Origin: Lachnospiraceae bacterium
Lineage (GTDB): Bacteria > Bacillota > Clostridia > Lachnospirales > Lachnospiraceae
Direction of reading: 5' to 3'
DNA length: 40,926 nt
Assembly: GCA_017617005.1 (NCBI GenBank)
Contig: JAFZWW010000056.1
Location: 1-40,926 of the forward strand
Below are positions 1-40,926 of this stretch, in pieces (the stretch's first letter is position 1; the number at the start of each line of letters is the position of its first letter). Under the pieces are notes generated by a model that saw only the letters and a list, made by a program, of their open reading frames with translations, did no database searches and was not told where the DNA came from. A program made the translations under genes and the position numbers.

Positions 1-27
1 CAGGTTTTCTCAAATATACCATATTTC

Positions 28-56
28 TTGACATCACGCACTCTTTCCACTACTAT
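28..56 (+). promoter_or_regulatory. Sigma-A-type promoter of valS
   Basis: A perfect -35 box TTGACA (28-33) is followed by a 17-base spacer and TACTAT (51-56), about 60 bases upstream of the valS start. The leader is too short and lacks the conserved elements for a T-box, so tRNA-dependent attenuation is not apparent. Confidence 0.7.
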
Positions 57-118
57 GAAAAGAGTTTTTTATTCATAATAAATGCGAAAAAAATTTTAGT
101 ACTAAGGAGCTTTACGAA

Positions 119-2803
119 ATGAGCAGGGAACTTGCTAAAACTTACGATCCCAAGGGCATTGAGGATCGCTTATATCAAAAGTGGCTGGACAAGAAGTATT
201 TTCACGCCGAAGTGGATCATTCCAAGACCCCCTTCACCATAGTGATCCCGCCCCCAAACATTACCGGACAGCTCCATATGGGCCATGCCCTCGATAACAC
301 CATGCAGGATATCCTTATCCGCTGGAAGAGAATGCAGGGCTATAACGCACTCTGGCAGCCCGGAACCGACCATGCTTCCATCGCAACGGAGGTAAGGATC
401 ATCGAGACCCTCAAGAAGGAGGGCATCGACAAGCACGACCTCGGCCGTGAAGGCTTCCTCGAGAAGGCATGGGACTGGAAAAAGGAATACGGCGGACGCA
501 TCATCAGCCAGCTCAAGAAGCTCGGTTCTTCCTGTGACTGGGACAGAGAGCGTTTCACCATGGACGAAGGCTGCAACAAGGCGGTAACCGAAGTTTTCGT
601 CAAGATGCATGAAAAAGGATATATCTACAAGGGCAAGAGGATCATCAACTGGTGCCCCATCTGTAATACCTCCATTTCCGATGCGGAGGTTGAGTACGAG
701 GAGCAGGCAGGACATCTCTGGCACATCAAGTATCCCCTCATGGATAAAGAGACCGGAAAGCCCTCAACCACCGAATTCCTCGAGTTTGCAACAACCCGTC
801 CCGAGACAATGCTCGGTGATACCGCGGTTGCCATCAATCCCGATGACGAAAGATACACCCACCTTAAGGGCCGCAGCGTATGGCTTCCCCTCGTAAACAA
901 GGAGATCCCCATCGTTGAGGACAATTACGTTGACGTCGAGTTTGGAACAGGTGTCGTTAAGATCACCCCCGCTCACGACCCCAACGACTTCGAGGTAGGA
1001 AAGCGTCATAATCTCGATGTCATCAACATCATGAACGACGACGCCACCATCAATGAAAACGGCGGCGAATACGCCGGTATGGAGCGCTACGAAGCAAGAA
1101 AGCGCATCGTTGAAGACCTCGACAAGCTCGGACTTCTCGTTAAGATCGAGGATTATACCCATAACGTAGGCACACACGACAGATGTAAGGCCACCATCGA
1201 GCCCCTTGTTAAGGAGCAGTGGTTCGTTAAGATGGACGAGCTTATAAAGCCTGCCGTTAAGGCCGTAAAAGAAGGCGAGATCAAGCTAATTCCCCAGGAG
1301 AGAATGGAGAAGGTCTACTACAACTGGACCGACAACATCCGCGACTGGTGTATCTCAAGACAGCTCTGGTGGGGACACAGGATTCCCGCATATTACTGCG
1401 ACGAGTGCGGCGAGACCGTAGTTGCAAAGACTTCTCCCGAAAAGTGCCCCAAGTGCGGATGCACACATTTCACCCAGGATCCCGATACACTCGATACCTG
1501 GTTCTCCTCTGCGCTCTGGCCCTTTGAGACCCTCGGATGGCCCGAGCAGACCGAAGACCTTAAGTATTTCTATCCCACGGACGTTCTTGTTACCGGATAT
1601 GACATCATCTTCTTCTGGGTTATCAGGATGATCTTCTCCGGATACGAGCAGATGGGCGAAAAGCCCTTCAAGACTGTTCTTTTCCACGGACTCGTAAGGG
1701 ATTCCGAAGGCCGTAAGATGAGTAAATCGCTCGGAAACGGAATCGATCCCCTCGAAGTCATCGATCAGTACGGCGCAGACGCCCTGAGACTTACGCTCAT
1801 CACCGGAAACGCACCCGGAAACGACATGCGTTTCTACTACGAGAGAGTCGAAAACAGCAGAAACTTCGCAAACAAGATCTGGAACGCATCAAGATTCATC
1901 ATGATGAACGAGGATCAGTTTGTCGAAAAGAACGGCAAAGGCACATCAAAGCCGGAAAGCAGCGACCTTCTTCCCGTTGATAAGTGGATCCTTTCAAGGC
2001 TCAACACCCTTGTTAAGGACATGACCGACAACATGGACCGTTTCGAGCTCGGAATCGCAGTACAGAAGGTTTATGACTTCCTCTGGGAGGAGTTCTGCGA
2101 CTGGTACATCGAGATGGTCAAGCCCAGACTCTATGCAACCGACGATTGTAAGGGACAGAATGCGGCACTTTGGACTCTCAAGACAGTCCTCATCGATGCG
2201 CTCAAGCTCCTTCATCCTTACATGCCTTTCATCACCGAAGAGATCTTCTGCAACATCCAGGACGAGGAAGAATCCATCATGATAAGCGCATGGCCCAAGT
2301 ACAGCACTGACCGCGAATTCCCCGCCGAGGAAGAGGCCGTTGAGATCATCAAGGCAGCCGTCAAGGGCATCAGAAACGTACGCTCCGAGATGAACGTAGC
2401 TCCCTCCAAGAAGGCAGAGGTATTCGTTGTTTCGGACGATGCGAAGATCCTCAAGGTCTTCGATGAAGGCAAGCTCTTCTTTGCGAGCCTTTCATACGCA
2501 TCCGATGTAAAGACACAGTCCGACAAGGCAGGTATCGCAGACGATGCGGTATCTGTAGTCATCGCGGGCGCAACGCTTTATATTCCTTTTGCTGAGCTCG
2601 TTGACATCGCGGCTGAGAAGGAACGTCTCGAAAAAGAAAAAGCACGTCTCGAAGGCGAACTTAAGAGATCAGAGAGCATGCTCACCAACGAGAAATTCCT
2701 GTCCAAAGCACCTCAGGCCAAGATCGACGAAGAGAAGGCTAAGCAGGAAAAATACAAGCAGATGGCAGCGCAGGTCGAAGAGCGCCTTAAGTCCCTGTCT
2801 TGA
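119..2803 (+). CDS. valS: Valyl-tRNA synthetase
   Basis: This 894-residue class I aminoacyl-tRNA synthetase charges tRNA-Val with valine in the cytoplasm. Visible hallmarks are the HIGH-type motif HMGH (residues 53-56, within PPPNITGQLHMGH), the KMSKS loop at residues 533-537, an internal CP1 editing domain (about 200-400, with TTRPETMLGDTAV), a Cys pair cluster near residues 425-445 (CDEC...CPKC) that probably binds zinc, and an anticodon-binding helical domain. The C-terminal 65 residues are a charged coiled coil, as is usual for bacterial ValRS. Length is normal for the family. The start has an AAGGAG-type ribosome site (AAGGAGC) about 9 bases upstream. No folC, its frequent neighbour in Firmicutes, follows within the window. 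Confidence 0.98.
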   Translation: MSRELAKTYDPKGIEDRLYQKWLDKKYFHAEVDHSKTPFTIVIPPPNITGQLHMGHALDNTMQDILIRWKRMQGYNALWQPGTDHASIATEVRIIETLKKEGIDKHDLGREGFLEKAWDWKKEYGGRIISQLKKLGSSCDWDRERFTMDEGCNKAVTEVFVKMHEKGYIYKGKRIINWCPICNTSISDAEVEYEEQAGHLWHIKYPLMDKETGKPSTTEFLEFATTRPETMLGDTAVAINPDDERYTHLKGRSVWLPLVNKEIPIVEDNYVDVEFGTGVVKITPAHDPNDFEVGKRHNLDVINIMNDDATINENGGEYAGMERYEARKRIVEDLDKLGLLVKIEDYTHNVGTHDRCKATIEPLVKEQWFVKMDELIKPAVKAVKEGEIKLIPQERMEKVYYNWTDNIRDWCISRQLWWGHRIPAYYCDECGETVVAKTSPEKCPKCGCTHFTQDPDTLDTWFSSALWPFETLGWPEQTEDLKYFYPTDVLVTGYDIIFFWVIRMIFSGYEQMGEKPFKTVLFHGLVRDSEGRKMSKSLGNGIDPLEVIDQYGADALRLTLITGNAPGNDMRFYYERVENSRNFANKIWNASRFIMMNEDQFVEKNGKGTSKPESSDLLPVDKWILSRLNTLVKDMTDNMDRFELGIAVQKVYDFLWEEFCDWYIEMVKPRLYATDDCKGQNAALWTLKTVLIDALKLLHPYMPFITEEIFCNIQDEEESIMISAWPKYSTDREFPAEEEAVEIIKAAVKGIRNVRSEMNVAPSKKAEVFVVSDDAKILKVFDEGKLFFASLSYASDVKTQSDKAGIADDAVSVVIAGATLYIPFAELVDIAAEKERLEKEKARLEGELKRSESMLTNEKFLSKAPQAKIDEEKAKQEKYKQMAAQVEERLKSLS

Positions 2804-2832
2804 TTGATTTTTCGGGACTTTTTGGGTATATT
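2804..2832 (+). promoter_or_regulatory. Probable promoter of the TPR/GH25 operon
   Basis: TTGATT (2804-2809), a 17-base spacer and TATATT (2827-2832) lie just after the valS stop codon and about 50 bases before the next start. I see no convincing intrinsic terminator after valS, so read-through from valS is also possible. Confidence 0.5.
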
Positions 2833-2884
2833 TAATCTGTATGTTTATTGCTTCATCTGAAGAAGAAAAAAGACGGAACATCTT

Positions 2885-3079
2885 ATGATAGATTTTGAAG
2901 AAGAACTTAAGAAATTTTTCCCCAGCATGGAGATCGGAGAGCTCGAAGAGACCGTAAACGGTGCGGATCTGACCGATGCCGTGGATCTGTATGTAAGAAT
3001 GGGTAAAGACTCGGCGCAGACGGCTGCCGTTCAGCAGCAGCCCCTGCGTGATATGCGTCCCGGAAGACGCCCTTATTAA
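2885..3079 (+). CDS. Small acidic protein of unknown function
   Basis: A 64-residue protein that I do not recognise. The first 45 residues are acidic and mostly helical (IDFEEELKKFFPSMEIGELE), and the C-terminus is rich in Gln, Pro and Arg (QQQPLRDMRPGRRPY), so it probably has one small helical bundle and a flexible basic tail. It has no signal peptide or membrane segment. It opens a run of three same-strand genes (spacing 10 bases, then a 4-base overlap), so it is probably co-transcribed with the TPR membrane protein and the GH25 muramidase. The ribosome site is weak (GACGGA about 9 bases before the ATG). Codon use matches the neighbours, which supports a real gene. Confidence 0.6.
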   Translation: MIDFEEELKKFFPSMEIGELEETVNGADLTDAVDLYVRMGKDSAQTAAVQQQPLRDMRPGRRPY

Positions 3080-3089
3080 GCGGTAGTGT

Positions 3090-4502
3090 ATGAAATGTTA
3101 TAACTGCGGGGCCCAGCTTTCCGAGGTTTCATTTTGCACCAATTGTAAAAGAGATGTCTCTCTTTACAAGAAGATCATATATATGTCAAACCGACTCTAC
3201 AACGAAGGCCTTGAAAAGGCCGGAGTGAGAGATCTCTCGGGTGCAATAGTAAGTCTCAGACAGAGCCTCAGACTCAACAAAGAAAATATAGACGCACGTA
3301 ACCTCCTCGGTCTCATCTATTACGAAATGGGTGAAGCTGCCGAGGCACTCAGCGAATGGGTGATCAGTTCCAATTTCCGCGATGCGGAAAATATGGCAAG
3401 CGAATACATCGGCATGATCCAGAACGATCACGCCGCATTTGACGTTCTGAAAAAGTCCGCCAAGGATTACAATACGGCCCTTGAAATGTGCGTTCAGGGC
3501 AACAAGGATCTGGCGATGATCAAGCTTAAAAAGACCGTCCAGACCAACAGCCGGTATGTCAGGGCTTCACAGCTTCTCGCCCTTCTGTATATGGATTCTT
3601 CACGCTTTGAAGAAGCCGAAAAGGAGATCTCCAGATCGCTTTCCATCGACAGGAACAACACGCTTTCGCTGCGTTATCTGCAGACCATTCAGAACCTCAC
3701 GGATCCCGCGGATTCCGAAAAAAGAGGTCTTTTTAAGCGTGATGAGGAGCCCACGAGGTACGTTATCGACAACGAGCTCATCATCCAGCCCGCAGGCGCG
3801 CATGAGCCCAGGTCGGGATCGTTCGGAACGATATTCAACATCCTTATCGGTCTTATCCTCGGACTTGCCGTAATGTACTTCCTGGTGCTTCCCACAAGGA
3901 TCACGACAGTAAGGGACGAAGTGAAGGCCAATATCGAGGAGCTCCAGAATAACCTCGATAAAAAGAATGCGGATATAAATGAGCTCCAGCAGCAGCTCGA
4001 TGAAGTAAATGCGGAGAGGATCCGGCTCGAGGAGTCATTAAACGACTACACCGGAGAGCAGGGAACCCTCGCGGATATCGATAAGCTGATCGATGCTGCA
4101 AACATTCTGCTCGCTGATCAGAACTATGAAGAAGTGGGCGAAATGCTCTGGGAGATCAAGTCCACCACGGATCCTTCCAAGCTCAGCGAAAGCGCAAGTC
4201 TTCTTTTTGACAACCTCCTTGCGACCGTAAGCCCCCAGCTTTCCGAAAGGGCATCTTCTGCGGCGCTCGGAGCGTATTATGCAAGTGATTTCGAGAAAAG
4301 CGGACCTCTCTTTGAGAAAGCATACTTCTACAATGAGAATAACGCGGATCTGATATACTTTGCGGCCGTATCTTATGAGAAATCGGGAGACAAGGAAAAA
4401 GCAAAGAAACTGTACAGGTATGTCATAGATACATACCCCGGTACCTACATCGAGGGACAGAGCACCATTGCTCTCAACCAACTTGAGGGAGAAAACGGAT
4501 GA
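3090..4502 (+). CDS. Zinc-ribbon and TPR membrane protein
   Basis: A 470-residue modular protein. An N-terminal zinc ribbon has Cys at residues 3, 6, 16 and 19 (CYNC...CTNC). Tetratricopeptide-like helices follow from about residue 35 to 205. One hydrophobic segment at about 246-266 probably crosses the membrane. After it come a coiled coil (about 275-315, heptad-like ELQNNLDKKNADINELQQQL) and a second TPR-like region to the end. The topology is likely zinc ribbon and first TPR block inside, second TPR block outside. The stop codon overlaps the GH25 start by 4 bases (ATGA), so the two are translationally coupled. This suggests a scaffold tied to cell-wall remodelling, but that role is inference. 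I know of no named function for this architecture. Confidence 0.8.
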   Translation: MKCYNCGAQLSEVSFCTNCKRDVSLYKKIIYMSNRLYNEGLEKAGVRDLSGAIVSLRQSLRLNKENIDARNLLGLIYYEMGEAAEALSEWVISSNFRDAENMASEYIGMIQNDHAAFDVLKKSAKDYNTALEMCVQGNKDLAMIKLKKTVQTNSRYVRASQLLALLYMDSSRFEEAEKEISRSLSIDRNNTLSLRYLQTIQNLTDPADSEKRGLFKRDEEPTRYVIDNELIIQPAGAHEPRSGSFGTIFNILIGLILGLAVMYFLVLPTRITTVRDEVKANIEELQNNLDKKNADINELQQQLDEVNAERIRLEESLNDYTGEQGTLADIDKLIDAANILLADQNYEEVGEMLWEIKSTTDPSKLSESASLLFDNLLATVSPQLSERASSAALGAYYASDFEKSGPLFEKAYFYNENNADLIYFAAVSYEKSGDKEKAKKLYRYVIDTYPGTYIEGQSTIALNQLEGENG

Positions 4503-5677
4503 ATTTAAAAGATTACGATGATGCAGAGCTTTTCGATGACGAAGAGGTCACCGAAGAAAGCTATGAGAGGGATTACGAAGAATACGAGGATGTGCCCCGT
4601 GCGCGCGGCAAAAAGAAAAAAGGCTACGGCGGCTTCATAGTCGTTGTCATCCTTCTTTTCATAGCCGTATTTGCAGCCGTAGGAGCTGCCATATACCTGA
4701 TCTTTTTTACCAAGTTCGACCAGAACGGCGTAAATAACGACAAGCCCATATATACCCAGGCACAGCTCGATGAAGAGCTTCAGGCTGCAAGACTTTCCGC
4801 CGATCAGAGGGTAAGTGATGCTTTCGATTCCGGATTCGAAGAGGGCAGAAGGACGACCCTTACGAATCTCATGGAAAACCTTGTTGCAACGGGATCCAGC
4901 ATACAGAGCCTCAGGCCCTTCTACCCCGACAAGGTCATTGTTGTGAGCAACGGCACCTTTAATTTTGTCGATATCGACACTTCGCTCAAGCTCACAGACC
5001 TCAGGCAGGAGAACTTCGTTACCGATGCCGACGGCGTTATGAGCTATGTTATAGACGGCGAGACCATATCCTACAAGGGAATCGACGTTTCCTCATACCA
5101 GGGCGCGATCGACTGGAACCAGGTACGTGCGGACGGCGTTGATTTTGCGATAATCAGGACCACGCTCCGCGGATACGGAACCGGCAGGCTTGTTGAGGAT
5201 GAGACCTTTGAAGCCAATATGCAGGGCGCACTTGCCGCAGGCATCCACGTCGGCACATACGTCTTTTCACAGGCTATCACCGAAGAAGAGGTCATCGAAG
5301 AGGCTCAGTCCGCAATAGATGCCCTTGCACCTTACGGAACAGGCTATCCCATCATCATCGACGTCGAGAGGATCTCGGGCTCACAGGGCAGAATGGACGC
5401 CCTCACACCCTCCGAAAGGACCGATATGATAGTCAAGTTCGCGGAGGTCGTCAGAAACGCCGGATACAAGCCCTACGTTTACTACAACACCGAGATGAGC
5501 ATCATGTATGTCGATCTCACAAGACTCGAGGACATCCCCAAGTGGTACGCCTCATATTCATCGGATTTCTTTTATCCCTATGACATTGATATCCTTCAGT
5601 ATTCCGCGACCGGAAGAGTGAAGGGAATAACCGGCGATGTCGACATGGACATCTGCTTCAAGCCTTTCTGGGATTAA
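4499..5677 (+). CDS. Membrane-anchored GH25 lysozyme-like muramidase
   Basis: A 392-residue protein with an acidic cytoplasmic N-terminus (1-40), a single transmembrane helix (about 41-66), an extracellular linker (70-190) and a C-terminal glycoside hydrolase family 25 domain (about 194-392). The family's catalytic acids are in place: Asp196 in GIDVSSYQG, and Asp288 and Glu290 in IIIDVE. GH25 enzymes cleave the MurNAc-GlcNAc bond of peptidoglycan. With no export signal other than the transmembrane helix it should stay tethered to the membrane, facing the wall. It overlaps the upstream TPR gene by 4 bases, so the pair probably acts together, perhaps in cell-wall growth or separation. Confidence 0.92.
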   Translation: MNLKDYDDAELFDDEEVTEESYERDYEEYEDVPRARGKKKKGYGGFIVVVILLFIAVFAAVGAAIYLIFFTKFDQNGVNNDKPIYTQAQLDEELQAARLSADQRVSDAFDSGFEEGRRTTLTNLMENLVATGSSIQSLRPFYPDKVIVVSNGTFNFVDIDTSLKLTDLRQENFVTDADGVMSYVIDGETISYKGIDVSSYQGAIDWNQVRADGVDFAIIRTTLRGYGTGRLVEDETFEANMQGALAAGIHVGTYVFSQAITEEEVIEEAQSAIDALAPYGTGYPIIIDVERISGSQGRMDALTPSERTDMIVKFAEVVRNAGYKPYVYYNTEMSIMYVDLTRLEDIPKWYASYSSDFFYPYDIDILQYSATGRVKGITGDVDMDICFKPFWD

Positions 5678-5716
5678 GATAAATATCATCACGGCCACGC
5701 CGTAAAGGAGTTAAAG

Positions 5717-6130
5717 ATGCTTAAGCAAGTATCGATCTATGCTGAGAACAAGAAGGGACAGATGGAACACATAACAGCTGTTCTTGCAAAAGAAAACATC
5801 AATATTCTCGGCTCCGTAACCAATGACAGTGCAGAATTCGGTATCATCAGACTGGTCACCACAGAGCCCGAAAAGGCTTTTGACGCTCTCGAAAAAGAAG
5901 GATATCACTGCAGACTCAACCCCGTCCTTGCCGTTGAAGTCACCGACGAGGTAGGTAATCTCAACAAGCTCCTCAAAGCACTCGATGAGAGCAATATCAA
6001 CCTTGATTACCTCTATCTTTCCTTTAACAGAGAGACCGGAAGACCCATCATGGTATTCCACTGTGACGGACCTTTCGAGGTTGATGACTGCCTCAGATGT
6101 AAGGGCTTTATCATGACGGAGAACCTCTGA
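5717..6130 (+). CDS. ACT-domain protein (tandem ACT repeats)
   Basis: A 137-residue protein made of two ACT-type repeats (about 1-66 and 69-137). The first opens with LKQVSIYAENKKGQMEHITA, the typical strand then Gly-containing loop then helix in which ACT domains bind amino acids. There is no attached enzyme domain, so it is a stand-alone ligand-binding or regulatory protein. Similar stand-alone ACT proteins in Clostridia often lie next to phenylacetate-CoA ligase-like genes, but none is seen here. An AAAGGAG ribosome site sits 6-7 bases upstream. A 5-bp hairpin (5691-5703) lies before it. The stop overlaps the next start (TGATG), so the downstream gene is coupled. Confidence 0.85.
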   Translation: MLKQVSIYAENKKGQMEHITAVLAKENINILGSVTNDSAEFGIIRLVTTEPEKAFDALEKEGYHCRLNPVLAVEVTDEVGNLNKLLKALDESNINLDYLYLSFNRETGRPIMVFHCDGPFEVDDCLRCKGFIMTENL

Positions 6131-6384
6131 TGAGGACGATGGAGTTCAAAATGGAACGTCCCGGAAAGCTTTCCGAGGGACAGACCGTTTATATCTGGGA
6201 GGGAGAGCTTCCCAGTAACTATTACTACACCGCAGGGATCCCCGAGGATATGTCGCTCGCGATGAGCCCCAATATCCCCTTCAGAAAAAGGCTTAAGTCA
6301 AAAGAAGGAACCGTGACAGCGATCAGTGAAAATCCGAAGGGCTTCTACATCACGGTGACCTTTGACGAGGACGAACCGGAATAA
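6130..6384 (+). CDS. Small protein of unknown function, coupled to ACT gene
   Basis: An 84-residue protein that starts inside the stop codon of the ACT-domain gene (TGATG). It has no signal peptide, membrane segment or recognised motif. The sequence has many aromatic and charged residues (YIWEGELPSNYYYTAG; GFYITVTFDEDEPE) and looks like a small beta-rich fold. The start-stop overlap and normal codon use support a real gene that is co-translated with the ACT protein. Function is unknown. Confidence 0.65.
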   Translation: MRTMEFKMERPGKLSEGQTVYIWEGELPSNYYYTAGIPEDMSLAMSPNIPFRKRLKSKEGTVTAISENPKGFYITVTFDEDEPE

Positions 6385-6436
6385 AATAACAGGTTACAGT
6401 TAATCAAAAACCGCGTATTTATAAGGAGTGTAACAC

Positions 6437-6814
6437 ATGCAATTTATTTCAACGGAAAATGCACCCGCAGCTATCGGCCCTTATTCACAGGGAGTCGTAA
6501 CCGGAAATCTTCTCTTTGCATCGGGACAGATCCCCATTGTTCCCACCACCGGCAAGGTCATCGAGGGCGGGATCGCCGAGCAGACCACCCAGGCATGCAG
6601 GAACGTGGGAGCCATCTTAAAGGCTGCAGGTTCCAATTACGACAAAGTGGTCAAGACCACCTGCTTCCTTGCAGATATGAACGATTTTGCGGCATTTAAC
6701 GAGGTTTATTCCAAGTTCTTCATCGTAAAGCCCGCAAGAAGCTGCGTCGCAGTAAAGGACCTTCCCAAGGGAGTCCTCTGCGAGATCGAGGTAGTTGCTG
6801 AAGTAATACAGTGA
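6437..6814 (+). CDS. ridA: RidA family enamine/imine deaminase
   Basis: A 125-residue member of the Rid (YjgF/YER057c/UK114) family. These cytoplasmic trimers hydrolyse reactive enamines and imines such as 2-aminoacrylate, made by PLP enzymes, and release ammonia. Visible family signatures are the N-terminal APAAIGPYSQGV, the GQIPIVP segment, and the C-terminal PARSCVAV with the substrate-binding Arg, followed by LPKGVLCEIEVVAEV. Length is exactly typical. A TAAGGAG ribosome site lies about 9 bases upstream. It is a likely partner in amino-acid metabolism beside the ACT protein. Confidence 0.97.
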   Translation: MQFISTENAPAAIGPYSQGVVTGNLLFASGQIPIVPTTGKVIEGGIAEQTTQACRNVGAILKAAGSNYDKVVKTTCFLADMNDFAAFNEVYSKFFIVKPARSCVAVKDLPKGVLCEIEVVAEVIQ

Positions 6815-6845
6815 GATGAGCCGTCTGCGAAGCGGCGGAGATGGT

Positions 6846-7343
6846 TTACTGCCCGACGGTATATGAGATGTCTTTGGACGTTAAGAACTGCTTGAAGGCA
6901 TCGTCCCAGATCTCTTCTGCGGATCTGTCGAGGACGAAGCTGTCATAAGAAGTGCCGGTCATGATATTTACGGCACCGTTTTCGAATCGAATATTTACAA
7001 CAAGAGCTCTGAGGCCCGTATTTGCGGCTTCAGGGTTCTTTTTTTGCATGAGGGCATTCATTGCCTCAGTCTTAAGGCAAAGGGTCAGCCTGAGCGAAAG
7101 AGGGGTGTTCTTACCCTTTACGGACTCAAAAATAAGAGGGCGGATCTCGCTCCAGGAAATGAATTCCTCGGTGTGCGAAATACGTTCCTCTTCGGTATAA
7201 AAATCGGGATGGATCCGTCCGCTGACAGTATGCGTGACGGCTGTTATTATATTGGCTTCCTGTAAAAGGAAAGAGTCGAAAGCATCGGATACGAGCAGCT
7301 TTCCCATGAAGTCCTTTGAACTGTCTATAGCAAGTAATACCAC
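6846..7343 (-). CDS. DUF5721-like protein of unknown function
   Basis: A 165-residue cytoplasmic protein that resembles, from memory, the clostridial DUF5721 family: KDFMGKLLVSDAFDSFLLQEA near the start, WSEIRPLIFESVKGKNTPLS in the middle, and an alternating beta-rich C-terminus with NIMTGTSYDSFVLDRS and EIWDDAFKQFL. It starts with GTG 3 bases after the stop of the LytTR regulator, with AAAGGA (which overlaps that stop) as its ribosome site, so the two form an operon. Function is not known. The family name is a recollection, not a search result. Confidence 0.75.
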   Translation of the reverse strand: MVLLAIDSSKDFMGKLLVSDAFDSFLLQEANIITAVTHTVSGRIHPDFYTEEERISHTEEFISWSEIRPLIFESVKGKNTPLSLRLTLCLKTEAMNALMQKKNPEAANTGLRALVVNIRFENGAVNIMTGTSYDSFVLDRSAEEIWDDAFKQFLTSKDISYTVGQ

Positions 7344-7346
7344 GTG

Positions 7347-8054
7347 TTATCCTTTCCGCGTGTACTGTTTTACCTGCCCCTTGGCAGCGTGGTTTAAGAT
7401 CACTCTTTTTCCGTTGGTCATGACGGCGATCCCGGGTCTGGTCACCGCCTTGATGCAGTTGCAGTTTATGATCGTGTGATTGTTCGCGTATATGAATTCG
7501 GGATGCTTGTCCCCGAGCGACCTTCTGAAGAGCCAGAGCTGTCCGATGCTCTTGAGAATGCGGCCGTCTTCAAGGCATACGTAGGTGTCGGTGTCCTTTT
7601 CACGGGCATAAATAACATCTGTAACCTTTGCGTAAACGGTCTCCATAAGGTCCCTGAGCTCAATGGTATCGGGTGCGGCTTCCTTGATCTTCTTGGCCTG
7701 CTCGATAACGGCCCTGAGCTCGTCGACTTTGATGGGCTTATCCAGGAAAAGGGTATTCTCCGGGAAGTCCTGCTTGCGGTAGTCGACATCGGAACAGCAC
7801 AGAACAAAAGGGGCGGTGGCTCCTTTTTCTATGAGTGCCTTTACGATCGAGAGGGAATCCATGCCCTCGGACCTGCACATATCTATGAAAAAGAGATCGT
7901 AAGCCTTGGGATGGGAGAGCATGACCGTGGGATTTCCGTAGGAATCCACGAAATACATGCTCGAAGAATCATCCTCTTTGTCGGATTCTCTTCCGAGCAG
8001 TCTTTCCATCTGGTGCCTGTCGGCAAAATTGTCATCACATACTGCGATATGCAT
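7347..8054 (-). CDS. LytTR-family response regulator (AgrA/LytR type)
   Basis: A 235-residue two-domain regulator. The receiver domain (about 1-120) keeps the acidic pocket Asp7-Asp8, the phospho-acceptor Asp58 in LFFIDM, and the conserved Lys in LDKPIKVDEL. The C-terminal LytTR DNA-binding domain (about 130-235) shows the usual run of strands, including EKDTDTYVCLEDGRI and FIYANNHTIINCNCIKAVT. No cognate sensor kinase is adjacent, so it is an orphan regulator here. It is followed 3 bases later by the DUF5721-like gene. A dispersed hairpin repeat lies just upstream of its start. Targets are unknown. Confidence 0.9.
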   Translation of the reverse strand: MHIAVCDDNFADRHQMERLLGRESDKEDDSSSMYFVDSYGNPTVMLSHPKAYDLFFIDMCRSEGMDSLSIVKALIEKGATAPFVLCCSDVDYRKQDFPENTLFLDKPIKVDELRAVIEQAKKIKEAAPDTIELRDLMETVYAKVTDVIYAREKDTDTYVCLEDGRILKSIGQLWLFRRSLGDKHPEFIYANNHTIINCNCIKAVTRPGIAVMTNGKRVILNHAAKGQVKQYTRKG

Positions 8055-8081
8055 CTTAAATACCTGTTAACCCACTCATAA

Positions 8082-8106
8082 GAACGGGGGGACGGTTCCT
8101 GCGTTC
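8082..8106. repeat. Dispersed hairpin repeat, copy 1
   Basis: A short imperfect inverted repeat with arms GAACG (8082-8086) and CGTTC (8102-8106) and the core GGGGACGGTTCCT. A close relative lies at 28582-28610. The inner GGGA/TCCT can extend the stem around a CGGT loop. Both copies are intergenic. Confidence 0.7.
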
Positions 8107-8129
8107 ACCCCTTATTTTGCAACAATTAC

Positions 8130-8154
8130 GGACGGAAGTATTATACTCCCGTCC
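8130..8154 (-). terminator. Putative terminator of argG
   Basis: An 11-bp stem (8130-8140 with 8144-8154) with a 3-base loop lies 24 bases after the argG stop. Read as RNA from the minus strand it is fully paired with one G-U pair. From the plus strand the same position is an A-C mismatch, so it favours minus-strand RNA. The following U-tract is poor (GTAATTGTTG), so termination efficiency is uncertain. Confidence 0.5.
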
Positions 8155-8178
8155 GCTGATTAATAAACCACTAAAATT

Positions 8179-9414
8179 TTACTTGTTTACGCTCAAAGGA
8201 TCGATGCCTGCTTCCTGCTGCTTCATTGCGCGGACCTTGGTTGAAAGTCCGAAGAGGTTGATGAAGCCCTCTGCATCGTGGTGATCGTAAAGGTCGCCGG
8301 TGGTGAAGGAAGCGATGGACTCGTTGTAAAGTGAGTAAGGAGAGGTCTCGCCTGCCTTGATGATGTTGCCCTTGTAGAGCTTGAACTTAACTTCACCGGT
8401 AACGTACTTCTGGGTGCTCTCGATGAATGCCTGCTCAGCCTCACGAAGAGGGGTGAACCACTTTCCTTCGTAAACAAGGCTTGCGAACTTTCCGCCCATT
8501 TCCTTCTTGAAAGCGTAGGTGTCGCGATCAAGGATGAGCTCTTCGAGCTGGTTGTGTGCCTCCATGAGGATGGTTCCTCCGGGAGTCTCGTAAACGCCGC
8601 GGCTCTTCATTCCTACTACACGGTTCTCAACGATATCAACGATTCCGATTCCGTGCTTTCCGCCGAGCTCATTGAGGGTGCGGATGATGTCGGAAACCTT
8701 CATCTCCTTGCCGTTAACAGACTTGGGAACACCTGCCTCGAAGGTCATGGTAACGTACTCAGGCTGGTCGGGAGCCTTCTCGGGAGTTACGCCGAGAACA
8801 AGAAGGTGATCGTAGTTGGGCTCATTTGCGGGATCCTCGAGCTCAAGTCCCTCGTGGCTGATGTGCCAGATGTTACGGTCACGGCTGTAAGAGGAATCTG
8901 CCTTGAAAGGAAGATGGATTCCGTGCTCCTCACAGTACTTGATCTCGGACTCACGTGAATCCATGGTCCACTTTTCGTTTCTCCATGCAGCGATGATCTT
9001 GAGGTCGGGAGCAAGAGCCTTGATTCCGAGCTCGAAACGGATCTGGTCGTTGCCCTTTCCGGTAGCGCCGTGGCAGATCGCGGTAGCGCCTTCCTTACGA
9101 GCGATCTCTACAAGTCTCTTGGCGATAAGGGGACGAGCCATTGAAGTTCCGAGGAGGTACTTATTCTCGTAAACGGCTCCTGCCTGTACGCACGGAACGA
9201 TGTACTTATCACAGAACTCATCGGTAACATCCTCGATATAGAGCTTGGAAGCTCCGCAGCTGATGGCTCTTTCCTCGAGGCCGTCAAGCTCCTCGTCCTG
9301 GCCGCAGTCTACGCATACGCAGATTACTTCGTAATCAAAATTCTCCTTTAGCCAGGGGATGATAGCGGTGGTATCGAGTCCGCCCGAATAAGCAAGTATA
9401 ACCTTTTCTTTCAT
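8179..9414 (-). CDS. argG: Argininosuccinate synthase
   Basis: A 411-residue enzyme that joins citrulline and aspartate, using ATP, to make argininosuccinate, the penultimate step of arginine synthesis. The ATP-pyrophosphatase P-loop is plain at the N-terminus (AYSGGLDTT), followed by the family signatures [18 protein letters not shown] and [22 protein letters not shown] start it at the ATG at 9414 because AAGGAG lies about 8 bases upstream; an upstream in-frame start at 9462 would add 16 residues with no family match. It is transcribed away from the argJ-argC-argB-argD block, with ArgR-type boxes between them. argH is not in the window. Confidence 0.97.
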
Positions 9415-9560
9415 GACTTTTCTCCTTTTATTTACGTGGGTTTTAATCCCTTGATTTCGCAACTCTTAAGCGACTATACAACAGAGATTTTCCAAAATCA
9501 ATATTTTTCCGCAAAAAATTTATAAATATTATTCCTTTTATACGAATATTCATCTCAAAA

Positions 9561-9574
9561 TGCATAAATATGCA
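9561..9574. promoter_or_regulatory. Putative ArgR (ARG) box 1
   Basis: TGCATAAATATGCA matches the bacterial ARG-box core TGAAT-WWWW-ATTCA at 12 of 14 positions, with symmetrical mismatches. It lies inside a perfect 7-2-7 inverted repeat (9560-9575), about 150 bases upstream of argG. Arginine-dependent repression is inferred. Confidence 0.5.
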
Positions 9575-9589
9575 TAAAACCGAATGAAT

Positions 9590-9607
9590 AATGAATAAAA
9601 ATGAAAT
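9590..9607. promoter_or_regulatory. Putative ArgR (ARG) box 2
   Basis: AATGAATAAAAATGAAAT matches 16 of 18 positions of the Bacillus ARG-box consensus CATGAATAAAAATKCAAK. Its centre is 31 bases, close to three helical turns, from the centre of box 1, which suits cooperative binding of ArgR hexamers. Confidence 0.55.
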
Positions 9608-9639
9608 TTTTGTAGACAAAACAATTCAATATGTATAAA

Positions 9640-9667
9640 ATGACGAACAATAGTAGTTTTTTAGAAT
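9640..9667 (+). promoter_or_regulatory. Candidate promoter for the 6S-like RNA
   Basis: ATGACG (9640-9645), a 16-base spacer and TAGAAT (9662-9667) would start transcription at about 9673, exactly at the base of the long hairpin. A second candidate, TAGACA (9613-9618) with TAAAAT (9636-9641) at 17 bases, would start about 25 bases earlier. Confidence 0.4.
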
Positions 9668-9671
9668 TATG

Positions 9672-9867
9672 CGCGGGTCCTGCCGCTGAGAAAAAAGTCT
9701 CCTTACTGCGGTGCCAGGCGGAAAAACTGATATTACACAAATTAAAGCTCATGCCGCAGGTGATTTGATTTTCCGATCCGCTTCCGGGATCTGAAAATCA
9801 AACACCAGGCGATCGTTTTTCTCGCAGGCACCTTGACGTCGACTTTTTTCTTCACGCGTCACCCGCG
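9672..9867 (+). ncRNA. Candidate 6S-like structured RNA
   Basis: The gap between argG and the acetyltransferase gene holds a 196-base rod-like inverted structure. Paired arms from outside in are 9672-9678 with 9861-9867 (CGCGGGT/ACCCGCG), 9690-9699 with 9841-9850 (10 bp, perfect), 9710-9715 with 9827-9832 (6 bp), 9721-9727 with 9815-9821 (7 bp), 9759-9762 with 9803-9806, 9764-9773 with 9793-9802 (10 bp, perfect) and 9775-9779 with 9787-9791, capped by a small loop. About 21 bases (9732-9752) stay unpaired on one side, as a large central bubble. Length and shape match 6S RNA, which binds RNA polymerase holoenzyme by mimicking an open promoter. No strong terminator follows; only a weak A/U hairpin (9879-9896). 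A mobile inverted element is the main alternative. The strand is inferred from the promoter and the wobble pairs. Confidence 0.42.
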
Positions 9868-9919
9868 GACGATAGCTGAAAAATCACAGATTTTTAATGA
9901 TTTTAGATAGGTTTTGGGC

Positions 9920-9925
9920 TATAAT
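9920..9925 (+). promoter_or_regulatory. -10 box ahead of the GNAT-arg operon
   Basis: A perfect TATAAT lies 37 bases before the acetyltransferase start. The -35 position holds only a weak match (ATGATT at 9897-9902), so the promoter may need an activator or depend on the A/T-rich context. Confidence 0.5.
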
Positions 9926-9961
9926 ATTTAAGATTATGCATTAATTAAGAAAAGGTTCGAA

Positions 9962-10435
9962 ATGGCAGAGAAAGAAAAGAAGAATTACACAGTCCGCCCG
10001 ATGGAGGAAAGCGACTATCCCGGGCTCAAAGCTCTGTGGATGACAATCCATGGATTTGGAATAAGAAGCATCGATGATTCGGAAGAAGGAGTTGTCAGAT
10101 TCCTCAGAAGAAATCCCGGCCAGTCGGTGGTGGCCGTCAATGATGAAGGCGAGATCGTCGGCGGAATCCTTTGCGGAAATGACGGAAGAAGAGGATGCCT
10201 TTATCATGTCTGCGTAAGAGAAGACTACAGAAGACACGGCATCGGAAAGAGCATGGTCGTGCACTGCATGAACGCTCTCAAGGAGCAGAAGATCAACAAG
10301 GTCAGCCTGATCGCCTTTTCCGTAAATGATATAGGAAATGCATTCTGGAGACAGATCGGCTGGACCAGAAGAGAAGACCTTAACTATTATGACTTCGTTC
10401 TCAATGATGAGAACATCACCACATTCAACAAGTAA
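9962..10435 (+). CDS. GNAT family N-acetyltransferase
   Basis: A 157-residue GNAT enzyme. The acetyl-CoA-binding signature RRHGIG is preceded by GCLYHVCVREDY, and GGILCGNDGRRG resembles the pattern of YpeA-type acetyltransferases. It begins with a weak AAAAGG ribosome site. Its position as the first gene ahead of argJ suggests a link to arginine synthesis, and an N-acetylglutamate-forming role is possible. That role is inference, because ArgJ can often supply acetylglutamate itself and because the protein lacks the amino-acid kinase domain of classical ArgA. The substrate cannot be read from the sequence. Confidence 0.85.
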   Translation: MAEKEKKNYTVRPMEESDYPGLKALWMTIHGFGIRSIDDSEEGVVRFLRRNPGQSVVAVNDEGEIVGGILCGNDGRRGCLYHVCVREDYRRHGIGKSMVVHCMNALKEQKINKVSLIAFSVNDIGNAFWRQIGWTRREDLNYYDFVLNDENITTFNK

Positions 10436-10484
10436 GCCGGGCAGACTTTCGGAATCGAAAGAATGCTCAGCCTCGAATATATAA

Positions 10485-10501
10485 GTTGCAGGAATTGCAA
10501 C
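10485..10501 (+). promoter_or_regulatory. Small inverted repeat next to the argJ ribosome site
   Basis: GTTGCA and TGCAAC form a perfect 6-bp stem around a 5-base loop, ending one base before the AAGGAGA ribosome site of argJ. It could pace translation or processing between the acetyltransferase and argJ. The role is inferred. Confidence 0.35.
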
Positions 10502-10514
10502 GAAGGAGAAAGAA

Positions 10515-11741
10515 ATGGAAGTTTTATCACAGGGCGGTGTAACCGCCGCTAAGGGTTTCAAAGCAGCATCAACCGCAGCAGGCATCAAATATCAGGGAAG
10601 AACCGACATGGCAATGGTATGGTCCGATGAGCCCTGTGCCTGCGCAGGAACATATACCAGCAATGTAGTAAAGGCAGCATGCGTACTCTGGGATAAGGAG
10701 ATCACCGAATCCGGAGCTCCCATGCAGGCGGTTGTCGTCAACTCCGGAATCGCAAATGCATGTACCGGCGAGGAAGGCTTCAACGCATGCCGCAAGACAG
10801 CAGAGGCAGTAAATGCGGCACTCGGCGTTCCCGCAAATACCGTAGCGGTCGCATCAACCGGTGTCATCGGAATGCAGCTTCCCGTTGATAAGCTCGAAGC
10901 AGGCGTAAAGGCAATGGCTCCCACCCTTTCAGACACCATCGAAGCGGGAACTGCAGCATCCAAGGCCATCATGACCACAGACACCATCAATAAAGAGATC
11001 GCCGTAACCTTCGAAGCTGGCGGAAAGACCGTGACCCTCGGCGGAATGAGCAAGGGTTCCGGAATGATCCATCCCAATATGTGCACCATGCTCGGCTTCC
11101 TTACCACCGACCTTTCCATCGAAAAGAAGCTCCTTCAGGAAGCTCTCAGCTTGGTCATCGTCGACACCTTCAACATGATCACCGTTGACGGCGACACCTC
11201 CACAAACGATACGCTCCTCATCATGGCAAACGGCCTTGCGGGGAACGAGACCATCACCGAAAAGGGAGCCGATTACGACGAGTTCTACAAGGCTCTCGAA
11301 TATGTCTGCACCTTCCTTGCCAAGACCATGGCAAGCGACGGCGAAGGCGCAACCAAGCTCTTTGAGTGCAAGGTTGTAAATGCCAAGTCAAAAGAAGACG
11401 CAAGAACCCTTTCAAAGGCAGTTGTAGGCTCTAACTTAAGTAAAGCCGCCATCTACGGATGCGATGCGAACTTCGGAAGATTCCTCTGCGCAATGGGTTA
11501 TTCCGGTGCGAAGTTCGACCAGACGGATGTTGAACTCTTTTTCGTAAGCGCAGCCGGAAAGCTTCAGGTATTCGACCACGGCGTACCCCTTAACTTCGAC
11601 GAGGATCTTGCCAAGAAGATCATGGAGGAAAAGGAAGTCACCGTATTTGTCGACATGCATGAAGGAAGTGAAGAAGCAACAGCATGGGGCTGCGACCTCA
11701 CATATGATTACGTCAAGATCAACGCCGATTACAGAAGCTGA
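10515..11741 (+). CDS. argJ: Glutamate N-acetyltransferase / amino-acid N-acetyltransferase
   Basis: A 408-residue ArgJ that moves the acetyl group from N-acetylornithine to glutamate, recycling it in the arginine pathway. The precursor cuts itself into two subunits at a conserved Thr: here the KGSGMIHPNM motif is followed by Cys190-Thr191, so the cut should fall before Thr191. The family usually has Ala before this Thr, so Cys is a small deviation. Glycine-rich stretches and the conserved end (YDYVKINADYRS) fit the family. A strong AAGGAG ribosome site precedes it. It opens the argJ-argC-argB-argD cluster. Whether it is mono- or bifunctional cannot be told by eye. Confidence 0.97.
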   Translation: MEVLSQGGVTAAKGFKAASTAAGIKYQGRTDMAMVWSDEPCACAGTYTSNVVKAACVLWDKEITESGAPMQAVVVNSGIANACTGEEGFNACRKTAEAVNAALGVPANTVAVASTGVIGMQLPVDKLEAGVKAMAPTLSDTIEAGTAASKAIMTTDTINKEIAVTFEAGGKTVTLGGMSKGSGMIHPNMCTMLGFLTTDLSIEKKLLQEALSLVIVDTFNMITVDGDTSTNDTLLIMANGLAGNETITEKGADYDEFYKALEYVCTFLAKTMASDGEGATKLFECKVVNAKSKEDARTLSKAVVGSNLSKAAIYGCDANFGRFLCAMGYSGAKFDQTDVELFFVSAAGKLQVFDHGVPLNFDEDLAKKIMEEKEVTVFVDMHEGSEEATAWGCDLTYDYVKINADYRS

Positions 11742-11770
11742 TCTTAGAATATTACGTACGGAGAAATGTA

Positions 11771-12709
11771 ATGAAAACCAGAGTATACATTGACGGACAG
11801 GCAGGCACCACGGGCCTTCAGATCTATGACCGCATCTCACAGCGAGGCGACCTCGAGCTCATGATGATCGCAGAGGAGAAAAGGCACGATCTTGATGAAA
11901 GGAAGAAGTTTTTAAACGAAGCTGACATCGTCTTCCTTTGCCTTCCCGATGATGCGGCCAAAGAGTCCGTTTCACTTATCGAAAATGAAAATGTAAAGGT
12001 CATCGACGCATCGACCGCACACCGTACAAACGATGCATGGGACTACGGATTTCCCGAGCTTTCGAAGGAGCAGCGCGCGAAGATCGCGGTTTCGAAGAGA
12101 GTTGCGAATCCCGGATGCCACGCAACAGGCTCCGTTGCTACGATCGCACCCCTTGTAAAAATGGGAATCCTTCCCGCAGATTACCCTGTCTCCATCTATT
12201 CGCTCACGGGTTATTCGGGCGGCGGAAAGAAGATGATCGCAGATTACGAATCCGAAAGCAGGGACATCACACTTTCATCACCTTCGATCTACGGAAGAAC
12301 CCTGAAGCATAAGCACGTACCCGAGATCACCAAGGTTGCCGGCCTTAAATACGCACCCGCATTCCTTCCCGTAGTCGATGATTACTACAAGGGAATGGCA
12401 ACAACGGTCATGCTCCAGAGCAGATTGCTTTCCGGCAATCCTTCCGCTAAGGATATCTGCGAAAAGCTCGCTGAGTACTACAAGGACGAAGCACTCGTAA
12501 ACGTAAAACCCTTCGAGGATGAGCCCGGCAAGATCTATGCAAACACCCTCGCAGGAAGGGACGACCTCGAGATCTTCGTTTACGGCTATGAGGATCTGAT
12601 CGGAGTAACCGCACTTTTTGATAACCTCGGAAAAGGCGCATCCGGAGCGGCTGTCCAGAACATGAACATCATGCTCGGCATCGACGAAAAAACAGGACTT
12701 AACGTGTAA
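11771..12709 (+). CDS. argC: N-acetyl-gamma-glutamyl-phosphate reductase, short type
   Basis: A 312-residue NADPH-dependent reductase that makes N-acetylglutamate semialdehyde. The N-terminal Rossmann loop is VYIDGQAGTTGLQI, the catalytic Cys116 sits in NPGCHATG, and YSGGGKKMI matches the short (type 2) AGPR branch, which is about 310 residues rather than the usual 340-350. The order argJ-argC-argB-argD is a common Firmicute layout. The ribosome site is GGAGA, about 7 bases upstream. Confidence 0.96.
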   Translation: MKTRVYIDGQAGTTGLQIYDRISQRGDLELMMIAEEKRHDLDERKKFLNEADIVFLCLPDDAAKESVSLIENENVKVIDASTAHRTNDAWDYGFPELSKEQRAKIAVSKRVANPGCHATGSVATIAPLVKMGILPADYPVSIYSLTGYSGGGKKMIADYESESRDITLSSPSIYGRTLKHKHVPEITKVAGLKYAPAFLPVVDDYYKGMATTVMLQSRLLSGNPSAKDICEKLAEYYKDEALVNVKPFEDEPGKIYANTLAGRDDLEIFVYGYEDLIGVTALFDNLGKGASGAAVQNMNIMLGIDEKTGLNV

Positions 12710-12755
12710 AAGCAAAACACGGCAATGACACTTATAAACGAAAAGGAGTTTCAAA

Positions 12756-13667
12756 ATGTCTGAGAACAAAGATATGGATCTTGCAATGAAAAAAGCTGAG
12801 GTGCTCATCGAAGCGCTCGCATACATCCAGAGATTTAACCGCAAGATCATAGTTGTAAAATACGGCGGAAGTGCAATGGCATCTCCCGAACTCCAGAAGA
12901 ACGTCATCAAGGACGTAACCCTTCTCAAGCTGGTAGGCTTCAAGCCCATCGTTGTTCACGGCGGCGGCAAGGACATCAGCAAGTGGGTTGCCAAGGTCGG
13001 AAAAGAGCCCGAGTTTATCAACGGACTCAGAGTCACCGACGAGGAGACCATGGAGATCGCCGAGATGGTTCTCGGAAGAGTAAATAAGAAGCTCGTCAGC
13101 ATGGTCCAGGAGCTTGGCGTAGGTGCTGCCGGCATCAGCGGAAAAGACGGCGGACTCCTTAAGGTTAAAAAGAAGCTCTCCGGCGGACAGGACATCGGTT
13201 TTGTCGGCGATGTAAAGCAGGTCAATCCCAAGATCCTCTACGATCTTCTCGACGACGATTTCCTTCCCATCGTTTCCCCCATCGGCGTGGACGATGATTA
13301 CAATACCTACAACATCAATGCAGACGATGCGGCATGTGCGATAGCTTCCGCACTCGGCGCAGATAAGCTCGTATTCCTCACAGACGTTGAAGGTCTCTAC
13401 AGGGATTTCAACGACAAGAGCTCCTTCATCGGAAGACTTTCCGTATCGGAGGCGGACGCACTCATCGATTCCGGAATGATCGGCGGCGGAATGCTTCCCA
13501 AGCTCACCAACTGCACCAATGCGATCAAGAGCGGTGTAAACAGAGTGCACATCCTCGACGGAAGAGTACCTCACTCAATGCTGCTTGAGATCTTTACCAA
13601 GAACGGTTTCGGAACCGCAATCGTTGCGGATGACGATACCATCGCAAAAGAAGGACAGGATGACTGA
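12756..13667 (+). CDS. argB: Acetylglutamate kinase
   Basis: A 303-residue amino-acid kinase that phosphorylates N-acetylglutamate, the usual control point of the pathway. The ATP-site start ([11 protein letters not shown]), the substrate loop ([10 protein letters not shown]) and the kinase-fold C-terminus ([23 protein letters not shown]) are all present. An N-terminal helix of about 25 residues precedes the kinase core, the feature that in other bacteria forms arginine-sensitive hexamers, so feedback inhibition by arginine is likely. A strong AAGGAG site precedes it, and argD starts one base after its stop. Confidence 0.97.
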
Positions 13668-13668
13668 C

Positions 13669-14865
13669 ATGAACATGAAAGAATACATCGATCAGGCCGA
13701 AAAAGACCTGCTCCATACATATAACCGTTATCAGATCGTTCTCGACAAAGGCGAGGGCGTTCACCTCATAGACATAGAGGGAAAAGAATACCTTGATTTC
13801 GTTGCCGGCATTTCCGTATTTGCTCTCGGCTACGGAAACAAGGAATACAACGATGTGCTGAAAAACCAGATCGACAAGGTGATCCACACATCGAATTATT
13901 ACTACAATGTACCCGCGATCGAAGCCGCTAAGGCACTTAAAGCATACTCCGGAATGGACCGCGTGTTCTTCACAAATTCCGGCGCAGAGGCGATCGAGGG
14001 CGCTATCAAGACCGCAAGAAAATACGGCTTTAACAAGGACGGAAGGACCGACCACGAGATCATCGCGATGAACCACTCCTTCCACGGCCGCACCATGGGC
14101 GCACTTTCCGTGACCGGAAATCCCCACTACCGCGAAGCTTTCGAACCCGGTATAGGAAATATCCGTTTCGCCGATTACAACGATCTTGAGAGCGTTAAAA
14201 AGCTCGTAAACGATAAGACGATCGCAATCCTTCTTGAGACCGTTCAGGGCGAGGGCGGACTTACTCCCGCGACCGATGAATTCATAGGGGGCATCCGCGA
14301 GATCTGTGACGAAAAAGACATCCTCATGATCTGCGACGAGATCCAGTGCGGAATGGGAAGGACCGGTTATCCCTTCGCATTCATGAAGTACGGAATCAAG
14401 CCCGATGTCATCACCTGTGCAAAGGCTCTCGGATGCGGCGTTCCCATCGGTGCATTCGCAATGACCGAGAAGGTCGGACAGTCTTCACTTGTTGCGGGCG
14501 ATCACGGAACAACCTACGGCGGAAATCCCCTTTGCTGCGCAGCGGCTGCCAAGGTCCTCGAGATCATGGAAAGGGATGATATCCCCGGAAAGGCATTAAA
14601 GACCGGAGAGTATCTTTGGAAAAAGCTCGACGAGGTCGCAGCCGAGTTCCCTCAGATAGTGGAGCACCGCGGACGCGGACTCATGCAGGGACTTCTTTTC
14701 GACCGTCCCGTCGCAAGCATCATCAATAAGGCACTTGAAAAAGGTCTCATCCTCATCAACGCAGGAACCGACATCATCAGGTTCGTTCCTCCCCTCGTCA
14801 TCACCGAGGCAGATATTGATGCGATGATCGTGATCCTGAAGGAAGCGATCGCAGAGACCGTATAA
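13669..14865 (+). CDS. argD: Acetylornithine aminotransferase
   Basis: A 398-residue PLP-dependent class III aminotransferase that turns N-acetylglutamate semialdehyde into N-acetylornithine. The PLP lysine is Lys252 in ITCAKALGCGVPIGA, with ICDEIQCGMGRTG upstream and TNSGAEAIEGAIKTAR near residue 100. I chose the ATG at 13669 because AGGA lies 8 bases before it. The ATG at 13660 overlaps argB but has its ribosome site only 4 bases away, and a start at 13585 would add residues unrelated to the family. It is the last arg gene of the block; argF and argH are not present. Confidence 0.96.
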   Translation: MNMKEYIDQAEKDLLHTYNRYQIVLDKGEGVHLIDIEGKEYLDFVAGISVFALGYGNKEYNDVLKNQIDKVIHTSNYYYNVPAIEAAKALKAYSGMDRVFFTNSGAEAIEGAIKTARKYGFNKDGRTDHEIIAMNHSFHGRTMGALSVTGNPHYREAFEPGIGNIRFADYNDLESVKKLVNDKTIAILLETVQGEGGLTPATDEFIGGIREICDEKDILMICDEIQCGMGRTGYPFAFMKYGIKPDVITCAKALGCGVPIGAFAMTEKVGQSSLVAGDHGTTYGGNPLCCAAAAKVLEIMERDDIPGKALKTGEYLWKKLDEVAAEFPQIVEHRGRGLMQGLLFDRPVASIINKALEKGLILINAGTDIIRFVPPLVITEADIDAMIVILKEAIAETV

Positions 14866-14881
14866 AGGATTTATTCAGCAC

Positions 14882-16306
14882 ATGAACAGAACAGCAAAAT
14901 TATTAAGCGTACTTTTGGTCGCTCTCCTTTTCCTGTATGCGTTTATCGGATCCGGTAAACAGATCAGGGAAGTGAGCGGCACCGGCACAGGCGCATCCTG
15001 GCTCGGAAGGAGCGGAAACCTCATCATCTGGTACACGGATGAAAGGCTCACTCCCTACATCACCAAGGCGGCTGTTGAATTCGGCGAAAAAGAAAACATA
15101 ACCGTCATCCCCGTACTCAAGCCCGCGGAGAATTTCCTTGAGGAATGCTACAAGGCATCCACCTCCGGAGACAGCTTCCCGGACGTTCTGATAACGGGAA
15201 GTGAGACTCTCGAGAAGGCGTATCTTTCCGGACTTGCGATGGAGATACCCAACGAGGGAATGCAGATCGGAATCCTCAATTATTCCGAAGCTGCGGTAAA
15301 AGCGGTCACCTATAAGGGTATGACACTCGGTTATCCCTTAAGCTTCGACACATCCGTAATGGTCTATAACAGAACCTATCTCGAGCAGTGGGCCAAGCAG
15401 ATGGCAATCGCGGACCTTACCGGCAACCCCATCGATATGGAGGGCGGAAGCTCGGAGAGTGAGGACACCGGTAATTCCGGACTTACCGAGGAGGATATCG
15501 ATCCCGCTCAGCTCGAGTCACTTACCAGCGAATACATAACGAGGATGGTTCCCTACACTCTCGAAGACCTCATGACCATCGCAAACAGCTACTCCGTTCC
15601 CGACGGCGTCGAAGGTATCATGAGCTGGGATGTTTCTTCCATCATGTACAATTACTGGCTTGTCGGAAATGCAATAAATGTGGGCGGACCTTACGGCGAT
15701 GACAGAAGTGACATCTCTGTCAACAATGAGACCGCGGTAACATGCCTTACCAAGTACCAGGCACTTCACGATTACTTTTCGATCGAGAGCGGCGAGGTTA
15801 CTTACGACAGCGTTATCCGTGATTTCATCGACGGAAAGACCGTCTTTACCATCGGCGGATATGACCTTGTTAACAGGCTTAAAGAGGCAACCGAGGACGG
15901 AAGCTTTGTTTACGAGTACGGATTTTCTGAGATGCCCAACGTAACAAGCGACATCCCCAGTGCTTCACTTGCGATCACAAGCGTTGTATGCGTAAACGGC
16001 TTCTCATCCAAGACCGAGCTTGCCAAGGAATTCGCATTGTTCCTTACAAGGGATGAGGCTCCCAACCTTACAGAGCTTACAGGACTTGCTTCCTGCTCGA
16101 GGTCATTCGGAATGGAAGGCGGTGCGGACCAGATCTATGCGATCGAGTATGCGGGCAGTGTTTCCCTTCCCAAGATGATGGAGACCGAGAACATCTGGAT
16201 GCAGCTTGAAGTCATGTTCTCCAAGGTCTGGGAAGGTGAGGACATCAAGGACGAACTCATCACGCTCGACAATAACATCAACTTCGTACTGAATTCGTCC
16301 CTGTAA
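14882..16306 (+). CDS. Extracellular solute-binding protein, orphan
   Basis: A 474-residue protein with an N-terminal hydrophobic segment (about 5-24), uncleaved or signal-like, with no lipobox Cys. The rest matches the family 1 bacterial solute-binding fold: SGNLIIWYTDERLTPYITKAAVEF, the hinge segment TLGYPLSFDTSVMVYNR, and FALFLTRDEAPNL near the end. Such proteins deliver sugars, polyols or peptides to ABC importers. No permease or ATPase is nearby, so it must share a transporter encoded elsewhere or serve as a sensor. It starts 16 bases after argD. The ligand is not predictable from the sequence. Confidence 0.85.
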   Translation: MNRTAKLLSVLLVALLFLYAFIGSGKQIREVSGTGTGASWLGRSGNLIIWYTDERLTPYITKAAVEFGEKENITVIPVLKPAENFLEECYKASTSGDSFPDVLITGSETLEKAYLSGLAMEIPNEGMQIGILNYSEAAVKAVTYKGMTLGYPLSFDTSVMVYNRTYLEQWAKQMAIADLTGNPIDMEGGSSESEDTGNSGLTEEDIDPAQLESLTSEYITRMVPYTLEDLMTIANSYSVPDGVEGIMSWDVSSIMYNYWLVGNAINVGGPYGDDRSDISVNNETAVTCLTKYQALHDYFSIESGEVTYDSVIRDFIDGKTVFTIGGYDLVNRLKEATEDGSFVYEYGFSEMPNVTSDIPSASLAITSVVCVNGFSSKTELAKEFALFLTRDEAPNLTELTGLASCSRSFGMEGGADQIYAIEYAGSVSLPKMMETENIWMQLEVMFSKVWEGEDIKDELITLDNNINFVLNSSL

Positions 16307-16313
16307 ATCCGAA

Positions 16314-16343
16314 AAAAAGAAAACCGCTTCCGTGAAAAGCGGT
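16314..16343 (-). terminator. Minus-strand intrinsic terminator
   Basis: A 7-bp stem ACCGCTT/AAGCGGT (16323-16329 with 16337-16343) is flanked on its left by an A-rich run (from about 16314). Read from the minus strand the stem is followed by a long T-run, so it would stop leftward transcription. In the plus direction there is no T-tract. No annotated minus-strand gene lies upstream of it. Confidence 0.5.
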
Positions 16344-16356
16344 CATTTACCTTCGG

Positions 16357-16372
16357 CCCTCCGCAAGGAGGG
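16357..16372 (+). promoter_or_regulatory. Hairpin that covers the comEA ribosome site
   Basis: CCCTCC (16357-16362), a GCAA tetraloop and GGAGGG (16367-16372) form a perfect 6-bp GNRA-capped hairpin. The right arm contains the only ribosome site of comEA, 3 bases before its ATG, so translation should be low until the hairpin opens. Confidence 0.6.
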
Positions 16373-16375
16373 AAT

Positions 16376-17029
16376 ATGAAAAAAGAAATAAAAATTGTGC
16401 TGCCGGCTGCAATTGCATTACTGTCGGCATTTGTGCTCGCGGCATGCGGTAATTCGGGCGAAACGACTTTATCGCAGCTTGAAGCCGCAAACGCGGATGA
16501 TGCATTTTTCGAAACGGATTCCGAAACCGAAGCCAATCTGCTTTCGACAAACGCACAGGATGAGGCGGCAGGCATACCGCAACCGGATACCGTGATCGTC
16601 GTCTACATCTGCGGAAGCGTGCAAAATCCGGGCGTCTATGAACTCCCTGCCGGAAGCCGCGTATGTGACGGACTTGATGCCGCAGGCGGATTCTCTGAAG
16701 GTGCGGACGAAAAGCGCATCAACCTTGCAGGAATCCTGAGCGACGGGGATATGGTCTTTTTTCCGGAAGAGGGAGAAAGCATTCCCGAAGGCGCATCCGA
16801 TTACGTGACGGGATCTGCAGGAAACGAAAGCGTCACATCACTGATCAACATCAACACCGCGGGAGAACAGGCACTGTGCACACTCCCCGGAATAGGAAGC
16901 TCCAAGGCACAGGCAATAATAAAGTACCGTGAAGAACACGGCAGCTTTAAAGACATCAAAGAGATAATGAACGTTAACGGCATAGGAGAGAGTCTTTACA
17001 GTCAGATAAAGGATCTCATCTGTGTCTGA
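16376..17029 (+). CDS. comEA: ComEA-like DNA-binding competence lipoprotein
   Basis: A 217-residue protein with an N-terminal signal sequence ending in a lipobox (LAAC, Cys24), a Ser/Glu-rich linker, an SLBB domain (about 67-130, IVVYICGSVQNPGVYELP) and a helix-hairpin-helix pair at the C-terminus (about 152-217; LININTAGEQALCTLPGIGSSKA and VNGIGESLYSQI). ComEA binds double-stranded DNA outside the membrane during natural transformation and hands it to ComEC. The classical Bacillus protein has an N-terminal membrane anchor, whereas this one seems lipid-anchored. comEC lies 6.3 kb downstream rather than next to it. The ribosome site is enclosed in a hairpin. Confidence 0.9.
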   Translation: MKKEIKIVLPAAIALLSAFVLAACGNSGETTLSQLEAANADDAFFETDSETEANLLSTNAQDEAAGIPQPDTVIVVYICGSVQNPGVYELPAGSRVCDGLDAAGGFSEGADEKRINLAGILSDGDMVFFPEEGESIPEGASDYVTGSAGNESVTSLININTAGEQALCTLPGIGSSKAQAIIKYREEHGSFKDIKEIMNVNGIGESLYSQIKDLICV

Positions 17030-17047
17030 CTTAAGAAGAGGATCAAA

Positions 17048-17752
17048 ATGGCAACCAAGGTACTTATCGTCGATGACGAAAAGCTCATCGTTAAAGGAAT
17101 AAAATTCTCCCTCGAGCAGGACGGATACGAGACCGACTGCGCGTACGACGGAGAGGAAGCACTCGAGATGGCCAAGGCGAAGGATTACGACATAATCCTT
17201 CTCGACCTCATGCTTCCCAAGCTTGACGGATACGAAGTCTGTCAGAGGATCAGGGAATTTTCCAAGACTCCCATCATCATGCTCACCGCCAAAGGTGATG
17301 ACATGGACAAGATCCTCGGACTTGATTACGGTGCCGACGATTACATGACCAAGCCCTTCAACATTCTTGAGGTAAAGGCAAGGATCAAGGCAGTCATGAG
17401 AAGAAGCCGGGGGGGAGAGACCGCTAAGCCGAAAGGAGAAACTCTTTCCGCGGGCGGACTTACACTTGACCTTGAAAACCGCAGAACCTTCAAGGGAAAT
17501 GAAGAGATCCCTCTTACGTCCAAGGAATTCGAGATCATCAGGATACTCATGGAAAATCCCGGCAAGGTCTATAAGAGAAACGACCTTCTTACCGCCGTAT
17601 GGGGCGATGATTTCCCCGGCGACGAAAGAACCGTTGATGTACATGTAAGGCGTCTTCGCGAAAAGATAGAAAGTGATGCCGGCAACCCCACATACGTCCA
17701 CACAAGATGGGGTATAGGATATTATTTCAGCGTTTCCGCTCAGGGCAACTGA
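17048..17752 (+). CDS. OmpR/PhoB-family response regulator
   Basis: A 234-residue DNA-binding regulator. The receiver domain has Asp9-Asp10, phospho-acceptor Asp53 in LLDLMLPKLDGYEV and the conserved Lys in YMTKPFN. A winged-helix effector domain follows (about 130-230, LTSKEFEIIRILMENPG and VDVHVRRLREKIE). Its cognate histidine kinase starts 3 bases after the stop. Both form an operon with the following GerMN lipoprotein, so the pair may answer an envelope signal. Ribosome site AGAGGA. Confidence 0.95.
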   Translation: MATKVLIVDDEKLIVKGIKFSLEQDGYETDCAYDGEEALEMAKAKDYDIILLDLMLPKLDGYEVCQRIREFSKTPIIMLTAKGDDMDKILGLDYGADDYMTKPFNILEVKARIKAVMRRSRGGETAKPKGETLSAGGLTLDLENRRTFKGNEEIPLTSKEFEIIRILMENPGKVYKRNDLLTAVWGDDFPGDERTVDVHVRRLREKIESDAGNPTYVHTRWGIGYYFSVSAQGN

Positions 17753-17755
17753 TAT

Positions 17756-19246
17756 ATGAAAGAGCTCCTTTCAAATCTCAGATCCGTCATAAGGCTCAGA
17801 TCGCTCAGGGCACGGATTTTTCTGATCATCCTGGTTCTGGGGATTGTTCCCTGCATACTCGTAAGAGTGACGATCGTGTCGGATTACGAGTCCAGGGCCG
17901 TAGAAACCCGCGTTTCCTCAGTCCAGAACCAGCTTACGATCACAGCCAATCACCTTGTTGCAAATAAGTACATATCAGCACTTACGGGCAGGGCCGATGA
18001 TTACACCGGCTCTCTTGACGTTATGGATGCGGAGATAGAAATGCTTTCGAATGTTTACGAAGGCAGGATCATGATCATCGGTGCGAACTTCAAGGTCCTC
18101 AAGGATACCTACGGAATCTCCGAAGGTAAAACGATCATCTCCGAAGAGGTCATCAAATGCTTTCAGGGTGTATCGACTTCCTATTACGATAAAAACCTCG
18201 GCTACATCGAGCTTACGACACCCATCGCGGATACAACCGCAGAGGGCGGCTCCGGAGTCATAAGGGGCGTCATGCTCACATCCATTTCCGATGACAGCAT
18301 CATCAGCATGGCGGACGTCCTCGGAAATAACGCGTTCATTCTCGAGATCACGATCATCATCCTCGTTGCCGCGCTTGCAGCGATACTTTCGAAATTCCTT
18401 GTCAGTCCCATAAGTACGCTGACGGGCCGTATCAATGCGGTTAAAGCCGGATACAACAACTTCATCGAGCCCGTTGAAGAATGTACCGAGACCGCGCATA
18501 TTTCCGAAGCCTTCAATAATCTCCTCACAAGAATCAATGCACTCGATGAGAGCAGGGGAGAATTTGTTGCGAATGTCTCACATGAATTAAAGACTCCCAT
18601 GGCATCAATGAAGGTCCTTTCCGATTCGCTCCTTGCAAGCCCCGATGCAAGTGTTGAGGATTACAGGGAATTTATGGAGGACATCACTTCACAGATAGAC
18701 AGGGAAAACAGGATCATAACCGACCTTCTCGCACTGGTTAAGATGGACGATACCTCGAGTCAGAATCTTAAGCCCGTGCCCACCGATATCAACGAACTCA
18801 CAGAGCTCGTGCTCAAGAGACTCCGTTCGATCGCAAGAAAACAGAACGTTGATGTAACCTTCGAAACAAAAAGAAAGATCATCGCGGAAGTGGACGAGGT
18901 CAAGATCACATCGCTGATCACAAATCTTGTCGAAAACGCGATCAAATACAATCACGAAAACGGATGGGTGAGGGTTAGCCTCGATGCCGACCACCAGGAT
19001 TTCAAGCTCACCGTCGAAGACTCGGGACTCGGAATTCCCGAAGAATCCCAGGCCCACATCTATGAAAGATTCTACCGCGTCGATAAATCACATTCGCGCG
19101 AGATAGGCGGAACCGGACTCGGACTTGCGATATGCAGGAAGGTAGTCCTCATGCACCACGGAAACATAGACCTTACCAGCAAGGAAGGCGAAGGAAGCAA
19201 ATTCGTTGTCACCATACCACTGAGTTATATTGCCGATGCGAAATGA
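17756..19246 (+). CDS. HAMP-domain sensor histidine kinase
   Basis: A 496-residue membrane sensor. The first transmembrane segment is at about 19-40, an extracellular sensor region spans about 42-185, and a second transmembrane segment (about 188-212) leads into a HAMP linker. The HisKA dimerisation helix contains phospho-acceptor His276 in VSHELKTPMASMK. The ATP-binding domain has the N-box (NLVENAIKYN), the G1 box (VEDSGLGIPEE) and the G2 box (GGTGLGLAICRK). It is paired with the upstream OmpR-type regulator, and its 3' end overlaps the GerMN gene by 11 bases. The ligand is unknown. Confidence 0.95.
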   Translation: MKELLSNLRSVIRLRSLRARIFLIILVLGIVPCILVRVTIVSDYESRAVETRVSSVQNQLTITANHLVANKYISALTGRADDYTGSLDVMDAEIEMLSNVYEGRIMIIGANFKVLKDTYGISEGKTIISEEVIKCFQGVSTSYYDKNLGYIELTTPIADTTAEGGSGVIRGVMLTSISDDSIISMADVLGNNAFILEITIIILVAALAAILSKFLVSPISTLTGRINAVKAGYNNFIEPVEECTETAHISEAFNNLLTRINALDESRGEFVANVSHELKTPMASMKVLSDSLLASPDASVEDYREFMEDITSQIDRENRIITDLLALVKMDDTSSQNLKPVPTDINELTELVLKRLRSIARKQNVDVTFETKRKIIAEVDEVKITSLITNLVENAIKYNHENGWVRVSLDADHQDFKLTVEDSGLGIPEESQAHIYERFYRVDKSHSREIGGTGLGLAICRKVVLMHHGNIDLTSKEGEGSKFVVTIPLSYIADAK

Positions 19247-20201
19247 TCTGAAGAAAAAAATAATATCTTTCTTTTCAGCCATGATGCTCATCGTCATGGC
19301 CGGCTGCAGTGCGCAGACTCACCTCGATGCGGATGCTGACGGCGTTACGGTCTATTACATCAACAATGATGAAACGAAGACCGAAAGCTATCCCTACACC
19401 CTTAGATCAACCGATGCAAGAGGCGTGGTCGAAGAGCTTCTCGAAAAGCTTTCCGAAAAATCCGCAAACGCCCAGTACAAGGCACCTCTCGCCATGGGCT
19501 TTGAATTAAAGGATTACACCTTCGATGACGGAAAAGTAATCCTTAACATGAGCGCCGATTACAAGAAGCTCGTCTTTACCACCGAGGTCCTCGTAAGGGC
19601 AGCGATAGTTAAAACACTGTGCGGCACGGGATATGTTAGAGAAGTATATTTTACCGTCGACGGCGAACCGCTCATGGATCACAGCGGCTTCGAAGTCGGA
19701 AGGATGGATTCGGGAACGTTCATCAGTAACGACGGAAACGAGATCAACACATACGAAGAAGCCGATGTCATGCTCTACTTTGCTTCAATCGACGGAAACA
19801 CACTGATCAGCGTATACAGAAATAAATTCTATTCGACCTCGATGCCTCTCGAAAGATTCGTTGTAGATGAGCTCATCATCGGACCCAGCGGCCAGGTTGA
19901 AGGATTGTACCAGTCCGTAAATCCCCAGACGAGCGTTCTCAGCGTAAATTCCAAGGACGGCGTATGCTACGTGAACCTGTCCGGCGATTTCCTGATCCCT
20001 TACGGAAATGTACCGACTACTATCTCGGTCTATTCCATCGTAAACTCGCTCTGTGAGCTTCCGAATATCGACAAGGTCCAGATCCTTGTTGACGGTGTGG
20101 TTCCCGAAATCTTAGAATCATCTTATGAAAAGAATACCGAGATGGTCATAACGCTTGAAGAAGCGCAGGAACTCGTAAACGCAAGCGAAGAAACAAACTG
20201 A
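19236..20201 (+). CDS. GerMN-domain lipoprotein
   Basis: About 321 residues, with a lysine-rich signal peptide ending in a lipobox (VMAGC), followed by two GerMN repeats (about 30-165 and 180-300), as in the sporulation and germination protein GerM. The repeat pattern VTVYYINNDETK...YTLRS and the duplicated conserved stretch VLSVNSKDGVCYVNLSGDF in the second repeat support this. I take the ATG at 19236 rather than the TTG two codons earlier. There is no clear ribosome site, so it is probably coupled to the overlapping kinase gene. The final stop overlaps the holA start. Confidence 0.85.
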   Translation: MRNDLKKKIISFFSAMMLIVMAGCSAQTHLDADADGVTVYYINNDETKTESYPYTLRSTDARGVVEELLEKLSEKSANAQYKAPLAMGFELKDYTFDDGKVILNMSADYKKLVFTTEVLVRAAIVKTLCGTGYVREVYFTVDGEPLMDHSGFEVGRMDSGTFISNDGNEINTYEEADVMLYFASIDGNTLISVYRNKFYSTSMPLERFVVDELIIGPSGQVEGLYQSVNPQTSVLSVNSKDGVCYVNLSGDFLIPYGNVPTTISVYSIVNSLCELPNIDKVQILVDGVVPEILESSYEKNTEMVITLEEAQELVNASEETN

Positions 20202-21259
20202 TGAAACCAAGGGACGCGGCGGCAAGCCTTGAACAACTGAAGAAGGATCTTTCCGAGGGTAACTTAAGGAACTGCTACCTTCTTTTCGGATGCGAAAGGT
20301 ATCTGCGCAATTTCTACGAAAAGAAGCTCATAGCTGCACTCGGCGGATCAAGGGATGACATGAACACGAACATCTTCGATACCAATCCCGTATCCGTATC
20401 GGACATAATCTCGCAGGCGCAGACGCTTCCTTTTTTTGCCGAAAGGCGAATCGTGGTCGTAAGGTATTCCGGATTTTTCAAAAAGAATGCGGATGAGCTC
20501 GCGGACTTTATCGGCGAAGCACCGGAAACAACGACATTTATCTTCGTTGAAGACGATGCGGATGCAAGGCTCAAGTTATATAAGCAGATAGCAAAGCACG
20601 GACTCTGCGTGGAATTCACGACTCAGTCAGACAGATACCTTCTCCAGAACATCGGAGCATATCTGAAAAAGAACAACAAGCGCATGAGTGAGGATGATGC
20701 GACATATTTGCTCGACGTCATCGGAAACGATATGGGAAGACTCATGTCGGAACTCGAAAAGCTCATTTCATATGCACTGGAAAAAGAAGTGATCACAAGG
20801 GCGGACATCGATGCGATCTGCTCGAGAAATATCGAGGACAGGATCTTCGAGATGATCGATTCGATAATGAGGAAGGACATCAGAACCTGCCTCGACCGCT
20901 ATGAGGATCTGCTCGCACTCAAGATCCCTCCGGTCAAGATAATCGTAATGCTCCAGAACCAGTTCCTCTGGATGATGCAGCTTAAGAGCATGGCGGATTC
21001 CGGATACCATACGAACGACATCATCGAGACAGTCGCTTACAAAAAAGAGACCGATCCCGAGACCGGTGCCGTGAAGAAAGCAAGGGGCTCGATCGGAGAA
21101 TACCAGGTCAAGATCTATCTTGCGCAGGCGATGAGGATGGAAACCGCAGAGCTCCAGAAAGCACTGACCCTCTGCGAAAGAGCGGACGAATCCTTCAAGA
21201 CGGGAAAAATGAATGAAAGGCTTGCGGTCGAAGTTCTTATGACCGGCCTTTGCACCTGA
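20201..21259 (+). CDS. holA: DNA polymerase III delta subunit
   Basis: A 352-residue AAA+ clamp-loader subunit that opens the beta sliding clamp. It shows the delta N-terminal domain start (NCYLLFGCERYLRNFYEKKL), the family stretch ADELADFIGEAPETTTFIF and the helical C-terminal collar domain. It lacks a functional Walker motif, as expected for delta. Its start lies in the stop of the upstream GerMN gene. holA and comEC are often neighbours in Firmicutes, and here comEC lies only 2 kb downstream. Confidence 0.93.
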   Translation: MKPRDAAASLEQLKKDLSEGNLRNCYLLFGCERYLRNFYEKKLIAALGGSRDDMNTNIFDTNPVSVSDIISQAQTLPFFAERRIVVVRYSGFFKKNADELADFIGEAPETTTFIFVEDDADARLKLYKQIAKHGLCVEFTTQSDRYLLQNIGAYLKKNNKRMSEDDATYLLDVIGNDMGRLMSELEKLISYALEKEVITRADIDAICSRNIEDRIFEMIDSIMRKDIRTCLDRYEDLLALKIPPVKIIVMLQNQFLWMMQLKSMADSGYHTNDIIETVAYKKETDPETGAVKKARGSIGEYQVKIYLAQAMRMETAELQKALTLCERADESFKTGKMNERLAVEVLMTGLCT

Positions 21260-21260
21260 T

Positions 21261-21758
21261 ATGCTTAACATAGTTTTGTACGAACCCGAAATTCCATACA
21301 ACACCGGAAATATCGGAAGGACCTGCGTCGCAACCGGGTGCAGGCTCCATCTGATAAAGCCCCTGGGATTTTCACTCGATCAAAAAGAGATCAAAAGGGC
21401 AGGCCTCGATTACTGGCCCCGCCTCGATCACATCGAGTATGAGGGCTTCGAGGATTTCCTTGAAAAGAATTCACATCCGAAGGTGTGGATGGCAACGACC
21501 AAGGCACACAAGGTTTACAGCGAGGTTTCTTTTTCGGACGGGGATTATATAATGTTTGGTCCCGAGAGCAGGGGCATTCCCGAAGAGATACTTGTGGACA
21601 GGGAAGATGAGTGCATACGCATTCCGATGATAGAAGGTGAAAGGTCCATAAACCTTTGCAACTCGGTTTCGATAGTTCTGTTTGAAGCGCTGAGGCAGAT
21701 GGACTTTGCGGGACTTGAAAAGAATGGCGAGCTGCACAGGCTCAGCTGGAAAGAATAA
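21261..21758 (+). CDS. trmL: tRNA (cytidine/uridine-34-2'-O)-methyltransferase
   Basis: A 165-residue SPOUT-class enzyme that methylates the 2'-OH of the wobble nucleotide in some tRNAs. It carries the TrmL start (LNIVLYEPEIPYNTGNIGRT), the SAM-binding knot motifs MFGPESRGIPEEIL and IPMIEGERSINLCNSVSIVLFEAL, and typical length. It starts one base after holA's stop, so it is in the same operon. Confidence 0.95.
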   Translation: MLNIVLYEPEIPYNTGNIGRTCVATGCRLHLIKPLGFSLDQKEIKRAGLDYWPRLDHIEYEGFEDFLEKNSHPKVWMATTKAHKVYSEVSFSDGDYIMFGPESRGIPEEILVDREDECIRIPMIEGERSINLCNSVSIVLFEALRQMDFAGLEKNGELHRLSWKE

Positions 21759-21803
21759 ATAGCGGCGGGCTTTGGCGGCCCTGACTGAAAGAATAAATGG
21801 CGG
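21749..21803 (+). repeat. 17-base direct repeat at the trmL-acyltransferase junction
   Basis: GAAAGAATAAATAGCGG (21749-21765) recurs as GAAAGAATAAATGGCGG (21787-21803), 16 of 17 bases identical. The first copy holds the trmL stop and the second holds the acyltransferase start, so the short gap looks like a local duplication. Confidence 0.65.
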
Positions 21804-22906
21804 AAATTTCAGATACAACTGAACAGAAGAGTGTGTCCGGCACGGGTACAAATTCACATCCCGGTGCCAAGAGCGATTCCCTTCAGGCCTTAAGAGGTCT
21901 TGCTTTCGTCGGAATCTTCCTCGGACATTTCTACTATTTCGGATGGACACCGATCTCGGTATCCGTGTTTTTCATATTGTCCGGATTTCTTCTTACGACA
22001 AGAAAGAACGCATCTTACGAAAAGTATGGAATAGCCGATTCCTTCAAAGAAGCCGTAAGACGCATCTCAAAGCTCTATCCCCTGCACATCATCATGATGC
22101 TCGTCAGTATTCCTTTCGTTATCTACAGGGCGGGCGGATTGCATTTAAGCGACCTTCTGATCAAAATCGGCTGCAATGTACTCCTTATCCAGTCGCTTGT
22201 TCCCAGTGCGGACATAAACGCATCATTAAACGGTGTGTCGTGGTTTCTTTCGAACATCTTCGTGCTCTATATTGTTTTTCCTTTCCTATACAGGCTGTTC
22301 AAAAAATGCAGGGACAGGCTGTCACTTGTATTTACCCTCATAGTGCTCATCGCAGTTCAGACGCTCTATGTTTATTTCGTCGGATGCTTTGTTCATACCG
22401 CGGATGTGATGACATACCTGATCCATTCATCACCGCTGTACAGGGTCTTTGACATGTCGTACGGCATCATTCTCGGATTCATGTCCATGAAGGAAAGAAA
22501 GCCAGATGAGGACTCAAAGCTCCTTTCCACGATCGTCGAGCTCATAACGCTGGTCGTAACCGGAATGCTCGTTTTTATCTGGAGCAAGGAGAGCATGATA
22601 GTCTATCTGTCCTATGCACCCGTGTGCCCTCTTATGTCTGTCATCTGGATGCAGCTTTTCTACAGGAAAGGCGGGCTTGCGACAAAGCTCCTTACCAACA
22701 AAGTTACGGTATTCCTCGGAGATCGGAGCGGTAGCGCATTCCTTATCCATTTCCCGATAGTTGTCTATATCAACACATTCATCTTCCCGCACCTTACGGT
22801 CCTCAAGCGTACCATCATCCACGGAATCCTATTCCCGGGAAGCGTGATCCTCACCCTCGTCCTTTCCTACCTCTACGATAAGTGGCAGGCCGGCCGCAGA
22901 AAATAA
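21797..22906 (+). CDS. Acyltransferase family 3 membrane protein
   Basis: A 369-residue integral membrane O-acyltransferase of the Acyltransferase_3 type, which acetylates cell-surface sugars such as peptidoglycan, teichoic acid or exopolysaccharide. The family signature SDSLQALRGLAFVGIFLGHF with the catalytic His at its end, and FFILSGFLLTTR, mark the first helices; about ten hydrophobic segments follow. The ATG at 21797 lacks a good ribosome site and lies within a direct repeat, so the true start may differ. The substrate cannot be predicted. Confidence 0.88.
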   Translation: MAEISDTTEQKSVSGTGTNSHPGAKSDSLQALRGLAFVGIFLGHFYYFGWTPISVSVFFILSGFLLTTRKNASYEKYGIADSFKEAVRRISKLYPLHIIMMLVSIPFVIYRAGGLHLSDLLIKIGCNVLLIQSLVPSADINASLNGVSWFLSNIFVLYIVFPFLYRLFKKCRDRLSLVFTLIVLIAVQTLYVYFVGCFVHTADVMTYLIHSSPLYRVFDMSYGIILGFMSMKERKPDEDSKLLSTIVELITLVVTGMLVFIWSKESMIVYLSYAPVCPLMSVIWMQLFYRKGGLATKLLTNKVTVFLGDRSGSAFLIHFPIVVYINTFIFPHLTVLKRTIIHGILFPGSVILTLVLSYLYDKWQAGRRK

Positions 22907-22917
22907 GGAGGCTGTCT

Positions 22918-23142
22918 ATGGTTGAATTGATCAAGAATCTTATTGGGATATCAGATATTTACGATGATTTTGTATATGGTGTTATAAGTTATGCGATGAA
23001 GAATCCGGCGCATATCAAAGTCTTGAATGATTATATGAATGATAATCCGGACGTAACTACATCGGATGTTGTCAGATTTATTTCTATGCAGCCGGACTTT
23101 CATGATTATAGCGCCAATGCGGAGCATGTGATGGTTGGGTAA
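22918..23142 (+). CDS. Small helical protein, paralogue of the gene at 26026
   Basis: A 74-residue protein with no signal or membrane segment. The core YDDFVYGVISYAM...DYMNDNPDVTTSDVVRFIS...DFHDY can be aligned by eye along its length with the 72-residue product encoded at 26026, with the same spacing of DNPD/DNNPE, SDV/SDI and DFHDY/DFYDD. AAGGAGG sits 7 bases before the ATG, and a strong terminator follows, so this is a real, well-translated gene. Function is unknown. Small size and duplication fit an accessory or antitoxin-like role, which is speculation. Confidence 0.75.
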   Translation: MVELIKNLIGISDIYDDFVYGVISYAMKNPAHIKVLNDYMNDNPDVTTSDVVRFISMQPDFHDYSANAEHVMVG

Positions 23143-23157
23143 AAAATTACAAGCGCG

Positions 23158-23186
23158 GACCGGGTCTTCTTGACCCGGTCTTTTTT
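23158..23186 (+). terminator. Strong intrinsic terminator
   Basis: GACCGGGTC and GACCCGGTC (23158-23166, 23172-23180) form a perfect 9-bp stem with a 5-base loop and a run of six T's. It closes the unit that begins with comEA or holA. Confidence 0.9.
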
Positions 23187-23352
23187 ATGTTGTATTTTGT
23201 GTGGGAGAGAGTTCCGGACTTTCCCGGAGAGCGAATCTGTCGCACTTTCTGTGCGGCCGCTGATCTTACGGCACATCGCCGGATTTACGCTAAGAAATAA
23301 TACTGTCAGAGATTTACGCAGTAACTGTTTTGCTGCCTGAAATTGGAGGAGC

Positions 23353-25761
23353 ATGAGAAGACCGCTTGCTTTCGTCTGCTCTCTTGTTGTCATATTCATT
23401 TCCGTGCTGGTGTATGCGGGAGTGCTTCCGCTGAGGAAAGATCTGTCTCTTCCCGAGGACGGAAAGTATGTGACGGTAACGGGAAGAGCGGAGGAGATAT
23501 ATGAAAAGTACATAGTAATCAAAGTATCGGAGTATGCGCAGAGTGAGTCTAAACTGGATGCGGAGGCTGTTTCTGAAAATGTAGAGCTTCTTGTTTACTT
23601 CAGCGACGCTTCCGCCGCCTCTGTCCGTCTTGGCGAAACGCTCACACTATCCGGCCGTTTCGAATCATTTTCGCATGCGATGAATCCCGGACAGTTCGAT
23701 GCCTATGACTATTACACCGCAAAGGGATACGATGCGAGGCTGACGGATGCGGCAGTAATTTCCCGCGACGGAAAATGTGCCCCGGTAAGGGAAGCCCTGC
23801 GGCTGCTCCGACTGAAAATGAAAGAAAGGATCTACAAGGTCTGTTCCGAAAAAGAAGCCTCGGTCCTCAGCGACCTTCTTCTCGGCGATAAGGAGGGCAT
23901 TGACAAGGAGACCAGGGAACTCTATCAGAACAACGGCATCGCACATATCCTAAGCATCTCAGGCCTTCACATCTCCATTCTTGGCATGGGGTGCTTCAGT
24001 CTCTTGCGAAAGCTCAGATGCCGCCATATTCCTGCAGCGCTGGCATCAGCCGGCATCCTTGTCCTGTACCTCATAATGACCGGCATGAGCGTATCCGCAA
24101 CCAGAGCCGTGGGTATGTTCGTTATCCGCATGCTCGCGTTTCCAGCAAAGCGCACCGAGGATCCCCTGACCTCACTCAGCCTTATGGCCGCCATAGTCCT
24201 TATCCTCGATCCGGGCAGCATCCGGAACGTCAGCTTTCTTCTTTCCTATGGCGCCGCACTCGGGATCTACACCTTTCTGCCTTCTTTGAACGCCCTTGTC
24301 TTTGCCGGAAAAGAAAAACAGAGATTCTACGAAGACGACACCCTTAAAAAACGCCTAAGGGACCTGTCACGCAAAGCTGTGAACGCAGTCCTTCGCAGCC
24401 TTGTCTGGAGCCTTGGCATCACCCTCTTTACCCTTCCCGTGCAGCTTTACTTTTTCTACAGGGTCAGCATCTACGCGGTCTTCCTGAATCTTCTGATACT
24501 TCCCTGCATGTCCCTGCTTGTTTTCTCGGGGATGATCCTGATGGTGCCGGGGCTTGGCTTTGTCGGAAAGTTCAGCTGCCTGCTATTGGGGCTCTTCGAA
24601 TTCCTCTGCAGATGTGCGGAAAAACTCCCTCACCACACATGGAATCCCGGCAGGCCCGGCAAGGCATTCATCGTCATTTACTATCTGATCGTCACGGTTC
24701 TTATCATCGCAGGCAGATTGGTCATCGCATCGAGGAAGGAATACATCCTCAGAATGCTTCCGTACTTTTCCCAAAAAGGAAAAAGAAAGATCACAAAGAC
24801 CGATTCCATCGTTAAGAAGCTTGACACATTCCGAATTCGTCCCGCACTTATCATGACGGTCACAAGCTCTGCTCTGATGCTCTTCCTGATAAGGTTCCCG
24901 CTTCCAACGCGAAATTCCAGCACACAGCTTTATGTGGGCCAGGGAAACTGCAATGTGATGATCACAGGTGTAGGGGAGGTCTATATCTTCGACGGAGGAT
25001 CATCATCCGAGAAAAACGCAGGACAGTACATCATCCTGCCGTTCCTTCGTTACAGTGGGCTGAGCAGGATAGACGGGATCTTTATCTCGCATTCGGATGA
25101 GGACCATATAAACGGATTGTTGGAACTCATAGAAAACGCAGGCACCTGGAATCTGGACATCGGCGGAGTATATATAACCCCACAGATGAGAGATGACGGA
25201 TCGGAGAATACGGAGCATCTTCTTGCATTATGCACGGCAGCAGGCGTCCCTGTAACGAGCATCGCTGCAGGTGATACCTGGAAGAGCGGAGATACACATT
25301 TCGAATGCCTTCACCCGGCTGCAGACTATATTCCCGAGGATCCGAATGCGGGCTCGCTGTGCATACTTGCAGAATACCACGCATCTGAATCTTCCCGCAC
25401 AGGACTTTCCGCATCCACAGAGTCCTTTACCCTCCTCATCCCCGGGGATGTCCAGGAAAGCGGTGAAACAGCCCTCACACAGGCAATAGCCACTGCATTA
25501 AACGGCAGAAATCTGGACATCTATATCACCGCCCACCACGGATCTTCCGGCACCACCACAGAGGACTTTCTGGATGCCTCACATCCCCGCCTTGCCATAA
25601 ACAGCGCAGGCCTCGATAACGGCTACGGCCACCCGCATCCCGAAACCCTCACCCGGCTCGAGAACGCAGGCTGCACCTACCTCACAACCTACGAAACCGG
25701 AGCTATTACGCTCGATTTTTCGGATAAAGACATAAAACTGGATGTATTCAAGAAAGGATAA
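23353..25761 (+). CDS. comEC: ComEC/Rec2 DNA-uptake channel
   Basis: An 802-residue inner-membrane protein that moves single-stranded DNA into the cell during transformation. An N-terminal soluble segment with a transmembrane start (about 5-25) is followed by the Competence domain, with multiple helices and the signature NNGIAHILSISGLHISILG. A C-terminal metallo-beta-lactamase-like domain (about 515-800) has FISHSDEDHINGL, which keeps the HxDH metal motif that ComEC proteins use for nuclease activity, and TAHHGSSG. Length is normal and the frame appears unbroken, so uptake could be functional. A GGAGGAG ribosome site precedes the ATG. comEA lies 6 kb upstream. Confidence 0.95.
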   Translation: MRRPLAFVCSLVVIFISVLVYAGVLPLRKDLSLPEDGKYVTVTGRAEEIYEKYIVIKVSEYAQSESKLDAEAVSENVELLVYFSDASAASVRLGETLTLSGRFESFSHAMNPGQFDAYDYYTAKGYDARLTDAAVISRDGKCAPVREALRLLRLKMKERIYKVCSEKEASVLSDLLLGDKEGIDKETRELYQNNGIAHILSISGLHISILGMGCFSLLRKLRCRHIPAALASAGILVLYLIMTGMSVSATRAVGMFVIRMLAFPAKRTEDPLTSLSLMAAIVLILDPGSIRNVSFLLSYGAALGIYTFLPSLNALVFAGKEKQRFYEDDTLKKRLRDLSRKAVNAVLRSLVWSLGITLFTLPVQLYFFYRVSIYAVFLNLLILPCMSLLVFSGMILMVPGLGFVGKFSCLLLGLFEFLCRCAEKLPHHTWNPGRPGKAFIVIYYLIVTVLIIAGRLVIASRKEYILRMLPYFSQKGKRKITKTDSIVKKLDTFRIRPALIMTVTSSALMLFLIRFPLPTRNSSTQLYVGQGNCNVMITGVGEVYIFDGGSSSEKNAGQYIILPFLRYSGLSRIDGIFISHSDEDHINGLLELIENAGTWNLDIGGVYITPQMRDDGSENTEHLLALCTAAGVPVTSIAAGDTWKSGDTHFECLHPAADYIPEDPNAGSLCILAEYHASESSRTGLSASTESFTLLIPGDVQESGETALTQAIATALNGRNLDIYITAHHGSSGTTTEDFLDASHPRLAINSAGLDNGYGHPHPETLTRLENAGCTYLTTYETGAITLDFSDKDIKLDVFKKG

Positions 25762-25764
25762 TGC

Positions 25765-26013
25765 ATGAAGAATAACTTTTTGCCGATTGACAGCAAGGGA
25801 AACTTTTATTCCAAGCCATCCTTTTGGCTAAACCCCAAAGAGTATGCTAAAATCAGATCAGAGATTAACCAGATTTATGAGACGCAATATAAGAATAAAA
25901 GAATTGCTGCTCATACATCATTTGGAATTGACGGAAAAGCATATGTGTACTGGTTTGAAAATCATGGTTTTGACGAGTACAACATTTTTTATGTAGTTCG
26001 AGATTTTCACTGA
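25765..26013 (+). CDS. Small protein of unknown function
   Basis: An 82-residue, A/T-rich gene that starts 3 bases after comEC's stop (ATGC overlaps the region). It has an aromatic, basic sequence (FWLNPKEYAKIRSEINQIYE; AYVYWFENHGFDEYNIFY), no signal and no membrane segment. I do not recognise it. The base composition differs from comEC, which suggests acquisition. It ends 12 bases before the paralogous small gene, so the two probably form a unit. Confidence 0.6.
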   Translation: MKNNFLPIDSKGNFYSKPSFWLNPKEYAKIRSEINQIYETQYKNKRIAAHTSFGIDGKAYVYWFENHGFDEYNIFYVVRDFH

Positions 26014-26025
26014 AGGAGGTCGGCT

Positions 26026-26244
26026 ATGGAAGAGTTCACGATTAGACTAAATAATATAAAAGATTCATATTACGGATTTGTCGTAGCTGTCCTTAACTAT
26101 GTGAAGGGTAACAATTCCAGATACGACATCGTCAGTACCTTTATGGACAATAATCCGGAGGCTTTGTCATCAGACATCCTTGAGTTTATATCGGGTCAGA
26201 AGGATTTCTACGACGACATATGCGCTAATACTGAGGTGTCATAA
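26026..26244 (+). CDS. Small helical protein, paralogue of the gene at 22918
   Basis: A 72-residue protein preceded by a strong AAGGAGG ribosome site. The segment YYGFVVAVLNYV...FMDNNPEALSSDILEFISGQKDFYDD matches the protein at 22918 in length and spacing. No known domain is recognised. It lies between a small unknown gene and the MazEF module, which suggests an accessory cluster. Confidence 0.75.
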   Translation: MEEFTIRLNNIKDSYYGFVVAVLNYVKGNNSRYDIVSTFMDNNPEALSSDILEFISGQKDFYDDICANTEVS

Positions 26245-26278
26245 ATCACACATGCATAATAGTCATAAATATGCTATT

Positions 26279-26314
26279 TACCCCTTTTATCGAGCACAAT
26301 CGGTGAAAGGGGTA
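26279..26314 (+). terminator. Hairpin between the small genes and MazEF
   Basis: TACCCCTTT and AAAGGGGTA form a perfect 9-bp stem (26279-26287 with 26306-26314) with an 18-base loop. The T-tract after it is short (TTAAATTT), so it may be a weak terminator, or it may insulate the mazEF promoter that starts seven bases later. Confidence 0.5.
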
Positions 26315-26320
26315 TTAAAT

Positions 26321-26356
26321 TTGCCGAAAAGCTTTCCTTGATATACAATGTATATC
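26321..26356 (+). promoter_or_regulatory. mazEF promoter with overlapping palindromic operator
   Basis: TTGCCG (26321-26326), a 17-base spacer and TACAAT (26344-26349) form the promoter. The palindrome GATATACA-A-TGTATATC (26340-26356, 8-1-8, perfect) covers the -10 box, so the MazE-MazF complex would block RNA polymerase, as in autoregulated type II modules. Confidence 0.75.
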
Positions 26357-26373
26357 ATAGAGGAGGAACCGTT

Positions 26374-26634
26374 ATGAATGTAACCGTTTCAAAATGGGGG
26401 AACAGCCTTGGAATAAGGGTTCCCGTGATGATTGCAGAATCTCTCGAGCTGCAGGCAGGGGATCAGATTGATTTCGAACTGAAGGACGGCGGGATGTTCC
26501 TGAAAAAGAAACAGAGCACAGCCGAAATGTTCGAGAAGTTCTACGGAAAGCCCCTTTCGCAGCTTACTCCCGAAGACCTCAGTCCCGCAGAAACCATCGA
26601 CTGGGGAGAAGATGTGGGAGGTGAGGTATTCTGA
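26374..26634 (+). CDS. mazE: MazE-like antitoxin (SpoVT-AbrB fold)
   Basis: An 86-residue AbrB-type DNA-binding antitoxin: the N-terminal swapped-hairpin core NVTVSKWGNSLGIRVPVMIAE binds DNA and the acidic C-terminal tail (PETIDWGEDVGGEVF type) covers the toxin. I start it at 26374, where AGAGGAGG lies 7 bases upstream. The upstream in-frame residues encode no family sequence. Its stop overlaps the toxin start (TGATG), so the antitoxin is made first and the toxin is coupled to it. Confidence 0.92.
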   Translation: MNVTVSKWGNSLGIRVPVMIAESLELQAGDQIDFELKDGGMFLKKKQSTAEMFEKFYGKPLSQLTPEDLSPAETIDWGEDVGGEVF

Positions 26635-26960
26635 TGTTCAAAAAAGGCGATATTGTAAAAGCTGACCTCAACCCCACAAAAGGCCATGAACAGGGCAATT
26701 ACAGGCCACTTCTCGTAATGAACTCCGTTCCCCTTCCCGGTGGAGTAAACATTGTACTTCCCATAACATCGAAACCTAAATCCTATCCCCTTGAGGTGGA
26801 ACTTGATGAAAGGACGGAAACAAAGGGCGTTGTACTGTGCTTTCAGATACGTACCGTGGACCTGAATGCAAGGGGTGCATCTCTCATAGAAAGGGCTCCC
26901 GATGACATTGTCGAGCTGTGCAATGATTATCTTCACAGACTTACCGATGATGTTGATTGA
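26634..26960 (+). CDS. mazF: MazF/PemK endoribonuclease toxin
   Basis: A 108-residue MazF-type toxin that cuts single-stranded mRNA at short sequence motifs. The N-terminal FKKGDIVKADLNPTKGHEQGNYRPLLVM matches the MazF/PemK fold, with the RP pair typical of the active site, and ITSKP...LEVEL follows. The length is normal and the frame is intact, so the toxin should be active. The cut sequence cannot be predicted by eye. Confidence 0.93.
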   Translation: MFKKGDIVKADLNPTKGHEQGNYRPLLVMNSVPLPGGVNIVLPITSKPKSYPLEVELDERTETKGVVLCFQIRTVDLNARGASLIERAPDDIVELCNDYLHRLTDDVD

Positions 26961-26975
26961 TATACCATTTATCCC

Positions 26976-27004
26976 TTGCTACCCCCTACCAAAATTGGTA
27001 AAAT
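26976..27004 (+). promoter_or_regulatory. mscL promoter with palindrome in the spacer
   Basis: TTGCTA (26976-26981), a 17-base spacer and TAAAAT (26999-27004). The spacer and the start of the -10 box hold a perfect 6-2-6 inverted repeat, TACCAA-AA-TTGGTA (26987-27000), a probable regulator site for salt or turgor control. Confidence 0.6.
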
Positions 27005-27041
27005 ATATTGGGTTCAAAGGGACCTGAAAGGAGCAGGAAAA

Positions 27042-27500
27042 ATGGCAGAAGACGAAAAGAAAACAACTGCAAAAGCAGCTGAAAAGACCAAAGGATTTTT
27101 CGGAGAATTCAAGAAATTCGTTATGCGCGGAAATGTGATCGATATGGCAGTCGGTGTTATCATCGGTGCCGCATTCGGAAGCATTGTCACCGCACTTACT
27201 GAAAACGTGATCAATCCTCTTATCGGATGCATCGGCAATCCTGAAGTTGAAGGATTCGTCATTCCTCTTATCAAGGGCCAGGAGATCAATCTCGGTGCTT
27301 TCATTACCGCAGTGATCAACTTCCTGATAATGGCATTTGTGCTTTTCCTCATTGTCAAGGCTATGAACAAGGCCATGACCATCGGCAAAAAGAAAGAGGA
27401 AGAAGCAGCTCCCAAGACCAAGACTTGCCCTTTCTGCAAGAGCGAGATCAATATCGATGCAACCAGATGCCCTCACTGTACTTCGGAACTTAAGGATTGA
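27042..27500 (+). CDS. mscL: Large-conductance mechanosensitive channel with zinc-ribbon tail
   Basis: A 152-residue pentameric channel that opens under membrane tension to release solutes in hypo-osmotic shock. The first transmembrane helix carries the family signature [21 protein letters not shown], with a second helix around 88-110. The N-terminus is extended and basic. The C-terminal 24 residues form a zinc ribbon with Cys at 129, 132, 143 and 146 (CPFC...CPHC), which would sit inside the cytoplasm at the pore exit. The start at 27042 follows a GAAAGGAG ribosome site; the longer ORF from 26976 has no family sequence. Confidence 0.96.
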
Positions 27501-28585
27501 TGAAACTAGCTAACGGTTGCAGCAAATTAAATAATTCCAAAAACAGAGCAGGCTCTGCCGTCAAGGCAGTGCTTGCTTTGTGCGTATGTATGGCACTTTG
27601 CGGATGCGGCAAAAAGGCGGATAACCTCAAGACCGCATACGAAGCGCTCAGCATCATGGACTACGACGGAGCACTCGCAGCTCTTTCAAATGCCGAGCAG
27701 GAAGGAGAGAATGCGAGGGAGATCGCAAGGGCAAGAGGCATCGCCTACATGGGTCAGGCAGACTATGTCAGCGCATCCCAGCAGTTCGTAAGTGCCCTTC
27801 ACTCCGGCACCGGATATCCCGATGAGATGGATACCGACATCAACTACTACCTTGCCGCCGCATATGACAGCATGGGAGATTACGCATCCGCCGAGGACAG
27901 ATACAATGCGATCATTGCAATCAGCGATGACACGGAAAGCTACCTTCTCAGGGCTTCCGCAAGACTTAAGCAGGGCAATTTCGACGGAGCCGTTTCCGAC
28001 TTCAATGTCGTTATCTCCAGAAACCCCGACGACTACGACACACTCATCAATATCTACGAAATGCTCTCCGCGATAGGATACAGGGATGCGGGACTTGAGT
28101 ACCTGCGCACCGCCCTTTCCGAGGAAACCGGCAAGATGACCGATTCCGAAAAAGGAAGAATATATTACTACCTCGGCGACTACACCCAGGCTGCCAACAC
28201 TTTGGAGAGTGCAAGAAATGCAGACAGCTCCGTTACCAGCTCACTCTTCCTCGGAAGGGCATACGAAGCAATGGGTGAATACAACTACGCTGCCAACGTC
28301 TATGAAAGCTACATCGGCACAAAGGGTGCAAACTCAGAGCTCTACGACCAGCTTGGCCTCTGCAGGCTCAAGATGGGCATGTACGAAGCCGCACTCGAAG
28401 CATTCAAGGCAGGCATCGAAGCTGACGACGGAACCTTTGCCAAGAGCCTCGAATACAACCTGGCCGTGGCTTATGAATACACTGCGGACTTTGAGACCGC
28501 TTACGAACTCATGAAAGAATACCTTGCCAAGTATCCCGACGATGCGGATGCCGCAAGGGAATTGCAATTCTTAGAGACCAGGTGA
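27500..28585 (+). CDS. TPR-repeat lipoprotein
   Basis: A 361-residue lipoprotein. A signal peptide with a lipobox (LCGC, Cys36) is followed by tandem TPR helices covering about residues 40-355, seen in repeated LxxAYxxxGDY-like units such as AYDSMGDYASAEDRYNAI and LGRAYEAMGEYNYAANVYESY. It would sit on the outer face of the membrane and bind partner proteins. The start overlaps the mscL stop (TGATG), so the two are co-translated. A dispersed hairpin follows it. The ATG lies only 4 bases from AAGGA. Confidence 0.8.
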   Translation: MKLANGCSKLNNSKNRAGSAVKAVLALCVCMALCGCGKKADNLKTAYEALSIMDYDGALAALSNAEQEGENAREIARARGIAYMGQADYVSASQQFVSALHSGTGYPDEMDTDINYYLAAAYDSMGDYASAEDRYNAIIAISDDTESYLLRASARLKQGNFDGAVSDFNVVISRNPDDYDTLINIYEMLSAIGYRDAGLEYLRTALSEETGKMTDSEKGRIYYYLGDYTQAANTLESARNADSSVTSSLFLGRAYEAMGEYNYAANVYESYIGTKGANSELYDQLGLCRLKMGMYEAALEAFKAGIEADDGTFAKSLEYNLAVAYEYTADFETAYELMKEYLAKYPDDADAARELQFLETR

Positions 28586-28610
28586 ACGAGGGGACGGTTC
28601 CTCCGTTCAC
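28582..28610. repeat. Dispersed hairpin repeat, copy 2
   Basis: GTGAACG (28582-28588) and CGTTCAC (28604-28610) form a perfect 7-bp stem around AGGGGACGGTTCCTC, which can pair further as GGGGA/TCCTC with a bulged A. It shares GAACG, GGGGACGGTTCCT and CGTTC with copy 1 at 8082-8106. Confidence 0.7.
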
Positions 28611-28628
28611 CAAGCACAGGAGAGAAAA

Positions 28629-29561
28629 ATGATCGAAACACTTGTAAAGAAGATAAAAGAAACCCAGGCTCCCATCGTTGTGGGCCTCGATCCCAATCTT
28701 AATTTCGTTCCCGAATATATAAAAGAAAAAGCATTCAAGGAAGCGGGCGAATCCCTCGAAGGAGCCGCACTTGCTTTCAAGGAATATAACAAAGGAATAA
28801 TCGATTCCATCGCAGACCTCGTCCCTGCCGTAAAGCCCCAGATCGCAATGTACGAGCAGCTCGGCATTCCCGGAATGGAAGTCTTCGAGTGGACCGTTGA
28901 TTACGCTCATAAGAAGGGCCTTGTCGTCATCGGAGACATCAAGCGCGGCGACATCGGTTCAACCTCAGAGATGTATGCGGTAGGCCATATAGGAAAGACC
29001 AAGATCGGTAATAACCTCATTCCCGCATTCGACGAAGATATCGTGACCGTTAACCCTTACCTCGGCTCCGACGGAGTCCTTCCTTTTGTCAAGGTATGCG
29101 AAGCCGAAAAGAAAGGAATCTTCGTTCTCGTTAAGACCTCAAATCCTTCCAGCGGAGAATTCCAGGACCGCGTGATCGACGGAAGAGCTCTTTATGAGCA
29201 CGTTGCTGAGAAGGTTGTGGAGTGGGGACAGAGCACCATAGATCCCGAGACCGGATATTCAGAGGTCGGTGCGGTCGTGGGTGCCACATATCCCGAGCAG
29301 GGCAAGATCCTCAGAAAGCTCATGCCTAAAGCTTACATCCTCGTTCCCGGATACGGAGCACAGGGTGGCAAGGGATCTGATCTTGCTTACTTTTTCAACG
29401 ACGACGGACTCGGTGCGATCGTCAATTCGTCACGCGGCATAATCGCTGCATATAAACAGGAACAGTACGCAAAGTGCGGTGAAGAAGGATACGCTGAGGC
29501 TTCAAGACTTGCCGTACTCGATATGAAAGAAGACTTAAGACAAGCTATAGAAAACAGGTAA
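28629..29561 (+). CDS. pyrF: Orotidine 5'-phosphate decarboxylase (type 2)
   Basis: A 310-residue pyrimidine enzyme that decarboxylates OMP to UMP. It shows the type 2 PyrF length (about 280-310), IVVGLDPNLNF at the start, and the catalytic lysine motif DIKRGDIGSTS. It lies apart from other pyr genes. A GGAGA ribosome site precedes it, and glgA follows after 22 bases. Confidence 0.95.
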   Translation: MIETLVKKIKETQAPIVVGLDPNLNFVPEYIKEKAFKEAGESLEGAALAFKEYNKGIIDSIADLVPAVKPQIAMYEQLGIPGMEVFEWTVDYAHKKGLVVIGDIKRGDIGSTSEMYAVGHIGKTKIGNNLIPAFDEDIVTVNPYLGSDGVLPFVKVCEAEKKGIFVLVKTSNPSSGEFQDRVIDGRALYEHVAEKVVEWGQSTIDPETGYSEVGAVVGATYPEQGKILRKLMPKAYILVPGYGAQGGKGSDLAYFFNDDGLGAIVNSSRGIIAAYKQEQYAKCGEEGYAEASRLAVLDMKEDLRQAIENR

Positions 29562-29583
29562 GATTTACCGGAGGCTAAAGTCC

Positions 29584-31029
29584 ATGAAAAAGGTTTTGTT
29601 TGTTGCATCTGAGGGGGTGCCTTTCATCAAAACAGGGGGACTTGCGGACGTTGTCGGATCTCTCCCCAAGTATCTGGACAAGAGGTATTTTGATGTAAGG
29701 GTTTTCCTGCCCAAGTATGCCTGCATGAAGCAGGAGATGAAGGACAAACTCGAGTATGTAGACTCCTTCTACATGGATTACAACTGGCAGAATATCTATG
29801 TCGGCCTCTTCAAAGCCGTAGTCGATGGGATTACATATTACTTCATCGACAACGAATATTATTTCAGCGGCCCTAAGGTATATAACGACGATCCCAGATA
29901 TGAAATTGAAAGATATACATACTTCTGCAAGGCGGTCCTGTCATCACTTCCCATCCTTGATTTCAGACCCGATCTCATCCATTGCCATGACTGGCAGACC
30001 GGCCTTATACCCGTTTACCTCAAAGAGCGTTTTGCGGGCGGTGAATTCTATCGCGGAATAAAGACTGCGATCACCATCCACAATCTCAAGTTCCAGGGCA
30101 AGTGGGACGTCAAGACTGTAAAGAACATCACGGGACTTCCCGACTATTATTTCACACCCGATAAGCTCGAATCATACAAGGATGCCAACCTTCTCAAGGG
30201 CGGTATCGTATTTGCCGATGCGGTCACAACCGTGTCCGATACCTATGCTGAGGAGATCAAGACCCAGTTCTACGGTGAAGGCCTCGACGGACTCCTCCGT
30301 GCACGCAGCAATTCCCTCCGCGGAATCGTAAACGGAATCGACTATGAGAAGTTCAATCCCGAGACGGATGAATATCTCGTAAAAAAATACAACGCAGCAA
30401 ACTTCAGAAAAGAAAAAGCCAAGAACAAGAGAGCACTTCAGGAACAGCTCGGACTCACCGTTGATGAAAAGAAGATGATGATCGGTATCGTCTCCAGACT
30501 TACCGACCAGAAGGGCTTCGACCTCATTGCTTACGTGATGGATGAGCTCTGCAGGGATGATGTCCAGATAGTTGTCCTCGGAACCGGCTCCGAACAGTAT
30601 GAGAATATGTTCCGCCATTTCGACTGGAAGTATGCCGACAAGGTTTCCGCAAACATCTATTACTCAGATGAGCTTTCCGACAGGATCTATGCTTCGAGTG
30701 ATGCATTCCTTATGCCTTCGCTCTTTGAGCCCTGCGGCCTCTCACAGCTCATTGCGCTGCGCTACGGAACAATCCCCATCGTAAGAGAAACAGGCGGCCT
30801 CAAGGACACCGTAAAGCCCTACAACGAGTATGAAGGGACCGGAACCGGCTTCTCCTTCGTCAATTACAACGCACACGAGATGCTCCACACCATCCGCTAC
30901 GCGGAAAAGATCTACTATGACCGCCGCCGTGAGTGGAACAAGATGGTCGACAGAGCCATGGCCGAGAACTTCTCCTGGGAAGTCTCCGCAGGCAAGTATC
31001 AGGATATGTACGATTGGCTGATTGGATGA
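29584..31029 (+). CDS. glgA: Glycogen synthase
   Basis: A 481-residue GT5-type enzyme that extends alpha-1,4-glucan using ADP-glucose. The N-terminal ADP-glucose motif KTGGLADVVGSLP and the C-terminal SLFEPCGLSQLIALRYGTIPIVRETGGL are complete. The only glycogen gene in the window; glgC and glgB are elsewhere. A hairpin terminator lies about 120 bases after its stop. Confidence 0.97.
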   Translation: MKKVLFVASEGVPFIKTGGLADVVGSLPKYLDKRYFDVRVFLPKYACMKQEMKDKLEYVDSFYMDYNWQNIYVGLFKAVVDGITYYFIDNEYYFSGPKVYNDDPRYEIERYTYFCKAVLSSLPILDFRPDLIHCHDWQTGLIPVYLKERFAGGEFYRGIKTAITIHNLKFQGKWDVKTVKNITGLPDYYFTPDKLESYKDANLLKGGIVFADAVTTVSDTYAEEIKTQFYGEGLDGLLRARSNSLRGIVNGIDYEKFNPETDEYLVKKYNAANFRKEKAKNKRALQEQLGLTVDEKKMMIGIVSRLTDQKGFDLIAYVMDELCRDDVQIVVLGTGSEQYENMFRHFDWKYADKVSANIYYSDELSDRIYASSDAFLMPSLFEPCGLSQLIALRYGTIPIVRETGGLKDTVKPYNEYEGTGTGFSFVNYNAHEMLHTIRYAEKIYYDRRREWNKMVDRAMAENFSWEVSAGKYQDMYDWLIG

Positions 31030-31087
31030 CCTGAAACCCGCATCAGTACTGGGATTAAGGACTTTCAAAAACGGGAAATACATCAAT

Positions 31088-31118
31088 TTTACATCAATTT
31101 CCCCTGTAATATGATGTA
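31088..31118 (+). promoter_or_regulatory. Promoter with operator-like repeats after glgA
   Basis: TTTACA (31088-31093), a 16-base spacer and TATGAT (31110-31115). An inverted repeat TACATCA...TGATGTA (31090-31096, 31112-31118) covers both boxes, and an 11-base tandem repeat ACATCAATTTT lies at 31080-31100. The start of transcription would be at about 31122. Confidence 0.55.
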
Positions 31119-31121
31119 CAG

Positions 31122-31198
31122 AAGTTAACTGAATAGGAATAAGTGTGAAGACACTTTCTCCAGAAGACATTCAAGTCTGGGAGAGAGTGTCTTTTTTT
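31122..31198 (+). ncRNA. Candidate short RNA between a promoter and a terminator
   Basis: From the inferred start at about 31122 to the T-run at 31198 only about 77 bases are transcribed, ending in a long hairpin. This could be a small RNA, a leader whose terminator is regulated, or simply the glgA terminator with a promoter close by. No target is visible. Confidence 0.35.
31148..31198 (+). terminator. Strong intrinsic terminator after glgA
   Basis: A 14-bp stem (31148-31161 with 31180-31193, one G-U pair) with an 18-base loop that contains a 4-bp inner stem (31165-31168 with 31175-31178), followed by a run of T's (31192-31198). Confidence 0.85.
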
Positions 31199-31353
31199 GC
31201 ATCCGGAAAAAACTATAAAAGGAGGAATGGGCTATATTATGTTCGCGTTTCCAACAACACTAACCAAGAGGTGATGTCTATTCTTTGCCCTATTGAATCT
31301 GTTAGCGATGGGGTGAATTTTTGGTGATATAGCAACTATATATTATTCATGAG
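31199..31353 (+). other. A/T-rich non-coding stretch without a convincing gene
   Basis: This stretch lies between the terminator at 31148 and the hairpin at 31354. It has an AAGGAGG-like site at 31219-31225, but the ATG one base after it opens only a 15-codon frame. No RNA family is recognised. It may be a gene remnant. Confidence 0.4.
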
Positions 31354-31382
31354 CACCACATCGGCTTTATGCCGATGTGGTG
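31354..31382 (+). terminator. Perfect 12-bp hairpin upstream of abiEi
   Basis: CACCACATCGGC and GCCGATGTGGTG (31354-31365, 31371-31382) pair perfectly around a TTTAT loop, followed by TATTATTAT. This resembles a rho-independent terminator that insulates abiE from upstream transcription. Confidence 0.7.
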
Positions 31383-31403
31383 TATTATTATGTAAAAAAC
31401 ACA

Positions 31404-31442
31404 TTTACAAAACGTTCTTTAAAATGATAGTATTAAAGAACG
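31404..31442 (+). promoter_or_regulatory. abiE promoter and operator (10-10-10 inverted repeat)
   Basis: TTTACA (31404-31409), an 18-base spacer and TAGTAT (31428-31433), with an extended TG just before it. A perfect inverted repeat, CGTTCTTTAA (31413-31422) and TTAAAGAACG (31433-31442), frames the -10 box with exactly 10 bases between arms. AbiEi proteins are known to bind repeats in their own promoter, so this is a likely autorepression site. Confidence 0.8.
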
Positions 31443-31463
31443 ATATGAAAGAGGGTGAAATCA

Positions 31464-32063
31464 TTGGATTATATATATGACGATTTAAAACTGCTGATAG
31501 AAGGTAATGGGGGCATTATATCATCCGGAGAGCTCCTTAAAGCCGGTGTAAATAGGGTGCAGCTATATGATCTGCTTGCAAATGGGATTCTGTCAAAGGA
31601 ATCTCATGGTAATTATGTGCTTTCAGGTGACGAGCCTGATGAGTATATGGTCATTCAAAAACGGTCAGATAAATTGATCTATTCTCACGGAACAGCTTTG
31701 TTTTTGTTGGGGATGTCAGACCGTGTTCCCCATATACTCGATATTACAGTTCCTCAGGGGGACAATGTCTCACGAATTAAAAAGACTTATCAGAATACCA
31801 GATTTCATTATTGCAAAAGGGAGTTATGGGATTTGGGAATTATGAAAATTAATACTCCGATGGGGTATTCCGTTCGCGCATATGACCCTGAACGTTGTAT
31901 CTGTGACATGATCCGAGATATGGATAATGTCGATAAGCAGGTATATATTCAGGCTTTGCAGGAATACTTCGGAGGCAAGTGTAATCCTCGAAAGATCATT
32001 AAATACGCCAAAGAGTTTAATATTGAGTCCAAAGTAAGAAATTATATGGAAGTGCTTCAATGA
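31464..32063 (+). CDS. abiEi: AbiEi-like antitoxin/repressor
   Basis: A 199-residue AbiEi homologue: an N-terminal winged-helix domain (about 1-75, with GGIISSGELLKAGVNRVQLYDLL and ESHGNYVL) that binds DNA, and a C-terminal AbiEi_C domain (about 76-199) that blocks the toxin. In type IV toxin-antitoxin systems the antitoxin opposes toxin activity. I start it at the TTG at 31464, with AGAGGGTGA a few bases before; the GTG at 31455 has no site. The inverted repeat in the promoter fits its role as autorepressor. It overlaps the toxin by 4 bases (ATGA). Confidence 0.85.
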   Translation: MDYIYDDLKLLIEGNGGIISSGELLKAGVNRVQLYDLLANGILSKESHGNYVLSGDEPDEYMVIQKRSDKLIYSHGTALFLLGMSDRVPHILDITVPQGDNVSRIKKTYQNTRFHYCKRELWDLGIMKINTPMGYSVRAYDPERCICDMIRDMDNVDKQVYIQALQEYFGGKCNPRKIIKYAKEFNIESKVRNYMEVLQ

Positions 32064-32902
32064 AAGACAGGACACCGGAACAATTAAAGGGCCAGATCAG
32101 AGCTTTTGCATCAAAAAGAAATCTTCAGCCGCAAGAGGTCCTTCAGATGTTTATGTTCGAGCGTGTTCTTGATAGATTGGCAAGATCAAAATATGCCAAG
32201 AATTTCATTCTGAAAGGTGGACTGCTCATATCTTCCATGTTCGGCATCGAAGAACGTACAACTTTGGATATGGATACCACCGTAACCGGAATCAATCTTG
32301 AAGAGGGAGAGATAAAAAGGATAATAAATGAAATCCTGGCTATAGATATAGGGGATGGAATTCGCTTTGAATTTTCAAGGATTGAGCCGATAAGAGATTC
32401 TGATGAGTACAATGATTACCGGGTCTATTTCATAGCACATTATGGAAAGATTGCTAATGAAATGAAAATGGATATCACAACAGGTGACATAATTACTCCA
32501 AGTGCGATCGATTATAAGTATAGAACGATTTTAGACGGAGACGAGATACACGTTAAGGCATACAATAAAGAGACCATCATTGCAGAAAAGTATGAGACGA
32601 TCATAAGAAGAAATATAGGATCGACAAGGGCACGAGATTTTTACGATCTACACATGTTTTATAACCTGTATATGAATGAGATTGACATTGACACGCTTAG
32701 GTCGGCCGTTGAAAAGACGTCTCGGAAGCGTGGATCAGAGAATGAACTGGCTGATTGGGATGAAATATGTGAGGATATGAAACAGGATGCCGAATTGATA
32801 AAATTATGGGATAATTACATAAGCAATAATCCGTACTCTCAAGGAGTGACATTTGAGGATGTTATGAAAGCAGTAGAGGAAGTCGGAAAACGATTGAAAT
32901 AA
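32060..32902 (+). CDS. abiEii: AbiEii nucleotidyltransferase toxin
   Basis: A 280-residue AbiEii/AbiGii/MenT-type nucleotidyltransferase toxin. Motif I is Lys52-Gly-Gly54 (LKGGLL) and motif II is RTTLDMD (residues 66-72, catalytic Asp70 and Asp72); a further lysine motif lies in IIAEKYETIIRR. Members of this family block translation by adding nucleotides to tRNA 3' ends, and some give abortive phage defence. All key residues are kept, so it should be active. It is translated with its antitoxin through the ATGA overlap. The A/T-rich sequence suggests horizontal transfer. Confidence 0.9.
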   Translation: MKDRTPEQLKGQIRAFASKRNLQPQEVLQMFMFERVLDRLARSKYAKNFILKGGLLISSMFGIEERTTLDMDTTVTGINLEEGEIKRIINEILAIDIGDGIRFEFSRIEPIRDSDEYNDYRVYFIAHYGKIANEMKMDITTGDIITPSAIDYKYRTILDGDEIHVKAYNKETIIAEKYETIIRRNIGSTRARDFYDLHMFYNLYMNEIDIDTLRSAVEKTSRKRGSENELADWDEICEDMKQDAELIKLWDNYISNNPYSQGVTFEDVMKAVEEVGKRLK

Positions 32903-32914
32903 TAATGTAAAGAT

Positions 32915-33256
32915 ATGAACATTCAAATTTTCGGAACTAAAAAGTGCAATGATACCAGAAAAGCCGAGCGTTTTTTCAAAGAGCGCGGCATTAAGTATCA
33001 GTTTATAGATATGAAAGAAAAGGGTATGAGCAAAGGGGAGTTCACCTCTGTGGCTCAGGCTAATGGCGGTATTGAAGAGATGCTGGATTTGGACTGCAAG
33101 GATAAGGATATGCTTGCTCTGATCACGCATCTTGTTGAATCGGATAAACTTGATAAGATACTCGAGAATCAGCAGATCATCAAGACACCTGTAGTCAGAA
33201 ATGGTAAGCTTTCGACGCTCGGATATCAGCCGGATGTGTGGAAGAAGTGGGAATAG
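32915..33256 (+). CDS. ArsC/Spx family protein
   Basis: A 113-residue thioredoxin-like protein of the arsenate reductase/YffB/Spx group: MNIQIFGTKKCNDTRKAERFF carries a single active-site Cys in KKCNDTRK, and TPVVRNGK is the conserved C-terminal motif. With one Cys and no adjacent arsR or arsB it is more likely YffB-like or a redox regulator than an arsenate reductase. It is 12 bases after the AbiEii gene, with only a weak ribosome site, and its stop lies 2 bases before the acylphosphatase start. Confidence 0.85.
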   Translation: MNIQIFGTKKCNDTRKAERFFKERGIKYQFIDMKEKGMSKGEFTSVAQANGGIEEMLDLDCKDKDMLALITHLVESDKLDKILENQQIIKTPVVRNGKLSTLGYQPDVWKKWE

Positions 33257-33258
33257 AA

Positions 33259-33540
33259 ATGAAACCTGATCTGGTTCGAAAGCACATAGTTTTCTACGGT
33301 TCGGTCCAGGGTGTTGGCTTCAGGTGGAGAGCAAGAAACGCTGCGGAGCATTTTTCCTGCACCGGATGGGTGAAGAATGAATGGGAAGGTTCGGTCTCGA
33401 TGGAGATCCAGGGAACTGAGGAAAATATCGGATCGGTCATATTGGCCATTGAAAAGGGTACTTTTGTCAGGATAGAAAACATGGATATCAAGACAATTCC
33501 TGTGGTCGAAGATGAATACAGTTTTGGCACCGAGTATTGA
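33259..33540 (+). CDS. Acylphosphatase
   Basis: A 93-residue acylphosphatase that cleaves carboxyl-phosphate bonds, such as acetyl phosphate. The signature GSVQGVGFRWRARNAAE holds the phosphate loop Arg, and GWVKNEWEGSVSMEIQG carries the catalytic Asn. I start it at the ATG at 33259; the GTG at 33238 would overlap the ArsC-like gene and add residues that are not family-like. Probably co-transcribed with the ArsC-like gene. Confidence 0.92.
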   Translation: MKPDLVRKHIVFYGSVQGVGFRWRARNAAEHFSCTGWVKNEWEGSVSMEIQGTEENIGSVILAIEKGTFVRIENMDIKTIPVVEDEYSFGTEY

Positions 33541-33559
33541 ATAGAGTGGAATAAGTGAT

Positions 33560-34249
33560 ATGAACAATCCTGTTAAGACCTCTGAAACCAAATCAGAAAG
33601 CAATTCCCTGAAGATCTATCTCGAAGACGGTGAGATAAAGGTTCATGGGACTGTTAATCTTGGCTATATAGGCTTGTTTAAGGATTCACAGATCGAGATT
33701 GAAGATACCCTGGAAGATATCAGAGAGTGGGACATAGTAGAGGAGCATCTGGATCCGGATTGCTCTGATGATGAGCTTATTGATTTCCTGAATCATTACT
33801 TTAAGCGTTTTATTGAGAAAATAGAAAATAACCTTGATAACATCAATGGTACCTTTTTGCTCCAAGTCTTTACTGACATGGATAACTGTGAACTAAATTA
33901 CATGGTTATCGACGGATTGTTTGATGAACAAAAGCTCCTTTACGGCAATGAAGAGGATATAGCCGAAATATATAACCCTGTAAGACAGGGATTAAACAGT
34001 CTTTCGCCGTATCTCGAGACTCCCAATGACGGCACAATTCCCAAGGGGCATATTGAAAGTGTCCTCAGATCTTTTTATCCCACCTTTGATTTTGACTTTT
34101 TTTTAGATAATATTGAGCCCGAATATATCGAATTAGGCGACGGGGAGATAGCTTTCCAGTGTTCAGATAACTTCGATTGTGCGATTCTTTGCGGCGCATA
34201 CGCAGTTTTGGACGAAGAACTGGCCTTTTCCGATTGGCACAACTTTTAA
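33560..34249 (+). CDS. Acidic protein of unknown function
   Basis: A 229-residue soluble protein, very acidic (for example DIVEEHLDPDCSDDELIDFL), with many aromatic residues in the C-terminal half (RSFYPTFDFDFFLDNIEPEYIELG). It lacks a signal or membrane segment and I recognise no domain. It starts 19 bases after the acylphosphatase, and the next promoter lies at its 3' end, so it may or may not belong with the ExbB-like block. It could be an adaptor of that block; that is inference. Confidence 0.6.
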   Translation: MNNPVKTSETKSESNSLKIYLEDGEIKVHGTVNLGYIGLFKDSQIEIEDTLEDIREWDIVEEHLDPDCSDDELIDFLNHYFKRFIEKIENNLDNINGTFLLQVFTDMDNCELNYMVIDGLFDEQKLLYGNEEDIAEIYNPVRQGLNSLSPYLETPNDGTIPKGHIESVLRSFYPTFDFDFFLDNIEPEYIELGDGEIAFQCSDNFDCAILCGAYAVLDEELAFSDWHNF

Positions 34250-34275
34250 CAGAATGCCGCCAAAAATGGTATAAT
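34246..34275 (+). promoter_or_regulatory. Strong promoter of the ExbB-like operon
   Basis: TTAACA (34246-34251), an 18-base spacer and TATAAT (34270-34275), with an extended TGG just before the -10 box. It starts a transcript about 45 bases ahead of the channel gene. Confidence 0.75.
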
Positions 34276-34324
34276 AGAATCTGAATCAGCTCCATAGTCT
34301 GCTCAAAACGGAAAGGGCGATAAT

Positions 34325-34954
34325 ATGAAAGGTCTGAGTTCACTTTTCTATAACTACGATATCCATATAATCGTATTTTGCGCGGTTATAAATGCGATTA
34401 TATTTGCTCTCACAATTCTTCAGATAAGGTCTGTCCGGAAGACTCTCCATCCCCAATCCAGCGTCAGATTCAGAACCAAGGTCAACTCACAGATAACCGG
34501 TGAAGAGGCCCAGAAAATCTCTACACAGAAGAGCATTCTGCTGTTCTTATATTCTTCGTATGCTAACATCACAGCGATCTTTCCTTTGCTCGGAATATTG
34601 GGTACCGTTGCCGCTTTGATCAAGTTATCACCCAATGGCAGCGACGACATGATGCAAAACCTGATGGTGGCACTTGAGACCACCCTTTTGGGTGCGTTTT
34701 TCGCTGTTCTGTTTAAGTTCTTTGATTCGGTTCTTTCCGGGCCTATCGAGGAGATCTGTGACGACGTTGATTTCGTGATCCGAAATTATGATGAGACTAT
34801 AGAAGAAGCGAAGAAGCCCGCAGAGGAATCAAAGCAACCTGCCGTTGACGAGCAGAAGCCAGTCGAGGAAGCAAAGACCCCTATCGTAATAGATAACCCC
34901 ACCGAGGTCACAAATACCCCCTCCGAGGAAAAAGAATGCGAGGAAGACGCCTGA
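34325..34954 (+). CDS. MotA/TolQ/ExbB-type proton channel protein
   Basis: A 209-residue membrane protein with three hydrophobic segments: about 13-35, 76-98 (ITAIFPLLGILGTVAALIKL) and 110-137. The third reads LETTLLGAFFAVLFKFFDSVL, which matches the family's LxxTxxGxxxA pattern with the ion-path threonines. The tail (about 155-209) is a charged Pro/Glu/Lys stretch in the cytoplasm (KKPAEESKQPAVDEQKPVEE). Such subunits form a ring around an ExbD/MotB-type partner and use the ion gradient to drive motion. The partner gene overlaps the end by 19 bases. I do not see a TonB or flagellar gene in the window. Confidence 0.8.
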   Translation: MKGLSSLFYNYDIHIIVFCAVINAIIFALTILQIRSVRKTLHPQSSVRFRTKVNSQITGEEAQKISTQKSILLFLYSSYANITAIFPLLGILGTVAALIKLSPNGSDDMMQNLMVALETTLLGAFFAVLFKFFDSVLSGPIEEICDDVDFVIRNYDETIEEAKKPAEESKQPAVDEQKPVEEAKTPIVIDNPTEVTNTPSEEKECEEDA

Positions 34955-35517
34955 GGAATATCGTAATTGAATTAACGTCCCTGCTCGATGTGGTCATGAT
35001 CCTTATTTTTGCGGTCATGATCAATTATTCCAATGTCGCTGCGGAGAATCAGGAAAAGTACGAACAGGCACATGAGCAGCTGGACCAGGCCAGAGCTGAA
35101 CTCGCAGAAGGGCGGACAGAAGACCTGTTAAAAGAGCTCGCGGCTGCCGAAGGAAGAGCCGAGGCTTATGAGTATCTGGACAATCTCGTTGTCATCATCA
35201 ATGTCAGCCTGGTCAACAAGGGAGACAACAAATACAGGGTTCTGTCGTACGGTATCGGCTCCGAGAGAGGCTACAGTTCAAGATGGATCTCAAGGAATGA
35301 TGAGACCGAATTCAACAAGGAATTGATCCGGCTGAAGGATTATCTGTACGGAAATATCACAGATGCTGAGGATGATGCGATCATTTATATCGTGTTTACT
35401 TATGATTCCCAGACCATTAACGGAGACGATTGCGATCTTCTGAATCAGATATTAAAAGAAAAAACCGAGCTGGGCGACAACATATTCTTCTGTGAAAACG
35501 ATACGAGGGAGGGCTGA
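34936..35517 (+). CDS. ExbD-like partner with transmembrane Asp and coiled coil
   Basis: A 193-residue protein. The N-terminus MRGRRLRNIVIELTSLLDVVM is the pattern of ExbD/TolR/MotB helices, with the ion-binding Asp18 in the membrane segment (about 9-30). A coiled coil follows (about 36-72, ENQEKYEQAHEQLDQARAEL), then an extracellular domain of about 120 residues (73-193) that I do not recognise and that lacks the OmpA peptidoglycan-binding motif of MotB and ZorB. It starts inside the channel gene, so the two are translated together. The context strongly supports an ExbB-ExbD-like pair. Confidence 0.75.
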   Translation: MRGRRLRNIVIELTSLLDVVMILIFAVMINYSNVAAENQEKYEQAHEQLDQARAELAEGRTEDLLKELAAAEGRAEAYEYLDNLVVIINVSLVNKGDNKYRVLSYGIGSERGYSSRWISRNDETEFNKELIRLKDYLYGNITDAEDDAIIYIVFTYDSQTINGDDCDLLNQILKEKTELGDNIFFCENDTREG

Positions 35518-35519
35518 CC

Positions 35520-35921
35520 GTGAAAAAGTTTTTGGGATTTCTTGCGACAATTATTATTTTAGCCATAATCATTCTGGCAATCTTATTCTTTAAAGGAGGA
35601 CTCGGATTCGGCAACGGACTTGGCTTCGGCTCCGGAACCGGCGAATCCGAATCGGTTGTCAGCCAGATCGTTGACAGCAAAACCACCGAGACCGACAGTA
35701 ATGTGATCGTCATCAAAGTCTACGAAGACAAGATCTACTACAACGGAGAACTTGTTTCCGATACGGAAGAATTAAAGAAGCTGATCTCGGACGATGCCGC
35801 AAAGGGGGCATCCTTTACCTTTGAGCAGGAATATGGCATCAAAGCTACTTTGGATGAAGTAAAAGCCCTTTTAACAGAACTCGAAAAGTCCATAGATGTA
35901 CAAATAAAAGGCCTTAACTAA
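35520..35921 (+). CDS. Second ExbD-like membrane protein
   Basis: A 133-residue protein with a GTG start and a strong GAGGG ribosome site 6 bases upstream. An N-terminal helix (about 4-24) is followed by a Gly-rich linker (GGLGFGNGLGFGSGTG) and a folded domain (about 58-133) whose pattern VIVIKVYEDKIYYNGELV...ELKKLI...ATLDEVKALLTELEK resembles the periplasmic ExbD domain. The membrane helix has no Asp, so it cannot by itself form an ion path and may act as a coupling or regulatory subunit. It starts 2 bases after the ExbD-like gene. Confidence 0.65.
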   Translation: MKKFLGFLATIIILAIIILAILFFKGGLGFGNGLGFGSGTGESESVVSQIVDSKTTETDSNVIVIKVYEDKIYYNGELVSDTEELKKLISDDAAKGASFTFEQEYGIKATLDEVKALLTELEKSIDVQIKGLN

Positions 35922-35972
35922 AAGCCAACGGCTACATTCTGATACTCGTAAAAGAATACCTTGAGAAATACT

Positions 35973-36224
35973 ATGGACGAAATGAGGCTTGATATCTCCG
36001 GCGTTGTGGAGATGGACGGAAAGAAAATAGCCCGCATCTGTTTTACCAGGGGCAAGGATATTGCGGAAGGCTACATCCCCGACTGCGTTCTGACACGAGT
36101 TGAGGGCTTTACCGAAGAGGAAGCGTCCCAACTCGTCGACTACCTGCGGGCGAATCTTACGGACCTTAAGAAAAGAGCTGCAGCGATCAATCCGCTGAAT
36201 GCATTTATGGGTAAGAAAAACTAG
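35973..36224 (+). CDS. Small protein of unknown function in the ExbBD-like block
   Basis: An 83-residue protein beginning MDEMRLDISGVVEMDGKKIARICFTRG; the ATG at 35973 is preferred over the TTG at 35961. It has a likely small beta-alpha fold and a basic C-terminus, no signal or membrane helix. It lies between the second ExbD-like gene and the FecR gene, so it may be a cytoplasmic regulator of the block. The ribosome site is weak. The family is not recognised. Confidence 0.55.
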   Translation: MDEMRLDISGVVEMDGKKIARICFTRGKDIAEGYIPDCVLTRVEGFTEEEASQLVDYLRANLTDLKKRAAAINPLNAFMGKKN

Positions 36225-36246
36225 GATTCCTGTGAGAGGAGAATCT

Positions 36247-37734
36247 ATGAAATTTTTCAAGAAAATACATCTCCCGGATAATGCCGTGCCGTTTGTCATC
36301 GCACTTGTTGCGGTGGTCATCGTAGGCATAATAGCCGCATTCATTTACAAAAAAAGAGACATAGTCGAGGCACAGCGTACGGCCAAGATCATTGAGATTA
36401 ACGGCCCCTGCTCCATCATGCGAGAGGGAGCAACAATAAATGCCGTGGCCGATATGCCTCTGTATTCGGGTGATACATTCTATTCGGGAATCGATGCCTC
36501 CGCACGAATCATGATCGATGACGACAAATTCCTCTATCTTGATTCCACAACCAGGATCAATTTCACAGCTTCCGGAACACCCGAGGAGACTCATACTTTG
36601 ATCTTTGTCGAGTCCGGTTCAATGCTCACCGAGGTAAAAGAAAAACTTGCCGACGGTGAATCTTTTGATATCGTCACGCCCAATACCTTTATGGAAATAC
36701 ACGGAACCGATGTTCTTACCGTTGTTGCAGCTGATGAAAAAGGCAATATCGATACCACGTCCGCAGTGCTTCAGGGAAATGTTTCATTAACAACCGTTTT
36801 AAATCTTAACGGAAAGATCGTGTCTGTAAAGGATGCTTTGTCTTCGGGAGGATCGAGGAGAGTAACGACTAATGAGCAAAACCTTGTCGGTAACAACAAT
36901 ATGAAGAGTATTGCATGGACCGGACAGGACGTTAACGGAGAAACTCCTGCTTCTGTTACAAGTAATGAAGCCGGATTAGTTTATGGGGATGCTGTTTACA
37001 GCGAAGCTTTTCTTGATAATGTTATAGAGGTTCTTGAGAAGAGTGATCGTGAAGATATAGCTTCCGGAAGAGCCGCCGGCGAATCGAACGGCAATTCGAT
37101 AATTAATGCCAATGCACTCAGGAGAAAAGGTGAAAATAATTCCGTAGCCAATGCCGAAGCTCCTACAGGTTTATTGGCGGAAGGCGATGTATCAGTTGTA
37201 ACTCCGGATGAAGCGGCAGCTTTGGCAGAGGCAGAGGAAGCAGCGCGTATAGCTGCGCAGGAGGAAGCGGATCGTATAGCCGAAGAACGGGCCGCACAAC
37301 AAGCCGCAGACGAACAGCGCACCCAGGATATTTTGGCCATAGAGGCTGCCCAGGCGGAGGTAGCGGCATTAAATGAGGCTATTGCCGAAGCTCAGCGTTT
37401 AGCCGAAGAAGAAGCAGCCAGACAAGCGGCAGAGCAGGCTCAAAATAATCAGGGATCAGGAGGATCAACGCAGAATTCGTCTCCAACGCAGAATAATTCC
37501 GACGTTCATACTTCTGACGATCCCGGGCATAGTTCGGATACACCTAATGTACCGGAAACAGATGACCATGGCGGAACATTTACGGGATATTATACCACCG
37601 ACGGTATTCCGCTCTATATTAATTCTGATGAAATATACTATTACACGGACGGAGATGAGATATTCGAATACGATGGTGATCTCTTAGACGCTCCACCTTC
37701 CGACCCCTCATCCGATCCCCCTTCTGACCCTTAA
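36247..37734 (+). CDS. FecR-domain membrane protein
   Basis: A 495-residue protein with one transmembrane helix (about 13-34), an extracellular FecR domain (about 45-180, with AKIIEINGPCSIMREGA, MPLYSGDTFYSGIDASARIMIDD and FDIVTPNTFMEIHGT), then an Ala/Glu-rich helical stretch (about 315-400, such as AEEAARIAAQEEADRIAEERA) and a low-complexity Ser/Asp/Pro-rich end. In Gram-negative bacteria FecR domains relay outer-membrane signals to a sigma factor; here no sigma factor or receptor is adjacent. I start it at 36247, with AGGAGA upstream; the upstream ATG at 36199 overlaps the previous gene. Last gene of the ExbB/ExbD block. Confidence 0.75.
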   Translation: MKFFKKIHLPDNAVPFVIALVAVVIVGIIAAFIYKKRDIVEAQRTAKIIEINGPCSIMREGATINAVADMPLYSGDTFYSGIDASARIMIDDDKFLYLDSTTRINFTASGTPEETHTLIFVESGSMLTEVKEKLADGESFDIVTPNTFMEIHGTDVLTVVAADEKGNIDTTSAVLQGNVSLTTVLNLNGKIVSVKDALSSGGSRRVTTNEQNLVGNNNMKSIAWTGQDVNGETPASVTSNEAGLVYGDAVYSEAFLDNVIEVLEKSDREDIASGRAAGESNGNSIINANALRRKGENNSVANAEAPTGLLAEGDVSVVTPDEAAALAEAEEAARIAAQEEADRIAEERAAQQAADEQRTQDILAIEAAQAEVAALNEAIAEAQRLAEEEAARQAAEQAQNNQGSGGSTQNSSPTQNNSDVHTSDDPGHSSDTPNVPETDDHGGTFTGYYTTDGIPLYINSDEIYYYTDGDEIFEYDGDLLDAPPSDPSSDPPSDP

Positions 37735-37748
37735 CCCGGAGGACACAA

Positions 37749-38723
37749 ATGGAAGTCAATCACATCCGCAACAGCGAATTAAAGGAAAACATAGTTAACA
37801 CTGCAATAAACATCCTTGTTCAGAATAACCTGGTGACTAAGGATGACTTTCCCAGACTTACCGTAAATGTCGGGTATCTTTTCACCAAAGAGAACGGACA
37901 GTTTGAATCCCTTTTCAGACTGGATTTTACCGATAAGACTTTCTTCTTTGCACTGCAGGAAGGAAAGCTCATGATCATCGACATTGATGATGCCATGTTC
38001 GATCAGACCGTGGAGCAGATGAAGTCCATGCACCCCTGCCTGCTGAGCGATGAACTTCCGGAGACGGAGACTCAGAAGAATAGACGTATTAAGAACAACG
38101 ACTACATAAAGAGTTTGTCCGTTGCTTTCCCTGAAAAGCTTATGAGCAGATGGGATGATGATGCGACCGAACTGAAAGACAAAACCGAAATCTGCACCAG
38201 GGCGCTCGCCGCATTCTTTGTGATCCAGATCGCATGCGACATCGGAGCTGGTAATTACGACGAAAGCATCGAATTCTTCAAGCCTATCCTGGAAGAGATG
38301 GGCCTTACAGAGCATCTCAATTCAAAGGAAAAACGTATCTTCGACGGCACCTACGACATGCAGGATGCGATAGATATGGACTGGGCGTATGAAGCCTTCT
38401 GGTCACTGTGCTGGGCCCTGGGACTTGTTGATGATATCAGGGATGCGAGCGAGGTATGCGACTGTGATGCGGCCATCGGATTTGTGAGAGGCTGTAAGAC
38501 AATCGAAGAATTTGCCTCCAAATGTTCCCTTCGCTCTACCGCCGAGATTCTCGATGTGCTCGATCTTTACTACAGATATAACTGGGCAGTCAATGAATCG
38601 AGAGTAAATCCCGACACTGAGACTGGCGACCTGAATCCCTCGATCGTCATCGAACGCCGCCGCGGTCTCGAGTGGCTCGTTTCGGACGTATCGGACTGGT
38701 ACGACCTCGACATGCCGGCATAA
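37749..38723 (+). CDS. DUF4272 protein
   Basis: A 324-residue soluble protein. The C-terminal two-thirds shows DUF4272 features as I recall them: the WAYEAFWSLCWALGLVDDI block, LDLYYRYNWAVNESRVN, and the closing IERRRGLEWLV...DWYDLDMPA. The N-terminal 100 residues form a separate, less clear domain. No biochemical role is known for the family. It follows the FecR gene by 14 bases with a GGAGG ribosome site, so it is likely part of the same transcript. Confidence 0.75.
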   Translation: MEVNHIRNSELKENIVNTAINILVQNNLVTKDDFPRLTVNVGYLFTKENGQFESLFRLDFTDKTFFFALQEGKLMIIDIDDAMFDQTVEQMKSMHPCLLSDELPETETQKNRRIKNNDYIKSLSVAFPEKLMSRWDDDATELKDKTEICTRALAAFFVIQIACDIGAGNYDESIEFFKPILEEMGLTEHLNSKEKRIFDGTYDMQDAIDMDWAYEAFWSLCWALGLVDDIRDASEVCDCDAAIGFVRGCKTIEEFASKCSLRSTAEILDVLDLYYRYNWAVNESRVNPDTETGDLNPSIVIERRRGLEWLVSDVSDWYDLDMPA

Positions 38724-38740
38724 GACGAAAACGACCTTTT

Positions 38741-38773
38741 TTGTAGAGATATTGGTATTATATGCTACAATAT
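38741..38773 (+). promoter_or_regulatory. mntA-hepT promoter with inverted repeats
   Basis: An extended -10 box TGCTACAAT (38763-38771) lies 19 bases downstream of TTGTAG (38741-38746). TTGTAG pairs with CTACAA (38765-38770), and ATATTG (38749-38754) with CAATAT (38768-38773), so two nested inverted repeats cover the promoter and suggest autorepression. Confidence 0.55.
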
Positions 38774-38789
38774 ATAAAAGAGGTCCGAT

Positions 38790-39098
38790 ATGGATAAACA
38801 GAAAGTACAATATACAATTACAGAAATAGAATGCATGGTTCAGCCGATTCTTAAGAAATACTCTGCTGAACAGGCCATTTTATTCGGTTCATATGCAAGA
38901 AATGAAGCTACACCTGATTCGGATATAGATTTGATGGTTATTGGTGGAACTATGTTTGATCCTACAGATATTTTTTGTATAGCAGATGAATTGTACTCCG
39001 CTTCAGGGAAGAATGTAGATGTTTATGAAAAAAGAGAAATAGACGAACGGTCTGATTTTTTCAAGAACATTATGGCTGATGGGGTTGTGATCAAATGA
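38790..39098 (+). CDS. mntA: MntA-type nucleotidyltransferase antitoxin
   Basis: A 102-residue minimal nucleotidyltransferase with the full GSX10DXD motif (Gly33-Ser34, Asp45, Asp47 in GSYARNEATPDSDIDLMV). MntA antitoxins neutralise HepT by adding AMP groups to a tyrosine near its catalytic motif. It overlaps hepT by 4 bases (ATGA), and the pair has a promoter with inverted repeats and a strong terminator, so it forms a complete module. Confidence 0.92.
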   Translation: MDKQKVQYTITEIECMVQPILKKYSAEQAILFGSYARNEATPDSDIDLMVIGGTMFDPTDIFCIADELYSASGKNVDVYEKREIDERSDFFKNIMADGVVIK

Positions 39099-39439
39099 AG
39101 TATTCAGATGAACTGAGAATAGCTAAAATAGTTGAAACAACTGATAAACTTATCAAGTATATTTCTGACAGTTCTTTAACCAGGGATATGATTCTCAGCG
39201 ATGAAACCATCAGGTGGACTATAACCACACCTTTATATAATATAGGTGAACATGCGTATAATCTGTCTGATGAATTTAAGCAGAATAATCCTGAAATCCC
39301 TTGGACTAAGATATCCGGTCTTCGTCATCGCCTTGTTCATGACTATGAAAATACCAGCTGGAGTATTATATGTGATATCATCTTTGATGTTCTTCCCAAA
39401 TTTCAGGAGCAGTTGAAAAATCTTAAAAACGCGGATTAG
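39095..39439 (+). CDS. hepT: HepT-type HEPN toxin
   Basis: A 114-residue helical HEPN ribonuclease toxin. The catalytic motif RX4HXY is Arg77 and His82 with Tyr84 (RHRLVHDY). The Tyr is the usual target of MntA modification. The frame is intact. A/T-rich composition like AbiE and unlike the housekeeping genes supports acquisition. Confidence 0.92.
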   Translation: MKYSDELRIAKIVETTDKLIKYISDSSLTRDMILSDETIRWTITTPLYNIGEHAYNLSDEFKQNNPEIPWTKISGLRHRLVHDYENTSWSIICDIIFDVLPKFQEQLKNLKNAD

Positions 39440-39460
39440 ATGTAATCCGCGTTTTTGTTT
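39425..39460 (+). terminator. Strong terminator of mntA-hepT
   Basis: A perfect 14-bp stem (39425-39438 with 39443-39456) with a GATG loop and a T-run (39452-39460, one G). The left arm overlaps the hepT stop. Confidence 0.92.
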
Positions 39461-39565
39461 TCCGACAACGTCTTGTACTGGTTTATGAGTATTAAGAGTA
39501 TTCGAATAGAAAATATATTGCCGGAATTGTGAATTGTTAACCAAGTGATAAAGCAGGGTAACTCC

Positions 39566-40363
39566 ATGAACACAGACCTCTTCAAAAAAGCCATCGCAGA
39601 TCCTGATTTTGGAAAAGGAATCGTAAAGCTTCCCGAAGGTACAGTTGTGCCCGAAGGCAAAGCCGAACCCAAATGCTCCATCAAACTCGGCACTCCAAAC
39701 CCGGTTACATTCCATGAGGTCGTGATACCGGGTTCCGTCGAACTTGACCTCGAACTGCGTACTGCCGCACAGATCGATGTCCTTGAATACGATGAGGCAA
39801 AATACGGAGATGCAGCAGCCATCGAGGATTTCATCCGTGACCGCTTCTATGCTCTTTTGGTGCAGTCTCTTAAGAAGACGAATAAAGGCAGCCTTATGAG
39901 AGGCGGCAATCCCGATAAATATCTTGCCAGCCTCATAAAGGATGAGCTCGTAACTTACGGCATCACGGCTGAGGTGGAAACATTCGCCTTTGCACTGACC
40001 GAGGATTCGGAAAAGCGCCTGAAAGAAGCCATGGAGGATGCACGGCCTTATCTGACCGGTGAGACTGACGTGGCGGACCGCCCCTACTCGAACTTTCTGG
40101 ATCAGTCCACATTCCTTGGCCCTTCCGATTACAAGTCCGACTGCGTTCCGCCTCCGCTGGTTAATTTCGATCCCTCCAAGGGGACGATGCAGATCTTTCA
40201 GGATAAATCCGGAAATGACCTGAACGCGATACTTGAACGTGAGAGAGAAACACAGCAGAAAAAGATGAACATGGGCGCCGGCGACAAGTTCTGCCGCAAC
40301 TGCGGAGCAAAAAGAATGAAAGACGCCAAATTCTGCACCGAATGCGGCAACCCTTTCACCTGA
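39566..40363 (+). CDS. Zinc-ribbon protein of unknown function
   Basis: A 265-residue soluble protein. The N-terminal 220 residues have no recognised motif and alternate strands with helices (FIRDRFYALLVQSLKK; YLASLIKDELVTYGI), which could suit an SPFH-like or novel fold. The C-terminus is a zinc ribbon (FCRNCGAKRMKDAKFCTECGNPF; CxxC pairs near residues 244-261). The ATG at 39566 is preferred to the GTG at 39545, though its ribosome site is weak. It follows the hepT terminator, so it is a separate transcript. Function unknown. Confidence 0.7.
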   Translation: MNTDLFKKAIADPDFGKGIVKLPEGTVVPEGKAEPKCSIKLGTPNPVTFHEVVIPGSVELDLELRTAAQIDVLEYDEAKYGDAAAIEDFIRDRFYALLVQSLKKTNKGSLMRGGNPDKYLASLIKDELVTYGITAEVETFAFALTEDSEKRLKEAMEDARPYLTGETDVADRPYSNFLDQSTFLGPSDYKSDCVPPPLVNFDPSKGTMQIFQDKSGNDLNAILERERETQQKKMNMGAGDKFCRNCGAKRMKDAKFCTECGNPFT

Positions 40364-40381
40364 CCCGGGATGAAGTGAAAT

Positions 40382-40926
40382 ATGAGCAATAAAACAAAAA
40401 GATTCATACTCTGGAATTCATTCCTTTATCTCATAGCCCTGTGCCTTGCACTGAAGATTGTTGATGTATCCAACTATGGCCCGAATCACGCCTATGCACA
40501 GATCGGACTGTCGCGTATTAACATAGGCTTCAGAAAGCTCCTTCATTACAGCGATATAAATGTATATTCCAAGCCCTGGCTTACCGTAGCGGCAGTCATC
40601 AACATTATCTGCATACTGCTCTGTATCTTCTGGGTGATCATGTTCATCCGCGAGCTGGTAAAGTCCGGAAGATTTGACGGTGTTGGCACCGACAAGAACC
40701 TCTGGGCGACATTTTTCCTTTACGCAGCTGCAGGTCTATCCTGCCTCCTTCTCAAACTCTTCAAGATAAACTATGGCCCTGTCGCGGGACATTTGCGTAT
40801 TTCCGCATCATTCCCCTCAGTGCCTGTTCTCCTTTATATAGTCTCGATCGGAAGCACCCTGTTCCACGTATGGGATATCTTCGGTGAAAAGAAAAACTTA
40901 TCGAAAGCCTTAACGGTGATCGGATC
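40382..40926 (+). CDS. PAP2-like membrane protein, 3' end missing
   Basis: An open frame with 181 codons visible, cut off by the window end. Four or five hydrophobic segments are visible (about 9-26, 67-90, 105-120, 135-155). The spacing recalls the PAP2 phosphatase family, where a VNYRP-like motif precedes PSSH; here I read INYGPVAGH...ASFPSVPVLLY, so the catalytic PSxxH pattern is missing its His. It could be a degenerate or non-catalytic relative. The assignment is tentative. Confidence 0.5.
   Translation, partial: MSNKTKRFILWNSFLYLIALCLALKIVDVSNYGPNHAYAQIGLSRINIGFRKLLHYSDINVYSKPWLTVAAVINIICILLCIFWVIMFIRELVKSGRFDGVGTDKNLWATFFLYAAAGLSCLLLKLFKINYGPVAGHLRISASFPSVPVLLYIVSIGSTLFHVWDIFGEKKNLSKALTVIG

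Follow-up and report, generated by a model that had tools for sequence, protein, structure and literature searches.

The window analysed here, a stretch of 40,926 nucleotides from a Lachnospiraceae bacterium, carries three consecutive forward-strand genes (ORF1, ORF2 and ORF3) predicted to encode a MotA/TolQ/ExbB-type protein and two different ExbD-type proteins (Table 1). Gram-negative bacteria reach their outer membrane with small proton-driven motors of the ExbB/ExbD kind, and Lachnospiraceae are monoderm. The starts that an earlier note on this DNA had given for the three genes (34325, 34936 and 35520) were confirmed.

Table 1. Positions of features in the window
Feature	Position	Strand	Basis
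MazEF toxin–antitoxin module	26338-26960		
AbiEi/AbiEii toxin–antitoxin module	31455-32902		AbiEi just under cut-off (24.8 vs 25)
Putative sigma-70 promoter, TTAACA-18-TATAAT with a TG-extended -10, lying partly within the end of the preceding ORF	34246..34275	+	11/12 consensus
ORF1, compact MotA/TolQ/ExbB-type A subunit, 209 aa	34325..34954	+	PF01618, family profile, hydropathy
Thr94 codon (TM2, ..LGTV..), putative pore threonine	34604..34606	+	invariant 40/40
Thr120 codon (TM3, ..ALETT..G..), putative pore threonine	34682..34684	+	invariant 40/40
ORF2, B subunit with an ExbD-type TM at the N terminus, a coiled spacer and a probable ExbD-like outer domain (~residues 85-190)	34936..35517	+	
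Asp18 codon, presumed ion-carrying transmembrane aspartate	34987..34989	+	40/40 ORF2 homologues
ORF3, the other ExbD-like protein, with a single TM free of acidic residues, a linker rich in glycine and an ExbD-like outer domain	35520..35921	+	hhalign, PF02472
Small ORF	35961-36224		
Nucleotidyltransferase/HepT toxin–antitoxin pair	38790-39439		

Protein families of the three genes

ORF1 had been described as a three-helix MotA/TolQ/ExbB-type protein, and this assignment holds: it exceeds the cut-off of PF01618 (MotA_ExbB; 35.8 vs 22.9 bits), its family profile matches ExbB/TolQ at 97.4% in profile comparison, and the best-scoring structure for that profile is a MotA structure. The four hydropathy windows, of which two overlap, are read as three membrane regions; TM1 and TM2 lie about 40 residues apart. 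Thr94 and Thr120 are kept in all 40 loci that carry the trio. Judging from the motif and the invariant alignment columns, the two residues are putatively equivalent to the threonines of TolQ/ExbB, and by that counterpart we take them to be pore threonines.

ORF2 overlaps ORF1 by 19 nt and contains a single TM with Asp18 inside, as the earlier note had reported. The aspartate occurs in all 40 homologues (37 were found by a regular expression and three more from the printed sequence, and a second test gave 40/40), and ORF2 carries the T(P/S)LLDV-type Asp signature, whereas ORF3 lacks that Asp. Although the window's own copy falls below the cut-off of PF02472 (ExbD; 13.2 vs 25.4 bits), 20 of 28 ORF2 family members, this copy included, match the family at E<=0.1 (best 1.1e-7). 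Thus, the MotA/ExbB and ExbD profile matches on which the earlier note had made its reading depend were found, for ORF1 and for the ORF2 family. The ORF2 TM matches the ExbD TM at 97.6% in profile comparison, and the top PDB match of the ORF2 profile is the TolR TM (E 0.004). Its outer domain reaches 1.8% against ExbD by profile. In a fold comparison the ExbD periplasmic domain takes ranks 1 and 2 (72/74 and 70/72 target residues aligned, 2.3 A), and the domain is probably ExbD-like; this ranking does not speak against folds outside its list, such as those of MotB and OmpA.

The earlier note had also recognized ORF3 as a second ExbD-like protein without the aspartate. Its TM is free of acidic residues, and its outer domain alone reaches 75% against ExbD/TolR in hhalign, compared with at most 1.1% for 40 shuffles of the domain; the full-length protein reaches 88%, a score that carries no shuffle control. 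PF02472 is touched at E<=0.1 by 5 of 38 ORF3 family members, and a search of the ORF3 profile against PDB sequences returned chance-like matches only, with ExbD absent. By profile, the ORF3 outer domain is classed as ExbD-like. Profile comparison thus demonstrates homology for ORF1, for the ORF2 membrane helix and for the ORF3 domain.

Flanking genes, recurrence and selection

The promoter upstream of ORF1, earlier called strong, has the described hexamers and spacing, but the region holds 12 promoter-like sites against 12.7 in shuffles, so the promoter is plausible rather than proven. Downstream of the trio, the FecR-domain protein is present as claimed (29.4 vs 24 bits). FecR matches number 1-8 per genome in 27 of the 31 genomes of the window's genus, and the small ORF is matched in 19 of the 31, 11 of these 19 without a strong motor match. 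In the genus-mate G116, orthologues of FecR, the small ORF and a DUF4272 protein are arranged otherwise, and the 39.6 kb read around them contains no motor gene; its copy of the small ORF, 93% identical, lies 72 kb from its motor. At the locus L006 the FecR gene is broken. The core of the motor does not include FecR, the small ORF or DUF4272. The proposed conserved five-gene unit is rejected on the arrangement in G116 and on the spread of the small ORF and FecR across the genus; what stands of it is the trio. FecR was also considered as a TolA/TonB-like transducer, given its Ala/Glu-rich stretch and weak TolA matches (E 0.06), but this role is doubtful: the relatives at L004 and L005 lack the stretch by eye, and the L006 gene is broken.

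ORF2 is present in 40 of the 42 non-redundant loci examined, and ORF1 and ORF3 accompany it in all 40. Two loci with marginal ORF1 matches containing stops and no ORF2 (L045 and L046) and the duplicates L063, L086, L087 and L088 were removed before counting. Many of the sequences counted also went into the family and trio profiles, which makes a match of the members a matter of construction; the co-location of the genes is not. Because it recurs in 40 loci, the trio is more than chance; it is a real family, conserved outside this strain. Among its carriers is Lachnospiraceae bacterium P6A3, which can be grown. The earlier view of the system as undescribed agrees with the literature search, in which no description of the trio was found among the listed matches (coverage excluding subscription journals and preprints).

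The distribution is patchy. Within Lachnospiraceae, ORF2 occurs in 29 of 397 sampled species, with G129 (E 3e-4) and G390 (E 3e-5) counted outside the 29; the motor is found in 11 of the 31 genomes of the window's genus and forms four lineages within a single genus. In a phylum sample of 398 genomes, the ORF2 profile matched the window's own genome and gave six weak matches (E 2.4e-6 to 6.8e-4), four of which were inspected and proved to be ordinary ExbB–ExbD pairs adjoining TonB-like genes. As judged from dN/dS, the trio is under purifying selection: of 24 comparisons, 21 gave a value, with ratios of 0.03-0.26; these are rough in the 13 of 21 with dS >1 and are 0.03-0.22 in the eight with dS <1.

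In the window's genome, which is 86.8% complete, neither the TonB C-terminal domain (PF03544) nor the TonB-dependent receptor (PF00593) gave a match, in line with the earlier note on TonB. Its statement that the locus lacks an OmpA-type domain likewise stands, with no match at the motor locus or in ORF2. Elsewhere in the genome MotA_ExbB is matched strongly at two places, and one of these (C81:490-843) adjoins an OmpA-domain gene, the sole OmpA match (C81:1566-1868).

A candidate gram-positive motor and its alternatives

The reading we consider probable is that ORF1–ORF2–ORF3 form a motor driven by proton or ion motive force, of the ExbB–ExbD/TolQ–TolR kind, with two different ExbD-type proteins and acting on the wall or surface. 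For the ring and its stoichiometry, rotation, the ion, the target and the physiological role, we infer the following scheme. A pentamer of ORF1 would surround two transmembrane helices, at least one of them from ORF2, whose Asp18 would face the ring of Thr94 and Thr120. Ions passing this site would move the axle, and ORF2 and ORF3 would transmit the movement through their outer domains to peptidoglycan or a surface protein, targets suggested because no outer-membrane receptor system was detected. ORF3 may supply the other half of a mixed axle, or it may be anchored and act as the axle's partner. A more specific version is tentative and on the doubtful side: a lineage-specific asymmetric axle in which the Asp-bearing helix of ORF2 pairs with the Asp-less helix of ORF3. 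The wheel would then be driven from one site only, and the motor would pull on peptidoglycan or a surface protein where there is no outer membrane.

Among the alternatives, it seems unlikely that the motor parts form a regulated ion channel or a pH/pmf valve with no mechanical output. Invariant ion-path residues beside divergent outer parts, the lack of a conserved force-receiving partner and an EAL-type (c-di-GMP) protein directly upstream of the motor in three genus-mates would suit such a valve, but two dedicated ExbD-like outer domains in all 40 trio loci are seemingly needless for it. The defence role suggested earlier, considered here as a Zorya-like anti-phage system whose motor would detect disturbance of the wall by phage and set off an effector, is quite unlikely. 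Besides the patchy spread, it could draw on the three toxin–antitoxin modules in the window (all present as the earlier note had it, but covering 13 kb instead of 12 kb), an FRG gene directly upstream of the motor in L058, a GmrSD gene at the third position upstream of it in L064 and a weak ZorB1 match of ORF2 (E 0.004). Against it, neighbours vary by locus and the immediate ones share no effector gene. Up to five proteins per locus, from three genes either side, were scanned against PADLOC and Pfam, giving 141 proteins from 33 of 39 mapped loci (omitted were AIM24 and OB-fold proteins, proteins containing X or measuring <80 or >899 aa, and six loci: L063, L086, L087, L088, L091 and L094). No PADLOC family exceeded 3/141 (E<=1e-8; 25 commonest of 124 matching families), and the commonest Pfam family also reached 3/141 (25 commonest families). 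FecR appeared at E<=1e-6 only in L004 and L005, both of this genus, a limit of which the window's own FecR falls just short. Among eight proteins scanned at the locus, there was no PADLOC match below E 0.004 and no Zorya effector, and no relatives were found in viral contigs or plasmids (ORF2) or in phages (ORF1). Finally, Zorya I and II need the long ZorA tail and the OmpA-type ZorB domain, according to passages of one study (PMC11890865), whereas the 209-aa ORF1 has no such tail and ORF2 gave no OmpA-type match.

A motor for gliding or movement on surfaces, on the model of AglRQS from Myxococcus, would have the identical subunit formula, but passages of a 2022 review describe both AglQ and AglS as predicted to bear the Asp (PMC9389320), which here only ORF2 has, and we regard this reading as highly improbable. 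Hardly credible is a vestigial Ton remnant, as proposed for occasional monoderm Ton genes, which a 2025 study, in the sections on this subject, considers likely non-functional (PMC12204202). A remnant would predict loss of Asp18 or of the frame, or dN/dS near 1; instead, the Asp and both Thr persist in 40/40 and the eight comparisons with dS <1 stay low. Moreover, ordinary ExbB–ExbD beside TonB-like genes elsewhere in the phylum (L069, L070, L072 and L073) match the trio family weakly.

Motors of the ExbBD type are attributed to gram-negative bacteria. Passages of the 2022 review state that whether and how ExbBD-type orthologues work in gram-positives is still to be tested (PMC9389320). A recurrent, selected trio with complete ion-path residues would make motor function in gram-positives directly testable and, if the asymmetric axle is true, a natural axle with one charged partner would allow two-site rotation models to be tested cleanly.

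Comparison with known ion-driven systems

The trio belongs with the MotA–MotB flagellar stator in the ion-motor superfamily, and a MotA structure is the best-scoring one for the ORF1 profile. MotA has four membrane regions, whereas ORF1 is read as having three, and ORF2 lacks the OmpA domain. ZorA–ZorB of Zorya shares the ion-motor core and differs in its long ZorA tail, its OmpA-like ZorB domain and its effector, none of which was detected at the locus. A Pal/OmpA-type partner, as in Tol–Pal, was not found for the trio: the only OmpA match of the 86.8%-complete genome sits beside another MotA_ExbB match. AglR–AglQ–AglS of Myxococcus xanthus likewise combines a single A subunit with two distinct B-type proteins, but serves a gliding machinery in a gram-negative host. 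ExbB–ExbD/TolQ–TolR resemble the trio in the ORF1 profile, in the TM signature with its Asp and in the ExbD-like outer domain, seen by profile in ORF3 and probably, by fold, in ORF2. Unlike these systems, the trio lies in a genome (86.8% complete) where neither TonB nor a TonB-dependent receptor nor a second OmpA protein was detected, and it combines a short ORF1 loop and an Asp-less second ExbD-like protein with a single-membrane host.

Organization and conservation of the putative motor genes

The window makes up contig 119 of a 2.44-Mb draft genome whose completeness is 86.8%. The three motor genes lie head to tail (ORF1, ORF2 and ORF3). ORF1 contains three hydrophobic regions (four hydrophobic windows, two of them overlapping), with a spacing of about 40 residues between the first and the second. 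The membrane helix of ORF2, IELTSLLDVVMILIF, includes Asp18, the presumed ion-carrying aspartate, and the membrane helix of ORF3 has no acidic residue.

Features of the window
Feature	Position	Strand	Description
ORF1	34325-34954	+	MotA/TolQ/ExbB protein
ORF2	34936-35517	+	ExbD/TolR-type membrane helix; 19-nt overlap with ORF1
ORF3	35520-35921	+	membrane helix and outer domain; 2-nt gap after ORF2
MazEF	26338-26960		toxin-antitoxin pair
AbiEi/AbiEii	31455-32902		toxin-antitoxin pair
Nucleotidyltransferase/HepT type	38790-39439		toxin-antitoxin pair

After removal of four duplicates and two loci without ORF2 from the 46 loci read, ORF2 is accompanied by ORF1 and ORF3 in 40 of 40, and the trio is conserved outside this strain. 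The order is ORF1-ORF2-ORF3 in 21 loci, two ORF3 copies are found in 17, and ORF3 comes first in 2. All 40 ORF2 proteins keep the aspartate and all 40 ORF1 proteins keep the presumed pore threonines Thr94 and Thr120. The most hydrophobic 19 residues of ORF3 lack an acidic residue in 52 of 57 proteins; in the remaining five, this stretch carries one close to its C-terminal end. Of 24 dN/dS comparisons, 21 yielded a value: 0.03-0.22 in the eight whose dS was below 1, and no more than 0.26 in the other 13. The recurrence of the trio, its kept residues and the low dN/dS point to a functional unit under selection rather than a remnant. ORF2 varies in length from 164 to 488 aa, and the coiled region is much extended in the longest homologue (L054:8047-9510).

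Neighboring genes and lineage-specific companions

The earlier note had counted FecR and the small ORF in the motor unit. In the genus-mate G116, contig 8 holds orthologues of FecR, DUF4272, the small ORF and the 40382 ORF within the interval from 76 to 88 kb, a distance of about 8 kb separating FecR from the rest. The 39.6 kb read around them contains no motor gene; G116's own trio is about 60 kb away and of a different lineage in the tree. All four were rejected as trio members. FecR matches occur in 27 of the 31 genus genomes (1-8 each), counts that are lower bounds because the search missed the window's own FecR, though it was over the cut-off in a separate profile scan. Since L004 and L005 have a FecR gene upstream near the trio, as does L006 with a broken copy, FecR and the trio may be loosely associated within the genus. 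In the L006 copy (7771-8453), the middle is absent and two short frames remain, which could be a fault of this metagenome assembly.

Other companions are optional and track lineages (35 non-redundant mapped loci). A secreted OB-fold-type (tRNA_anti-like) protein, 240-376 aa long and conserved in its C-terminal part, is encoded after the ORF3 genes in 13 of the 35 (e.g., L043:11652-12617); PF12869 matched 6 of 12 scanned (E<=0.01). In the lineage that has it, this protein is a candidate for the motor's outer partner. An AIM24-type gene adjoins ORF1 in seven loci (L043:8765-9568 and six others; Pfam confirmation on one), on the same strand and 11-55 nt upstream in six. In the genus-mates L091, L092 and L094, an EAL-type (c-di-GMP) membrane protein is encoded 9-32 nt directly upstream of ORF1 (Pfam confirmation on one), an arrangement suggesting that a second messenger controls the motor in one lineage. 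L051 also encodes an EAL-type protein, here downstream, and L089 and L090 each have one several kb upstream.

Distribution and history

ORF1 used alone as the query found matches in 30 of 397 sampled family genomes, and an ORF2 profile derived from these finds matched 31 (29 with E below 1e-12). Within the genus, 11 of 31 genomes match the ORF1 family strongly, at E 1e-32 or better. Among 341 genomes sampled across the class, only one besides the window's own, a species of another family, matched strongly; the weak matches, for the most part open frames some 260-300 aa long, are taken to be flagellar MotA. Among 398 sampled genomes of the phylum, the ORF2 profile matched strongly in the window's own genome only. 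L085 (genome G868, same class but another family) carries a complete trio next to an aldolase-like gene (judged by eye), possibly through horizontal transfer. In the ORF1+ORF2 tree (40 loci, 339 columns), the genus's 11 loci fall in four separate places, and the surroundings of the trio differ between the window and its nearest relatives; together, these sequence comparisons speak for horizontal movement or differential loss.

Possible function and relation to known systems

TonB_C and the TonB-dependent receptor barrel have no match in the genome (86.8% complete), in agreement with the absence of TonB noted earlier; its single OmpA match adjoins a strong MotA_ExbB match. The three toxin-antitoxin modules reported near the motor were likewise found. 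The proposed defence role is not supported: no defence or other family recurs among 141 neighbor proteins, the commonest occurring in 3 among the families listed. By analogy, a mechanism like that of the relatives, an ion motor, is the most economical. ORF1 proteins would form a ring around Asp18, ions flowing past Asp18 inside it would move the axle, and the axle's outer domains would pass the movement on to the wall or to a surface protein. We infer this ring, as well as the stoichiometry, ion and target.

ExbBD is treated as a gram-negative property, with gram-positive orthologues left open, in PMC9389320; monoderm Ton genes are regarded as likely non-functional in PMC12204202, and non-flagellar homologues of unknown function are mentioned in PMC12505986. 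No published description of the trio was found among the literature matches listed. Like the Myxococcus gliding motor AglRQS, the trio has two different ExbD-like subunits; unlike in AglRQS, where both B subunits are predicted to have the Asp (PMC9389320), in the trio it is ORF2 that has it.
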